NCBI GenBank assembly: GCA_026388095.1
Contig: JAPLKL010000049.1
Coordinates: forward strand, 1 to 52,304
From: Elusimicrobiota bacterium
GTDB taxonomy: Bacteria > Elusimicrobiota > Elusimicrobia > UBA1565 > UBA9628
Reading direction: 5' to 3'
Length of the DNA: 52,304 bases
Below are positions 1 to 52,304 of the stretch, one piece after another. A program made the position numbers and the translations under genes. The notes below the pieces were generated by a model, which was given only the letters and a program-made list of their open reading frames with translations, was not told where the DNA came from and did not search any database. Position 1 is the first letter of the stretch. Every line of letters starts with the position of its first letter.

Positions 1-70
1 CGGCAAACACCGGGGGGCTGGAGATGAATCCTGAGACGATTGCGATGATCAGGAAAGGGGTGGTCTTCAT
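1..70 (-). CDS. Secreted protein, N-terminus only (runs off the window edge)
   Basis: An ATG at 70 opens a reading frame that continues off the left edge. The visible 23 residues start MKTTPFLIIAIVSGF and continue to a P-P-V-F-A end. This has the charge, hydrophobic core and small-residue exit of a Sec signal peptide, so the product is probably exported. Only the signal peptide is present, so no function can be given. It lies 63 bp downstream of the kinase gene on the same strand and could be co-transcribed with it. Confidence 0.55.
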   Translation of the reverse strand, partial: MKTTPFLIIAIVSGFISSPPVFA

Positions 71-133
71 ACCTAAGAGTTTATGCAGGCTGCCGGAGTT
101 TGTCAACCCGTGGAACGGAAATTAACCGACTTT

Positions 134-2632
134 TTAACTCGGCAGCCCTTGCAGCGCGGCGCCGAATTCCTCCGGCGAGTGGTAGCGCTGCTCCGGATCC
201 GGAGCCAGCGCCTTGGCCACGACCTCGTCCACGCCGGCCGGCAGTCCGGAGACGACCTGGCTCAAGGGGATATGCTTGCCGTTGACCTTGTTGAGCAGCA
301 TGCCGGCGCCCTGGCCGGCGAAAGGCAGCCTGTTGCTGAGCATCTCGTAGAAGCATACCCCGAGGGCGAAGACATCCGATTCCCGGCGCACGCTCCCCTG
401 CTCCTGCTCCGGGGCCATATAGGGCGGGGTCCCCACGATGGTGTTGGTCTGGGCCACCTTGTTCAGCGCCTCCTGGGCTTGGCGCGCCACGCCGAAGTCC
501 ATCACTTTGACCTGTCCGCTGGCCGCCAGCATGATGTTCGAGGGCTTCAGGTCGCGGTGGATGACGCCCTGCTGGTGGGCGTAAGAAACGGCAGCGCAGG
601 CGTCCTTCATGATGCGCTTGGCGTCGACCAGGGCCAGAGGCCCCTTCTCCCCCAGGAACTCATGCACGGTCCGGCCGTCCACGAACTCGAAGACCAGGTA
701 GATGTCCCCGGAGTCCTCCACGATGGAGTAGATGTCCACGATGTTGGGGTGGTGCAGAGTGGCCACGGTGCGCGCCTCGGCCAGGAAGCGCCGGCGCTCC
801 TCGGGGTCGGCGCGGACCTCGTCGCGCATCTTCTTGATGGCCACGCGGCGGGCCAAGGCGCTGTCCGTCGCTTCATAGACGACGCCCATGCCGCCGGAGC
901 CGAGCTCGCGGGTCACGGTGTAGCCGCTCCAGAACCCATCCCCGTTCTCCTCCGGGCCTACGGCCGGGGCCGCGCCGGTGAGGCGGCGCAGCGTGGCGTG
1001 GACGGTCTGCCGCCAGCGCGACGAGAAGATGTGGAGCAGTCCCAAGGCCACCAGGCCGCCGCCCAGCACCGAGACGAGCATGAGGTGCGCGAAGCGCTTC
1101 TGCCGGCTGACCGGAGCCGGCGCCTCCGCAGGGGCGCCCTTCTTGGCGCCTACGTCGGCGAAGAGGAAAACGAGGTCCGAATCCCGGGGCGCCTCCAGGG
1201 CCTGCTGAAAGGTCTGCTGGAAGCGGTGGTCGAGCTCCGCGGCCTTCTTGAGGGATTCGATGGCGCCATCGCGCTCCTGGAGGCCGGCCAAGGCGAAGGC
1301 CCGGTTGTAGTAGGCGTAGGCGTTGGCGGGGTCCCTCTCCAGGCTGTAGTTGGCGTCGCCCAAGGCTTCTTTATATTGCCCGGCCTGGGCAAAGGCCCAG
1401 GAGCGGGTCTGCAAAGCGGCGGCGCTGCCCGGGGAGAGGCCCAAGGCGAAGCTGGCGTCATGGATGGCGTCGTTGTATTTCCCGAGCTTGTTCTCGGCGA
1501 TGGCGCGGGCGTTGTAGGCCTCGGCGTTGCGGCCGTTGAGCGCGATGGCCTGGGTGAGGATCTCCTCGGCCTTGGAGAAATCGTGCACGGCCATGGCCGC
1601 GGCGGCCTGCTGGGTGAGGGCGGCGGACTGCTGGACCGCGGTGGGCGGGGCGTTGGCCTGGCGCTGGGCCGCGGCCGCGACCTCGGCCGGGGACATGGAA
1701 CGGAACGAGGTCCCCATGACGCCGGAGCCGGCGCTGGAGTCGGGATTAGGGCTGATGTTGAGGTCGCCGGGCTTGTTCTTCGCGTCGAGGACGTTGGGCA
1801 AGGTGACCGAGGGGGCGCGGTTCTCCGAAAGCTTGAGCACGGCCATAGCGGCCTCATGCGCGGGCGCCTGATCCAGAGCCATCCTGGCGGCCTTGGCGGC
1901 CAGGCGCGTATCACCCATGTTGTAGGCAGCGCTCCCATAAGCCGCCAAGGTATCGGCTGACTTGTCGCCCCGATCGATAGCCGCCTGATAATTCTTCAGG
2001 GCCGCCGCATAATTCCTGTCGCGGAGATACAGCTTTCCCGCTTCACGGTAACCCCAGGGGTCGTTAGGATAGACGCTCTGCATCTGTCGAGGGAATTCAT
2101 ACACCACGGACTGGGACGACGGGGGCGGCATAGTCCCGGTCGCGGAGGGAGCCACCGGAACCTGGGGGGGCTGGATGGGGGCACCCGGGGGAGGCACCAC
2201 CTCGGTCGACGGCGGCGGTGACGTCATGAAAGCCTGGTATTTCTTCCAAACGTCTTGCGAGTAGCGATGAGTCGGATCGATCTTGAGTAAGTTGTTGATC
2301 AGGGGCTTTATCTTGCCCTGATCGAAAGCACTGAGCTCGTTCTCATTTCTTCCGTCTTGCTTCATCTGTGTCCGTTGTTGATAAAGGCCCATCAACTGCT
2401 GGCCCAAATCGAAGATCTTCGGGTCCCTGGTGACCGTCGTCGGCACCGCAGGAGGGACAGTCTCTTCCGTGACCGTCGTCGGCACCATAGGAGGGACAGT
2501 CTCTTCGGTGACCGTGGTCGTCACCGCAGGAGTGACCGTCTGCGCTGGTTTGTTCGGATCGGTACCGGCCTGCACGAGGAGCGCGCCGCGGAATAAGCAG
2601 AATAAGAAGATGATTATAGAGATTCTTCGCAT
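134..2632 (-). CDS. Transmembrane Ser/Thr protein kinase with TPR sensor domain
   Basis: 832 residues. The start is the ATG at 2632, which follows GGGAGG, not the TTG 18 bases upstream. Order: signal peptide (about 1-22, core IIIFLFCLF); a Thr/Pro linker with two and a half copies of a 13-residue repeat; a Pro-rich segment; several TPRs (about 160-490); one membrane segment (about 515-535, LMLVSVLGGGLVALGLL); and a C-terminal Hanks-type kinase (about 570-832). The kinase has the glycine loop GSGGMGVVYE, VAIKKM, HRDLKPSN, DFGVAR and the activation segment VGTPPYMAPEQ, so it should be active. The predicted topology puts the TPRs outside the cytoplasm and the kinase inside, the reverse order of PknB-type kinases, whose kinase domain comes first. 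The likely role is to pass an envelope signal to cytoplasmic substrates. Substrates cannot be inferred. Confidence 0.9.
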   Translation of the reverse strand: MRRISIIIFLFCLFRGALLVQAGTDPNKPAQTVTPAVTTTVTEETVPPMVPTTVTEETVPPAVPTTVTRDPKIFDLGQQLMGLYQQRTQMKQDGRNENELSAFDQGKIKPLINNLLKIDPTHRYSQDVWKKYQAFMTSPPPSTEVVPPPGAPIQPPQVPVAPSATGTMPPPSSQSVVYEFPRQMQSVYPNDPWGYREAGKLYLRDRNYAAALKNYQAAIDRGDKSADTLAAYGSAAYNMGDTRLAAKAARMALDQAPAHEAAMAVLKLSENRAPSVTLPNVLDAKNKPGDLNISPNPDSSAGSGVMGTSFRSMSPAEVAAAAQRQANAPPTAVQQSAALTQQAAAAMAVHDFSKAEEILTQAIALNGRNAEAYNARAIAENKLGKYNDAIHDASFALGLSPGSAAALQTRSWAFAQAGQYKEALGDANYSLERDPANAYAYYNRAFALAGLQERDGAIESLKKAAELDHRFQQTFQQALEAPRDSDLVFLFADVGAKKGAPAEAPAPVSRQKRFAHLMLVSVLGGGLVALGLLHIFSSRWRQTVHATLRRLTGAAPAVGPEENGDGFWSGYTVTRELGSGGMGVVYEATDSALARRVAIKKMRDEVRADPEERRRFLAEARTVATLHHPNIVDIYSIVEDSGDIYLVFEFVDGRTVHEFLGEKGPLALVDAKRIMKDACAAVSYAHQQGVIHRDLKPSNIMLAASGQVKVMDFGVARQAQEALNKVAQTNTIVGTPPYMAPEQEQGSVRRESDVFALGVCFYEMLSNRLPFAGQGAGMLLNKVNGKHIPLSQVVSGLPAGVDEVVAKALAPDPEQRYHSPEEFGAALQGLPS
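2431..2547. repeat. 39-bp tandem repeat inside the kinase gene
   Basis: Two full copies and one partial copy of a 39-bp unit start at 2431, 2470 and 2509. They encode TVTEETVPP-x-VPT on the minus strand, a Thr/Pro-rich linker between the signal peptide and the TPR region. The repeat stays in frame, so copy-number change would only alter linker length. Confidence 0.8.
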
Positions 2633-2649
2633 AGGCCCTCCCAGAAGCA

Positions 2650-2678
2650 AGTTTATCCCCTGCCTCTCGACTTGTCAA
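2650..2678 (-). promoter_or_regulatory. Sigma-70-type promoter of the kinase gene
   Basis: On the minus strand TTGACA (2678-2673), a 17-base spacer and TAAACT (2655-2650). Transcription would start near 2643, about 11 bases before the ATG at 2632, with the ribosome site GGGAGG just fitting in the leader. Confidence 0.65.
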
Positions 2679-2790
2679 GCAAGTATCGCGATTTTTACTT
2701 AGATTTTGCCCCTTCTGCCGTCCCCCGCCGCCTCGCTCAGGCATGGCTTCTCCCCAGCGTTAAAATTCGGTAAATCGCGCCGTCTGCCCC

Positions 2791-2819
2791 TTGATTTGGC
2801 TGGGAAGTCCTGTTATACT
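2791..2819 (+). promoter_or_regulatory. Promoter of the small secreted protein gene
   Basis: TTGATT (2791-2796), 17 bases, TATACT (2814-2819), with TGT before the -10 (extended -10). It is followed by AGGAGG at 2826-2831 and the ATG at 2839. Confidence 0.75.
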
Positions 2820-2838
2820 CCCGACAGGAGGTTCAAAT

Positions 2839-3162
2839 ATGTTGAACATCATTCTACCCCTGATGATGTCCTGCGTCATGAGCGGTCCGGCGCACGCCGA
2901 CGATGCCCAGGACCTGCGCAAATTGCAGCCCTTGACCGCCCAAGAGCAAGCGCTCTACGCCAATGCCAAGAGCGCCCCCGACAGTCTGCGCCAGTTCATC
3001 GCGACCAGGAAGTACGTGCGGATGGTGAAGCCGCTGGTCAAAGACCCCGCGAATTTCAACGGAAAGGGAATGCCCCCGATGCCGAAGACGGTGTCGGTGA
3101 CATACGTGGTCGACGACCAGGAATGGGACATGCTCTGGAACATAATGCTGGCGCAGAGTTGA
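2839..3162 (+). CDS. Small secreted protein of unknown function
   Basis: 107 residues. ATG at 2839 follows AGGAGG by 7 bases. Residues 1-20 look like a signal peptide (LNIILPLMMSCVMS, then a PAHAD cleavage region). The mature part has the pattern DAQDLRKLQPLTAQEQALY and ends WDMLWNIMLAQS, mostly helical and without cysteines. I do not recognise the family. It stands alone with its own strong promoter and a hairpin just downstream, so it is a monocistronic envelope or extracellular protein. Confidence 0.75.
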   Translation: MLNIILPLMMSCVMSGPAHADDAQDLRKLQPLTAQEQALYANAKSAPDSLRQFIATRKYVRMVKPLVKDPANFNGKGMPPMPKTVSVTYVVDDQEWDMLWNIMLAQS

Positions 3163-3182
3163 TTCCGTCCCGATAAGGCACC

Positions 3183-3210
3183 GAACCCTCCGGCACGCGC
3201 CGGGGGGTTC
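3183..3210. terminator. Hairpin between convergent genes
   Basis: A 12-base inverted repeat with one mismatch (arms 3183-3194 and 3199-3210, loop ACGC). It lies between the small secreted protein gene and pdxA, touching the pdxA stop codon. Only a short T-poor tail follows, so it is a terminator-like hairpin that could serve both strands. Confidence 0.5.
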
Positions 3211-4163
3211 TAGTTATCCAGGGCCAGCTTTGCTGCCAGTTTCGCAGCCTCGATGGTCGCCGTCGCATCCGCCCGGTTCATCCCCGCGATATCCATCGCC
3301 GTGCCGTGGCCGGGAGACACGCGCACGAAAGGCAGTCCCGCGGTCCAGTTGATCACGCCCAATCCCGCCGCGGCCTTGAGCCCGATCATGGCCTGGTCGT
3401 GATAAAGGCATACCAAGCCGTCGCAGCCGCCCTCAACGTGCAGCCTCCAGGCCGCGTCCGCGGGCAGTGGTCCGGACAAGGTCAAGCCAGCGCGCCGGGC
3501 CCGACGCACCGCCGGGACCAGCAGCGTCTGCTCCTCCCGTCCCAGGAGGCCTCCTTCTCCCGCATGCGGGTTGAGGCCGCATAGGACGAGCCTCGGCCGC
3601 TTCAGGCCGGTCGCTCTGAGAGAATCGGACAGGACGCGCGCCGCGGAGAGGACGTTCGCCGGCGACAAAGCGGAAGGCACGCGCGCCAGCGGCACATGCC
3701 TGGTCGCGAGCACGCACCAGAGCTTGAGCTGCGGCGCGGCCAGGATCATCTGCGCATCGGCCCCGGTCACGGCCCTCAGGTATTCCGTGTGGTCGTGATA
3801 AGGGACCCCTGCCAGGCTCCAGGCGGCCTTGTTGATGGGCGCGGTCACCACGGCGTCCACCAGCCCCCGCGCGGCCAGCCGCACCGCCGCCGCCACCGCG
3901 GCGAAAGACAGCGCCCCGCCGGCTGCGCTGACCCGCCCGTAGGCAGGCGCCTTCAGTCCCCGACCGGTGTCCCAGACCGGGATGGCTCCGGGCCGCCAGC
4001 CCGCGCGGCGCCAGACCGCCGTCTCTCCGACCAGAAGCGGCCGGCAGAGTCTCACGAGCCGGCCGCGCCGCAACGCCGCCATCACCGCCTCCGGCCCGAT
4101 GCCGGAGGGATCGCCGCTGGTAAACGCGAATACGGGCCTACAGCGGCGAGAGGTTCCTTTCAA
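3210..4163 (-). CDS. pdxA: 4-hydroxythreonine-4-phosphate dehydrogenase PdxA
   Basis: 317 residues, the usual family length. PdxA oxidises 4-phosphohydroxy-L-threonine with NAD in DXP-dependent pyridoxal phosphate synthesis. Visible signatures are the N-terminal TSGDPSGIGPE, the metal-binding histidine regions YHDHTEYL and CLYHDQAMIGLK, and VSPGHGTAMDIAG near the C-terminus. The start is a TTG at 4163, inside the last codons of surA (26-base overlap). No later ATG or GTG lies before the GDPSGIGP motif, so translation is probably coupled to surA. It is the last gene of the mfd-parvulin-surA unit. PLP made here would serve the two alanine racemase-type enzymes and the cysteine desulfurase in this window, though that is only a general link. 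Confidence 0.92.
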   Translation of the reverse strand: MKGTSRRCRPVFAFTSGDPSGIGPEAVMAALRRGRLVRLCRPLLVGETAVWRRAGWRPGAIPVWDTGRGLKAPAYGRVSAAGGALSFAAVAAAVRLAARGLVDAVVTAPINKAAWSLAGVPYHDHTEYLRAVTGADAQMILAAPQLKLWCVLATRHVPLARVPSALSPANVLSAARVLSDSLRATGLKRPRLVLCGLNPHAGEGGLLGREEQTLLVPAVRRARRAGLTLSGPLPADAAWRLHVEGGCDGLVCLYHDQAMIGLKAAAGLGVINWTAGLPFVRVSPGHGTAMDIAGMNRADATATIEAAKLAAKLALDN

Positions 4164-5238
4164 TGACGGCCTGGGTCTTGAGAGATTTGACGTAGGACTC
4201 CAGTTCCCTCTGGTAGGCCATGTTCATCATCGCCTTGGAGAGCTCGTCCTTGAACTTCTCGAACTCCGGCTCCTCCGCGGCGCGCTTCTCCTGGACGCGG
4301 ATGAGGAAATAGCCGACCTCGGTCTCGATGGGCTGGCTGATCTCGCCCACCGGCAGAGAGAAAGCGGACTTCTCGAAATCCGGCGGCGCCACGCCGCGGA
4401 CCAGGAAACCGATGTCGCCGCCGCGCGTCGCGTACTCCGCCTCCTCGGACGCCTCCTTGGCCACCAAGGCGAAGTTCGAGGTCCCGTCCAGAAGGCGCCG
4501 GCGCGTCTCCTGGGCGGCGGCCAGCGCGCGCTTCCTCTCCCGCGCGGAGTTGGCGGGCGAGAAGCGGATGAGGATGCGCGACACCCTGACCCGCTCCGAG
4601 GTCATGGCCTTGACCTGGCCGGCGATCTCCAGGAAAGCCTGGCCCTCGTCTTCGCTCACAGCCTTGGGCGGCTCGGTCGCGCCGCTGACGATGAAAGCTT
4701 TGAGGCGTTCGAAGTAGTCCTTCACATCCTTCTCGGCGGGGGGCTGGACCTTGGACTTGACCGCCTCCTCCACGACCTTGCGCGCCATGATCTGCTTGGA
4801 GAGCCGGCCGCGGAACTGCTCGTAGGTCAGGCCCATGGCCTTGAGCTTCTTGGCGAACAAGGCCTCGGCGTCGGCCTCGCCGACCGGGTTGCCCTCGTCG
4901 TCCTTGGAGAAGCGGTCCTTGACCTCGGCCACGCCGTTGTCGATGTCGCGCTCGCGCACCCTGACCTTGAGCTTGGTGCCCTCCTGGAAGAGGACCTCGC
5001 GGTCGACGAGCTGCTCCAAAGTCGTCTCCCGGAGCTTGCGCACATGCGCCGGGTCCGCGGCGGCCGCGGGCATGGCCTTGCGCCAATAGTCCATCACCTC
5101 GTCGATCTCCTTCTGGAATTCCGAGAGGAGTATCGGCGTGCCGTTGACCACGGCGACGGTGTCCTCCAGGACCTTGGCCGAAACCGAAGCGGCCAGCCCC
5201 ATCAGCACGACGCAAAGAGCCTTACTTGAACTGTTCAT
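4138..5238 (-). CDS. surA: SurA-like periplasmic peptidyl-prolyl isomerase/chaperone
   Basis: 366 residues. Start is the ATG at 5238, preceded by GGAGG at 6 bases. Residues 1-20 form a signal peptide (ALCVVLMGLAASVSA). Then comes a SurA N-terminal helical domain (VVNGTPILLSEFQKEID) and one parvulin domain at about 225-325 (VSRILIRF, GGDIGFL, FSLPVGEISQPIETEVGYF). E. coli SurA has two parvulin domains; this one has one. It should help outer-membrane proteins fold in the periplasm. It overlaps the upstream parvulin lipoprotein by 17 bases and pdxA by 26. The surA-pdxA adjacency is also seen in enterobacteria. Confidence 0.85.
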   Translation of the reverse strand: MNSSSKALCVVLMGLAASVSAKVLEDTVAVVNGTPILLSEFQKEIDEVMDYWRKAMPAAAADPAHVRKLRETTLEQLVDREVLFQEGTKLKVRVRERDIDNGVAEVKDRFSKDDEGNPVGEADAEALFAKKLKAMGLTYEQFRGRLSKQIMARKVVEEAVKSKVQPPAEKDVKDYFERLKAFIVSGATEPPKAVSEDEGQAFLEIAGQVKAMTSERVRVSRILIRFSPANSARERKRALAAAQETRRRLLDGTSNFALVAKEASEEAEYATRGGDIGFLVRGVAPPDFEKSAFSLPVGEISQPIETEVGYFLIRVQEKRAAEEPEFEKFKDELSKAMMNMAYQRELESYVKSLKTQAVIERNLSPL

Positions 5239-6031
5239 CGACGACCTCCACGGGGAACTTATCTTGAATCGACTGCAGGTAGCGGTCGAGCTTCTGCTTC
5301 TCCATGATCCTGGCGATGCGGTCGTGCGCCGCTCCGAACTCCACCCTGTGCTCGGACTCCTTCCTGACCACATGGTAGCCGAACTTGCTCTTGATGGGCC
5401 CGGCGATCTCCCCGACCCTCATCTTGAAGGCGATGTCCTCGAGCTCCGGGATGATCTCGCCGTAGACGGCCGGGGGCATGCGCCCCCCGTCCACGGCGGT
5501 GGCCGCGTCGAGCGAGTGGTCCCGGGCCAACGCGGTCAGGCTGGCGCCGCCCCGAGCCCTCTTGGCCAATTCCTCGGCCTCGACCGGCGAGGCGCAGAGG
5601 ATGTGGCGGACCTCGATCTCCAGGGGATAGCGCCGATGGTAGTCCCGGATCTCATCCTCGCTGGTCTTGAGCGTCCCGTTGCCGCGCAGGTCGGCGATCC
5701 ACATGCGGGTGAGCAGGTAGTCGCGGCCCTCGCGCAGGCGCTCCGCCTCGTCCGCCTTGAGCCGGTCCAACTGCACCCGAAAATCGACGGACCTGGGCAC
5801 GTCCGAGTTCTGGGCCGCGGCCAGGATCAGCTTCTCGCGGATGAGGATGTCGAGGAACTGCCGGCGGCCGTTGGGGGTGGCCACGTAGTTCTGGTAGTTC
5901 TGCGCGACCTCCGCGAGCTTGCGCTGGAACTCGGACTCGGTGATCCTGAGGGGGCCGACCTTGGCCACCATGGCGTCCCGGTTCCGGCAGCCCGCCGCCA
6001 GGAGCGCGAGGAAGAGGAGAAGATACCTCAC
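5222..6031 (-). CDS. Parvulin-type peptidyl-prolyl isomerase lipoprotein (PrsA-like)
   Basis: 269 residues. Start is GTG at 6031, 4 bases after the mfd stop. A lipoprotein signal ends in LLAAGC (Cys15), so the protein is tethered to a membrane. The N-terminal region resembles SurA_N (ESEFQRKLAEVAQNY). A parvulin domain follows at about 130-230 (VRHILCASP, ALARDHSLD, GGRMPPAVYGEI, GEIAGPIKSKFGYHVV). It probably works with the SurA-like protein next door in folding exported proteins. There is no strong Shine-Dalgarno, so translation may be coupled to mfd. Confidence 0.85.
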   Translation of the reverse strand: MRYLLLFLALLAAGCRNRDAMVAKVGPLRITESEFQRKLAEVAQNYQNYVATPNGRRQFLDILIREKLILAAAQNSDVPRSVDFRVQLDRLKADEAERLREGRDYLLTRMWIADLRGNGTLKTSEDEIRDYHRRYPLEIEVRHILCASPVEAEELAKRARGGASLTALARDHSLDAATAVDGGRMPPAVYGEIIPELEDIAFKMRVGEIAGPIKSKFGYHVVRKESEHRVEFGAAHDRIARIMEKQKLDRYLQSIQDKFPVEVVDEQFK

Positions 6032-6035
6032 GCGC

Positions 6036-9000
6036 TCATCGTATCATTTTTGCCGTATTCGTCCCAACCAAGGCCGCGAGGAAGGCCTCCAGCCAAGGCA
6101 GCGGCTCCTCGCCGCGCAGGTCCACCACCAGCCCGTCGCCGTCGGGGCGGGGCGCGAAGCGCAGGCGTCCGGAGTAGGTCTTGAGCCAGGACTGCGTCGT
6201 GGCCGGGCCGATCGGCGCGTCCGGGCGGAACAGGACCTCCAGCGAGCTCTCCTTCTGCGTCACGGAGCGCACGCGCGCGCGCGCCGCCAGGGCCCTGACC
6301 TCCAGGACCCGGAAGAGCAGGCGCGCCGGCCCGGGCAGGGGTCCGCAGAGATCCTCGAGCTCCCGGCGCAGCGCGGCGGCCTCCTCCGAGCCGGCCTTGA
6401 GGATGCGCTTGTAGTAGTCGAGCCTCTCCATCTCCCCCGGCAGATAGCTCTCCGGGATGAAGGCGTCCAGATTGAGGTCGAGCGCCACCGGGGCCTCGCT
6501 CGGGGCCTCGGGCCGGCCCCGGCGGCGGCCGAGCTCGGCGTCCAGCAGGTCCGCGTACATCTCCACGCCCACGGCGTGGATGAAGCCGTGCTGGCGGGCG
6601 CCCAGGAGCTCCCCGCAGCCCCGGATCTCCAGGTCGCGCATCGCCAGCTTGACTCCCGAGCCCAGCTCGCCGAACTCGCGCAGGGCCTGCAGCCTCTTGC
6701 GCGCCTCGTCGGTCAAGGCCGAGAGCTCCTCCGCTTCGGCGGGGAAGAAGAGGTAGCAGACCGCCCGCTGGCGCTCCCGGCCGATGCGGCCGCGCAGTTG
6801 GTAGAGCTGGGCCAGCCCGAAGTCCTGGGCGTCCTCCACCAGCAAGGTGTTCACCGAGGGGATATCCAGCCCGGACTCGATGATGGTGGAGGCCACCAGC
6901 ACGTCCGCATTCCGCTGATAGAACTCCCACATCGCGGCCTCGATCTCGGAAGCCCGCATGCGGCCGTGGATCATGACGAAGCGCGCCCGCGGCAGGAGCT
7001 TCTGCAGGCGGCCGCGGCACTCATCCAAGGACCGCACCCGGTTGTGGACGTAGTAGACCTGTCCGCCGCGGGAGAGCTCTTCGCTGACGGCCGCGGCGAC
7101 CGCGCCCTCGTCGTAGGGCCCGACCTTCGTCACGATGGGCTGGCGCCCCACCGGCGCGCTCTGGATGAGCGAGATGGCGCGCAGGCCGGAAAGCGCCTGA
7201 TTGAGGGTGCGGGGTATGGGGGTGGCGGAGAGGGCCAGGCAGTCCACGGTCCGGCGCAGGAGCTTGAGCTTCTCCTTGTCGGCCACGCCGAAGCGATGCT
7301 CCTCGTCGATGATGGTCAGCCCCAGGTCCTTGAGTCTGACGTCCTTCTGGAGCAGCCGCGCGGTGCCGATGGCCACATCCACCGTGCCCGCGGCCAAGCC
7401 AGCCAGGACCTTGCGGACCTCCGCCTTGGGCTGGAAGCGGGTCAGCAGCCCGAGGCGCACGGGATAGTCCGCGAAGCGCGCGCTGAAGGTGCGGTAGTGC
7501 TGCTCCGCCAGGATGGTGGTGGGCACGAGCAGGACGGCCTGCTTGAAGGCGGCCGCGCATTTGAACGCCGCGCGCATGGCCACCTCGGTCTTGCCGAAGC
7601 CCACGTCGCCCACCACGACGCGGTCCATGGGATGGGGGGCGCACATGTCGGCCAAAGTGTCCGCGATGGCCGCCGCCTGGTCCGGGGTCTCCTCGTAGGG
7701 GAACTCCGCGGCGAAGGCCCGCTCCATGGCGCTCTCCGGGGGGAAGGCGAAGCCGGGCTTGGCGGCGCGCTCAGCCTGGGTCCGCAAGAGCGCCTCGGCG
7801 AGCTCCCGGACCCCTTCCCGCACCGCCCGCTTGACTTCCTCCCAGTTGCGCGTGTCCAAGGACGAAAGCCGCGGGCGCTTGCCCTCCGCGCCGGAGTACT
7901 TCTGGACCCTGCCGAACTCGTACATGGGCAGGAAGAGCCGGTCCGAGCCGCGGAACTCCAAAGCCAGGCAGTCCACCGTGCCGTGGCCGGGCGCGGAGAC
8001 CGGCTCCAAGTCCCCCCTCTTGAGCTCGCCGAGGCGCAGGGCCCCGCGGTTGGCCGCCGTGAAATGCCGCCAGCGCAAAGACGGGCGGTAGTTGCGCGAG
8101 AAAATCTCCGAGGCGGAGAACACGGCGAGCCGGTGGCCGGGATGATGGAAGCCGTGACGCAGAGGGCCCACGAGGAACTGGCAGGGCGGCGCCCCGGCGA
8201 AGCGGTCATCTAGGAGCTCCTGCATGCGGCGGTCCTCGCCGCGGTTGAGGCTGAAGAGGACCGTGCGATAGCCCTCCGCGGCCCGGGACGCGAGTTCCTC
8301 CCAGGCCCGGGCCGGATCGCCGAGGCACGGTCCGTTGGGACGCGCTCCCAGCTCCAGCGCCGCAACGGCCCCGGCGGACAGAGCGTCGAGGCCGTCCTCG
8401 GCGACTCGAGACCAGCCCTCTGCGAACCAGCCGGCCAGGGGCGCGCCCTGTTCCGGGGCCGCGGCGCAGACGGCCCGGGCTCGCCTCAGGAGTTCGCGGG
8501 TCTGCTGGGTCACGGGGTCCACGCTGCGCACGGAGGAGACCTCGTCCTCGTCGAAGAGGACGCGCACGGCCTCCAAAGGCTCCAGGCCGTAGAAGTCGAG
8601 GACCGCGCCGCGCTCCGCGAACTCGCCCGGGGTCTCCACAAAGTCGACTTTCCTATAGCCGGCGCGCAGCAGCCCCTCCACGGCCCGGCCGCGGCTCATG
8701 CGCTCGCCGACGCGGAACTCCACACCCAGCCCGGAGAGCTCGCCCGCAGTCGGGGCGGGCGCGCTCAGGGCCTCGGGCGTGGCCAGAGCCAGGCGGGCCC
8801 CGGAGCGCAGGAGCTCCAAGGCGGACAGGCGCTGGCGGGGGTCGTCGCCGAACAGGGCGGGGCGCAGGGGCGCGTCGTTGAAAAGCGGGGCGAGGGCCGA
8901 GGCCGCATCCGCCACGTCCTCGAGGTCGGCGTTCTCCCGGCGGATGAGCAGGAGCTTGCCCGCGAAGCCTATCCAGGCGCAGGGGTATTCCAGCCGGGGC

Positions 9001-9062
9001 GTGAGCAGGCAGCGCGCCAGGTAGGCCCAGGCGCCGGAGCCCGGCATGCTGAAGGAGTTCAT
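6036..9062 (-). CDS. mfd: Transcription-repair coupling factor Mfd
   Basis: 1008 residues, about 140 shorter than the E. coli protein, mainly at the N-terminus. Start is the ATG at 9062, overlapping the glycosyltransferase stop as ATGA; the open frame upstream is only a shadow. Order: reduced UvrB-like N-terminal module (GFAGKLLLIRREN, YRKVDFVETPGEFAERGAVL), RNA polymerase-interacting domain (FLPMYEFGRVQKYSG), then a RecG-like helicase with Walker A GDVGFGKTEVAMRAAF, DEEH box, SATPIPRTL, and motifs ASTIIESGLDIPSVNT and QLRGRIGR. A C-terminal TRCF domain ends the protein. Mfd removes RNA polymerase stalled at DNA damage and recruits UvrABC. It is followed 4 bases later by the parvulin lipoprotein. 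Confidence 0.95.
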   Translation of the reverse strand: MNSFSMPGSGAWAYLARCLLTPRLEYPCAWIGFAGKLLLIRRENADLEDVADAASALAPLFNDAPLRPALFGDDPRQRLSALELLRSGARLALATPEALSAPAPTAGELSGLGVEFRVGERMSRGRAVEGLLRAGYRKVDFVETPGEFAERGAVLDFYGLEPLEAVRVLFDEDEVSSVRSVDPVTQQTRELLRRARAVCAAAPEQGAPLAGWFAEGWSRVAEDGLDALSAGAVAALELGARPNGPCLGDPARAWEELASRAAEGYRTVLFSLNRGEDRRMQELLDDRFAGAPPCQFLVGPLRHGFHHPGHRLAVFSASEIFSRNYRPSLRWRHFTAANRGALRLGELKRGDLEPVSAPGHGTVDCLALEFRGSDRLFLPMYEFGRVQKYSGAEGKRPRLSSLDTRNWEEVKRAVREGVRELAEALLRTQAERAAKPGFAFPPESAMERAFAAEFPYEETPDQAAAIADTLADMCAPHPMDRVVVGDVGFGKTEVAMRAAFKCAAAFKQAVLLVPTTILAEQHYRTFSARFADYPVRLGLLTRFQPKAEVRKVLAGLAAGTVDVAIGTARLLQKDVRLKDLGLTIIDEEHRFGVADKEKLKLLRRTVDCLALSATPIPRTLNQALSGLRAISLIQSAPVGRQPIVTKVGPYDEGAVAAAVSEELSRGGQVYYVHNRVRSLDECRGRLQKLLPRARFVMIHGRMRASEIEAAMWEFYQRNADVLVASTIIESGLDIPSVNTLLVEDAQDFGLAQLYQLRGRIGRERQRAVCYLFFPAEAEELSALTDEARKRLQALREFGELGSGVKLAMRDLEIRGCGELLGARQHGFIHAVGVEMYADLLDAELGRRRGRPEAPSEAPVALDLNLDAFIPESYLPGEMERLDYYKRILKAGSEEAAALRRELEDLCGPLPGPARLLFRVLEVRALAARARVRSVTQKESSLEVLFRPDAPIGPATTQSWLKTYSGRLRFAPRPDGDGLVVDLRGEEPLPWLEAFLAALVGTNTAKMIR

Positions 9063-10525
9063 GGACAGGCCGCCGCGGCGATCTCCGCGCAGGGAGCCGC
9101 ACCCATGACCGTGCCGCGCCAGCTCCGGCTCGGGTCGATGAAAACGCACCTGCCCGCCCGGCCGAGAGCCGCCTGGCCCAGCGCCGCCGGATAGCCGGGC
9201 AGAGCCTCCCAGGCGAGGATCTTGGGGTCCGGACAGGGCAGATGATGGGCGAACTCCGGCAGGTAGTAATAGCGCAGGGACGGGTAGTAATAGGGTCCCA
9301 TGTGCACGATGATGTCGCGGCGGTCGCAATGCTGGCGAACCGCCTGGGTCAGCTTGGCCAGGCGGGCGTCCAGCCAAAGTCCTTGGAAGGCGTACGCCGT
9401 GGTCCCCGCCAGGACGATTCCGCCGAGGATGGCCCGGAAGGACCGCGCGGCGAACCCCGGCTTCCCGGAAACCTCGGCGCAGAGGATGTAGAGGAGGGGC
9501 GTGAGGAAGACGAAATACCGCGGCTGGTTGAAGGCGCGGCCGGAGACCATCTCCACCAGGATCACGGAGCCCAACGGGATGGCCAGCAAAGACAGGCAGA
9601 GGACGGCGGTGCGGCCCTCGGGGCCGCGCAGCGTCCTCCACGAGGCGGCGACGGCTAGGCCTATCATGAGCAGGAGGGCCAGCCCCAGCAGGGTTACTCC
9701 GCGCTCCAAAGCCAGGCCCAAGAAGGCCGCGTCGAAGAAGAAGCTGCCGACGAGGGCGCCGATGCCGTGCAGGTCCAAAGGCCGCGTAAGCAAGGAGGTG
9801 TAAGGCTGCGCCAGCTGGGACCGCACCACGGCGAGCCAGGGCAGGTAGGCCGCGACCAGCAGGCCATGGAGTGCCAGCCAGCCGCGCAGCTGTCCGGGCC
9901 GGCGCGGAGCGGCCAGGACATAGTAGAGGAATTGGCCGACGAGCAGGGGCGCGAAGAAGACGTGGGTGTAGAGGCCGACGAGCGCCGCCGCCGCGTAAAG
10001 GCCGCGGCGCAGCGGCGAGGGCCGCTCCAGGAGGAGGAGCAGGAGGTGCAAAGAGGCCAAAGCCTCCAGCATGAACAAGGAGTAGGCTCTCCCATCCTGG
10101 GAGAGATGGACCCAGAACGAGGAGAAGCAGGCCAGGAAGAGCGCGAAGACCCGCTGGCGCGCCAGCAGCCGGTCCGCGATCCGCGCGAAGAGGAAGAGTC
10201 CCGCCACGCCGCAGAGGACCGAGAAGAGCCGTGCCGCGATCAGGGGGTCGGCGAAGAGGCGCACCCACGGATGCAGGAGCGCGAAGTAGACCGGGGGCGT
10301 CACCTCCAGCCCGCGCACCAAGGGCAGGAAGTCCCGCCAGGAGGCCTGCGCGATGATCAGGCTCTTGGCCTCATCGAACCAAAGCGAGCGCAGGCCCAGG
10401 CCGCAGACCCTGAGCAGGCAGCCCAGCAGGAGCAATGAGGTCTCCCAGGGATGGCGGCAGAGCCAATGCCAAAGGCGGCGGGCGAGATCGTAGGAGTACC
10501 AAGCCCGCTTCGCCACCCTCGCCAC
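9059..10525 (-). CDS. Multi-spanning membrane glycosyltransferase (GT39/ArnT-like)
   Basis: About 488 residues from a GTG at 10525; a second GTG at 10516 is equally possible. About a dozen hydrophobic segments are visible (SLLLLGCLLRVCGLGL, ALVGLYTHVFFAPLLVGQ, GVTLLGLALLLMIGLAV). The acidic motif LWFDEAKSL in the first loop is typical of the PMT/ArnT fold, which transfers sugars from polyprenyl-phosphate donors outside the membrane. The C-terminal part is soluble and has tyrosine-rich YYYPSLRYYYLPEF. It lies between the TMTC-like gene (102 bp) and mfd (4-base overlap). The acceptor cannot be read from the sequence. Confidence 0.75.
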   Translation of the reverse strand: MARVAKRAWYSYDLARRLWHWLCRHPWETSLLLLGCLLRVCGLGLRSLWFDEAKSLIIAQASWRDFLPLVRGLEVTPPVYFALLHPWVRLFADPLIAARLFSVLCGVAGLFLFARIADRLLARQRVFALFLACFSSFWVHLSQDGRAYSLFMLEALASLHLLLLLLERPSPLRRGLYAAAALVGLYTHVFFAPLLVGQFLYYVLAAPRRPGQLRGWLALHGLLVAAYLPWLAVVRSQLAQPYTSLLTRPLDLHGIGALVGSFFFDAAFLGLALERGVTLLGLALLLMIGLAVAASWRTLRGPEGRTAVLCLSLLAIPLGSVILVEMVSGRAFNQPRYFVFLTPLLYILCAEVSGKPGFAARSFRAILGGIVLAGTTAYAFQGLWLDARLAKLTQAVRQHCDRRDIIVHMGPYYYPSLRYYYLPEFAHHLPCPDPKILAWEALPGYPAALGQAALGRAGRCVFIDPSRSWRGTVMGAAPCAEIAAAACP

Positions 10526-10559
10526 GCCCAGCTCTTCTGTCGTGCCGCGCTCCTTCCGA

Positions 10560-10584
10560 TTGCGGGCCCCGCAGGGGCCCGCAA
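10560..10584. other. Perfect 11-bp hairpin in the leader of the glycosyltransferase gene
   Basis: Arms 10560-10570 and 10574-10584 are perfectly complementary (GC-rich core GGGCCCC) around a 3-base loop. It lies about 35 bases upstream of the GTG start, just after a minus-strand -10-like TATCAT. There is no T-run on either side. It could be a weak terminator after the TMTC-like gene or a leader structure. Confidence 0.45.
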
Positions 10585-10626
10585 CCGCTATGATACAATA
10601 CACGGAGCCGGGAGGATTGGCGCCGT

Positions 10627-12414
10627 CTAACGGGGCTGTCTGCCCTTCAGCAAGGCTCCGAGGTAGCGGCCGGCCGGCTCGTTGCCGGGGCGGATGGCGA
10701 GGGCCCGCCGGAACTGCGCGATGGCCTCGTCGACGCGGCCTTTTCCGGCCAGGGCCAGGCCCAGGTTGGCGCGCGCGTTGAAGTCCCCGGGAGACAGCTT
10801 CAGCGCCGCCTCGCATTGCGCGATCGCCTCGTCGAGCTTGCCCTGCGCGATCAGGGCGCCGGCCAGATTCGCGTAAGCCTCGACGAACTCAGGGTCGGCG
10901 CCCAGGGCGCGGCGGAAATGAGCCACGGCCTCTTCCTGCCGGCCCGCACGGAACAGCGCGAGCCCCATGTTGTTGTTGATCGTCGGCTGGGCGGGCGCCA
11001 GTTGCAGGGCGGCCTCGTACTGCGCGATGGCCTCCGCGAGCCGGCCCTGCTTGGCGAAGGCGCGCCCCAGGTTGGTATAGGCCTCCATGTCGTCGGGCGC
11101 GATGCGCTGCGCCGCGCGGTAGTGCGCCATGGCCTCGTCGAGCCGCCCTTGTTCGGCGACCAGGGCCCCCAGGTTGACGTGGGCCAGGGCGGACTCGGGA
11201 TTCTTGGCCAGCGTGTCGCGCCAGATGCCCTCCAGGCTCCGGTAGACGCGGGCCTGGCGCCAGGTCCCGAGCCACAGCAGGGCCAGCACGACCGCCGCGG
11301 CGCCGCGCCAGGCGCGCGGCCGCCCGGAGAGCGACCGGGCCAGGGCGCCCGCCGCGAGCGCGATCAGGCCGAGGCAGGCCAGATACTGGTAGTGGTCGGC
11401 GACGTAGGAGTAGCGATGGGTGTAGATCCGAGCCAATCCGAGCGCCGGCGAGAGCGTCACGATGAAGAATCCCACAGCCGCGAGGGGGCCGCGGCCCAGG
11501 CGCTCGCGCCAACGCCAGAGGCAGGCCGCCGCCGCCGCGCAGGCGCTCGGCCCCAGCCATAGCAGCGGGTCGCGCGCGTCGAGGGACCACTTGGCATAGC
11601 TGAAGCAAAGATCGGCGGGCCAAACGAGCTTCATGATGTAGAACCAGGGCGCGCGGCCCGCGAGTTGGAGCCTCTGCAGCAAAGAGAGAGCGAAGCCCGG
11701 CCCCTCGGCGCCGACATGATGGATCTCGACATAGACCGTCACGAGGGCCAGCAAAGCCCCCAGCAGGAAGAACGGCGCCGCGTCCGCGAACTCGCGCTTC
11801 CCTAGCTCAAGACCGCGCAGCCAGCGCACCAGGAGCAGGACGACCGGCAGAGTGCAGGCGGTCGTCTTGCTGAGCAGGGCCAGCAGGAAGAGGCCGAGGG
11901 CTCCCAGATACCACGCCCTCGCCCGCCTCTCCTCGAAGACCAGATAGGACTCCAGGGCCAGCAGGTAGAACAGCCCAGAGAGGACGTTCTTTCGCTCCGT
12001 GATCCAGGCCACGGATTCGACCTGGACCGGGTGCAGGGCGAAGACCGCCGCCGCAAGCCACGCTCCCTGGACCTTGAGCCTGCGCAGCAGATGCCAGGCG
12101 AGCAGGGCGTTGAGGACGTGCAAGGCCGCATTGACCAGATGGTAGCCGAAGGTGTCCAGGCCCCAGAGCCGCCGCTCCAGCCAGAAGGCCGTGAAAGTCG
12201 CCGGATAATACTGCTGGGTCTGGTTGACCATCCAGATCTTCAGCAGCCCGCCGGGCGCCGTCAGGACGGGGTTCTCGCTGATGTACTGGTAATCGTCCCA
12301 GATGAAGTCCCCCCGCAGCGCGGGGGCGTAAGCGGTGATGGTGAGCGCCGCCAGCAGGAGGGCGGGCAGCCACCAGGAGTCCTGTTTCACGGCGCCGTCG
12401 CAGGGTGGAGCCAT
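10627..12414 (-). CDS. TMTC-like membrane protein with C-terminal TPR array
   Basis: 595 residues from the ATG at 12414. The N-terminal 390 residues hold about ten membrane segments, with the early acidic motif FIWDDYQYI and FALHPVQVESVAWITERK. The motifs around YTHRYSYVADHYQYL are characteristic of the TMTC/DUF1736 group, related to protein O-mannosyltransferases. From about 405 there are at least five TPRs of 34 residues (for example AHVNLGALVAEQGRLDEAMA). TMTC proteins in animals are linked to O-mannosylation of cadherins; bacterial members are uncharacterised. Combined with the neighbouring GT39-like gene, I infer a role in glycosylating exported proteins or cell-surface polymers. Confidence 0.8.
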   Translation of the reverse strand: MAPPCDGAVKQDSWWLPALLLAALTITAYAPALRGDFIWDDYQYISENPVLTAPGGLLKIWMVNQTQQYYPATFTAFWLERRLWGLDTFGYHLVNAALHVLNALLAWHLLRRLKVQGAWLAAAVFALHPVQVESVAWITERKNVLSGLFYLLALESYLVFEERRARAWYLGALGLFLLALLSKTTACTLPVVLLLVRWLRGLELGKREFADAAPFFLLGALLALVTVYVEIHHVGAEGPGFALSLLQRLQLAGRAPWFYIMKLVWPADLCFSYAKWSLDARDPLLWLGPSACAAAAACLWRWRERLGRGPLAAVGFFIVTLSPALGLARIYTHRYSYVADHYQYLACLGLIALAAGALARSLSGRPRAWRGAAAVVLALLWLGTWRQARVYRSLEGIWRDTLAKNPESALAHVNLGALVAEQGRLDEAMAHYRAAQRIAPDDMEAYTNLGRAFAKQGRLAEAIAQYEAALQLAPAQPTINNNMGLALFRAGRQEEAVAHFRRALGADPEFVEAYANLAGALIAQGKLDEAIAQCEAALKLSPGDFNARANLGLALAGKGRVDEAIAQFRRALAIRPGNEPAGRYLGALLKGRQPR

Positions 12415-12486
12415 CGTCGCGTCCCTACTTTAGCAGAAATCTCCCGCCCTCTTGCAAGAGGAGCGGAGACCTGGCCCTGAATCAGC

Positions 12487-12492
12487 TATAAT
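12487..12492 (+). promoter_or_regulatory. -10 box placed for leaderless start of the alr-like gene
   Basis: A perfect TATAAT ends 6 bases before the ATG at 12499, so transcription should begin at or next to the A of the start codon. No convincing -35 and no Shine-Dalgarno are seen. Confidence 0.55.
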
Positions 12493-12498
12493 CCCCGC

Positions 12499-13548
12499 AT
12501 GCTGAAATGGGTGGAGATAGACCTAAGCGCGGTGCGCGCCAACGCACGCTGGGTGCTCTCGCGCCTCGACGGGAAGTCCCGCCTCATGGCCGTGGTCAAG
12601 GCCGACGCCTACGGGCACGGCGCCGTGCCCGTGGCCCGCGCCGCGGTCTCCGCCGGGGCCTCCTGCCTCGGCGTCCTCAACGTGGACGAGGCCCGCGGCC
12701 TGCGCCGGGGCGGGATCAAGGCCCCCATCCACCTGCTCTCCCCCATCCTGCCCGAGGCCGCCGGCGAGGCGCTTCGTCTCAAGGTGATCCCCACCGTGGA
12801 CGACCTCAGACAGGCCGCAGCCCTTGGCTCGGCCGCCGGCTCGCGGGGTCTGGCCGTGCACGTGGACCTCGACTTCGGCCTGGGCCGCTGGGGCATCCTG
12901 CCCAAGGACCTCCCCGCCTTCCTCAAAGGCCTGCGCCGCCGGCGGTTGCGCCTGGCCGGCGTCTCCACCCACATCGACTACGTGCCGGGCAAGAACGCGG
13001 TGGAGGCCGAGGACAAGCTGCGCGCTTTCTGGCGCCTGGCCCAGCGCCTCAAGCGCGAGCATCCCGGCCTGGTCTGCCACGCCGCCAACAGCTCGGTCCT
13101 CGTGGACTTCCCGCACTGGAAGATGGACATGGCGCGCATCGGCAACCTGCTCTACGGCATCAACCCGTCGGCGGCCAAGCTCGCCCCGATCCAGAGCCCC
13201 TGGCGCTTCTGCGCCCGCATCATCGCCCTGCGCCGCGTGGTCAAGGGCCGCTCCATCGGCTACGCCAGCGAGTACGTGGCCGCGCGCACCATGCGCGTGG
13301 CGACCTTGCCCGCGGGCTATGCCGACGGCCTGACCATGGAGCCGGCCGAACGCCTCATCAGCTTCGGCTCCGGCTTCCAGTATTGGGGGATGGTCGGCAA
13401 GGCCAAGGCGCCTTTCATCGGCCGCTGCGGCATCTCCCATGTCCTGGTGGACGTGACGGCCGCTCCGCGCGCCGCGGTCGGCGACGTCGTGTCTTTGCCC
13501 GTGCGCCGCACAGCGGCCAGCCCGCATCTGCCGCGAATCTATCGGTAA
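12499..13548 (+). CDS. Alanine racemase-like PLP enzyme (divergent paralogue)
   Basis: 349 residues. Fold-III PLP enzyme with the PLP-lysine motif VVKADAYGHG (Lys about 34), the VHVDLDFGLGRWGI strand, a conserved HAANS and the region SIGYASEYVA that carries the second catalytic tyrosine in alanine racemases. The C-terminal domain is shortened and altered. The usual MD metal/substrate segment is replaced by FIGRCGISHVLVDVT, and the YE motif before the terminal arginine-rich tail is missing. A canonical alr copy lies at 34692-35807, so this one may act on another amino acid or be a specialised racemase. It seems to be translated without a leader. Downstream is the pilin gene (122 bp). Confidence 0.75.
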   Translation: MLKWVEIDLSAVRANARWVLSRLDGKSRLMAVVKADAYGHGAVPVARAAVSAGASCLGVLNVDEARGLRRGGIKAPIHLLSPILPEAAGEALRLKVIPTVDDLRQAAALGSAAGSRGLAVHVDLDFGLGRWGILPKDLPAFLKGLRRRRLRLAGVSTHIDYVPGKNAVEAEDKLRAFWRLAQRLKREHPGLVCHAANSSVLVDFPHWKMDMARIGNLLYGINPSAAKLAPIQSPWRFCARIIALRRVVKGRSIGYASEYVAARTMRVATLPAGYADGLTMEPAERLISFGSGFQYWGMVGKAKAPFIGRCGISHVLVDVTAAPRAAVGDVVSLPVRRTAASPHLPRIYR

Positions 13549-13670
13549 AGTCGTAGAAATAACCCCTTTTCGGTCCACTCAGCCCGGCAGACATCATCTG
13601 ACTTATCCTGACCCTAGGTTCATTGCTGCGGGACGGTCCATGCAGCACACTATAGCGAAGGATCTCTATT

Positions 13671-14096
13671 ATGAAAAGGCAGGGCGCTTCAGGCTTCACG
13701 CTCGTCGAGCTCATGATCGTGGTCGCGATCATCGGCACCTTGTCGGCGGTCGCCGCGCCGAAGTTCGGCTCGCTGCTCAGCAAGGCCCATGAAGGCGCGT
13801 CCAAGGGCAGCCTGGGCATGATCCGCTCCGCGCTGCTCATCTACTACGCCGACATGGAGGGACAGTACCCGGGGCTGCTGGGCGCGCTGACGGTCAACGC
13901 CAAGTACCTGCCGGCACTGCCGGAGGTCGAGGTCCCGAAGTACCATGGGAACAGCACGGCGGTCCACTACGGGTTGGCTGCCAGCGATGCCGGGGGCTGG
14001 AGCTACAACAACACGGCCGGCGACCAGAACCAGGGGACGGTGCTGGTGAACTGCACGCACAAGGACTCCAAGGGCACCATCTGGGCGACGTACTGA
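13671..14096 (+). CDS. Type IV pilin-like / pseudopilin (PilE/PulG family)
   Basis: 141 residues. The N-terminus is a class III signal: MKRQGASG, then FTLVELMIVVAIIG, with cleavage after Gly8 and the conserved Glu at +5. A hydrophobic helix to about residue 30 is followed by a short globular domain with EGQYPGLLGAL, AGGWSYNN and a C-terminal WATY. A prepilin peptidase must be encoded elsewhere. The Shine-Dalgarno AAGGAT lies 8 bases before the ATG. The gene stands alone and converges on the GMC oxidoreductase gene. It could be a major pilin or a pseudopilin of a secretion system. Confidence 0.88.
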   Translation: MKRQGASGFTLVELMIVVAIIGTLSAVAAPKFGSLLSKAHEGASKGSLGMIRSALLIYYADMEGQYPGLLGALTVNAKYLPALPEVEVPKYHGNSTAVHYGLAASDAGGWSYNNTAGDQNQGTVLVNCTHKDSKGTIWATY

Positions 14097-14147
14097 GCCT
14101 CCGTCCGGGAACTGACCACGTCTGACGCCGCAGTCCTTGCCCCGGGC

Positions 14148-15500
14148 CTAGGCCGCTTTGAGGAAGGCCAGCGCGTTGCGCCGGGCCAGCGCCATCACCG
14201 TGCCCTGCGGGTTGACGCCCAGCGGCCCGCAGAACAGGCTCGCGTCCGCAAGGTAGAGGCCCGCGCAGCCGTGCGCCTTGCCGAAGGAATCCGCCACACA
14301 CAGCCCGCGGTGCTCCCCCATGGGACAGGAGCCCATCAGATGCAAAGTCACCAGGCGCGCGTCGCTCTGCGTCACCGGAGCCGCGAAGACCCTCTCGGCG
14401 CCGGCGGCCATGAGCAATCCCCCAAGCTTCTGAAGCCCCTCATCCAGGTCGCGCAGATCCTCGGGTGAGACCTCGTAACGCACCAGAGGATCGGGGAAGC
14501 CCGGCAAGCCCCTGACCTCGCCGCGTCCCGAACCCGGCACCATGACATAGAAAGAAGCCATGCGCCGCCAGTCCTTGGCCAGGCGCGACAAAGGCTCCGG
14601 ATAGTCCAGCAGGTTCAAGGCCAGGTTCGCCGGGGAGCCGATCGAGCAGCCGAAGGAGAACCTCCCGTGCGGAAGCTTGACCTGCTGTGCGGCCACGCCC
14701 AGGTCCGGGCCGTTGACCTCATCAGGGAACTGAGCGACCAGCTTGGCCATGGGATGCAGGGACAAAGACGCGCCGGCGCGCGGGGCCAGGCCGCTGCGGC
14801 GCAGCAGGGCCGGGGTCTGGATGGCGCCGCAGGCCAGGAACACCGTCTCCGCCTCGATCTCGAAGACGGGGCCCGAAGTCCGAGCCTTCAAGACCCAGCG
14901 CCCGCCTCGGCGCTCCAGGCGCTCGACCCGAGTCCCCTCATGGAGCCGGCAGCCGGCCTTCACCGCGCGCGGTATAAACGTTTCGGACATGGAGCGCCTG
15001 TGCAGGCAGCCGGGACCGGGGTAAGCCATGCGCAGAGCTTGGACGCACTCCAGCCCCAGGCTCTGGGCGCCCGCCGCGAGCTTGCGGCCTACAGGATGGC
15101 CGCTGGTGGAGTCCGCCAGCAGGCCCAATTCTGCTTCCAGGGCCTCGAAATGCGAGGCCAGATTCTTCTCCCCAATCCCCTCCACAGCCAAGCGGAGAGA
15201 CCACTCCTCCAGCCGTTGGGCGGGCACCCTATGGTAAAGCGCGCTGTTGACCTCGCTGCCTCCCCCCACGGTCCGGCCTTCGACGTAGGCGACCGGGCAG
15301 GAGCCCAGCGCGGCCGAGACCCCCCCATGCCGGTACTTCTCCACCATCTCCTCAACGGAGAAAGGCCGGCAGGAAGCCTGCCCCAGGCCGGCCCCCTCCT
15401 CGACCAAAAGCACCTCTTTGCCCGACTCGGCAAGCACGCAGGCGGTCACGGCCCCGCCTGGGCCGGAGCCGACAACGGCTATTTGAGCCTTTTCGCTCAT
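14148..15500 (-). CDS. GMC-family FAD-dependent oxidoreductase
   Basis: 450 residues. The N-terminal FAD-binding motif is VVGSGPGGAVTACVLAESGK. GGGSEVNSALYHRVP resembles the GMC signature, and the C-terminus has HLMGSCPMGEHRG and a final flavin-contact strand GVNPQGTVMALARRNA. The family oxidises alcohols, sterols or sugars. Its ATG overlaps the stop of the 117-residue gene as ATGA, and that gene overlaps the HAD-UbiA gene in the same way. The three should therefore act together, probably on a lipid-linked or membrane-bound alcohol. I cannot name the substrate. Confidence 0.8.
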   Translation of the reverse strand: MSEKAQIAVVGSGPGGAVTACVLAESGKEVLLVEEGAGLGQASCRPFSVEEMVEKYRHGGVSAALGSCPVAYVEGRTVGGGSEVNSALYHRVPAQRLEEWSLRLAVEGIGEKNLASHFEALEAELGLLADSTSGHPVGRKLAAGAQSLGLECVQALRMAYPGPGCLHRRSMSETFIPRAVKAGCRLHEGTRVERLERRGGRWVLKARTSGPVFEIEAETVFLACGAIQTPALLRRSGLAPRAGASLSLHPMAKLVAQFPDEVNGPDLGVAAQQVKLPHGRFSFGCSIGSPANLALNLLDYPEPLSRLAKDWRRMASFYVMVPGSGRGEVRGLPGFPDPLVRYEVSPEDLRDLDEGLQKLGGLLMAAGAERVFAAPVTQSDARLVTLHLMGSCPMGEHRGLCVADSFGKAHGCAGLYLADASLFCGPLGVNPQGTVMALARRNALAFLKAA

Positions 15501-15850
15501 GGCTCCAGGTCCAAGCGCGAATAGAGCCGGAACACGACCAGGCTCTCGTGCAAGCGCACGAACATGCGGCAGAAGGACAACGGGCTGGCCCGCCAGGCCG
15601 CCAGCCGGGCCGAGCGGAGTTCCGGCCCCAAGCGGTGGAACAGCTCGCCGCAGGACGGGAAGGCGCTCAGATCGAATGCCTTGGCCAGCAGACGCACCCC
15701 GAGGCCTTGGGGCGAGGGCATGCGGCCGACCTGTTCGTCCACGAAGCGGGCCACGTCGTCGTAGGGCGCAGCCAGCACCGGCTCGCCGGGGGCCAGTCCC
15801 CGGCAGACCGAATCGACCACGGCCGAGACGATGCGGCCGGACCAGTTCAT
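15497..15850 (-). CDS. Small partner protein of the GMC oxidoreductase
   Basis: 117 residues between two ATGA overlaps. No signal peptide is visible. It is helical, with VVDSVCRGLAPGEPVLAAP near the start and LAAWRASPLSFCRMFVRLHE near the end. It recalls the helical N-terminal domain fused to some long-chain-alcohol-oxidase-type GMC enzymes, or the small subunits that accompany membrane GMC dehydrogenases. I treat it as a likely subunit on context and general appearance, not on a firm family match. Confidence 0.6.
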   Translation of the reverse strand: MNWSGRIVSAVVDSVCRGLAPGEPVLAAPYDDVARFVDEQVGRMPSPQGLGVRLLAKAFDLSAFPSCGELFHRLGPELRSARLAAWRASPLSFCRMFVRLHESLVVFRLYSRLDLEP

Positions 15851-17274
15851 GGCATCTGGGCGCTCGCCGCCGCGAGGACCAGCGCCGTCAGGCCCGCGCA
15901 GAGCCAACTGACGCCGTCCTTGAGCACGAAGCGCACCGGGTCCTCGTCGAGCCTGCCCCGCCGCGCCAGATGCCACATGCGGCCCAAGGCAAAGAGGATG
16001 AGGAGACAGATGAGCCACAGGAGCACGGGCTTGGTGTAGAGCCTGGCCACCTGCTCGCTGTAGATATAGAAGGCAAAGATCAGAGCCGAGACGCAGCCGC
16101 TCGTCACCCCCAGATCGCGCAGCAGAGGGGCGTCCGAGGGCCCGTAGCCCCGTCCCGGCGACAGCGCAGCGCCCGAGAACTCCACATAGCGCTTCATCAA
16201 GGCCAGGCTCAGGAAGAGGAACATGGAGAAGCCGGAGAGCCAGGGCGAGAAGGGGATGCCCGTGGCCGCATGGCCGGCGAAGAGCCGGGCCGTATAGAGC
16301 AAGGCCAAACAGAAGACGTCGAGAACCACCACCGAGCGCAGCTTCCAGGAGTAGAGGAGCGTCAACGCGTAGTAGCTGGCGAGGACCAGCGCGAAGCCCT
16401 TGGGGAGGAAGGCCGCCACGCCGGCCGCGGCCGCGAGCAGGGGCAGAAGCAGGAGCGCCCAGGACAGAGGCAAGGTCCCGGCCGCGAAGGGGCGGTCCTT
16501 CTTGCCCGGCGTGGACCGGTCGACCTGGAGGTCCAGCAGGTCGTTGAGCAGATAGACGCTGGAGGCGCAGAGGCTGAAAGAGACGGCCGCCAGAAAGGCC
16601 TGCCCAAGGATCGCCAGGTCCGACCAGCGGTGAGAGGTGACGATGGGAATGAAGATGATGAGGTTCTTGCCCCACTGGTAGGGCCGCAGCGCGCGCCAGG
16701 CCTCGCGCAGGCGGCTGGAGCCGCCCGCGGAGATGCGCTCGGCCGGGACCAAGGCCGCGACCTCGGCGGCCAAGCTCTCCGGAACGTCGACGAGGATGGC
16801 CTTGCGCGCCGCGCGCCAGACCGGCAGGTCCTTGGCGTCGTCGCCCGCGTAGTCGAACCCGCCCTTCCCGAAGCGCTCCACCAAGGCCCGGGCTTTGGCT
16901 TCGCCTATGAGATTGATCCCGTCGTGGCTGGCCAGGACTTCATCGAAGAGTCCGGCGCGGTCCGCCACCTGCCTGGCGAGCCGGATATCCGAGGCCGTGG
17001 CCAGCACGAGCCTCCGGCCGGAAGCCTTTTGCGCGCGCAAACGCTCCAAGAGCGGGCCGTGGAAAGGCAGGGCGCTGACGTCCAAGGAAGCGGACTCGGC
17101 TATGCGGCGCTTGAGGAAGGCCAAGCCGCGCGCCAGCCAGAAAGGCAGGGCCAGCAGGAACCAAGGCCGGGCCTTGACCAAAGCTGCGGCCGATTCGAAC
17201 AGGAGGTCGCTGCGGATGAGGGTCCCGTCGAGGTCCACGCAGAGCGGCAGGTCCGCAGGGCTCGGCTTAGTCAC
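15847..17274 (-). CDS. HAD-UbiA fusion: polyprenyl-phosphate/prenyl transferase
   Basis: 475 residues, GTG start at 17274. Residues 1-190 are a HAD phosphatase-like domain (CVDLDGTLIRSD with the DxD nucleophile pair, VLATASD, YAGDDAKD). Residues 200-475 are a UbiA-type membrane prenyltransferase with about eight segments and the Asp-rich motif NDLLDLQVDR. The same domain order occurs in many bacteria, and the UbiA part resembles decaprenyl-phosphate phosphoribosyltransferases, which join PRPP to a polyprenyl phosphate; the HAD part would then remove the 5-phosphate. With an oxidoreductase pair downstream and an SDR enzyme divergent, a route to a lipid-linked pentose is plausible but unproven. 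Confidence 0.8.
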   Translation of the reverse strand: MTKPSPADLPLCVDLDGTLIRSDLLFESAAALVKARPWFLLALPFWLARGLAFLKRRIAESASLDVSALPFHGPLLERLRAQKASGRRLVLATASDIRLARQVADRAGLFDEVLASHDGINLIGEAKARALVERFGKGGFDYAGDDAKDLPVWRAARKAILVDVPESLAAEVAALVPAERISAGGSSRLREAWRALRPYQWGKNLIIFIPIVTSHRWSDLAILGQAFLAAVSFSLCASSVYLLNDLLDLQVDRSTPGKKDRPFAAGTLPLSWALLLLPLLAAAAGVAAFLPKGFALVLASYYALTLLYSWKLRSVVVLDVFCLALLYTARLFAGHAATGIPFSPWLSGFSMFLFLSLALMKRYVEFSGAALSPGRGYGPSDAPLLRDLGVTSGCVSALIFAFYIYSEQVARLYTKPVLLWLICLLILFALGRMWHLARRGRLDEDPVRFVLKDGVSWLCAGLTALVLAAASAQMP

Positions 17275-17329
17275 AGGTCCTCGTCGGAATCCGGCAAAAT
17301 TGTATCATTTATCCGCCGGCCAACCAGTC
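17275..17329. promoter_or_regulatory. Divergent promoter region, HAD-UbiA / SDR operons
   Basis: This 55-bp gap carries a plus-strand TATCAT (17303-17308) and an overlapping minus-strand TACAAT. Transcription both ways from overlapping -10 boxes would tie expression of the two operons together. No clear -35 boxes are seen. Confidence 0.45.
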
Positions 17330-18355
17330 ATGAAAGCCTTGGTCACGGGAGGATGCGGATATTTCGGGGACCTGCTGACTGAGCACCTCCTCAAATCCGG
17401 GCACCAGGTCCGGATCTTCGACCTCGACGACGGCGAGCCTCACCGCGAAGGAGCGGAATACCGGCGCGCAGACATCCGGGATCGGGACGCTATAGCGGCC
17501 GCCTGCGTGGGCATGGACTGGGTCTTCCACAACGTGGCCCAGGTGCCTTTGGCCAAGGACCGGGCCCTCTTCTGGTCGGTCAACCGAGACGGCACCGAGA
17601 ACCTCCTGCGCGCCGCAGCCGCGGCCAAAGTGCGCAAGGTGGTGCACACATCCTCCAGCGCGGTGTACGGCCGGCCGCTGAGCAATCCCGTCACCGAGGA
17701 CACGGCGCCCGCGCCGCTGGAGGACTACGGCCGGGCCAAGCTGGCCGCGGAGCAGCTCTGTTTGGAGCACGCCGCCGAAGGCCTGGATGTCACCATCATC
17801 CGCCCCCGCACCATCCTGGGCCCCGGCCGCCTCGGCATCTTCCAGATCCTCTTCGAATGGGTGCGCCAGGGGGTGAACATCCCGGTCCTGGGCTCCGGGG
17901 ACAACCGCTTCCAGTTCGTACATGCCGCGGACCTCGCCCAAGCCTGCCTGCTCGCCGCGGCGCGGCCCGGCGCGGAAGCCTACAACTGCGGCGCGGAACG
18001 CTTCGGCACCATGCGCGAGGCTCTTGAGGAGCTCTGCCGCCACGCCCGGACCGATTCCCAGGTCAGGAGCGTGCCCAAGGCTCCGGCCGTGGCCCTGATG
18101 CGCCTGTGCTCCGCGCTCGGGCTCTCGCCCTTGGGCCCCTACCATGTGATGTACGGCGAGGAGCTGTTCTTCGACATCAGCAAGGCCGTGCACGAGTTGG
18201 GCTGGAAGCCGCGCTACTCCAATTTTGAGATGCTCATGGAGAGCTACAACTGGTACGCGGCGAACCGCGAACGGGTCCTCTCGACCTCCGGCTCCAGCTT
18301 CCATCGCTCCGCCGTGTCCCCGGGCGCGCTGAGCCTGCTCAAGCATCTGCTCTGA
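17330..18355 (+). CDS. NAD-dependent epimerase/dehydratase (extended SDR)
   Basis: 341 residues from the ATG at 17330. The N-terminal Rossmann motif is VTGGCGYFGDLLTEHL, with an acidic residue after strand 2 (FDLDD) suggesting NAD(H). The catalytic set is SSSAVYG plus DYGRAK (YxxxK). IIRPRTILGPGRLGI and FQFVHAADLAQA are typical of nucleotide-sugar or 3-beta-hydroxysteroid-type extended SDRs. The C-terminal WKPRYS resembles sugar epimerases. Its stop overlaps the rtcB start by one base (TGATG), and it is divergent from the HAD-UbiA operon. The substrate is probably a nucleotide- or lipid-linked sugar. Confidence 0.8.
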   Translation: MKALVTGGCGYFGDLLTEHLLKSGHQVRIFDLDDGEPHREGAEYRRADIRDRDAIAAACVGMDWVFHNVAQVPLAKDRALFWSVNRDGTENLLRAAAAAKVRKVVHTSSSAVYGRPLSNPVTEDTAPAPLEDYGRAKLAAEQLCLEHAAEGLDVTIIRPRTILGPGRLGIFQILFEWVRQGVNIPVLGSGDNRFQFVHAADLAQACLLAAARPGAEAYNCGAERFGTMREALEELCRHARTDSQVRSVPKAPAVALMRLCSALGLSPLGPYHVMYGEELFFDISKAVHELGWKPRYSNFEMLMESYNWYAANRERVLSTSGSSFHRSAVSPGALSLLKHLL

Positions 18356-19782
18356 TGACCAGGTTCCGAAAGCTGGACGACTTCCGCTGGGAACTGCCGC
18401 GCACGGGGGCCATGCGCGTGCCCGGCCTGGTCTACGCCACGGAGAGGATGCTCCCCAAGTTCGAAGCGGAGAAGGTCGCGGAGCAGGTGGCCAACGTGGC
18501 GACCTTGCCGGGGATCGTGCGCTATTCCATGGCCATGCCCGACGCGCACTGGGGCTACGGCATGCCGGTCGGAGGCGTGGCCGCGACCTCGGCTGCCGAT
18601 GGCGTCATCAGCCCCGGGGCCGTGGGCTACGACATCTCCTGCGGGGTGCGCCTGCTGCGCACGGACCTTAGGGCCGTGGAGGTCAAGGCGGTCATCCCCA
18701 AGCTCATGGACGCGCTGTTCCGGGCCGTGCCTTCCGGGGTGGGCTCTGAGGGTCCTCTGCGCCTGGGGAAAGAAGAGCTGCGCAAGGTCTTCGCCAAGGG
18801 CGCGCGCTGGGCGGTCGAGAAAGGGTACGGCGAGCGCTCGGACTTGGAGAACGTGGAGGACGGCGGGGCCTTGGCCGAGGCTGACCCGGAGCGGCCCAGC
18901 CCGCGCGCGGTCGAGCGCGGCCAGAACCAGCTGGGGACCTTGGGCAGCGGGAACCATTTCCTGGAGCTGCAGGAGGTCACGGATGTCTATGAGCCGGGCA
19001 CGGCCGCGGTGTTCGGGCTGTTCCCGGGCCAACTGACGGTGCTCATCCACACGGGCTCGCGCGGCTGCGGCTACCAGATCTGCGACGACTCCTTGCGCTC
19101 CATGCAGTCCGCGGTGCGCAAGTACAACATATCCTTGCCCGACCGCCAGCTCTGCTGCGCGCCTTTCGCTTCGCCGGAGGGGCGGGCCTACTTCGGAGCC
19201 ATGTGCGCGGGCGCGAACTTCGCGCGGGCCAACCGGCAGGCCATCACGCATCTGACGCGGCAGGCTCTGCTGCGGACTGTGGGCCGGGACCTGGGGCTGC
19301 GCGTGGTCTACGATGTGGCCCATAACCTCTGCAAGGTGGAGGAGCACGAGGTCGCAGGGAAGCTGACCCGGCTCTGCGTGCACCGCAAGGGCGCGACGCG
19401 GGCTTTCCCGGCGGGCCGGCCCGAGGTGCCGGAGGCTTACCGCGCCGTGGGCCAGCCGGTCCTGGTGCCGGGCTCCATGGGCACGGCCTCCTATGTCCTG
19501 GTGGGCACGGAGACGGCCATGAAGGAGACCTGGGGGACCACCGCGCACGGCGCGGGCCGGATGATGAGCCGGACCCAGGCCCTGAAGCAGATCCAGGGGC
19601 GGGAGCTGATGAGCCAGCTCAAGGGTCTGGGCATCGAGGTGCGCACGGATTCTCTGCGGGGCCTGGCCGAGGAGGCGCCTTTCGCCTATAAGGATGTCTC
19701 CGAGGTGGTGGAGGCCTGCCACGGGGCCGGGATCTCGCGCAAAGTGGCGCGGATGCGGCCTCTGGGAGTGGTGAAGGGTTGA
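18355..19782 (+). CDS. rtcB: RNA-splicing ligase RtcB
   Basis: 475 residues, the normal length. RtcB joins 2',3'-cyclic phosphate or 3'-phosphate RNA ends to 5'-OH ends using GTP and Mn. Metal and guanylation motifs are all visible: MPDAHWGYGMPVGGVA, GAVGYDISCGVRL, GSGNHFLEL, HTGSRGCGYQ, VYDVAHNLCKVEEH, RKGATRAFP, LVPGSMGTASYVL and TAHGAGRMMSR, which contains the guanylated histidine. It sits between the SDR gene (1-base overlap) and archease (4-base overlap). Confidence 0.95.
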   Translation: MTRFRKLDDFRWELPRTGAMRVPGLVYATERMLPKFEAEKVAEQVANVATLPGIVRYSMAMPDAHWGYGMPVGGVAATSAADGVISPGAVGYDISCGVRLLRTDLRAVEVKAVIPKLMDALFRAVPSGVGSEGPLRLGKEELRKVFAKGARWAVEKGYGERSDLENVEDGGALAEADPERPSPRAVERGQNQLGTLGSGNHFLELQEVTDVYEPGTAAVFGLFPGQLTVLIHTGSRGCGYQICDDSLRSMQSAVRKYNISLPDRQLCCAPFASPEGRAYFGAMCAGANFARANRQAITHLTRQALLRTVGRDLGLRVVYDVAHNLCKVEEHEVAGKLTRLCVHRKGATRAFPAGRPEVPEAYRAVGQPVLVPGSMGTASYVLVGTETAMKETWGTTAHGAGRMMSRTQALKQIQGRELMSQLKGLGIEVRTDSLRGLAEEAPFAYKDVSEVVEACHGAGISRKVARMRPLGVVKG

Positions 19783-20192
19783 GAGCGGGCTTCCGCATCC
19801 TGCCGCACACCTCCGAAATGGGGCTGGAGGTGACGGCTCCGGACTGGGCGTCTTTCTACCGCTGCGCGGCAGAGGGGCTCTTGGCGATCTACGGGCTGCG
19901 GCCGGGCAAGCACGGGACGGCGGAAGTCGATCGCTCCTTCGCGGCGGAGACTCCGGAAGACATTGTCGTCTCTTGGCTCACGGAGCTGATCTTCCTCATC
20001 GGGACCGAGAAGCTGGTCCCTGCCAAGATCGAGGTTCTCAAGGCCGGCCCGCAGGACCTGCGCGTGGTGATCAAAGGCAACCGGGGCAACGACATCTCAC
20101 TGGCACGCGAGATCAAGGCTGTCACTTATCACGGTCTCGAGGTGGAGAGCGGCCGGTCCGGGATGAAGGCGCGCATCATCCTTGACTTATAA
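19779..20192 (+). CDS. Archease, RtcB activator
   Basis: 137 residues starting with TTG at 19779, which overlaps the rtcB stop as TTGA. Archease signatures are the N-terminal RILPHTSEMGLEV, CAAEGLLAIYGL and the C-terminal AVTYHGLEVESGRSGMKARI with conserved acidic ends (ILDL). Archease speeds RtcB guanylation and allows multiple turnover. The tight gene pair fits that role. Confidence 0.9.
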   Translation: MRAGFRILPHTSEMGLEVTAPDWASFYRCAAEGLLAIYGLRPGKHGTAEVDRSFAAETPEDIVVSWLTELIFLIGTEKLVPAKIEVLKAGPQDLRVVIKGNRGNDISLAREIKAVTYHGLEVESGRSGMKARIILDL

Positions 20193-20207
20193 TCGGGGAC
20201 GTGGGTC

Positions 20208-20236
20208 TTGACGAAAAGGGTTCGCGGGGCTATAGT
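20208..20236 (+). promoter_or_regulatory. Strong promoter with no ORF downstream
   Basis: TTGACG (20208-20213), 17 bases, TATAGT (20231-20236). The next 85 bases hold no plausible plus-strand gene and end in a terminator. It appears to drive the small RNA candidate. Confidence 0.65.
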
Positions 20237-20242
20237 CATTAC

Positions 20243-20329
20243 GTGGACGCCCTCCGGGGGTCCAAAAGAAGACAGCCGGCGGCGCCGCCGCCGAACAAGC
20301 CAAATCCCCGACAAGGGGATTTGGCTTTT
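20243..20329 (+). ncRNA. Candidate small RNA, about 87 nt
   Basis: Starts about 7 bases after the -10 at 20231-20236 and ends in a strong terminator. Predicted structure: hairpin 1 with arms 20245-20252 and 20256-20263 (one mismatch); an A-rich single-stranded stretch at 20264-20272; a self-complementary GC segment 20277-20290; terminator stem 20297-20309 with 20315-20327 plus TTTT. It lies between archease and the convergent ferritin-like gene. I do not recognise it as 6S, SRP, tmRNA or RNase P RNA. It could be a trans-acting small RNA, or a regulator antisense to the 3' end of the ferritin-like mRNA. Confidence 0.5.
20297..20329 (+). terminator. Rho-independent terminator
   Basis: A perfect 13-bp stem (20297-20309 with 20315-20327, loop of 5) followed by TTTT on the plus strand. 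It ends one base before the stop codon of the convergent ferritin-like gene and may also stop that transcript. Confidence 0.85.
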
Positions 20330-20830
20330 CTAGGCGCCATCCTCAAGGCTTCGGATCGACTCGATGAGTGCGGCGAGCTTCACGAGATGCCGCTTCTCCT
20401 CCTCAATGATCCGGTCCACGATCGGGAGGTCCCCGGGCGGAAGGTGGTCCTTGAGGGTGATGTACGTGAAGATGGATTCTTTTTCGATGTAGACCCCGTA
20501 GGCCAGGGCGTCAAGGTCGGTGCTCACGTCTTCCAGCAGGACCTTGGCCAAGCGGCGCTCGGTAAACACGTAGGAGGAGGCCACGGCGCGCGCGAACCCC
20601 TCTGGAGCTCCGGAGGCGGTCTGCGCGGCGCTCGGCAGAGCCCGCAGCATGTCCTCGAAGCAGCGGGAGTGCGCCGACTCTTCGCCTTTGAGGAGGGCCC
20701 ACAGGCTCCTGAGCTTCTCGTCGACAGCGCGGCTCTCGAAATACTCATAAGCCTGCCGGCCGCTCTCTTCGATATGGATCGCCAGCGCGATGAGCTCCCG
20801 GCTCTGCAGGAAGACTGCCATGTTCGTCAT
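20330..20830 (-). CDS. Ferritin-like diiron protein (rubrerythrin-type)
   Basis: 166 residues from the ATG at 20830 (a second ATG at 20821 is possible). It is a four-helix bundle with carboxylate/histidine motifs in the right order: HIEESGRQAYEYF, KGEESAHSRCFEDML, YIEKESIFTYI and EEEKRHLVKL. These could bind a diiron centre. There is no C-terminal rubredoxin domain. Likely roles are peroxide or oxygen detoxification or iron handling. The gene has its own -10 (TATACT, 20849-20844) and is divergent from the large membrane glycosyltransferase. Confidence 0.75.
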   Translation of the reverse strand: MTNMAVFLQSRELIALAIHIEESGRQAYEYFESRAVDEKLRSLWALLKGEESAHSRCFEDMLRALPSAAQTASGAPEGFARAVASSYVFTERRLAKVLLEDVSTDLDALAYGVYIEKESIFTYITLKDHLPPGDLPIVDRIIEEEKRHLVKLAALIESIRSLEDGA

Positions 20831-20843
20831 CGGACGACATGAT

Positions 20844-20851
20844 AGTATAAT
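20844..20851. promoter_or_regulatory. Overlapping divergent -10 boxes
   Basis: The minus strand reads TATACT (20849-20844) and the plus strand reads TATAAT (20846-20851). The two boxes share four base pairs, so polymerase bound for one gene must block the other. They serve the ferritin-like gene and the glycosyltransferase at 20917. Confidence 0.5.
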
Positions 20852-20916
20852 GCAAGGCGCGGCGCTTTCATAACATCAACCTGATCAAGATCAAATCCTC
20901 CTTCGCCCGCTGGCTC

Positions 20917-23223
20917 GTGCCCGGTCTCGGGACGGCCGGTTTCGTCAGTATTTGCCTGCTCATGCACGCGTTCGAGCCGTGGGGGCGCGGCTTCGATACC
21001 GCCGGCGGGCCCCTCTTCACCTACCATCTGCTGCGAGCCGGCTTGGCCGGCTTCTTCGCGCTGCTGCTCTATGGGGCGGGGGATCTCGTCCTGGCCCATC
21101 AGCCGATCGCGCAGGCCCCCGTGCCAGGGAGAGAAAAGGGGGTAGAGGCCGAGTGGGGGACGCTCGATCGCATCCTCGACCGATCCTTCGCCGGTGCGGC
21201 CGTCCTCAGCCTCGGCTCCTTCGCCCTTGGCCTGGCGGGCGGCTACTATCGGCTGCCGGTGATCGCGGGGGCCGCGGCGCTGGTCTTTCTCACCCTGCGG
21301 CGGTCTCTTGAGCGGTTCGTGACCACGGATCCTCCGGCCGCCCCTGCCGGGCCCGGACCGGGCTCGGGCGCGGCGCCACCCCGCACCCGCTGGCCGGTGC
21401 GCGTGGTGGTCTGGCTCGTCATCGTCGAGGCGCTCTTCCTGCTGATCACGAAGGCGACCGACCTGCCGGTGCGACGGGACGGCGACTCGGTTGTCCACTA
21501 CCTGCCGTACCTCGAGTCGGTGCTCGCGCAGCACTCGCTGGCGAAAAACCACTTCTTCATGCACTTCTTCTACTCGAAGGGCTACGGCCTGCTCTTCTTC
21601 CTCGCGCTGCTCGGGGGGCTGCGGGTGGCGGCGGTCGTCTCCTTCTGCTTCGCGGTCCTCGCGGCCCTGCTCGTCGCCACCACCGTCCGGCGGGTCGCCG
21701 ATCCGCTCGGCATCGACGGGGCGCTCGCCGGTGCGGTCGCGGCGGCCCTTTACCTGGCGGCACCGCTCTACGTCGAGGCGTTCGACAAGCCCCACGTGAC
21801 CAGCGGTGTGCTCATCTTCTACCTCGCCACCCGCATCGGCCGGCGGCTCGCCGGGTCGTCCGAACCGGGGGTCCAGCGCGGAGACCTGCTCTGCACGATC
21901 GCCACGCTGGTGATGAGTCCGCCGGCCTTCGCCTTCCTCCTGCCGCTGCTTCTCTTCGGCGCTGCGGCGGCCATCCTCTTGAGGCGACGGGCGGCCGCGA
22001 CCCACCTCGGGCGGCTCTTGGTCGCCGCCAGCCTCTCCTTTGCGGCCGTCATCGGCTTCAACTACGCGACGACCGGCCTGCCGGAATTCACCCCGGCCGC
22101 CACGATGTTCCGCCTGCGCGACGAGACGCGGCTGCGGCGATGGATCGATCCGCTGGCGATCGAGTACCAGCTCACCCTCGACAACGACAACTACCTGGTC
22201 CCGAGCAACCTGACCGCGAAGACTATCCTGGACCCGGGACCGATGGAGGATCCTCAGATGGCCAGGCTCGGGGGATTGCGCCCAGTGCTCGTTGCTGTGG
22301 CCCTGTTCGGGCTCCTCTGCCTCGTCGCTCGTCGCCGCGAGGAGCTCCGCCTGTTGGTGCCGCTGGCGCCGATCGCTCTGCTCGCGCTGCTGGCGAACCT
22401 GGGTTTTCTCTTGGCCCCGCGTCTGCCGTCGGCGCACCGCTATGCCATGTTCCTGGTCCCGACTCGCTACATCCTCTATGTGGCAGGGGTGAGCTTCGTC
22501 CTCGGTGCGCTCCGCGGTCGTCTCGCGCGCGTCCGCGGAGTGGTCTCGCTGACCGTCCTCCTCGCCTTGGCGGCGGCCGCGGTCGACGCCTTCGCCGGCG
22601 TGGTCCGCGCTTGGCCGATCGACTTCTTCCTCGGCCGCCACTCCCATGCCGACGCGCTCGCCGACGGCTTTCCGGAGGCCGCCGCATGCCGCTGGATCCA
22701 GACGAAGTTGCCGCCGCACGGGCGCATCCTGACGTTGAACTACCTGTTCGGCTGCTACGCGCTGCCAGAAAGCCGCTTCGAGCCCTCGGTGATGAGCCAC
22801 CTCATCCGCGACTTCGGTCCGATCCTCTACGGATCGCCGGAGGAGTCGCGGCGCCTGCTTGAGCAGCACGGCGTCGAGTACTTCCTCGTCGCGATCGACG
22901 GACGCCCGATCATCCACTTCGGCTTCATGTCCCTCTTCTCCCGCGGCAACATCGAGCGCCACCTGCGGGTGCAGGCGATCGGGCCGGAGGCATACCTCTT
23001 CTCGTGGCGTCATCCAGGAGAACCGATCGAACCGGAAGAGCGCGTGGCCTTCGACCGTTTCCTCAAGGTCCGTGATGCCCAGGCCGAGTTGCCCTGGCAG
23101 CCCGGGGGCTGGACGGGATTTCCCCACGGCTACTTCTTCAAGCGCATGCGGGCCTACTATGAGGGGCGGCCCTTCGAGTTCCAGCCGATGGACAATACGG
23201 CCGCTCGGACCGCCGGGCCTTGA
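20917..23223 (+). CDS. Large multi-spanning membrane protein, glycosyltransferase-like
   Basis: 768 residues from GTG at 20917. An in-frame CTG at 20881 would add a basic N-terminus (MIKIKSSFARW) before the first membrane segment and may be the true start. About 12-14 hydrophobic segments are present (LGSFALGLAGGYY, VWLVIVEALFLLI, LGALRGRLARV region). The early loop VRRDGDSVVHYLPYLE has the Asp/Tyr pattern of the GT-C fold. The C-terminal 200 residues are soluble (GRILTLNYLFGCYALPESRFEP). Codon use (CTC, GTC and CGATCG-like runs) looks different from the neighbours. It is followed directly by the promoter of the next gene, so it is monocistronic. Function beyond GT-C-like transfer is not clear. 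Confidence 0.65.
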   Translation: MPGLGTAGFVSICLLMHAFEPWGRGFDTAGGPLFTYHLLRAGLAGFFALLLYGAGDLVLAHQPIAQAPVPGREKGVEAEWGTLDRILDRSFAGAAVLSLGSFALGLAGGYYRLPVIAGAAALVFLTLRRSLERFVTTDPPAAPAGPGPGSGAAPPRTRWPVRVVVWLVIVEALFLLITKATDLPVRRDGDSVVHYLPYLESVLAQHSLAKNHFFMHFFYSKGYGLLFFLALLGGLRVAAVVSFCFAVLAALLVATTVRRVADPLGIDGALAGAVAAALYLAAPLYVEAFDKPHVTSGVLIFYLATRIGRRLAGSSEPGVQRGDLLCTIATLVMSPPAFAFLLPLLLFGAAAAILLRRRAAATHLGRLLVAASLSFAAVIGFNYATTGLPEFTPAATMFRLRDETRLRRWIDPLAIEYQLTLDNDNYLVPSNLTAKTILDPGPMEDPQMARLGGLRPVLVAVALFGLLCLVARRREELRLLVPLAPIALLALLANLGFLLAPRLPSAHRYAMFLVPTRYILYVAGVSFVLGALRGRLARVRGVVSLTVLLALAAAAVDAFAGVVRAWPIDFFLGRHSHADALADGFPEAAACRWIQTKLPPHGRILTLNYLFGCYALPESRFEPSVMSHLIRDFGPILYGSPEESRRLLEQHGVEYFLVAIDGRPIIHFGFMSLFSRGNIERHLRVQAIGPEAYLFSWRHPGEPIEPEERVAFDRFLKVRDAQAELPWQPGGWTGFPHGYFFKRMRAYYEGRPFEFQPMDNTAARTAGP

Positions 23224-23248
23224 CAACTTCGGAGGCCCACCTTATACT
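23220..23248 (+). promoter_or_regulatory. Consensus promoter of the C39-like peptidase gene
   Basis: TTGACA (23220-23225, overlapping the stop codon of the previous gene), 17 bases, TATACT (23243-23248). This is the best sigma-70 match in the window. Confidence 0.85.
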
Positions 23249-23275
23249 CCTAATAGGTTGGAGGTCTCTACCCCC

Positions 23276-24745
23276 GTGACCCGAGAGAACTTCATCGTCG
23301 CCCTCCTATTGTTTGCCTGTGGAGTCCTCCCCTCCCTATCAGGCGCGGCGGAGCGCAAGCTCGTCTGGACCTTCCCCTGCACCTTCAAATACAACGACGT
23401 CGCCAAGTCCCTGTACGAGACCAAGATCAGCAGCCCGGAATGCGATTTCATCCACGCGACGTTCGGGAAGAATTCCACGCAGGATTTCAACAACTATGCC
23501 CTGACGGCTCAGCAAGCCTTCTTGATCGATGTGGGCAGCCACAGCGCCGCCGCTTATCACCTGCATAAGGCGGTGGTGGAGAAGCTCCTCAAGGAGACCG
23601 ACCCCGCGAAGCTCTCCCCCAGCCTCTCCCCGAAGGCCCGTCTGGAGAAGCTGATGGGGTCCCGAAAGACTTTGATCGACGTGACCATCGCGTCTTTCAA
23701 GCCGTTCCAGTGGGAACAAATGGTGGGGGACTCCTATCTCGACAACCGGGGCGGAGGCCTGCCCAAGAGTTGGTCCCCCTATATCGACCCGATCCGCAAG
23801 CGTGCCGAACTTCTCAATCAGATGATTCAGCCGCTGCAGTCTCAGATGATCGGCGACGCCGCCGCCGGCCTGGCGACCAAGATCAAGGTCGTGGAGACCT
23901 TGAAAGCGGTGAGCTCCACCCCCCAAGAATGGCTGGCCAAGCTGTTCGACGGCGGGTCCAAGGGGCCGGGGGCTCCCGGCGCCGCTGGCCAGCCGGGCAA
24001 GTCGGATCCGAGCAAGGCCGTGGCGCCGTCGGCCAGGCTGGGCCCTTATTCTCCCAAGCTGGCGCCTCCGGCTCCGCTGCCCCAGACCGCTCAGGCGCAG
24101 GCCAAGTACGGCAACTTCAACCGCGGCTACAAGGAGGGCATGCAGCGCGTGGCCGACGAAGCGTCGCTCGCGTGGTGGCACTACACAGGCCAGACGCGCA
24201 CCGTCGGCGACCCGGTGGGCAAGTCGAACCTGGTCTTCCACCAAGAGGGCGGAAGCTGCGCCCTGGGCGCCCAGTTCCAGGCCCTGCAGGTCCGCGGCAA
24301 GATCCCGCCCGCCAAGGACGATAAGGCCATCCGCGCCTTCGTCCAGCAGGCCCAGCAGGACGGGGCCTTCGTGGAGATCCGGGACAAGAGCGGCGGGCTC
24401 TACGGCGGCACTTCGTTCGCGAACCTGGACCGGATGCTGACGGCTTACAATGTCCCCCACGCCCTCAAGCTGAAAGCCACCCAGCAGGACCTCGACCGGG
24501 CCGTGCTCCAGAACGGCGACGCCATCGTCACCGTGAACGCCGCCCTGTTCTGGCAGGATCCCCAGCACGCAGTGGGCCACGCCGTCTACGTGACCGGCGC
24601 GGAAGTGGATAAGACCGGCAAGGTCGTGGGCTACTACTTCAACGACACGGGCACCGGAGAGGGCGCGCGCTTTGTCACCGCGGCGGATTTCAACAAGGCC
24701 TGGACGCACGGTCTCATCAGCTTCACCCCGGCCCATGGCAAGTAA
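23276..24745 (+). CDS. Secreted protein with C-terminal C39-like cysteine peptidase domain
   Basis: 489 residues. The GTG at 23276 follows GGAGGT by 10 bases. Signal peptide at about 1-24 (FIVALLLFACGVLPSL). Residues 25-220 are a helical domain of unknown type (WTFPCTFKYNDVAKSLYE). A Pro/Ala/Gly linker covers about 225-275, and a papain-like domain about 315-489. That last domain has FHQEGGSCALGAQ (oxyanion Gln, catalytic Cys at about 328), GHAVYVTG (His at about 435) and YFNDTGTG (Asn/Asp), the C39 order. It may cleave a peptide outside the cytoplasm or be a non-transporter relative of bacteriocin-leader peptidases. It overlaps the following lipoprotein gene by 11 bases. Confidence 0.7.
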   Translation: MTRENFIVALLLFACGVLPSLSGAAERKLVWTFPCTFKYNDVAKSLYETKISSPECDFIHATFGKNSTQDFNNYALTAQQAFLIDVGSHSAAAYHLHKAVVEKLLKETDPAKLSPSLSPKARLEKLMGSRKTLIDVTIASFKPFQWEQMVGDSYLDNRGGGLPKSWSPYIDPIRKRAELLNQMIQPLQSQMIGDAAAGLATKIKVVETLKAVSSTPQEWLAKLFDGGSKGPGAPGAAGQPGKSDPSKAVAPSARLGPYSPKLAPPAPLPQTAQAQAKYGNFNRGYKEGMQRVADEASLAWWHYTGQTRTVGDPVGKSNLVFHQEGGSCALGAQFQALQVRGKIPPAKDDKAIRAFVQQAQQDGAFVEIRDKSGGLYGGTSFANLDRMLTAYNVPHALKLKATQQDLDRAVLQNGDAIVTVNAALFWQDPQHAVGHAVYVTGAEVDKTGKVVGYYFNDTGTGEGARFVTAADFNKAWTHGLISFTPAHGK

Positions 24746-25343
24746 ACGCGCCGGGCTGTTGGCTCTGGCTGCCTGCCTGGCCGCCTGCAAGGGCAGCGAC
24801 TACTGGGCGGGGCGGCTCGCCGCCAACCGCCTGCATCAGCGCGCCAAGGAAGTCCGCCAATGCGTCGACTGCTTGAAGTCGGTGCCCATCGAGTTCGGCG
24901 AGACCTACCCCGTCCCGATGCTCGACGGCAAGCAGGGGCATTTCCAGGTCCTGTATTTTCCGGTCAAGTTCTCCCCCTCCACGTGCACCATGGCGAGCCC
25001 GGTCTTCGCCGGGGAATTTGTCTTGGATGAGCCGGCCGCGGACCGCTGCGTCAGCCTGGACACGACCACGGTGGAGCCCCTCGGCCGCTGCATGCCGCCG
25101 GGGCTTTCCATGACCAAGCTCGCCCGGGCCGAGGCCCGTCTGTTCGAATCCCTGGACCCGGCGGCCGCCCTCTATTTCAAGGGCGCTCCGGTGGGCCCGC
25201 AGGAGCGCAAGCTCCTCTCCGGATATGTCGAGGCCATACAGACACTCGTGACGCCCGCCATGCTGCCGTACTATTACCGGCAGAACCCGGACTTCTGGGA
25301 ATGGCTGCGCAAGGAGGGCGGCCGATCCATCCCGAAGCCTTAA
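24735..25343 (+). CDS. Lipoprotein of unknown function
   Basis: 202 residues from the ATG at 24735. The signal peptide ends in a lipobox LAAC (Cys18; another AAC ends at Cys14). The mature protein carries cysteines in CVDCLKSV, STCTMAS, DRCVSLD and GRCMPPG, suggesting disulfides, and ends WEWLRKEGG. It overlaps the C39-like peptidase gene by 11 bases, so the two are co-expressed. It may be a partner, substrate or immunity-type protein for that enzyme; nothing in the sequence decides. Confidence 0.7.
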   Translation: MASKRAGLLALAACLAACKGSDYWAGRLAANRLHQRAKEVRQCVDCLKSVPIEFGETYPVPMLDGKQGHFQVLYFPVKFSPSTCTMASPVFAGEFVLDEPAADRCVSLDTTTVEPLGRCMPPGLSMTKLARAEARLFESLDPAAALYFKGAPVGPQERKLLSGYVEAIQTLVTPAMLPYYYRQNPDFWEWLRKEGGRSIPKP

Positions 25344-25383
25344 GAGCTATCCAGGCCTCCTCAACGAGCAGCCGACAATCTCC

Positions 25384-26052
25384 ATGAAGGTCCTCGCCCT
25401 CAATTCAAGCCCCAGGATGGAGAAAGGGAACACGGCCCTTCTGTTGGGCCCTTTCCTCGACGGCGTCCGCGGAGCGGGAGCCCAGGTCGACTTGGTCTAT
25501 GTCCGCAAGCTGGGCATCAAGCCCTGCACGGGATGCTTCAGCTGCTGGAACAAGACCCCGGGCCGTTGCCCCCAGAAAGACGACATGGAGCAGCTCTATA
25601 CGAAGCTGATGGGCGCCGACGTCTGGGTGCTCGCCACCCCGCTTTATGAATGCGGCATGACCGGCACCTTGAAAGTCCTGCTCGACCGGACCGTGGCCTG
25701 CCACGGTCCGGGCTGTGCGGACGAGAAGCCGGAGAAGCTCGTGCTGGTCTCTAGTTGCGGTGATTGGGCGCTCGAACGGTTTGATGCGCTCGTCTTCTAC
25801 ATGAGGGATCTGTGCAAGAACATCCGGAAAGAGAAAGGCTGCGAGTTTGCAGGAGCCTTGCTCAGACCCCATGCCGCGGCGATGAAGTTCATGATGGATG
25901 CAAAGATGCCTGTGGCAGACATCTTCACTTCCGCCCGTCAGGCTGGCCTCCAGCTGGTGAAGAACGGGCGGATGGAGCCGGAGACGCTTGCGAATGTCGC
26001 CCGCCCGTTATGCACCAAGCAGGAGTTCGCAGAAGCGAGCGGCGGGAAGTGA
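25384..26052 (+). CDS. NADPH-dependent FMN reductase / iron-sulfur flavoprotein family
   Basis: 222 residues. Flavodoxin-like fold: N-terminal LALNSSPRMEKGNTALL for FMN phosphate binding, the compact cysteine motif CTGCFSCWNKTPGRCPQKDD (3-4 Cys, as in iron-sulfur flavoproteins), then DDMEQLY and ATPLYECGMTGTLKVLLDR. It likely transfers electrons from NAD(P)H to quinones, metals or another protein. There is no clear ribosome site before the ATG at 25384. A gene for an Rrf2 regulator follows after 109 bp, with its own promoter. Confidence 0.8.
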   Translation: MKVLALNSSPRMEKGNTALLLGPFLDGVRGAGAQVDLVYVRKLGIKPCTGCFSCWNKTPGRCPQKDDMEQLYTKLMGADVWVLATPLYECGMTGTLKVLLDRTVACHGPGCADEKPEKLVLVSSCGDWALERFDALVFYMRDLCKNIRKEKGCEFAGALLRPHAAAMKFMMDAKMPVADIFTSARQAGLQLVKNGRMEPETLANVARPLCTKQEFAEASGGK

Positions 26053-26093
26053 ACGATCCCGGGGCACTGGAAGCATTCCCACCAAAGCGGTAT

Positions 26094-26123
26094 TTGATAT
26101 TCCTTTGATGTCTTCTGTATAGA
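26094..26123 (+). promoter_or_regulatory. Promoter of the Rrf2 regulator gene
   Basis: TTGATA (26094-26099), 18 bases, TATAGA (26118-26123). Transcription would start near 26130, downstream of the first in-frame ATG (26126). This supports the ATG at 26162 as the real start. Confidence 0.6.
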
Positions 26124-26161
26124 CTATGAGCAGAGTGGCAACGGGCCCTCGGGGGGTGCTT

Positions 26162-26557
26162 ATGGTCGGAGTTCTGAACTTGTCGGAAGGCTCCACGATA
26201 GCGCTGCACGCGGCCCTGCATCTCGGGAAGGGGCAGGGCGCCCCAGTCACGACTCACAGCGCTGCCGAGGTGATGAAAGTCTCCGAGGCGCACCTGTCCA
26301 AAATACTGCAGAGACTGCACAAGGCGGGCATCGTGAAGGCCTTGCGTGGACCGAAGGGAGGCTACGTGCTGAACCGGCCGCTGACTCAGATCCGCCTGCT
26401 CGACATCTTCGAAGCCATCGACGGTCCCATGAAATTCAACTCCGGCTCGATCACCGCGCCGAACTGCGAAACGGACGGATGCATGCTGGGAAGCTTGCTC
26501 AACGAGGTCAACAAGCTCGTGGTTCAACGCTTCGAGCTGTGCCTCTCCGAGTTGTGA
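26162..26557 (+). CDS. Rrf2-family transcriptional regulator
   Basis: 131 residues from the ATG at 26162, preceded by a GGGGGG stretch. The winged helix-turn-helix has SAAEVMKVSEAHLSKILQRL and the wing signature ALRGPKGGYVLNRP. The dimerisation helix follows (LLDIFEAIDG). Near the C-terminus are cysteines in APNCETDGCML and a third in FELCLSEL. The spacing differs from the C-x5-C-x5-C of IscR, but a redox or iron-sulfur role is possible. The gene lies 109 bp after the flavoprotein gene and may control it; no operator was identified. Confidence 0.85.
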   Translation: MVGVLNLSEGSTIALHAALHLGKGQGAPVTTHSAAEVMKVSEAHLSKILQRLHKAGIVKALRGPKGGYVLNRPLTQIRLLDIFEAIDGPMKFNSGSITAPNCETDGCMLGSLLNEVNKLVVQRFELCLSEL

Positions 26558-26726
26558 AGGCTGGGCAGGAGAAATAGCCCCGCTTCTGCCCCTCCGCCTA
26601 GCTTTTGTTTTCTTTTGACCACCCGACTTCGGACATCCCACGCTTGCTCAGGAATATTGGTTGACGCGGCTCCATAAAGCTTGATAGCATGGTTTTGCCT
26701 CTACAGTCCGCCAACGCGATACCCTG

Positions 26727-27023
26727 ATGTACCTAAAAATCTGGACCGCATGGGCCCTCGTAGCCCTCCTGATCGCATGGGATTTACATGGCGCCTTTTG
26801 CCGGTACGAAAAGGATAAGCAGGCATGGAAATTGTGCCTGCACACCCTGTTGCTCGCCATTCTTGGATACCTGATGGTGTACTTGGGCCTATTCTGCCTG
26901 CGCATGCAATTCGATCTCGGCCCCTGGGCCAGGCCAAGCAAGATGTTCCGGTCCGTCCCACGGGCCACGCAGGCCATCGGCCCCGCTGGTCACGCGGTGA
27001 CGCGCCCACACAAGAAGAAGTAA
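26727..27023 (+). CDS. Small membrane protein of unknown function
   Basis: 98 residues with two hydrophobic segments (about 5-20, TAWALVALLIAW, and 36-58, LCLHTLLLAILGYLMVYLG) and a basic C-terminal tail ending HKKK. There is no signal for cleavage and no family I recognise. A weak promoter (TTGACG at 26661, 18 bases, TAGCAT at 26685) lies upstream. Coding status rests on the membrane pattern and the intact frame only. Confidence 0.5.
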   Translation: MYLKIWTAWALVALLIAWDLHGAFCRYEKDKQAWKLCLHTLLLAILGYLMVYLGLFCLRMQFDLGPWARPSKMFRSVPRATQAIGPAGHAVTRPHKKK

Positions 27024-27042
27024 TCCCGCCTCCCTGACGCGG

Positions 27043-27081
27043 CCTGACATCGCCAGACACGGCTGATATTGCATGTCAGGA
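27043..27081. promoter_or_regulatory. Spaced inverted repeat over the M23 peptidase promoter
   Basis: CCTGACAT (27043-27050) and ATGTCAGG (27074-27081) form perfect 8-bp arms 23 bp apart. The right arm overlaps the -35 TTGCAT (27070-27075). It has the layout of a repressor operator. Confidence 0.4.
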
Positions 27082-27098
27082 CCGCCGGCACTATCCTC
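27070..27098 (+). promoter_or_regulatory. Promoter of the M23 peptidase gene
   Basis: TTGCAT (27070-27075), 17 bases, TATCCT (27093-27098). Start expected near 27105, giving a leader of about 34 bases. Confidence 0.5.
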
Positions 27099-27138
27099 CT
27101 AATGCCCCAGCCGTGAAGACGCGGCAGGAGCGCTCCTC

Positions 27139-28074
27139 ATGAAAGAGTTCTGGACCCGGCGCATCACTTTGGTGGCGATCCCGACGGCCGCGGACCTCCC
27201 CTCCTGGCGCGCCTGCCTGAGCTTGCGTCTCATCGTCCTGGCCGCGGCCGGCTGGGCCGGCCTCACCTTGCTGGTTCTCATCCTGGGCGCGCAGCTGGCC
27301 GACTACGGGATGCTCAAGGCCGACAATACTTCGCTGCGCGCGCGGCTGGCGAGCCTGGCCGCGGAGATGGCGCGTTCTCGCGCCGAGCTCGACGCGGGCC
27401 GCGCCGCCGACCAGCAGGTGCGGGCCCTGCTGCGTCTGCCGCCGCACTCGGAAGCGGCGCGCCCGGCCGCGGCGACAGTCTCGTCCGGCTCAGGGGGCCC
27501 CGGCCCGGCCGACCGGGCCCTGCTGCAACAGCTCCTGAGGGAGCCTGCCCGCGTGACAGCGGACCCACTGCGCGGCGATCTCGCCGATCTGCGCCGGCTC
27601 AGCCGCGAGCGCGTGGCCAGCTACAAGGAGATCGCGGCCCATCTGGCGTGGCGGAGCAGGCTCCTGCAGGCTACGCCCCGCGGCTGGCCCATCCCCGGCC
27701 GCATCACCTCGAAGTTCGGCTACCGTTTCTCACCCATGAGCCCGGAGGACGAGGTCGAGAGCCGGGAATTCCACCCCGGTCTCGACATCGCCGATGCCCT
27801 GGGCACTCCCATCCGGGCGACCGCCGACGGGACGGTGGTGCGGGCACGCTGGAGCGGCGGCTATGGGCGGCTGGTCATGCTCCGGCACGACCTCGGCTAC
27901 GCCACGCTCTACGGGCATGCATCGCGGTTCTTCGTGAGGGAAGGAGAGCGGGTCCAGCGGGGTCAGGTCATCGCGGCCACGGGCAGCACGGGCCGGTCCA
28001 CAGGCAGCCACGTGCACTACGAGGTCTGGTGGAACGGCAAGGCCATCAACCCGGCCAAGTTCCTGAAGGATTGA
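27139..28074 (+). CDS. M23-family murein peptidase (LytM domain), membrane-anchored
   Basis: 311 residues. A short cytoplasmic N-terminus is followed by one membrane segment (about 30-52, LIVLAAAGWAGLTLLVLIL) and a coiled coil (about 58-95, SLRARLASLAAEMARSRAEL). The LytM domain spans about 185-308 with zinc ligands in FHPGLDIADALGTPI, LYGHASRF and GSHVHYEVW; all expected His/Asp residues are present. It should cut peptide cross-links in peptidoglycan or act as an amidase activator. AGGAG sits 8 bases before the ATG. It converges on ispDF with only 3 bases between the stop codons. Confidence 0.9.
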   Translation: MKEFWTRRITLVAIPTAADLPSWRACLSLRLIVLAAAGWAGLTLLVLILGAQLADYGMLKADNTSLRARLASLAAEMARSRAELDAGRAADQQVRALLRLPPHSEAARPAAATVSSGSGGPGPADRALLQQLLREPARVTADPLRGDLADLRRLSRERVASYKEIAAHLAWRSRLLQATPRGWPIPGRITSKFGYRFSPMSPEDEVESREFHPGLDIADALGTPIRATADGTVVRARWSGGYGRLVMLRHDLGYATLYGHASRFFVREGERVQRGQVIAATGSTGRSTGSHVHYEVWWNGKAINPAKFLKD

Positions 28075-28077
28075 CCG

Positions 28078-29232
28078 TCAGGGCAGCAGGACCGAGGCCA
28101 CGGCGTGGCAGGCGATGGCCTCGCCCCTGCCGATCTCGCCCAATCCCTCGTGGCTCTTCGCCTTGACGCTGACCCGCTCGACAGGAACGCCGAAGACCTC
28201 GGCCACGGAGGCGCGGAAGGCCTTGTAGTGCGGCTTCATCTTGGGCTCCTCGGCCACGATCGTCACATCGAGGTTGGAGATGCTGCCGCCGGCATCCTTG
28301 AGGCGCTTGATGACCTCGGCCACGATGTCCTTGCTGGCCATGTCCTTCCATTTGGGCTCATCAGGCGGGAACAGCGCGCCGATCTCACCCCCCGCGAAGC
28401 TGCCCAACACGGCGTCGGCGGCCGCGTGCAGGACCGCGTCCGCGTCCGAATGGCCCAAAAGCCCCTTCTTGCCCGCGAGCTTGACCCCGGCCAGCCACAG
28501 GTCCCGGCCCTCCACGAGCCGGTGGATGTCGAAGCCGAAGCCCACGGCGATGCGCCGCCGGCCGCCCTGCCTCTGCTCCAATAATGCTTCTGCCATGACC
28601 AGGTCCTCCGGCGTGGTGATCTTGAAATTCTCGTAGCTGGAGGGCACGACCCGCACCTTCTGGCCGCACTTCTCCACCAGCTGGCTCTCATCGGTGGCGG
28701 TCCGGGCGTCCGGAAAGCGGTTCAAGGCCTCTTCCAGCACCTCGCGACGGTAGCACTGCGGGGTCTGCGCGGCCCAGTAGGCGCTGCGCGCCGGGGTGTC
28801 CGAGATCCACATCTGCTTGTTGGTCACCTTCTTCAACGTGTCCTTGACCTGCACCGCGGGCACGGCCGCGCCCGAATCGGTCGCCTCCTCCACCACGGCT
28901 CGGATGATCTCCGGGGTCACCAGCGAACGGGCGCCGTCGTGCACGGCCACGACCTCCGCGTCCTCGGACACCGACTGGAAGCCGTTGCGCACCGAGTTCA
29001 TGCGCGTCGGCCCGCTCTCCACGAGCTTGACGCGCGGGCCCGCCAGGCGAGGACCGTGCTCCCGGATGTTCTCCGCGGCCGTCACCAGGATGACCCGCTC
29101 GACCTCCGGCAGGGAAAGGAAAGCCTGCAGAGACCACTCCACCACGGTCCTCCCGGCCAGAGGCAGGAACTGCTTGGGCTTGCCCATGCGGGAGCCCGAG
29201 CCGCCCGCGACGATGATCGCCTCGACTTTCAC
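28078..29232 (-). CDS. ispDF: Bifunctional IspD/IspF of the MEP isoprenoid pathway
   Basis: 384 residues, GTG start at 29232. Residues 1-225 are IspD (MEP cytidylyltransferase): IIVAGGSGSRMGKPKQFLPL, VAVHDGARSLVTPE and QTPQCYRRE. Residues 228-384 are IspF (MEcPP synthase): GFGFDIHRLVEGRDLWLAGV with metal ligands, GLLGHSDADAVLHAAADA, and the C-terminal KAKSHEGLGEIGRGEAIACHA. The fusion covers two non-consecutive steps of the pathway. It is the last gene of the rpsF-to-ispDF run, 10 bp after the PIN-TRAM gene. Confidence 0.95.
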   Translation of the reverse strand: MKVEAIIVAGGSGSRMGKPKQFLPLAGRTVVEWSLQAFLSLPEVERVILVTAAENIREHGPRLAGPRVKLVESGPTRMNSVRNGFQSVSEDAEVVAVHDGARSLVTPEIIRAVVEEATDSGAAVPAVQVKDTLKKVTNKQMWISDTPARSAYWAAQTPQCYRREVLEEALNRFPDARTATDESQLVEKCGQKVRVVPSSYENFKITTPEDLVMAEALLEQRQGGRRRIAVGFGFDIHRLVEGRDLWLAGVKLAGKKGLLGHSDADAVLHAAADAVLGSFAGGEIGALFPPDEPKWKDMASKDIVAEVIKRLKDAGGSISNLDVTIVAEEPKMKPHYKAFRASVAEVFGVPVERVSVKAKSHEGLGEIGRGEAIACHAVASVLLP

Positions 29233-29242
29233 GGCCAGGCCT

Positions 29243-30226
29243 TTACTTCTCGCCCTTGGCCTTGCCGAAGACCATGCGGCCCGCGGGGTTCTGCAGGATC
29301 GAGGACACCGCGACGTCGACGCGCTTGCCGATGAAGCGGCGGCCGTCCTCCACCACCACCATGGTCCCGTCGTCGAGATAGCCGATGCCCTGGTCGCGTT
29401 CCTTGCCTTCCTTCATGACGAAAAGGGGCATGGACTCTCCCGGCAGCACCACGGGCTTGAGGGCCGTGCCCAAGTCGTTGACGTTGAGGCAGACCACCCC
29501 TTCCAGCGTGGCGATCTTGTTGAGGTTGAAGTCCGTGGTCACGACCTTGGCGCCCATGTCCTTGGCCAGGCGCACGACCTTGCCGTCCACGTCCGCGATC
29601 TCCGGGACGTCCTTGTCGAGTATGCGCACCGGGACCTCGGGGTTCTCCTGCAGACGGGCCAGGATGTCGAGGCCGCGGCGGCCGCGGGCGCGCTTCAAGG
29701 CGTCTGGCGAGTCGGCCAGGTGGTGCATCTCGGCCAGGACGAAGCGGGGCACGATCAGGGAGCCCGACAGGAAGCGCGTCTCGCAGACATCCACCACGCG
29801 GCCGTCGATGATGGCGCTGGTGTCGAGCACCTTCATGTCCGCGCCCCGGCGTTTGCCGAGCTTGCGCAGGTCCTTATCCAGGTCGTCGAGCTCGGGCATC
29901 TTGCGGATGGCGATGATCATGCCCAAAGCCCCCAGGGCGAAGTAGCGCAAGGCCGAATAGTTGCCCCAGATGTGGTAGAGGTTCTCGTTGCCCATCTGGA
30001 ACACCGTGTAGTCCACGATCTTGGCCACGATGATGCCGCAGGCAGCGCCCAGGATGCCGGAAATGACGGTCACCAGGCTGATCTCCGCGATGAGGAACTC
30101 CGAGATCACAATGGCCAGCCCTACCACCGTCCCGACGGTGAGGCCCTTGGGGGTAGGAGAGATCTGAAAGTACACCAGGGCCGGACAGCTGAGGATCACG
30201 AGGATGCGGAATATCCAGATGCCCAT
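29243..30226 (-). CDS. Membrane PIN-TRAM domain protein (YacL-like)
   Basis: 327 residues from the ATG at 30226, with AAGGAG just upstream. Three or four membrane segments lie in residues 1-110 (TVGTVVGLAIVISEFLI, VTVISGILGAACGIIVAK, ALGALGMIIAI). A PIN nuclease-like domain covers about 130-250 with acidic residues in VLDTSAIIDGRVVDV, FVLAEMHHLAD and VVTTDFNLNKIA. A C-terminal TRAM domain covers about 255-320 (GIGYLDDGTMVVVEDGRRFIG). Relatives (B. subtilis YacL type) sit beside ispD and radA in many genomes, as here. An RNA-linked role is likely but not proven. Confidence 0.88.
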   Translation of the reverse strand: MGIWIFRILVILSCPALVYFQISPTPKGLTVGTVVGLAIVISEFLIAEISLVTVISGILGAACGIIVAKIVDYTVFQMGNENLYHIWGNYSALRYFALGALGMIIAIRKMPELDDLDKDLRKLGKRRGADMKVLDTSAIIDGRVVDVCETRFLSGSLIVPRFVLAEMHHLADSPDALKRARGRRGLDILARLQENPEVPVRILDKDVPEIADVDGKVVRLAKDMGAKVVTTDFNLNKIATLEGVVCLNVNDLGTALKPVVLPGESMPLFVMKEGKERDQGIGYLDDGTMVVVEDGRRFIGKRVDVAVSSILQNPAGRMVFGKAKGEK

Positions 30227-30264
30227 GAGGACTCCTTCTTTGCCACCGCGGCTTCGCCGTGCCC

Positions 30265-30302
30265 CTGCCGGGCATTAAGGTTATTAAGATGAGTCCCGGC
30301 AG
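30265..30302. promoter_or_regulatory. Inverted repeat with AT-rich centre between radA and the PIN-TRAM gene
   Basis: CTGCCGGG (30265-30272) and CCCGGCAG (30295-30302) flank 22 bases that include two TTAAG copies. It lies in the 98-bp gap between radA and the next gene, both minus strand. It may be a hairpin after radA or an operator for the downstream genes. Confidence 0.35.
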
Positions 30303-30324
30303 GTCCAGAACGGCTCGGCTGCGG

Positions 30325-31731
30325 CTAGGATTTAGACGGCTTATGACTGCCCGACAGCACTTCGGCGGCCGCTTGCAGGTCCGCCACGCCCACGAGTTCG
30401 ATACCCGGCTTGCGGCAGAGTTCCTGGAGGCCGCGCGCCGGGACCAAAGCCCGCTTGAAGCCGGCCTTGGCCGCCTCCTTCAGGCGCGCCTCCAGGTACG
30501 GCACGCGCCCCACGTCTCCCAAGAGCCCGACCTCGCCCAGCATCACCCAATCCGTCGGGATAGGGACCTCGCGGGAGGAGCTGACCACGGCCAGGCACGC
30601 GGCCAGGTCCACGGCCGGGTCCTTGATGCGCAGCCCGCCGGCCAGGCTCACGAACACGTCGCGGTCCTCGAGCCGCAGGCGCAGATGCTTCTCCATGGCC
30701 GCCAGCAGCACCAGGACTCGGTTCAAGTCCAGGCCCGTGGCCATGCGGCGGGGCAAAGGGTATTTCGTATGCACGACCAAGGCCTGCACCTCCACGAGCA
30801 TGGGCCGCGAGCCCTCCAGGGTGACGGAGGCGACGCGTCCCGGCAAAGGCCGGCCGTCGCGGTCCGCCAGGAAGAAGCGGGAGGCGTCTCCCACCTCGGA
30901 GAGGCCCTTCTCTCCCATCTCGAAGAGCCCGAGCTCGTCGGTGGGGCCGAAGCGGTTCTTCTGGGCCCGCAGCACGCGCAAGAGGTCGTGGCGCTCGGTG
31001 TCGAAATAGAGGACGGTGTCCACGATGTGCTCCAGGACCTTGGGGCCGGCCAGCGAACCCTCCTTGGTGACGTGCCCGAGGAGGAAGACCACCGCATCCG
31101 TGGACTTGGCCGCGCGCAGCAGTTCGGCCGCGCATTCGCGCACCTGGGCCACGGTGCCCGGGCTGGAGGTGAGCTCCGGGTGGAAGACGGTCTGCACGGA
31201 GTCGAGCACGATGAGCCAGGGCTTGACCTTGGCCACCACAGCGAGGATCTTGCCCAGGTCGGTCTCGGCCAGCAGGTGGATGGAGTCGCTCCGCACGGCC
31301 AGGCGCTTGGCCCGGGCCGAGACCTGGCGCAGGGATTCCTCGCCGGAGACGTAGAGGATGGGCTCTTGGGGCCGGGCCGCGGCGAAACGGCCCGCGGCCT
31401 GCAGCATCAAAGTGGACTTGCCGATCCCGGGAGGACCCGCCAACAGCGTAACCTGCCCAGGGACCACGCCGCCGCCCAGGAGCCGGTCGAACTCCCCGAT
31501 GCCGGTCCCGGTGCGCGCCTCCAGGTCGGAGGGGGCGTCTTTGAGAGCCACGACCTCCGATGAGAACTCGGTCAGGCGCCGCTGCGCGGCACCCGCGAGA
31601 GCGGTCGGCCGGGCCTCCACGACCTCCTCGATCATGGTGTTCCAGGCCGCGCAGTCAGGGCACTGGCCCATGGGCTTGGGCGCGGAGTAGCCGCACTCTT
31701 GGCAGCGATAGAGGGTCTTGAGGCGGGCCAT
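30325..31731 (-). CDS. radA: DNA repair protein RadA
   Basis: 468 residues. Start is the ATG at 31731, overlapping the mlaD stop by one base (TGATG). The N-terminal zinc finger has C10, C13, C24 and C27 (CQECG, CPDC). Walker A is GPPGIGKSTLML. The RadA-specific KNRFGPTDELG motif is present, and a Lon-like C-terminal domain carries DRDVFVSLAGGLRIKDPAVDLAA. RadA is a hexameric helicase-like RecA relative that drives branch migration during recombination. The neighbourhood with YacL-like and ispD genes is common in bacteria. Confidence 0.95.
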   Translation of the reverse strand: MARLKTLYRCQECGYSAPKPMGQCPDCAAWNTMIEEVVEARPTALAGAAQRRLTEFSSEVVALKDAPSDLEARTGTGIGEFDRLLGGGVVPGQVTLLAGPPGIGKSTLMLQAAGRFAAARPQEPILYVSGEESLRQVSARAKRLAVRSDSIHLLAETDLGKILAVVAKVKPWLIVLDSVQTVFHPELTSSPGTVAQVRECAAELLRAAKSTDAVVFLLGHVTKEGSLAGPKVLEHIVDTVLYFDTERHDLLRVLRAQKNRFGPTDELGLFEMGEKGLSEVGDASRFFLADRDGRPLPGRVASVTLEGSRPMLVEVQALVVHTKYPLPRRMATGLDLNRVLVLLAAMEKHLRLRLEDRDVFVSLAGGLRIKDPAVDLAACLAVVSSSREVPIPTDWVMLGEVGLLGDVGRVPYLEARLKEAAKAGFKRALVPARGLQELCRKPGIELVGVADLQAAAEVLSGSHKPSKS

Positions 31732-33095
31732 CACTTGCTCTTGGACCGGCCCTTCGTGGTCGCGGCGCCGAAGGTGGCCAAGCCGAAGAGGTAGGCGACG
31801 TCCTGGTCCTCCCACATGACGTTGGCCCAGGTGTGGAAGCGCGGGACCTCCTGCACGTCCTCCACCCGGGCGCCGATGCCCAGCCACTTGGTCAGGCGGG
31901 CGAGCAGGCCGAAATCGAACTCCGGGTGCGAGAACTGGTGTCCTTTGTATTGGCGGTTGCGGCCGAATTCATAGCCCTGAGCCATGACGCTGAACCGGTT
32001 GCCGAAGGGATCCTCATTGCCGACGGGCTTCCTGTAGAAGGGCGTGACGGTCAGGCGCGCGCCGCCGGAGGAGCGGATGGCGCCCACCGCGACGTCCACG
32101 TAGGGCCCCTTCCCGAGGACCTGGCCCTCGAAGCCCAGCAGCCCGTCGACGCGGTTGGGCGGCGCGTAGTCGATGCCGCGCCGGGTCGAGTCGTTGACGT
32201 TGGCGAGGTTCGCGCCGCCGATGTAGTAGTAGCGGCCCGGGCGCGGGGAGATCTTGAGTCCCACGTCCGCATGCGAGGTCCGGATCAAGGCGTCGTAGCG
32301 CCAGTCCAGGTTCCACCAGGTGTGGAACTGGGTGATGCGGCCGAACACATCCTTGGCCGTGGAGGCGGCGTCCTTGACCGAGGTAATGGTGATCTTGACG
32401 TCTTCCTTGACTTGGGGGTCGTGCAGGAGCGCGCCGATGGCGCCCTTGTCGGTGGAGAGGCTGGCCATCATCGTGTTGCTCTTGGCCAGGAGGTCGTCGA
32501 GCTTGGCGGTGATGGCGTCGGTGCGGTCGATGGCCTTTTCCAGGCCGGGCTTGGTGGTCTCGATGAGGTCGTTAAGGTTCGCGGTCAGCTCCCGCACGTT
32601 GGCCACCGTCTCGCGCAGGTTCTCGGTGAGCGAGCCGCGCGGGCCCTTGGCGGTGAGCTCTCCCAGCATGGTCTCCAGGCTGCCCAGGGCCTTGGTCATG
32701 GCTTTCTCCAGCATGACCGGGTCATCGCCCTGCAAAGTGGCGCCCGCCTCGATGAGCCCTTGGGAGAGGTTCCCCTGCTCGACGGCCAGGTACTTGGAGC
32801 CGATGATGCCGGTGGAGGCGACCGTGAAATGCGCGCCCTTGTAGATGTCCACGCCCTTGCGGATCTGGCAGACGGCCTTGGCCAGGCCGTGCTCCAGGAC
32901 CAGGCCCTTGACCTTGCCCACCTCCACGCCGGAGAGTTTGACCGGGGCGTCCTTGCTCAGGTTGCCCACGTCGTGGAAGGTGACGCTGATACTGTAGCGC
33001 GGCTCCATGCTGAAGTCGCCCAGCAGGAAGATGGCCGTACCCAGTAGGATGAGCCCGCCCAGGACGAAGGCGCCGACCTTGGCTTCCAGGCTCAT
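31731..33095 (-). CDS. MCE-domain protein (MlaD-like) with C-terminal beta-rich domain
   Basis: 454 residues, more than twice the length of E. coli MlaD. Residues 8-26 are a membrane anchor (GAFVLGGLILLGTAIFLLG). The MCE domain covers about 36-112 (VTFHDVGNLSKDAPVKLSGVEVG, STGIIGSKYLAVEQG). A helical stretch of about 125-250 follows. The last 190 residues are rich in alternating aromatic and hydrophobic residues and glycines (YDALIRTSHADVGLKISPRP, RYYYIGGANLAN, GARLTVTPFYRKP, FDFGLLARLTKWLG), as in outer-membrane beta-strands. It should be the lipid-binding part of the MlaEF transporter. Gene overlaps of 4 bases (mlaF) and 1 base (radA) tie it into the operon. Confidence 0.85.
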   Translation of the reverse strand: MSLEAKVGAFVLGGLILLGTAIFLLGDFSMEPRYSISVTFHDVGNLSKDAPVKLSGVEVGKVKGLVLEHGLAKAVCQIRKGVDIYKGAHFTVASTGIIGSKYLAVEQGNLSQGLIEAGATLQGDDPVMLEKAMTKALGSLETMLGELTAKGPRGSLTENLRETVANVRELTANLNDLIETTKPGLEKAIDRTDAITAKLDDLLAKSNTMMASLSTDKGAIGALLHDPQVKEDVKITITSVKDAASTAKDVFGRITQFHTWWNLDWRYDALIRTSHADVGLKISPRPGRYYYIGGANLANVNDSTRRGIDYAPPNRVDGLLGFEGQVLGKGPYVDVAVGAIRSSGGARLTVTPFYRKPVGNEDPFGNRFSVMAQGYEFGRNRQYKGHQFSHPEFDFGLLARLTKWLGIGARVEDVQEVPRFHTWANVMWEDQDVAYLFGLATFGAATTKGRSKSK

Positions 33096-33892
33096 CGCGC
33101 GCCAACCTTGCCGGCCTCGGCCGTCTCCGGCTCGAAGTCCTTGAGCTTCATCTTGATGGGGCCCTGGCTGAGCCCGTCTACGAACTGCCGGACATAGGGG
33201 TCGTCGGTGGTCTTGATGACCTCAGGACGGTCCGAGGCCATGACGCGGCCTTCGTGGATCATGGCGATGCGGCTGGCGACCTTATAGGCCGACTTCATGT
33301 CGTGAGTGACGACGATGGCCGTAGTCTTGAGCGCCTTCTGAAGGTCCAGGATCAAGTCATTGATCACGTCCGACATGATCGGGTCCAGGCCCGTCGTGGG
33401 CTCATCATACAAAATATAGGTAGGCTCCGCCGCGATGGCCCGGGCCAGCGCCACCCGCTTTTTCATGCCGCCGGAAAGCTCCGAGGGCCTCATGTCCTCC
33501 ACGTCCTGCAATCCCACCAAAGCCAGCTTGTCCTTGGCGATTTCCCGGTAGCGGGAGGCCGGGATCTTGGTGAGGTAGCGCAGGCCGAAGGTCACGTTCT
33601 CCCATACCGATAGGGAGTCGAAGAGCGCCGCCTCCTGAAAGAGGTAGCCGAAGCGGCGCCGGTACGTGGCCACTTCGGACTCACGAGTCAGCTTCGTGAT
33701 GTCCGTGCCGTCGACCTTGATGGAGCCGGCGTCCGGCCGCACCAGCCCGATGACGCACTTGAGGAAGGTGCTTTTGCCGCAGCCGGACCCGCCGATGATG
33801 GCCAGCGTCTCGCCGTCCTGGACCGTCAGGTCCACGCCGCGCAGGACCGGCCGGCCCGGATAGCTCTTGTGGACCCCCCGGGCGTCGATCAT
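33092..33892 (-). CDS. mlaF: MlaF-like ABC transporter ATPase (phospholipid transport)
   Basis: 266 residues from the ATG at 33892 (ATGA overlap with mlaE). A complete ABC ATPase: Walker A GGSGCGKSTFLK, Q-loop YLFQEAALFDSLSVWENV, signature LSGGMKKRVALARA, Walker B YILYDEPTTGLDP and switch VVTHDMKSA. The LFDSLSVWENV stretch is typical of the MlaF family. It powers phospholipid movement between inner and outer membranes with MlaE and the MCE protein. I see no MlaB or MlaC gene here. Confidence 0.93.
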   Translation of the reverse strand: MIDARGVHKSYPGRPVLRGVDLTVQDGETLAIIGGSGCGKSTFLKCVIGLVRPDAGSIKVDGTDITKLTRESEVATYRRRFGYLFQEAALFDSLSVWENVTFGLRYLTKIPASRYREIAKDKLALVGLQDVEDMRPSELSGGMKKRVALARAIAAEPTYILYDEPTTGLDPIMSDVINDLILDLQKALKTTAIVVTHDMKSAYKVASRIAMIHEGRVMASDRPEVIKTTDDPYVRQFVDGLSQGPIKMKLKDFEPETAEAGKVGAR

Positions 33893-34695
33893 GTGATGCC
33901 CACGGCCGACAGGATGGCGGTGACGAAATAGTCGATGATCAGGACCGAGGCCATGCTCAGCACCACGGCCGCGGTGGTGGACTTGCCCACCCCTTCGGCG
34001 CCCCCGGTGGTGGTGATGCCCTTGAAGCAGGAGATGAAGGAGATGATGCCCGCGAAGACGAAAGTCTTCAGGAAGCCGTGCATGAAGTGACGGATCTCCA
34101 TGTTGTCGAAGATGTCCGAGGTGTAGACGCTGGTGGGTATGCCGAGCTTGACGTAGGCGACCACCCAGCCGCCGAAGCACCCGCTGAAATCCGCGACGAC
34201 CGTCAGGATAGGCAGGACCATGAGGAAGGCCATGACCCGAGGGATGACCAGGTAGCGGACCGGGTCCGTGCCCAAGGTGTAGAGGGCGTCGATCTGCTCG
34301 GTCACCTTCATGGTCCCCAACTCGGCGGCGATGGCGGCGCCCGCGCGGCCGGACACCACCAGGGCCGTCATGACCGGGGCCAGCTCCATGACCATGGCGA
34401 ACGAGACCACCGTGCCCACGAAGAGGGGCTCATTGAAGAAATGCTTGGAGGAGGCTCCGGTCTGCAGGGCCAGCACCATGCCCGTGAAGAAGGTGGTCAT
34501 GGTCGTCACCGGCAGGGACTCCACCCCGATGCGCAGCATCTGGTTGAGGACTTGCCGCCACTCGATGGGGGCGCGCAGCATCCAGGCCGCCGTGGAGCGC
34601 ACCAGGAAGGTGAAGCGCCCCATCGACTCGGAGACGGCCATGGCCTCGCGGCCGAAATCCTCGACGAACGCCGCCTTCATCAAGACATCCCTCAT
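33889..34695 (-). CDS. mlaE: MlaE-like ABC transporter permease
   Basis: 268 residues from the ATG at 34695 (ATGA overlap with alr; a second ATG at 34680 also fits). Five or six membrane segments. The family motifs TTFFTGMVLALQTG, ELAPVMTALVVSGRAGAAIAAELG and MKVTEQIDALYTLGTDPVRYLVIPR are all present. It is the permease of the retrograde/anterograde phospholipid system with MlaF and the MCE protein. Confidence 0.93.
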   Translation of the reverse strand: MRDVLMKAAFVEDFGREAMAVSESMGRFTFLVRSTAAWMLRAPIEWRQVLNQMLRIGVESLPVTTMTTFFTGMVLALQTGASSKHFFNEPLFVGTVVSFAMVMELAPVMTALVVSGRAGAAIAAELGTMKVTEQIDALYTLGTDPVRYLVIPRVMAFLMVLPILTVVADFSGCFGGWVVAYVKLGIPTSVYTSDIFDNMEIRHFMHGFLKTFVFAGIISFISCFKGITTTGGAEGVGKSTTAAVVLSMASVLIIDYFVTAILSAVGIT

Positions 34696-35807
34696 GACGG
34701 CAGGTAGGCCCTCGGCACCCGGCCGGTGAGCGCGGTCGTCGTCTCGTAGGGGATGGTGCCCGCGGTCGTCGCGGTCTCGGCGGCCGAGATCACCTCTGCG
34801 CCCTGGCGGCCGATCAGGACCACGTCGTCGCCTACCCGGGCCCCCGGCACAGCGGTCGCGTCGAGCATGAGCATGTCCATAGAGATGTTGCCGATGATGG
34901 GACAGCGCCGGCCGCCCAGCAAGGCGCCGCCCCGGTTGGAAAGTCGCCGGGAGTAGCCGTCCGCGTAGCCGATGGGCACCGTGGCGACCCGGGTCGGCCG
35001 CCGGGCACGGAAGGTCGCTCCGTAGCCCACGGCCGCCCCGCGGGGCACGGTCTTCAGGAATACCACCTTGCTCTTGAGGCTCAGGACCGGCTGGAATCCC
35101 GGATAGAGCCCGTAGATCGCCAGCCCGGGGCGCACCAGGTCCAGCCGGGTGGAGGGGTAGCGCAGGGCCGCGGCCGAATTGGCGGCGTGGCGCAGGCGCG
35201 GCGAGACCCCGGAGCGGGACAAGTCGCGCAGCGCCCGGCGGAAGCGCCGCAATTGCTCCCCGGTGAATGCCCGGTCCGTCTCCGCGCAGGAAAAATGCGT
35301 GTAGGCTCCGGCGACGTCTACGAGCCGGTGCTCGGCCAGATAACCGGCGGTGGCGACCGCGGCGGCCGGGCTCATGCCGATGCGTCCCATGCCGGTCTCG
35401 ATCTTGAGGTGGCAGGAGACCTTGCGGCCCAGCCGCCGGGCCACCTCCGCCAGCCTGCGGGCGGAGTCGAGGCTCGCCACGGTGGGGGTCAGCCCGAATT
35501 CGGCCGCGGCGAGGAAGCTCTCGAAGGGGTAGAGGCTGCCCAGTACCAGGACGGGCAGGCGGATGCCGGCCTCGCGGAGGGCCACCCCCTCCTCGACCGA
35601 GGAGACGCCCAGCCAGTCGGCGGCCCTGGCTTTCTGCGCGGCTTGGGCGCACGCCGCGGCGCCGTGGCCGTAGGCGTCGCCCTTGACCACGAACAGGATC
35701 TTGGTGGAGCGCGGCATGCGGCGGCGGAAGCGCCGGAGGTTCTCCCGGAGGGCGCCGAGGTGGACTTCCGCCCAGGTGGGCCGGAAGAACCGCCTCGTGT
35801 TGGTCAT
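34692..35807 (-). CDS. alr: Alanine racemase
   Basis: 371 residues from the ATG at 35807, one base after the dnaB stop. PLP lysine in FVVKGDAYGHGA, GRIGMSP, HAANSAAAL, RPGLAIYGLYP, catalytic tyrosine in AVGYGATFRARRPTRVATV, IGYADGYSRRLSN, the NISMDMLMLDAT segment and the C-terminal TIPYETTTALTGRVPRAYL. All standard motifs are present, unlike the copy at 12499-13548. It makes D-alanine for peptidoglycan. The dnaB-alr order occurs in many bacteria. Confidence 0.95.
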   Translation of the reverse strand: MTNTRRFFRPTWAEVHLGALRENLRRFRRRMPRSTKILFVVKGDAYGHGAAACAQAAQKARAADWLGVSSVEEGVALREAGIRLPVLVLGSLYPFESFLAAAEFGLTPTVASLDSARRLAEVARRLGRKVSCHLKIETGMGRIGMSPAAAVATAGYLAEHRLVDVAGAYTHFSCAETDRAFTGEQLRRFRRALRDLSRSGVSPRLRHAANSAAALRYPSTRLDLVRPGLAIYGLYPGFQPVLSLKSKVVFLKTVPRGAAVGYGATFRARRPTRVATVPIGYADGYSRRLSNRGGALLGGRRCPIIGNISMDMLMLDATAVPGARVGDDVVLIGRQGAEVISAAETATTAGTIPYETTTALTGRVPRAYLPS

Positions 35808-35808
35808 C

Positions 35809-37221
35809 TCAATCGGAGAATGTGGTCTGCGTGTCTTCGACCTCGGAGGCCGAGGGGCCGGCCGGCGCATCGTCGAGCGCGGCGTTGTCGAAACGGGTGA
35901 TGTTCATGTTGAAGGCGACATCGACGTCCCCGACCGGGCCCTGCCGCTGCTTGGCGATGATGATCAGGGCCTTGCCTTCCAAGGTCGGGTCGTTGCGCTT
36001 GTAATAGGATTCGCGGTGGATGAAGGCGACCAGGTCCGCGTCCTGCTCCAGGGCGCCGCTCTCGCGCAGGTCCGAGAGCACCGGCTTGTTGTCGGTTCGC
36101 CCTTTGTCCTCGGAGCGCCGCGAGAGCTGGGAGAGGGCGATGACCGGCACGTTGAGGTCCCGGGCCAGGAACTTCAGGCCCCGGGAGATCTCCGAGACCT
36201 CCTGCTGGCGGCTCTCCGAGCGCGCCCCCCCGCGCATGAGCTGCAGGTAGTCGATGATGATCAGCGCGAGCTCCCGGCCTTCGCGCCTGAGCCTGGCAGC
36301 GAGCTGCCGCGAGATGGACCGGGCCCCCAGGACCGAGAGGTTGGGCATGTCGACCACGTGCAGGGGCGACTCGGAGAGGCGCGCGGTCGCGTTGGTGAGC
36401 TGGGTCCAATGCTTGTGCTGGAAGAAGCCGGTGCGGATGTCCATGAGGTTGACCCGGGCCTCGGAGGCGATGAGCCTCTGCATGATGGCGTGCCGGGACA
36501 TCTCCAGCGAGAACAGCAGGACCGGCTTCTTGACCTCCATGACCACGTGCGCGGCGATGTTGAGGGCCAGGGCGGTCTTGCCCTGGCTGGGCCGCGCCGC
36601 GATGAGGATGAGGTCGGACTTCTGGAAGCCCGCGGTCTTCTTGTCCAGCAGCCGCAGCCCCGAAGGCACGCCCGTGACCGCGTTCTTGGCCTTGTGGGCG
36701 GCCTCGATCTGGTCGAGCACCTCGTGGGCCAAGTCCTTGGCCTCGACGATGTCGCGCTGGGACTGGCTCTGGGCCACGCGCAGGACGCTGGTCTCGGCGT
36801 CGTCGAGGAGCTCCGCCGCCGGCTTATCTTCCTTATAACAGGCGGCCACGATGTTCGTAGACGCCTTGATGAGCTCGCGCAGGATGGCCTTCTCCTTGAC
36901 CATGCGGGCGTAGTGCTCGACGTGGGCGGCGGTGGCGACCCGGTGCTGGAGCTCGGCGAGGAAAGCCATTCCGCCGAGCTCGTCGAGCCTCTTGAGCTTG
37001 CGCAGCTCTTCGCTGACCGTGACCACGTCGACCGCGGCCGAGCGGCTGGCGAGCTCCGCCATGACCCGGAACACGGTCCGGTGCGACTCCTGGTAAAAAT
37101 CCATCTCGCCCAGGATGTCCATGGCCCGCTCCACGGCATCCGGCTCGATGAGCATCGCCCCAAGGACGGCGCTCTCGGCCTCCAGGGCCTGGGGCGGGAG
37201 CTGCGGGGAGTCTTTGGCCAT
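35809..37221 (-). CDS. dnaB: Replicative DNA helicase DnaB
   Basis: 470 residues. The N-terminal domain (QALEAESAVLGAMLIEPDAV) is followed by the RecA-like helicase with Walker A ARPSQGKTALALNIA, LLFSLEMSRHAIMQRL, Walker B LIIIDYLQLMRG, SQLSRRSEDKG, DLRESGALEQDADLV and the arginine-finger region. No intein is present. The ATG at 37221 has no recognisable Shine-Dalgarno; the gene follows rplI by 30 bp and precedes alr by one base. Confidence 0.95.
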   Translation of the reverse strand: MAKDSPQLPPQALEAESAVLGAMLIEPDAVERAMDILGEMDFYQESHRTVFRVMAELASRSAAVDVVTVSEELRKLKRLDELGGMAFLAELQHRVATAAHVEHYARMVKEKAILRELIKASTNIVAACYKEDKPAAELLDDAETSVLRVAQSQSQRDIVEAKDLAHEVLDQIEAAHKAKNAVTGVPSGLRLLDKKTAGFQKSDLILIAARPSQGKTALALNIAAHVVMEVKKPVLLFSLEMSRHAIMQRLIASEARVNLMDIRTGFFQHKHWTQLTNATARLSESPLHVVDMPNLSVLGARSISRQLAARLRREGRELALIIIDYLQLMRGGARSESRQQEVSEISRGLKFLARDLNVPVIALSQLSRRSEDKGRTDNKPVLSDLRESGALEQDADLVAFIHRESYYKRNDPTLEGKALIIIAKQRQGPVGDVDVAFNMNITRFDNAALDDAPAGPSASEVEDTQTTFSD

Positions 37222-37251
37222 GGGAGGGGCGCTGCGAGCCCGGGCCGCCGG

Positions 37252-37698
37252 CTACTCCCGCGCGACGACGGCGACCGTGACCTTGGCGGAGACCTCGGGC
37301 TGCAGGCGCAGCTCGACCTCGTGCTCGCCGACCGTCTTGATCGGCGAGTCGAGCCGGACCGCGGTCTTGGGGACCACGAAGCCGCTGGCCTTGAGGCTCT
37401 TGAGGATGTCGGATTTGCCCACGGACCCGAAGAGCTTGCCTTCGGGGCTGGCGGGCACGGTGAAGGAGAGCTTGACGCCGGTCAGCTTGCCGGCCAAGCC
37501 CTTGGCGATCTCGACGTCGGCGGCGACGAGCTTGGCGCGCTTATCCTTGCACTTCTCCCATTCCTTGAGCACGGCCGTGGTCGCGGCCACGGCCAGGCGC
37601 TTGGGCAGCAGATAGTTGCGGCCGTAGCCGTCGGCGACGTCCTTGATGTCCCCGGCGCGGCCGAGGTTCTCTACGGTGGAACGCAGGATGACCTTCAT
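37252..37698 (-). CDS. rplI: 50S ribosomal protein L9
   Basis: 148 residues. N-terminal MKVILRSTVENLGRAG and GYGRNYLLPKRLA are the L9 signature. The long helix and C-terminal domain (KLFGSVGKSDILKSL) are complete. AGAGGT lies 6 bases before the ATG. Confidence 0.96.
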   Translation of the reverse strand: MKVILRSTVENLGRAGDIKDVADGYGRNYLLPKRLAVAATTAVLKEWEKCKDKRAKLVAADVEIAKGLAGKLTGVKLSFTVPASPEGKLFGSVGKSDILKSLKASGFVVPKTAVRLDSPIKTVGEHEVELRLQPEVSAKVTVAVVARE

Positions 37699-37728
37699 GA
37701 GATGACCTCTCTTAAAAACACTCCCGGC

Positions 37729-38067
37729 TCAATAAGTGACGTAAGGCAGCAGAGCCAGGTTGCGCGCCCGCTTGATGGCGCGGCTGAGGCTGCGTTGATG
37801 CCCGGCGCAGTTGCCGGTGATGCGGCTGGAAAGGATCTTGCCGGTGTCGGTCAAGAAGGCCCGCAGGACCTGGATCTGCTTATAGTCGATGTCGCGCACC
37901 TTCTCGGCGCAGAATCGGCAGACCTTCCGGCGGACCGGGAACGGGGGACGCCGCCGGCCCGTGTCGGGCCTGCGGGAGGGCGCGCTGGGACGGGGCGCCT
38001 CGGATTGCTGGACTGCGGAGGCCGCGGGAGCCGCGGCCGGGGTCTTCTCGGGTTCAGGCTGGAACAT
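37729..38067 (-). CDS. rpsR: 30S ribosomal protein S18
   Basis: 112 residues. The core has [36 protein letters not shown] and [20 protein letters not shown]. The N-terminus carries an extra Pro/Ala-rich stretch of about 45 residues not found in the short E. coli protein. The CxxC and a later cysteine may bind zinc. The ATG directly follows the ssb stop (TAA-ATG). Confidence 0.95.
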
Positions 38068-38511
38068 TTAGAACGGAGCCTCCTCGATTTCTGCATCTGC
38101 GGCGGGTGTCCCGCCGGCGGCTTGGGACTTCTCGGGCGCTCCAGCCGCGGCGCCTTCGCCGGGCTGGCTCAGGAATTGGACGCGGTTGGCGACCACCTCG
38201 AAGACGGTGCGCTTCTGTCCGCCGTTGTCCTCGTAGTCCCGGGAAGAGAGCCGTCCCTCGACGGTCAGGGCCACGCCCTTCTTGGCGCGATCCTTGGCGC
38301 GCTCGGCCGCCTGCCCCCAGACCACCACGTCGATGAAAAAAGCCTGGTCCTTCCATTCCCCGGACTTGGTGTCCTTGTAGCGGCGGCTCACGGCCATGCG
38401 GATCGTCGTCTTCGGGGTCCCCGCCGACGTGACGAAATGCTCGCCGTCCCGCGTGGCGCGCCCAGCCAGGACGATGAAATTGATCTCTGGGAGCCGGACC
38501 CCGGTGGACAT
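38068..38511 (-). CDS. ssb: Single-stranded DNA-binding protein
   Basis: 147 residues. The OB fold has INFIVLAGRATRD, FFIDVVVWGQAAE and LTVEGRLSSRDYED. An Ala/Gly/Pro-rich tail ends in IEEAPF, the acidic tip that recruits partner proteins (E. coli ends DDDIPF). It lies between rpsF (4 bp) and rpsR (0 bp), the classic arrangement. Confidence 0.95.
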   Translation of the reverse strand: MSTGVRLPEINFIVLAGRATRDGEHFVTSAGTPKTTIRMAVSRRYKDTKSGEWKDQAFFIDVVVWGQAAERAKDRAKKGVALTVEGRLSSRDYEDNGGQKRTVFEVVANRVQFLSQPGEGAAAGAPEKSQAAGGTPAADAEIEEAPF

Positions 38512-38515
38512 CGGT

Positions 38516-38854
38516 CTAGGAGGCTTGGGCCGGAGCCTTGGCCTTCTTCTCCTTGACCTTGTACTTGCGGTCCTGCGCGACCACGGTCATGTTGCGCAGG
38601 ACATCGCCGGCCACGCTGAAATTGTGGCTGAGCTTCCTGAGCAGCGCGGGGTTGGCCCGATACTTGAGATAGGCGTAAACGCCTTCGCGCGCCTTGCCGA
38701 TGAGATGGGTCAGCTTGCGGCGGCCCCAAATCTCATGGTTGACGACCTCGCCGCCTTCCCCGGCGATGACCTGTTTGGTCTTCTCGACCCACTCGGCGAC
38801 CTCCGGGTCGGACAGGGCCGGTTTCATGATGAGAACGGTTTCGTATATGCGCAT
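38516..38854 (-). CDS. rpsF: 30S ribosomal protein S6
   Basis: 112 residues: MRIYETVLIMKPALSD, NHEIWGRRKLTHLIGKAREG and YAYLKYRANPALLRKL are S6 motifs. A Lys/Ala tail ends the protein. There is no Shine-Dalgarno. The promoter -10 ends 9 bases before the ATG, so the leader is only a few bases. It opens the twelve-gene run. Confidence 0.95.
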   Translation of the reverse strand: MRIYETVLIMKPALSDPEVAEWVEKTKQVIAGEGGEVVNHEIWGRRKLTHLIGKAREGVYAYLKYRANPALLRKLSHNFSVAGDVLRNMTVVAQDRKYKVKEKKAKAPAQAS

Positions 38855-38863
38855 ATCCGAAAT

Positions 38864-38892
38864 ACGATAACAAATCTATGAAGACCTTACAA
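38864..38892 (-). promoter_or_regulatory. Promoter of the rpsF-to-ispDF gene run
   Basis: Minus strand TTGTAA (38892-38887), 17 bases, TATCGT (38869-38864) with a TG extended -10. The surrounding bases are AT-rich against the GC-rich genome. Start expected about 7 bases downstream, almost at the ATG. Confidence 0.65.
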
Positions 38893-38906
38893 GAATAATC
38901 TCTAGC

Positions 38907-38936
38907 TTGACGACCAGCCCCCGGGCCTGTTATGCT
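38907..38936 (+). promoter_or_regulatory. Promoter of the cysteine-rich TPR protein gene
   Basis: TTGACG (38907-38912), 18 bases, TATGCT (38931-38936) with TGT before it. Seven bases separate the -10 from the ATG at 38944, predicting a leaderless message. Confidence 0.65.
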
Positions 38937-38943
38937 GAAGATG

Positions 38944-40125
38944 ATGCCGCTTCCCTGCCGCGCCCGGTTCCTGCCGCTGGCCGTGCTGTGCTGGCTCCTG
39001 GCCGGCCCCGCGCAAGCCGACTCCTTCCCCTCCTGGTATGCCAAGGCGCAGAAGGCGGAGGCCCGCCACGACGACGACGCGGCCCTGCAGGCCTGGTCCA
39101 ACGCTCTGCACCTCTGGAAGTCCACGGACAGCAAGCCCAAGAAAGCCCAGGCCCTGGCCGCGCGCGCCGCCCTCTACCATAAGAAGGGCGAGTGGGAGGC
39201 CGCGCTGAAAGACCTCTCCGGCGCCCTGAAGCTCAAGGCCAAGGACGCCGTCCTCTGGCACCAACGCGGGGTCCTCTACCTCGAACACGACCAGGCTTCC
39301 GAAGCCATCAGCGACTTCTACAAGGCCACGGCCCTCAACCCCGGCTTCTCCGAAGCCTTCTTCGACCGCGGCCGCGCCTATGCGTTGCAAGGCGATGCGG
39401 AATTCTCGAAAGAGGATTTCCTCACCGCCTGCCACCTCGGGCTCCAGAAGGCTTGCGAGAAGGCCGGCCGGACCAAAGGCTCAGCGAAGTCCAAGGGCAA
39501 GGTCAAGCCCTCGGCGCAGGCCGCGACCCCGCCGTCTGCCCTGCCGGCCGTCGAGGCTTCCACCCCGACAGCCCCGACGACGGTCGCGGCTTCCTCCCCG
39601 ACGGCCCCGACGACGGTCGCGGCTTCCTCCCCGACGGCTCCGACGGCGGTCGAGGCTCCCCCCCCGAAGGCCGCGCCGCCGTCCGCGCCCAAGCGGAGAC
39701 GGACCCCGAAGGCTTCCGCACCCCGGACCGCGCCGAAGGCCGCCGCCAGCACCGCTACCGCCATGGTCGAGATCCCGGTGGGCTCGGCCCTGGAGGAACT
39801 CCCCACCGGCGAGACGACCATCACCGAGGAGTCTTCCCAGCGCGCGGCGCAGCCGGATTTCCGCTCCTGCATCAACCGCATCCGGGCCTGTTCGGAGAAC
39901 GGCGAGAACGGGGACAGCTACAGCGCCTGCGTGGCCCGCGCCCGGCTCTGCGAACAATACCCCAAGCAGGGCTGCTGCCCCCGCGACTGCGTGGTCCTTT
40001 TCCAGAAACTGCTCAACTCCATGAGCGAAGCCGAGGCTTTCCGCGAAGTCTTCAAGCCCAACAGCGCCTGCTTCTCCATCGAGAGGCCCCAATCCGACGA
40101 GATACAGGAAGAGGCCTCGCCCTGA
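38944..40125 (+). CDS. Secreted TPR protein with cysteine-rich C-terminus
   Basis: 393 residues from the ATG at 38944. In-frame ATGs at 38932 and 38941 lie in or too close to the -10. Signal peptide at about 1-25 (FLPLAVLCWLLAGPAQA). Three TPR-like units cover about 27-160 (GVLYLEHDQASEAISDFYKA). A Pro/Ala/Thr linker with three 11-residue repeats follows (about 200-240). The C-terminal region of about 300-393 has at least eight cysteines (SCINRIRACSE, SACVARARLCE, GCCPRDC). It is probably a periplasmic or surface protein with disulfides. I do not recognise the Cys domain. Confidence 0.75.
   Translation: MPLPCRARFLPLAVLCWLLAGPAQADSFPSWYAKAQKAEARHDDDAALQAWSNALHLWKSTDSKPKKAQALAARAALYHKKGEWEAALKDLSGALKLKAKDAVLWHQRGVLYLEHDQASEAISDFYKATALNPGFSEAFFDRGRAYALQGDAEFSKEDFLTACHLGLQKACEKAGRTKGSAKSKGKVKPSAQAATPPSALPAVEASTPTAPTTVAASSPTAPTTVAASSPTAPTAVEAPPPKAAPPSAPKRRRTPKASAPRTAPKAAASTATAMVEIPVGSALEELPTGETTITEESSQRAAQPDFRSCINRIRACSENGENGDSYSACVARARLCEQYPKQGCCPRDCVVLFQKLLNSMSEAEAFREVFKPNSACFSIERPQSDEIQEEASP
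39556..39654. repeat. 33-bp tandem repeat, three copies, in the TPR protein gene
   Basis: Units start at 39556, 39589 and 39622 and encode A-S-S-P-T-A-P-T-T-V-A (with small changes). It is an in-frame linker repeat. Confidence 0.8.
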
Positions 40126-40157
40126 CGGCGAGCCGGCGCCGAGGCGACGCGGTCTTC

Positions 40158-40186
40158 TTGACAAAAGATGACAGATTCCGTACATT
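40158..40186 (+). promoter_or_regulatory. Promoter of the HTH gene
   Basis: TTGACA (40158-40163), 17 bases, TACATT (40181-40186) in a locally AT-rich stretch. Start near 40193, leader about 18 bases. Confidence 0.65.
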
Positions 40187-40210
40187 AAATACGAAACAAC
40201 CTCATCGCCC

Positions 40211-40468
40211 ATGAAACAGAAGCGCAAGGCCGCCCGGAAGCCCTTCCTCGGAGAAGTCCCGGAGGTCATGGACATCAAGACCTTGGCCCAGTACCTGGGC
40301 CTGGGCCGCTCCAAGATCTACGGACTCATCCGCCAGAAGAGGATCCCCGCCTCGCGCATCGGGCGACAGTACCGATTCTCCAAGCCGCTGGTCGACGCCT
40401 GGCTGCGGGAGCGCCTGATCACCCCGCAGCCGGAACAGCAGATCCCGCTGTTCAAGCCCAACAAGTAA
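40211..40468 (+). CDS. Small helix-turn-helix protein, excisionase/BldC-like
   Basis: 85 residues. It has the MerR-type HTH_17 pattern: VMDIKTLAQYLGLGRSKIYG, LIRQKRIPASRIGRQYRFSK and VDAWLRERL. The basic N-terminus (KQKRKAARK) may add DNA contact. Such proteins act as small regulators or excisionases. No recombinase is nearby, so a regulator is more likely. It has its own near-consensus promoter and no cotranscribed neighbour. Confidence 0.8.
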   Translation: MKQKRKAARKPFLGEVPEVMDIKTLAQYLGLGRSKIYGLIRQKRIPASRIGRQYRFSKPLVDAWLRERLITPQPEQQIPLFKPNK

Positions 40469-40507
40469 AGACTCCCGTAACAGACCGGCTCCTCCGTCGG
40501 AAATCCC

Positions 40508-40536
40508 TTGCATCCCCGTCGAAGATGTGGTATATT
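40508..40536 (+). promoter_or_regulatory. Promoter of the 73-residue repeat protein gene
   Basis: TTGCAT (40508-40513), 17 bases, TATATT (40531-40536). Start near 40543, leaving a leader of about 52 bases before the ATG at 40595. Confidence 0.65.
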
Positions 40537-40594
40537 TCTTCCACAAAGGGATGCGGAATCGTCATCCCGCCGAGTGAAAACGGAGGAAAGCAGA

Positions 40595-40816
40595 ATGGCA
40601 GAGAAAGTGACCAAGGTCGGCGTGAGCCGGGCGCAGGGCTTCCTTTACTACATTGACAAGCAGGGCGATGTCTCCCGCGCCAAGATGGCCCGCGGCGGCA
40701 AGAAGGGCGGAAAGTGCGAGAAGGTGCAGAAGGTCGGCCTGAAGAAGGAAAAGGGCTACCTCTACTACCTGGACAAGAAGGGCGATATCTCCCGCGCCAA
40801 GATGGTCAACGCCTAG
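40595..40816 (+). CDS. Small basic protein made of two copies of one motif
   Basis: 73 residues from the ATG at 40595, with GGAGG about 8 bases upstream. The sequence is an internal duplication: KVTKVGVSRAQGFLYYIDKQ followed by GDVSRAKM, then a GGKKGGK linker, then KVQKVGLKKEKGYLYYLDKK followed by GDISRAKM. The two halves share a pattern K-V-x-K-V-G-x5-G-[FY]-L-Y-Y-[IL]-D-K-x-G-D-[VI]-S-R-A-K-M. It is highly basic with no signal or membrane segment. A strong promoter and terminator enclose it, suggesting high expression as a single gene. I do not know a function; nucleic-acid binding is a guess from charge. Confidence 0.75.
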   Translation: MAEKVTKVGVSRAQGFLYYIDKQGDVSRAKMARGGKKGGKCEKVQKVGLKKEKGYLYYLDKKGDISRAKMVNA

Positions 40817-40833
40817 AGCGCCGACCCTCGAAC

Positions 40834-40870
40834 GACCCCCGTCGCCTCTGGCGGCGGGGGTCTTGTTTTT
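40834..40870 (+). terminator. Rho-independent terminator of the repeat protein gene
   Basis: A 13-bp stem (40834-40846 with 40850-40862, one G-T pair, loop TCT) followed by TTGTTTTT. Confidence 0.9.
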
Positions 40871-40884
40871 GTAGAGTCTGGGCC

Positions 40885-41301
40885 ATGAGCCGCGTCGGGA
40901 CTTCCTCTAATAGCGAAGACTGGGCCGACCGCTGCGCCGAGGCCGCGCTGGGCGGCCTGGGCGCCTTGGCCGTAGTGCCCGACGGAAGACTGGTCCGCGA
41001 CCCGGCTCTGCGGCGGTTGCTGCGCGCCGTCGCGGACGAAGCCGCGGCCGCGGCCGCAGGCTCCGGGCTGCGGGTGACCGCAGCCCCCGCGCGCATCGCG
41101 TCCGCTCGGTGCCGCCGGCACCCGAATCGTCGCCATCCTTGGCAGCGCGCTCTGCGCCAAGGCCGCAAGACCGGAGCCAAAAGCGTCTTCGGGCCTCTGC
41201 TCAAAGCCGCCCGGCGCGCGGGCACGCCGGTCCCGAAGCTGGCCATCATGTCCGAGGTCCTGCGGCGCCTGGACGCAAGGAAGGGGTCCAGCAAGAGATG
41301 A
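40885..41301 (+). CDS. Orphan C-terminal domain of a ketopantoate reductase-like protein
   Basis: 138 residues from the ATG at 40885. The pattern resembles the C-terminal helical domain of ApbA/PanE: GGLGALAVVPDGRLVRDPAL, LLRAVADEAAAAAAGSGL and, after a conserved Trp/Gln stretch, QGRKTGAKSVFGPLLKAARR followed by AGTPVPKLAIMSEVLRRL. The NADP-binding Rossmann half (GxGxxG) is absent. The reading frame is intact but starts just after the upstream terminator. It is either a decayed panE relic or a stand-alone domain. TAGAGT ends 7 bases before the ATG, and its stop overlaps folD as ATGA. Confidence 0.5.
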   Translation: MSRVGTSSNSEDWADRCAEAALGGLGALAVVPDGRLVRDPALRRLLRAVADEAAAAAAGSGLRVTAAPARIASARCRRHPNRRHPWQRALRQGRKTGAKSVFGPLLKAARRAGTPVPKLAIMSEVLRRLDARKGSSKR

Positions 41302-42185
41302 GCGCCAAAATACTAGATGGGAAAGCCGTGGCGGCGGCCCTCCGTGCCGGTCTGCAGTCGGACATCGCGGCCGTGCGCGAGGCCCGGGGCACTCCCCCGA
41401 AGCTCGCCATCGTCACCCACACTTCCGAGGAGTCGGCGGGCGCCTATCTGCGCGCCAAGCTCAAGGCCGCGGCCGAGGCCGGACTCCTGGCCCAAGCCTA
41501 TCCCTGCCCGGACGGCGCGGGGCCGGGAGAGCTCGGCGGAATACTGGCCCGGCTCGGGGCGGATGACGCGGTGGACGGCATCATCGTGGAACAGCCTCTG
41601 CCCAAAGGCTTCGACCCGGCGTTGGTCTTCTCCGCCATCCCGCAGGGCAAGGATGTGGAGGGGGTCAACCCCGTCAACTACGGCCGCTTCTTCCTGGCCA
41701 AGACCGCAGCCGAGATCGCGGGCTGCGGAGCCTTCCCCCCCTGCACGGTGGCGGCCGTCATCGCCCTGCTCGGAGAGACCGGCAGCTCTGCGGCGGGCCG
41801 GGAGGCCGTGGTGGTGGGCCGCTCCGAGATCCTGGGCCGGCCCGCGGCGCACTACCTCAGCGCTCTCGACGCCACCGTGACCTTGTGCCACTCCAAGACC
41901 GCGGACCTGGCCGGGCACGTGCGGCGGGCCGACATCGTGGTGGCCGCCCTGGGCCGGGCGAACTTCATCAAGGGCGGCTGGATAAAGCCCGGCGCTGTGG
42001 TCCTGGACGCGGGCATGAACCGCCACGGCGGGGCCTGGGTGGGAGACGTGGAGTTCGCGGCCGCGGCGCAGCGCGCCTCCTTCATCACGCCGGTGCCGGG
42101 CGGAGTGGGGCCGGTGACCACGGCCGTGGTGCTGGCCAACACCGTGGAAGCGGCTCGCCGCCGTCTGGAGGTCCGGTCCGCGTAG
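41298..42185 (+). CDS. folD: Methylenetetrahydrofolate dehydrogenase/cyclohydrolase FolD
   Basis: 295 residues from the ATG at 41298. The enzyme interconverts 5,10-methylene-, methenyl- and 10-formyl-tetrahydrofolate. Motifs: AYLRAKLKAAAEAGL (catalytic Lys), VDGIIVEQPLPKGFDP, GKDVEGVNPVNYG, FPPCTVAAVIALL, GRSEILGRPAAHYLS, ATVTLCHSKTADL, ADIVVAALGRANFI and PVPGGVGPVTTAVVL. The substrate segment reads DVEGVNPVN where DVDGFHPVN is usual. The gene is translationally coupled to the ApbA-C-like ORF. Confidence 0.92.
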   Translation: MSAKILDGKAVAAALRAGLQSDIAAVREARGTPPKLAIVTHTSEESAGAYLRAKLKAAAEAGLLAQAYPCPDGAGPGELGGILARLGADDAVDGIIVEQPLPKGFDPALVFSAIPQGKDVEGVNPVNYGRFFLAKTAAEIAGCGAFPPCTVAAVIALLGETGSSAAGREAVVVGRSEILGRPAAHYLSALDATVTLCHSKTADLAGHVRRADIVVAALGRANFIKGGWIKPGAVVLDAGMNRHGGAWVGDVEFAAAAQRASFITPVPGGVGPVTTAVVLANTVEAARRRLEVRSA

Positions 42186-42196
42186 CGGACCGGACC
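42170..42196. terminator. Perfect 12-bp hairpin across the folD stop codon
   Basis: Arms 42170-42181 and 42185-42196 (GGTCCGGTCCGC and its complement) with a 3-base loop that contains part of the TAG stop. It sits between convergent folD and the 665-residue gene, with no T-run. Confidence 0.6.
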
Positions 42197-42202
42197 CCGA
42201 AC

Positions 42203-44200
42203 TCACAAGGACCGGAAGAGCTCGTCGAACCGCGCTTGGTCCTGGCCGAGCAGGCCGCGCGCCCAGCCCCCGTAGGCCTCCCAGAACATGTACTTGACGT
42301 TGCGCAGGCCGGCATCGGGCACGCCCGAGCCGCCGCGGCTCATGGCCTTGAGCCGGGCCGACTCCTCCAGGAACACGTCGGTCAGGTGCCTCAGGTGCGA
42401 CTGCGTGTTGGGCCCGAATGAGGCTCCGGCCGCGAAAGGCAGGAGCAAGGACGGGTGGACCATGCCGGCGCGATCCGCCGCCGCCTGGGGCTGGTTGACG
42501 GAATTCGCGAACATGAGCCGCGAGAAGGCCGCCAGGTCCAGGTAGTCGCCGGGTTGCATGCCCTTCTGCCGGGCGCGCTCGGCGATGGTCTGCTCGGCCG
42601 CGGCCAGGTCCAGGCGCAAGGCCGGCTCGGAGACGCCGGGCGCCGCGCCGCGCGACAGGCGGTCCGCGTAGAGGACCAAGAAGCTCAGGTAGCGCTCCAC
42701 CTCGCTGTAGTCGCGCTCGGGCTTGGGCAGGTCCGCGTCGAACTGTCCTCCCCCCGGCCGCTTCTGGCTCTTCCAGGGGATGTTGGCCCCGCGCAGCTCG
42801 AAGGACACGACCATGCGGCCGTCCTCCAGCCCCCAGTACCGGAAAGCCACGAAGGCGAATTTCTCGTTGTCCAAGTCGCGGTGGTCGGGCCGGCTGGCCG
42901 AAGGCAGGGCCTCGTTGACCAGCCGGTTCACGCGCTCGGAGCGGCCCTGGTGCCAGGGCAGCAGGAAGGGATGAAAGAGGTTGTCGTAGGACTTGACCGC
43001 GGCCTGGGCGAAGAGCACGTTGTTGATGAGCTGGAGCATGGACTGCAAGGCCGGCATCTGCCCCTGCAGCACGGCGGGCTCGGCCCTGAGGAAAACGTGG
43101 TAGTGGGTCCCGGCATGCCCGGTGTCCGCTATTATGGCTTTGGTCCGGCCGATGGCCTCGCGCGCCGTGGCCGCGGGGTGCTCGCGGTCCGTGACGATCT
43201 CGGGCTCCAGATAGCGCGCGAAGGGATGCTCGCCGCGGAAGAGGCGCGGCTCCTCGAGGTGCGGATGCTGGGCCACGTAGGGCGGGGCGCGCGGCGAGCG
43301 CTGCAGCAGCCGGAATAGCGGGCCGTCCCAGACCTCGTCTCTGCCGCGCTCGCGCGTCACGGCCGCGTCCAGCAAGGAGACGTACTTGAGCTTGGAGTCC
43401 AAAGGCATGTCGTCCCATACGTTCCAGGCGTCCTTGGGACGCAGCACGCGGGTCAGGCGATGGAACTGGTAGGCGGTCCGCTCGACCCAGTTCATGCCGG
43501 CCAGGACCTGCGCGACCAAGTCCGGCCGCATCTCCACAGGGCGGTAGTACTCGAATACGCTGCCCGAAGAGTCGCGGGCGTCGCGCAGCGTGAGGTTGCC
43601 TTCTTGCTCCTGGTGGATGGCCACGCCGCTGAAACTGCGGCCGGCGGCGGCCTGCACGATATGATCGATGGGCGCGGCCTTGGAGAGCCCCGGCCGCAAG
43701 TCTCCACCCGCTTCGGCAGGCTCGGCCAAGACCGCGGGGACGCCTTCCGAGGCCGTCGCCGGGGGGCGCTTCTGGTTGTCGAAGACCGCGGCCGATGCGC
43801 CCGAGGCCTTTTCCTCCGCCGCGGGATGCGCGAGCGTGTCCTGGATATCCGCGGTGTTCTCCTGCAGGACTGCGGCGGGCGGCTTTGCCGGGCCGGCTGG
43901 GGCTGGCGTTGCGATGAGCGCGCTGGGAGTGATGACGGCAGGGCTCTGGCCCGAGGACCGGACTTCGGGAGCCGGCCGGCTGAGAACGCCTCCGGTCAAG
44001 GACGGGGCTGCCAGACTCCCGGTGAGGGAGCCCGCGCTGCCCAGCAGGCTGGGACTCCCGGGCAGGACCACGGGGCTGCCGCTGGCTTCGCGGCCTTCGC
44101 CAGTGACGCGCACCGCGTCCGCGGCCAAAAGCCTAGAGGAAAGCAGGAGACCGGCCGCTAAAGCGGCCAGCCCCCCCAGGAAGGGGCGTTTGCGACGCAT
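42203..44200 (-). CDS. Large secreted protein of unknown function
   Basis: 665 residues from the ATG at 44200. Signal peptide at about 1-25 (LGGLAALAAGLLLSSRLLA). A low-complexity Pro/Ala/Ser region runs to about 175. From about 180 to 665 it is a well-structured domain with LTLRDARDSSGSVFEYYRP, TGHAGTHYHVFLRAEP, NEKFAFVAFRYWGLEDG and RMVVSFELRGANIPW. The H-x-H plus E-L-R pattern faintly recalls amidoligase/glutamate-cysteine-ligase folds, but I would not name it on that. TATACT ends 6 bases before the ATG. Confidence 0.7.
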   Translation of the reverse strand: MRRKRPFLGGLAALAAGLLLSSRLLAADAVRVTGEGREASGSPVVLPGSPSLLGSAGSLTGSLAAPSLTGGVLSRPAPEVRSSGQSPAVITPSALIATPAPAGPAKPPAAVLQENTADIQDTLAHPAAEEKASGASAAVFDNQKRPPATASEGVPAVLAEPAEAGGDLRPGLSKAAPIDHIVQAAAGRSFSGVAIHQEQEGNLTLRDARDSSGSVFEYYRPVEMRPDLVAQVLAGMNWVERTAYQFHRLTRVLRPKDAWNVWDDMPLDSKLKYVSLLDAAVTRERGRDEVWDGPLFRLLQRSPRAPPYVAQHPHLEEPRLFRGEHPFARYLEPEIVTDREHPAATAREAIGRTKAIIADTGHAGTHYHVFLRAEPAVLQGQMPALQSMLQLINNVLFAQAAVKSYDNLFHPFLLPWHQGRSERVNRLVNEALPSASRPDHRDLDNEKFAFVAFRYWGLEDGRMVVSFELRGANIPWKSQKRPGGGQFDADLPKPERDYSEVERYLSFLVLYADRLSRGAAPGVSEPALRLDLAAAEQTIAERARQKGMQPGDYLDLAAFSRLMFANSVNQPQAAADRAGMVHPSLLLPFAAGASFGPNTQSHLRHLTDVFLEESARLKAMSRGGSGVPDAGLRNVKYMFWEAYGGWARGLLGQDQARFDELFRSL

Positions 44201-44206
44201 GTCCTT

Positions 44207-44212
44207 AGTATA
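44207..44212 (-). promoter_or_regulatory. -10 box for leaderless start of the 665-residue gene
   Basis: Minus-strand TATACT (44212-44207), then AAGGAC and the ATG at 44200. The AAGGA is too close to the ATG for a normal ribosome site. Confidence 0.5.
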
Positions 44213-44225
44213 AGAGTTGAACGCC

Positions 44226-44323
44226 CCGGCCGCCAGGGGGGCTGACGGCCGGAGCGTCCTTTGCGAACGATGAGGAGGAGGCAACGGAACCGGTGTCCGC
44301 TAGAACGAGCCTGTTCTCCTCAT
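44226..44323. other. Gap upstream of the 665-residue gene with two inverted repeats
   Basis: The 221-bp gap 44201-44421 holds no gene. It has CCGGCCG/CGGCCGG arms (44226-44232 and 44246-44252) and ATGAGGAG/CTCCTCAT arms (44270-44277 and 44316-44323). These could be operators or RNA stems upstream of the minus-strand promoter at 44207-44212. Confidence 0.35.
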
Positions 44324-44395
44324 GCTTTGATGATAGCCCCCGGTCCGGATGATATCGAGGGACTTTTGGGCCTGTGGAGAATAGGACTAAAGACT

Positions 44396-44418
44396 GCGCC
44401 TGAACGGAGCTCAGGCGC
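44396..44418 (-). terminator. Hairpin after nifU
   Basis: Arms GCGCCTGA (44396-44403) and TCAGGCGC (44411-44418), loop of 7. It lies 3 bases past the nifU stop at 44422; on the minus strand a short TCTTTAG tail follows. Confidence 0.55.
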
Positions 44419-44421
44419 TCG

Positions 44422-45387
44422 TTAAGAGGGGACGACCCGGATGTTCTCGCCGAGCTTCTGCTTCAGGAGGGATTCGATGGCCGAGAGGGTGTTGGTCCCG
44501 GCGCTGGGGCAGCCCATGCAGGCGCCCTTGTACTCGATGAAGACCTCCCAGACGCCGCCCTCCTCCTTGAGGTCCACGAGCTCTACGTCCCCGCCGTCCG
44601 CGGCCAGCATGGGCCGCAGGTCCTCGCGGAAGACCTGCTCCACGGCCTTGAGCTTGCGCACCAAGGTCATGGAGTTGAAGTCCTTGGTCTCCATCTGCTG
44701 GTGGAGCTTCGCCTTCTCCATGGCCGCGCGGGTGTCGCGCAGGATGTCCACCAGGTAGTGCTGGCGCTTCTCGTGGCCGCCGGGCTCGATGCAGGATTTG
44801 CAGAAGCCGCCGGCCTTGGTGTAATGGGTTATGTCCTCCACGGTCTTGAGGTCGTTGAGGCGGATGGCATCCACGATGGTGCCCAGGCTCACCCGGCCGC
44901 ACTCGCACACGATGGTCTCGGTCTCCAAGGAGCGGAGGTCGACGCCCTTGTACTGGGCCACGGCCTTCTTGATGACGTCGTAGGCCATGACGCTGCAGTG
45001 CATCTTCTGCGGCGGCACGGCCGGGACGTCGGGCGTGTCGCGCAGGGCCCTCTCCACGTCGATGTTGGTGATCTTGGACGCGGCGTCCACGGTCTGGCCC
45101 ATGCAGAGCTCGGCCATCATGTCGCTGGAGGCGATGGCCGTGCCGCAGCCGAAGCTCTTGAAGCGCGCGGCCTTGATGACGTTGGTCTTGGGGTCCACCA
45201 CCCAGTAGAGGCGCACCGCGTCGCCGCAGGACTCGGCACCGTGGTCCGCGACGACGAGCTTGCCGCCGAGCTTCTTGGCGTCCTTCTCGGTCAGCTCGCC
45301 GCGGTTGGTGGGGTTGTCCATGCGGGCCGCGACCTTCTTGGAGTAAGCCTCCCAGAGCGCTCCGCCCAACAGGTCCTTCTTGGCCAT
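44422..45387 (-). CDS. nifU: NifU-type iron-sulfur cluster scaffold
   Basis: 321 residues, a full three-domain NifU. IscU-like N-terminal domain (about 1-130) with ESCGDAVRLYW, FKSFGCGTAIASSDMMAEL and MHCSVMAYDVIKKA. Central [2Fe-2S] BFD-like domain (about 150-205) with IVCECGRVS and FCKSCIEPGG. C-terminal Nfu domain with ADGGDVELVDL and the cluster-binding CMGCPSAGTNTL. GGGAGA sits before the ATG. It follows nifS by 10 bp. No nitrogenase genes are seen, so it probably serves general Fe-S assembly, as in epsilonproteobacteria and others. Confidence 0.94.
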   Translation of the reverse strand: MAKKDLLGGALWEAYSKKVAARMDNPTNRGELTEKDAKKLGGKLVVADHGAESCGDAVRLYWVVDPKTNVIKAARFKSFGCGTAIASSDMMAELCMGQTVDAASKITNIDVERALRDTPDVPAVPPQKMHCSVMAYDVIKKAVAQYKGVDLRSLETETIVCECGRVSLGTIVDAIRLNDLKTVEDITHYTKAGGFCKSCIEPGGHEKRQHYLVDILRDTRAAMEKAKLHQQMETKDFNSMTLVRKLKAVEQVFREDLRPMLAADGGDVELVDLKEEGGVWEVFIEYKGACMGCPSAGTNTLSAIESLLKQKLGENIRVVPS

Positions 45388-45397
45388 AGATTCTCCC

Positions 45398-46621
<1,224 letters not shown>

Positions 46622-46642
46622 TCATGCCGGATTATCAGGGTT

Positions 46643-46860
46643 GGATATATCCCCGACTGCGGCGCGCTGTCGCGCGTCGCAGTCGCGCGCTGAAAGCGCG
46701 CAAGAGCCGAGTCGGAACGCTCAGCGCCGAGTTATCCACGGACTCTGCCCGGGCAGAGTTGCTCAGGTCGAGGACTTATCCACCGACTTGCCCCGGGGCA
46801 AGTCCATGAAAGCTCGTCCTCCGAGCCGGACTCCGAATTGTTCCCGATATGATAATATCG
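46643..46860. other. Highly structured intergenic region with nested inverted repeats
   Basis: The 307-bp gap 46559-46865 has no gene. It contains six inverted repeats: GGATATATCC (46643-46652); a 13-bp stem with one G-T pair (46655-46684); GCGCGCT-GAA-AGCGCGC (46685-46701); a perfect 18-bp palindrome (46742-46759); a perfect 20-bp palindrome (46785-46804); and CGATAT-GATA-ATATCG (46845-46860). The last two palindromes each follow a TTATCCAC. The region separates nifS (minus) from the permease (plus). Confidence 0.75.
46732..46783 (+). promoter_or_regulatory. Two DnaA-box-like sequences
   Basis: TTATCCACG (46732-46740) and TTATCCACC (46776-46784) lie 44 bp apart in the same orientation. They match 8 of 9 positions of the DnaA box TTATCCACA. 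Each is followed within 2 bases by a GC-rich palindrome. Confidence 0.5.
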
Positions 46861-46865
46861 CCCTC

Positions 46866-48284
46866 ATGAACGAAGCCCCAGGCGACGGCCTAAAGCGGGA
46901 ACTGGGGCTCTTCGACTCGACCATGATCGTGGCCGGCTCCATGATCGGCTCGGGCGTCTTCATCGTGAGCGCGGACATCGCGCGCACGGTGGGCGGCGCG
47001 GGCTGGGTCCTGATGGTCTGGCTCATCACGGGCCTGTTCATGGTGACCGCGGCCGTCAGCTACGGGGAGCTGGCCGGGATGATCCCCCACGCCGGCGGGC
47101 AGTACGTCTACCTCCGGGAAGCCTACGGGCCCTTGGCCGGGTTCCTCTACGGCTGGACGCTCTTCTTGGTCATCCAGACCGGGACCATCGCGGCCGTGGC
47201 CGTGGCTTTCGCCAAATACACGGGCGTGCTCATCCCGTGGTTCTCCGAACAGCACATCCTCTTCGCGCTGGGGCGGTTCCACATTTCGGCCGCGCAGCTC
47301 CTGGCCATCGCGGTCATCGCTTTCCTGACCATCTTGAACCTGCGCGGCCTCAAGCTGGGCAAGCTGGTGCAGAACCTCTTCACCGTGACCAAGATCGCCT
47401 CGCTCTGCGGGCTGTCGCTGCTGGTCTTCTACGCCCTGCGCCACGGTCCGGCGTGGTCCGCGAACTTCCAGGACGCCTGGCAGGCCTGGTGGCAGCGCTG
47501 GGAAGGCGGCCAGGTCGTCTCCACGGAGCCGCTCTCGGGCTTGAAGCTGTGGGCTGCGGTGGGCGTGGCCATGGTGGGCTCGCTGTTCTCGGCCACGGCC
47601 TGGGAGAACATCACCTACACGGCCGCGGAGGTGCGCCGGCCGGAGCGCGACATCGCGCTGGCCTTGGTCCTGGGCACGTCCTTGGTGACCCTGCTCTACC
47701 TTCTGGCCAACGTGACGTACCTGGCGGCCTTGCCCTTGGACGCCATCCGCGGCGCGCCGTTGGACCGGGTGGCCACGGCCGCGCTCTCCGCGCTCTTCGG
47801 CGCGCCGGGCGGCGTGCTCATGGCCGCGCTCATCATGGTCTCGACCTTCGGCTGCAACAACGGGCTGATCCTCTCCGGCGCGCGGGTCTATTACGCGATG
47901 GCCAAGCACGGTCTCTTCTTCAAGAGGATCGGCCGCTTGAACAAGAACTCGGTGCCCGGCGCGGCCTTGGTCTTGCAGGGCATCTGGGCCGGGCTGCTCT
48001 GCCTCTCCGGGGCTTACGGGGACCTGCTCGATTACGTCATCTTCGCGGTCATCCTGTTCTACGCCATGACCGTGGCGGGGATCTTCGTGCTGCGCGTCAA
48101 GCGGCCGCAGGCGCTACGGCCGCACAAGGCCTGGGGCTATCCTCTGGCGCCGGCCTGCTTCCTGTTGGCCGCGGCTGCCATCGGCCTGGACCTGCTGATC
48201 TACAAGCCGGTCTACACCTGGCCGGGCCTGGGCATCGTGCTGCTGGGCATCCCGGTCTATTTCCTGCGCCGGAGGTCCGCATGA
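46866..48284 (+). CDS. Amino acid permease, APC superfamily (LAT/SteT-like)
   Basis: 472 residues from the ATG at 46866. Twelve membrane segments. The first carries the APC substrate motif GSMIGSGVFIVSADIA; also SYGELAGMIPHAGGQYVYLREAYGP (given in two parts: SYGELAGMIPHAGG and QYVYLREAYGP) and ATAWENITYTAAEVRRPERD, typical of LAT-type exchangers. It likely moves neutral or basic amino acids, by exchange or proton symport. A TATGAT (46848-46853) lies 12 bases upstream. Its stop overlaps the SDR start as ATGA. Confidence 0.88.
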   Translation: MNEAPGDGLKRELGLFDSTMIVAGSMIGSGVFIVSADIARTVGGAGWVLMVWLITGLFMVTAAVSYGELAGMIPHAGGQYVYLREAYGPLAGFLYGWTLFLVIQTGTIAAVAVAFAKYTGVLIPWFSEQHILFALGRFHISAAQLLAIAVIAFLTILNLRGLKLGKLVQNLFTVTKIASLCGLSLLVFYALRHGPAWSANFQDAWQAWWQRWEGGQVVSTEPLSGLKLWAAVGVAMVGSLFSATAWENITYTAAEVRRPERDIALALVLGTSLVTLLYLLANVTYLAALPLDAIRGAPLDRVATAALSALFGAPGGVLMAALIMVSTFGCNNGLILSGARVYYAMAKHGLFFKRIGRLNKNSVPGAALVLQGIWAGLLCLSGAYGDLLDYVIFAVILFYAMTVAGIFVLRVKRPQALRPHKAWGYPLAPACFLLAAAAIGLDLLIYKPVYTWPGLGIVLLGIPVYFLRRRSA

Positions 48285-49057
48285 GCCATCGGGTCCTGAT
48301 CACGGGCGCGACTTCGGGCCTGGGGAAGGAATTGGCCATGCAGCTGGCCCAGGAGGGCTTCCTGTTGGCTCTGACCGGGCGGCGCGAGGACCGCTTGAAC
48401 GAACTGGCCGCGGCGGTCAAGGACGCGGGCGCGGGCGGAGCGCTGGCTTTGGCGGGCGATGTGACGGACGTGGCGGCCGTGCAGAGGCATCATGCGCTGA
48501 TCATGGAGCGCTTCGGGGGCTTGGACTGGGCGATCCTGAACGCGGGGGTGTCGAGGTCGTCGGACGCCAAGGAGCGCTTCAGCGCGGACGATTTCCGGCT
48601 GGTCTACGGGGTGAACGTCTTCGGGATGGCGAACTGGATCGAGGCGGTCCTGCCGGGCATGCTCAAGGAGAAGGCGGGGACGATCGTGGGCGTGGCCAGC
48701 GTGGCGGGGTATCGGGGCATCCCGCGCTCCGCGCCGTACAGCTCGAGCAAGGCGGCGGTGATCTCGCTGCTGGAGTCCCTGCGCGTGGACCTGCGGGGCA
48801 CGGGGGTGAGGGTGGTGACGGTCTGTCCGGGCTTCGTGCGCACGGAGATGACGGCGAAGTGGCGCGACGAGGACATGCCGTTCTTGATGGAGCCGAAGGA
48901 CGCGGCGCGGGAGATGATCGCGGGGATCAAGGCGGGCCGCCGGGTGGTGGATTTCCCGTTCCCTTTCTCGACGGCGGTCAAGTACGTGGTCAGGAACATG
49001 CCGGGCTGGCTCTACGACCGGGTGGCCAGCCCGGGCACGAAGCGCCGGGCGAAGTGA
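48281..49057 (+). CDS. Classical short-chain dehydrogenase/reductase
   Basis: 258 residues from the ATG at 48281, with GGAGG 5 bases upstream. Cofactor motif ITGATSGLGKELAMQL, with GRREDRL suggesting NADP. NAG motif ILNAGVSRS. The catalytic Ser-Tyr-Lys set is VASVAGYRG and YSSSKAAV. CPGFVRTEMTAKW follows. The C-terminal part (RRVVDFPFPFSTAVKYV) resembles membrane-associated SDRs of the YqjQ/DltE type. The last 247 bp recur at 49672-49918. Substrate unknown. Confidence 0.88.
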   Translation: MSHRVLITGATSGLGKELAMQLAQEGFLLALTGRREDRLNELAAAVKDAGAGGALALAGDVTDVAAVQRHHALIMERFGGLDWAILNAGVSRSSDAKERFSADDFRLVYGVNVFGMANWIEAVLPGMLKEKAGTIVGVASVAGYRGIPRSAPYSSSKAAVISLLESLRVDLRGTGVRVVTVCPGFVRTEMTAKWRDEDMPFLMEPKDAAREMIAGIKAGRRVVDFPFPFSTAVKYVVRNMPGWLYDRVASPGTKRRAK

Positions 49058-49070
49058 ATCGCTTTACTCT

Positions 49071-49589
49071 ATGAACCGCCACTCTCATATTCGAGGTTTG
49101 CTGTTGGCATTCTGTGCTGCGACCATATTTCCCCTCGTGGCAAACGGCTGGGAGGTGAAGGTCCAGGATGTGGACCGACGGATGAAGGAGGCCAAGCGCC
49201 GCTGGTCAGAGGCAAATGGCAACCGGGCCGTTCAAGCCATCCTGCGTGATGCCAAGCAGGTCAAGAAGCCGGGCTGGGTCCAAAGGATTCCTGCCGGCTC
49301 GGCCAGCATCTATTGGTCGGAAACCTATGGCGGCAAGACCTACCATTTTAGTGCCAGTTACGCTAAGAGTGTGAAGAATCTGAACAATCCAGGCCTGTTC
49401 TTTGCGGCCGCTCAAAATGCGGCGCTCTCAGAATTAGCAAAGGTTCTTGGCACGTCGAATACAAGCACGGAAGACATGGCTCCGTTCCCCTCCTCACGAA
49501 TTCAAGATGTTGTCTGGGGCACGGTCGCCATCGATTGGTATGCGTCCAAAGACGGCACACTGTATGCCCTGCTGGTGGCTCCGCGCTGA
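49071..49589 (+). CDS. Secreted protein of unknown function between SDR repeats
   Basis: 172 residues from the ATG at 49071, 13 bp after the SDR stop. Signal peptide at about 1-25 (GLLLAFCAATIFPLVANG). The mature part has DVDRRMKEAKRRWSEANGN, SASIYWSETYGGKTYHF and the C-terminal VAIDWYASKDGTLYALLVAP. The last segment recalls LPP20-like proteins, where a conserved tryptophan/tyrosine strand ends the domain. Its GC content is visibly lower than that of the flanking genes. It lies exactly between the two copies of the SDR 3' end, suggesting it arrived by insertion. Confidence 0.65.
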   Translation: MNRHSHIRGLLLAFCAATIFPLVANGWEVKVQDVDRRMKEAKRRWSEANGNRAVQAILRDAKQVKKPGWVQRIPAGSASIYWSETYGGKTYHFSASYAKSVKNLNNPGLFFAAAQNAALSELAKVLGTSNTSTEDMAPFPSSRIQDVVWGTVAIDWYASKDGTLYALLVAPR

Positions 49590-49671
49590 CCCGCCGGCAA
49601 GGGGCCAGTGGTAGCTCGCAAATACGCCCACCAGCCTTTTGTCATGGAGTGGCGGAAGTCCGGCACCGCAA

Positions 49672-49918
49672 GGTGGTGACGGTCTGCCCGGGCTTCGTGC
49701 GCACCGAGATGACGGCGAAGTGGCGCGACGAGGACATGCCGTTCCTGATGGAGCCGAAGGACGCGGCGCGGGAGATGATCGCGGGGATCAAGGCGGGCCG
49801 CCGGGTGGTGGATTTCCCGTTCCCGTTCTCCACGACCGTGAAGTACGTGGTGAGGAACCTGCCGGGCTGGCTCTACGACCGGGTGGCCAGCCAGGGCACG
49901 CGCAGGCGCGCCAAGTAG
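49672..49918 (+). pseudogene. 3' fragment of a second SDR gene
   Basis: An in-frame 82-codon copy of the C-terminus of the SDR at 48281-49057 (VVTVCPGFVRTEM through DRVASQGTRRRAK). It lacks the cofactor and catalytic parts, and an open frame extends upstream only into unrelated sequence. It is probably the remains of a tandem paralogue or of a duplication made when the gene at 49071 was inserted. A short hairpin (49918-49932) follows its stop. Confidence 0.85.
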
Positions 49919-49933
49919 GGCCCGCCGGGCCCG

Positions 49934-50212
49934 CTAAGTGCGGCTGGTAATCTCTATGAGGTGGTATCCGAACTGGGTCTTGACCGGGCCTTGGACCTTG
50001 CCGACCTCGGCGCTGAACACGACGCGGTCGAATTCGGCGACCATCTGACCGGGGCCGAACTCTCCCAGAGCCCCGCCTTGCCGGCCCGAGGGGCATTTGG
50101 AGTGCTTCTTGGCGACTTCGGCGAAATCAGCGCCGGCTTCGATCTGCTTCTTGAGGGTCTCGCACTCGGCCTGGGTGGGCACGAGGATGTGGCGCGCTTT
50201 GGCTCTGGGCAT
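49934..50212 (-). CDS. ppiC: Single-domain parvulin peptidyl-prolyl isomerase (PpiC-like)
   Basis: 92 residues, the length of E. coli PpiC. RAKARHILVPTQAECETLKK, FAEVAKKHSKCPSGRQGG, LGEFGPGQMVAEFD and VKTQFGYHLIEI make up a complete parvulin domain without signal peptide, so it acts in the cytoplasm. GGAGG lies 5 bases before the ATG. It is the third parvulin in the window. Confidence 0.93.
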   Translation of the reverse strand: MPRAKARHILVPTQAECETLKKQIEAGADFAEVAKKHSKCPSGRQGGALGEFGPGQMVAEFDRVVFSAEVGKVQGPVKTQFGYHLIEITSRT

Positions 50213-50282
50213 ATGCCCTCCGGTTGAGGCGGATTCAAATCAAGGCCCGACATGTTATCAAAGCCGCCGAGCGTATTCAACG

Positions 50283-51041
50283 TCAGTGGCTCTGTCTGGC
50301 GGCTCTGTGCGGGAAGGCGAGGATGCAGGCGCCGATGAACAGGAGGAGGGTGGCCGAGGCGGTGTAGCGGCTCAAGGCCATGCCCCCGGCGCTGTGGGGC
50401 TTGTCGAGGAGGTCGCCGACCACGGCGCCGAGGGGCCGGGTGAGGATGAAGGCGGCCCAGAAGAGGACGGTGCGGGATATCTTGGTGCGGTAGTAGGCGG
50501 CGGCGACCGCGGCCAGGAGCGTACCGAAGACCGCGGCGCCGCCGAGGTAGCCGAGGCCGGCGGTGTCGGCGGTCCAGTCGCCGAGGGCGGTGCCGAGGGT
50601 CTGGGAGAACATGATGGTGACCCAATAGAAGAGCTCGGCTTTGGGCGTGCTGACGGTGTCTACGGACACTGAGCCGAGGGTGCGTTTCCAGACGGACAGG
50701 GACGCCATCAGCAGCAGGAAGAGGATGGCGGTGCCTCCGGCATAGCCGATGCCCAGCGAGCGGTCGGCGAAGTCGGCCATGGTGGTGCCGACGGTGGTGG
50801 TGGCGATGATGGTGGTCCAGTAGAGGACGGGGTGGAAGCGTTTGGCGCGGATCTGGGCGAAGACGGCGATGAGGAAGATGGCGGCGAAGATCGCCGTGCC
50901 GACGACGTAACCGAGGTTCATGGACATGGAGACCGCGTCGCCGGCGGTCTCGCCGAGGGTTGTGGCGAAGATCTTGATGATCCAGAAGAGGAAGGTGACT
51001 TCCGCGACTTTGCTCATCCTTGGGTCTGTCTCAGCTTCCAT
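50283..51041 (-). CDS. COG4705/DUF347 membrane protein
   Basis: 252 residues from the ATG at 51041 (GAGGA upstream; other ATGs at 51080 frame position and before MSKVAEV are possible). It has four repeats of a two-helix unit with the pattern WIIKIFATTLGETAGD, WTTIIATTTVGTTMADFAD, WVTIMFSQTLGTALGDWTAD and WAAFILTRPLGAVVGDLLD. Each unit carries T-x-G-[ET]-x2-[AG]-D. This is the DUF347 family of integral membrane proteins. The acidic residue repeated in each unit could line a transport path. A minus-strand TACAAT (51076-51071) may be its -10. Confidence 0.85.
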   Translation of the reverse strand: MEAETDPRMSKVAEVTFLFWIIKIFATTLGETAGDAVSMSMNLGYVVGTAIFAAIFLIAVFAQIRAKRFHPVLYWTTIIATTTVGTTMADFADRSLGIGYAGGTAILFLLLMASLSVWKRTLGSVSVDTVSTPKAELFYWVTIMFSQTLGTALGDWTADTAGLGYLGGAAVFGTLLAAVAAAYYRTKISRTVLFWAAFILTRPLGAVVGDLLDKPHSAGGMALSRYTASATLLLFIGACILAFPHRAARQSH

Positions 51042-51080
51042 TGGGTCCTCGCTGCGGGATTCTTCTTTATATTGTACCAC

Positions 51081-51533
51081 TCAGAAGATGGGAGCGGTCT
51101 CCTTGTAGAAGTCGTCGAGGGTCGGGGTCCTTTTGGCAGGGCCGGACAATTCTCTGAGCAGGCCTTCCCAGCCGCAGAAGTGGTGGTTGGTGGCGCGCAG
51201 CGCGCCGCGGCTGTCGTAGAACACGGCTCGGTCCCATTCGAGGCCTTCGTCGTGGGTGTCGTGCTCGGCCGCGATGAACCAGGAGCCGTCGGGGAAGCGG
51301 AACGTGACGAGCTTGGCGTCGGCGACTGGTTCGGGGGCTTTGGCCTCGCCGGGGAGGCCTTGCTGGAGGTCGACGGCGGGTAGGCTGCGGATGTCGTCTT
51401 TGCAGGCGGCAAAGCGCGCTTTCCAATCAGCGACGAAATGGTGGGCTGAGTAGGCGCGGATGCCGACGAGGATCAGGATCAGCGCCGTGACTATTGCGAG
51501 AATCCGGCCAAGCCAGGTGAGGATCCTCTTCAT
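51081..51533 (-). CDS. Membrane-anchored protein of unknown function
   Basis: 150 residues from the ATG at 51533. One N-terminal membrane helix (about 5-27, LTWLGRILAIVTALILILVG) and an extracytoplasmic domain with FRFPDGSWFIAAEHDTHDEG, AVFYDSRGALRATNHHFCGW and a C-terminal ETAPIF. No family recognised. It begins 38 bp after the probable attC site, on the same strand as the gene behind the site. Confidence 0.65.
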   Translation of the reverse strand: MKRILTWLGRILAIVTALILILVGIRAYSAHHFVADWKARFAACKDDIRSLPAVDLQQGLPGEAKAPEPVADAKLVTFRFPDGSWFIAAEHDTHDEGLEWDRAVFYDSRGALRATNHHFCGWEGLLRELSGPAKRTPTLDDFYKETAPIF

Positions 51534-51570
51534 ATCCCGAATCACAACGAGGTCATTGCCTTTCTACCAA

Positions 51571-51646
51571 GCCTTAACGAAACGCTGAGCCGCCGCCGGG
51601 CGCATGGGCCGACCGCTTGAGCGGGCGGCTCATGCGAATGTTAGAC
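51571..51646 (-). other. Probable integron attC recombination site
   Basis: On the minus strand the site opens with GTCTAAC (51646-51640), which fits the R'' core RYYYAAC, followed by ATTCGCATGAGCCGCC. It closes with GGCGGCTCAGCGTTTCGTTA and AGGC (to 51571), close to the R' core GTTRRRY but with one extra base. The centre is a near-perfect 17-bp inverted repeat (51601-51636). Size (76 bp), folding and end sequences are those of an attC. It starts 10 bases after the stop codon of the gene at 51657, the standard place in a gene cassette. Confidence 0.65.
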
Positions 51647-51656
51647 AGTGCATTGT

Positions 51657-52103
51657 TCAATAGTCGCCCTTTCTCAGTCGGGCCAGCGCCTCGTCCGGCG
51701 AGCCGGACTCATCGAGAATCTGGCGGAAACGTTCTTGCGTTAGGAGTTCCTTGTCGTATTGGACATCAAAGGTGCTCGATCTCTCCGAAGCCACATAGTA
51801 ATTGGCGGGGTCGAACCCCGCCGGCTTGCCGGCCAAGTGGCGAGGCGGCACAATGAAATCAGCTTTCTTGAGCAAGACGCGGATGCCCACAACGCCCCAA
51901 CAATGGGCCATCAGTGACTTCATCCCCGGGGAATCGCTCGCCAAGGGACCAAAGGATCTCACGTCCCGGCTGAACTCAGGCAGTTCCCTTGCCGCTTTGA
52001 GCCACTCCCTGGCTGCGACCACGGCATGTACTTGATTAAGATTCAAGTTCGGCTTGACCTCGTTCCTGGGCAAGCCGATCTCGTCAGCAGACAAGAGGGC
52101 CAA
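51657..52103 (-). CDS. Unknown protein, probable integron cassette gene
   Basis: 148 residues if the TTG at 52103 is used (AGAGGT lies 9 bases upstream). The frame stays open about 75 bases further upstream but has no ATG or GTG, so the N-terminus is uncertain or lost. Visible segments: LNLNQVHAVVAAREWLKAAR, MAHCWGVVGIRVLLKKADF, FDVQYDKELLTQERF and a C-terminal LARLRKGDY. Soluble, no known family. GC is lower than in the core genes. The stop lies 10 bases before the attC core, as in a typical cassette. Confidence 0.6.
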   Translation of the reverse strand: MALLSADEIGLPRNEVKPNLNLNQVHAVVAAREWLKAARELPEFSRDVRSFGPLASDSPGMKSLMAHCWGVVGIRVLLKKADFIVPPRHLAGKPAGFDPANYYVASERSSTFDVQYDKELLTQERFRQILDESGSPDEALARLRKGDY

Positions 52104-52205
52104 ACCAAAGCAGACCTCTCTGATTTCTTTTAGGCGAAGAGGAATTGGAGGGGAACCCTTGAGACGCTTGTTTCGCCCATTTTGTTAGGGCCGGGGAAAT
52201 TTCCA

Positions 52206-52304
52206 TCAGCCGATCTCCAGCGCCGTGTAGACGCTCACGGGTAGCCCCATGTACTTGAGGATTTCCTTGTGCTGAACCGTAAGGCCCTGAAACTGTCGGT
52301 GGAC
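52206..52304 (-). CDS. C-terminal end of a protein cut by the window edge
   Basis: The last 32 residues of a minus-strand frame that enters from the right edge (VHRQFQGLTVQHKEI, then LKYMGLPVSVYTALEIG) and stops at TGA 52208-52206. No family can be assigned. The 102 bp between it and the cassette gene hold nothing I can support. Confidence 0.4.
   Translation of the reverse strand, partial: VHRQFQGLTVQHKEILKYMGLPVSVYTALEIG

Follow-up and report, generated by a model that had tools for sequence, protein, structure and literature searches.

Does the palindrome near the right end of this stretch of DNA belong to an integron, a type of element that captures genes and is known above all for the spread of antibiotic resistance? 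The window analysed here, 52,304 nucleotides long, is a whole contig (C49) of an Elusimicrobiota bacterium genome that comprises 4.6 Mb in 79 contigs and is 97.6% complete. On the minus strand, the stop codon TGA (51659-51657) is followed by the ten bases ACAATGCACT, the motif GTCTAAC, a 75-base imperfect palindrome, and CGTTAAGGC. An earlier note on this DNA had given the order of stop codon, ten bases, GTCTAAC and imperfect palindrome, and this proved exact, with 75 bases from R'' to R'. The putative attC site, a member of a 75-bp family, occupies 51572-51646 (minus strand). Its R'' box GTCTAAC (51640-51646, minus strand) matches the consensus RYYYAAC, and its R' box GTTAAGG (51572-51578, minus strand) departs from the consensus GTTRRRY at the last base only, a deviation also seen in genuine array sites of the same genome (GTTATCG, GTTAGAG). 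The L'' arm CGC AT GAGCCG (51626-51636, minus strand) and the L' arm CGGCTC A GCG (51583-51592, minus strand), both assigned from layout and stem covariation, form a stem in which the unpaired bases are unequal between the two sides, as is typical of attC. Judging from sequence, we consider it very likely that this element is the attC site at the 3' end of an integron cassette, belonging to a chromosomal integron system of this bacterium.

The complete 52 kb were scanned for R''/R' pairs with at most one mismatch combined with a strong L stem, using 40 dinucleotide shuffles as a control. The window site, together with its own complement, was the sole match, and none of the 40 shuffles produced one. 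Unconstrained single-strand folding of the site is unremarkable taken alone (z = -1.64), and the case for attC therefore rests on its relatives. In an alignment of 15 homologous 75-bp sites from several genomes, the stem is retained, with 95.8% of the cells paired and six pairs changed on both sides, and none of 500 shuffles showed covariation as high. A covariance model (R2) trained on 19 attC sites of a second family from the same genome, with the window site left out, recovered the window site with 26 bits (E = 2.5e-4). A scan against Rfam returned no attC family and no relevant match.

Two integron integrases above the NCBI curated cut-off (TIGR02249) are encoded in the genome, on contigs C21 and C39. 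Both intI frames are intact, the proteins are 63% identical, and in an alignment they retain the R, H-x-x-R, and Y motifs of tyrosine recombinases. Their closest counterparts are the integrases of Elusimicrobia MAGs; among 295 sampled Elusimicrobiota genomes, 26 encode an IntI over the cut-off. At the N-terminus, the integrases (L009:5170-6468 and L010:12931-14154) are extended by about 80-105 residues that match nothing in Pfam; this extension is common to Elusimicrobia and several Nitrospira integron integrases and was undetected in the other phyla fetched. Upstream of both intI genes lies a divergent gene (L009:4040-5104 and L010:10489-11532, both minus strand); the two homologues are 45% identical and contain HATPase_c_4 and Fic-like_C domains, and no such homologue was seen beside the other integrases fetched.

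In total, the genome contains about 30 attC sites that fall into two families, one of about 75 bp and one of about 100-105 bp. Five relatives of the window site are present, of which those on C18, C13, C45, and C31 are near-identical and the one on C8 is weaker. The second family counts more than 20 copies, many of them in arrays and some directly behind both intI genes. Arrays of attC sites are found on C45, C69, C75, C21, and C8, and a 75-bp family site is part of the C45 array. The 75-bp family sites on C18 and C13 are solitary within about 20 kb and near-solitary, respectively. The left end of C69 (L036:1-53) starts within an attC site, so that this contig breaks at attC, and the left end of C75 (L131:1-10) starts at GTTAGGC, which fits its first attC and places the break at or near such a site. 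In nzgw215, a genome of the same genus, a 75-bp family attC (91 bits, L068:13585-13659) is the second site of an array directly behind intI.

In the R''/R' consensus, crossover takes place between the G and the TT of R' (PMC12901181). A cassette cut at G|TT would keep its own R'' on one side and, on the opposite side, the TTRRRY that comes from its own R', and within an array the partner of an R'' would be the R' of the preceding site. We compared the four variable bases in 34 neighbouring pairs from ten arrays, including some pairs from weak model matches, which lower the score. R'' matched the preceding R' perfectly in 20 of the 34 pairs and its own R' in two. Summed over all pairs, 101 matched bases were observed, compared with a mean of 59 and a maximum of 76 in 10,000 shuffles. 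As far as sequence can tell, this match between R'' and the previous R' is the mark left by cutting at G|TT. For the 75-bp site of nzgw215, four of four bases pair both between its R'' and the preceding R' and between its own R' and the R'' that follows. The rule also holds for the initial cassettes behind the C39, C21, and nzgw215 integrases, and a GTT site lies 120-157 bp past the intI stop codon; together, these observations identify attI, and both intI genes of the source genome read toward attI and the cassettes. Because cassette ends obey G|TT so cleanly, comparing R'' with the R' of the preceding site offers a simple sequence test for IntI-built arrays. Following the same rule, the bases after the G of the window R' would be downstream sequence. 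The extra base at the R' end, which the earlier note read as possible wear, is present but is not by itself a sign of wear, since the R' of an integrated cassette belongs to the next sequence. The window site would fold as a single strand, and one of the two genome-encoded integrases would be expected to cut its R' between G and TT, leading to excision or insertion of the cassette. We infer both IntI activity on the window site itself and the strand used.

A GC-rich palindrome behind a stop codon could also be the rho-independent terminator of the 148-aa gene that it follows. However, there is no T run, and the arrangement of R''/R' and unpaired spacers is conserved in 15 relatives; we therefore rejected this reading, whose probability we consider negligible. 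The occurrence of several near-identical copies at dispersed loci would likewise suit a dispersed palindromic repeat of the REP or MITE type that merely resembles attC. Yet the differences between the copies fall exactly on the R''/R' bases outside the AAC/GTT core, while the interior of the site is conserved; the copies occur in arrays behind intI in which the cassette ends match, and they have a single orientation relative to genes. A repeat of this type is contradicted by the R''/previous-R' rule, was rejected as well, and appears highly improbable. The attC identity proposed by the earlier note is upheld by the layout, the relatives, the independent covariance model, the R''/previous-R' rule, and the stem covariation.

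The gene in front of the site is an open reading frame of 148 aa counted from a TTG codon (51657-52103, minus strand). Searches against Pfam, NCBIfam, PADLOC, PHROGs, and PDB gave nothing convincing, and across 56 relatives there is no more than a single weak match to part of the sequence (36% over 62 residues, E = 3.2e-4). Upstream of 52103, the frame stays open without an ATG, GTG, or TTG start up to a repeat boundary at 52165. Because the frame is open up to this element without a start, the cassette gene has probably been truncated at its 5' end by the repeated element. The end of the element (52165-52304, minus strand) consists of the last 32 codons of an open reading frame and about 44 bp and has an identical counterpart at the end of contig C47; there, the repeat copy abuts an MBL-fold gene. 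We infer that the element is probably a transposon. Its 32-aa C-terminal peptide matched no family and gave two weak plasmid matches. To reach the other side of the repeat, we looked for the N-terminal half that is missing from the interrupted MBL gene of C47 and for an inverted copy of the end of the repeat; neither was found. On C47 (L201:8836-10973, minus strand), two MBL-fold (RNase Z-like) paralogues are arranged in tandem; the outer copy is missing its N-terminus, at the point where the repeated element starts.

The window R'' predicts GTTAGAC as the 5' boundary of the cassette, and this boundary is absent from the 658 bp remaining to the contig end. The earlier designation of 51657-52103 as a cassette gene was therefore right in kind, but the repeat probably interrupts the gene at the 5' end, and the 5' boundary of the cassette itself lies off the contig. 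The right end of the window had also been taken for the edge of an integron or of a cluster of cassettes without integrase (CALIN); instead, the contig stops in the repeat shared with C47, and the assembly break falls inside this repeat and not inside attC. Beyond the repeat there may be an array, an attI platform, or neither. Neither intI nor attI is present on the 52-kb contig.

Directly downstream of the attC site lies a 154-aa open reading frame (51081-51545, minus strand), which matched nothing in 56 relatives. Since there is no second attC behind it, this reading frame is probably host sequence. The motif CCTTAAC, the R'' that would match GTTAAGG and mark a further cassette, does not occur within 6 kb downstream, which makes the window cassette the last one ahead of host sequence. 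Elsewhere in the window, there are two copies of the 3' end of a short-chain dehydrogenase-like gene (48811-49055 and 49672-49916, 93% identity over 245 nt), and the duplicates flank a 172-aa open reading frame (49071-49589) with no assigned function.

The window site may close a multi-cassette array, either an integron or a CALIN, that continues to the right past the contig end, and we give this arrangement a little less than an even chance. It would resemble the arrays on C45, C69, C75, C21, and C8, of which the first includes a 75-bp family site, but the contig ends in a repeat rather than in attC, and no second attC is found within the 658 bp upstream. The cassette might instead be solitary, having been inserted at a non-attI, attG-like chromosomal target or being all that is left of an eroded array. 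This is consistent with the isolation of the 75-bp sites on C18 and C13, with a window R' that is not complementary to the window R'' and has no matching R'' downstream, and with the insertion into attG sites that is already known (Loot et al. 2024, as cited in PMC12444791 and PMC12901181). The 5' boundary lies off the contig, however, where a neighbour is possible, and we place the probability of a solitary cassette slightly under one half. At the window locus, the cassette is incomplete and damaged by an element: it bears attC and stands last before host sequence, and the 5' end of its gene has probably been cut by a repeated, probably transposable, element.

The attI region on C39 contains a sigma-70-like promoter (TTGCTA-17-TACAAT) and a core ending in GACTCTATA|GTT. 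Homologous modules of about 155 bp without intI are present on C63 (L135:11652, minus strand), C8 (L132:8322, plus strand), and C67 (L136:9873, minus strand), with leave-one-out scores of 29.1, 24.8, and 16.3, respectively, and each is followed by a cassette. The C63 and C8 modules are 86% identical over 157 bp and have unrelated upstream flanks; those of C67 and C39 are 74.5% identical over 153 bp. No intI remnant was detectable upstream of the modules on C63, C8, and C67. The R'' of the cassette after each module fits the crossover perfectly, an exact match that also served to find the sites. A similar module was seen in a genome of the same genus (L190, G006:C112). An attI-like sequence at a solitary site on C79 failed the leave-one-out score (-16.2) and is not claimed. 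A small literature search yielded no description of integrase-less attI platforms of this kind. We tentatively propose, as a possibility with somewhat less than half of our confidence, a distributed integron in which two intI loci and several integrase-less promoter-attI platforms (C63, C8, C67, and also G006:C112) lie in unrelated places, their cassettes presumably being served in trans, and in which the window cassette would be an additional stop. With such modules, trans-acting integron platforms could be tested directly.

Sedentary chromosomal integrons carry homogeneous attC families, such as the VCRs of Vibrio. Like these, the system described here is chromosomal and combines an IntI encoded in the genome with several attC sites that resemble one another and with cassettes whose function is unknown. 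Unlike the Vibrio type, it belongs to another phylum, has two or more IntI platforms and attC sites of two families (about 75 and 103 bp), and spreads many short arrays and single sites over many contigs. The chromosomal integrons of Treponema have an atypical order in which intI reads toward the cassettes (PMC3607928). The Elusimicrobiota system shares this direction as well as an R-type GTT site between intI and the first attC, but it differs in phylum, in the N-terminal IntI extension of about 80-105 residues, and in the conserved promoter of its attI module. The window attC without a neighbouring intI resembles a CALIN or a single attC, whereas its contig carries only one attC, below the default threshold of two sites without intI in the IntegronFinder definition of a CALIN (PMC9024848), and IntI is encoded elsewhere in the genome. 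Elusimicrobiota are missing from the integron-bearing phyla listed in a 2021 review (PMC8618304), and we found no report of Elusimicrobiota integrons in the open-access literature searched. The system is a further case of an established type of element, here chromosomal and in a little-known uncultured phylum, and it places working-looking chromosomal integrons in Elusimicrobiota.
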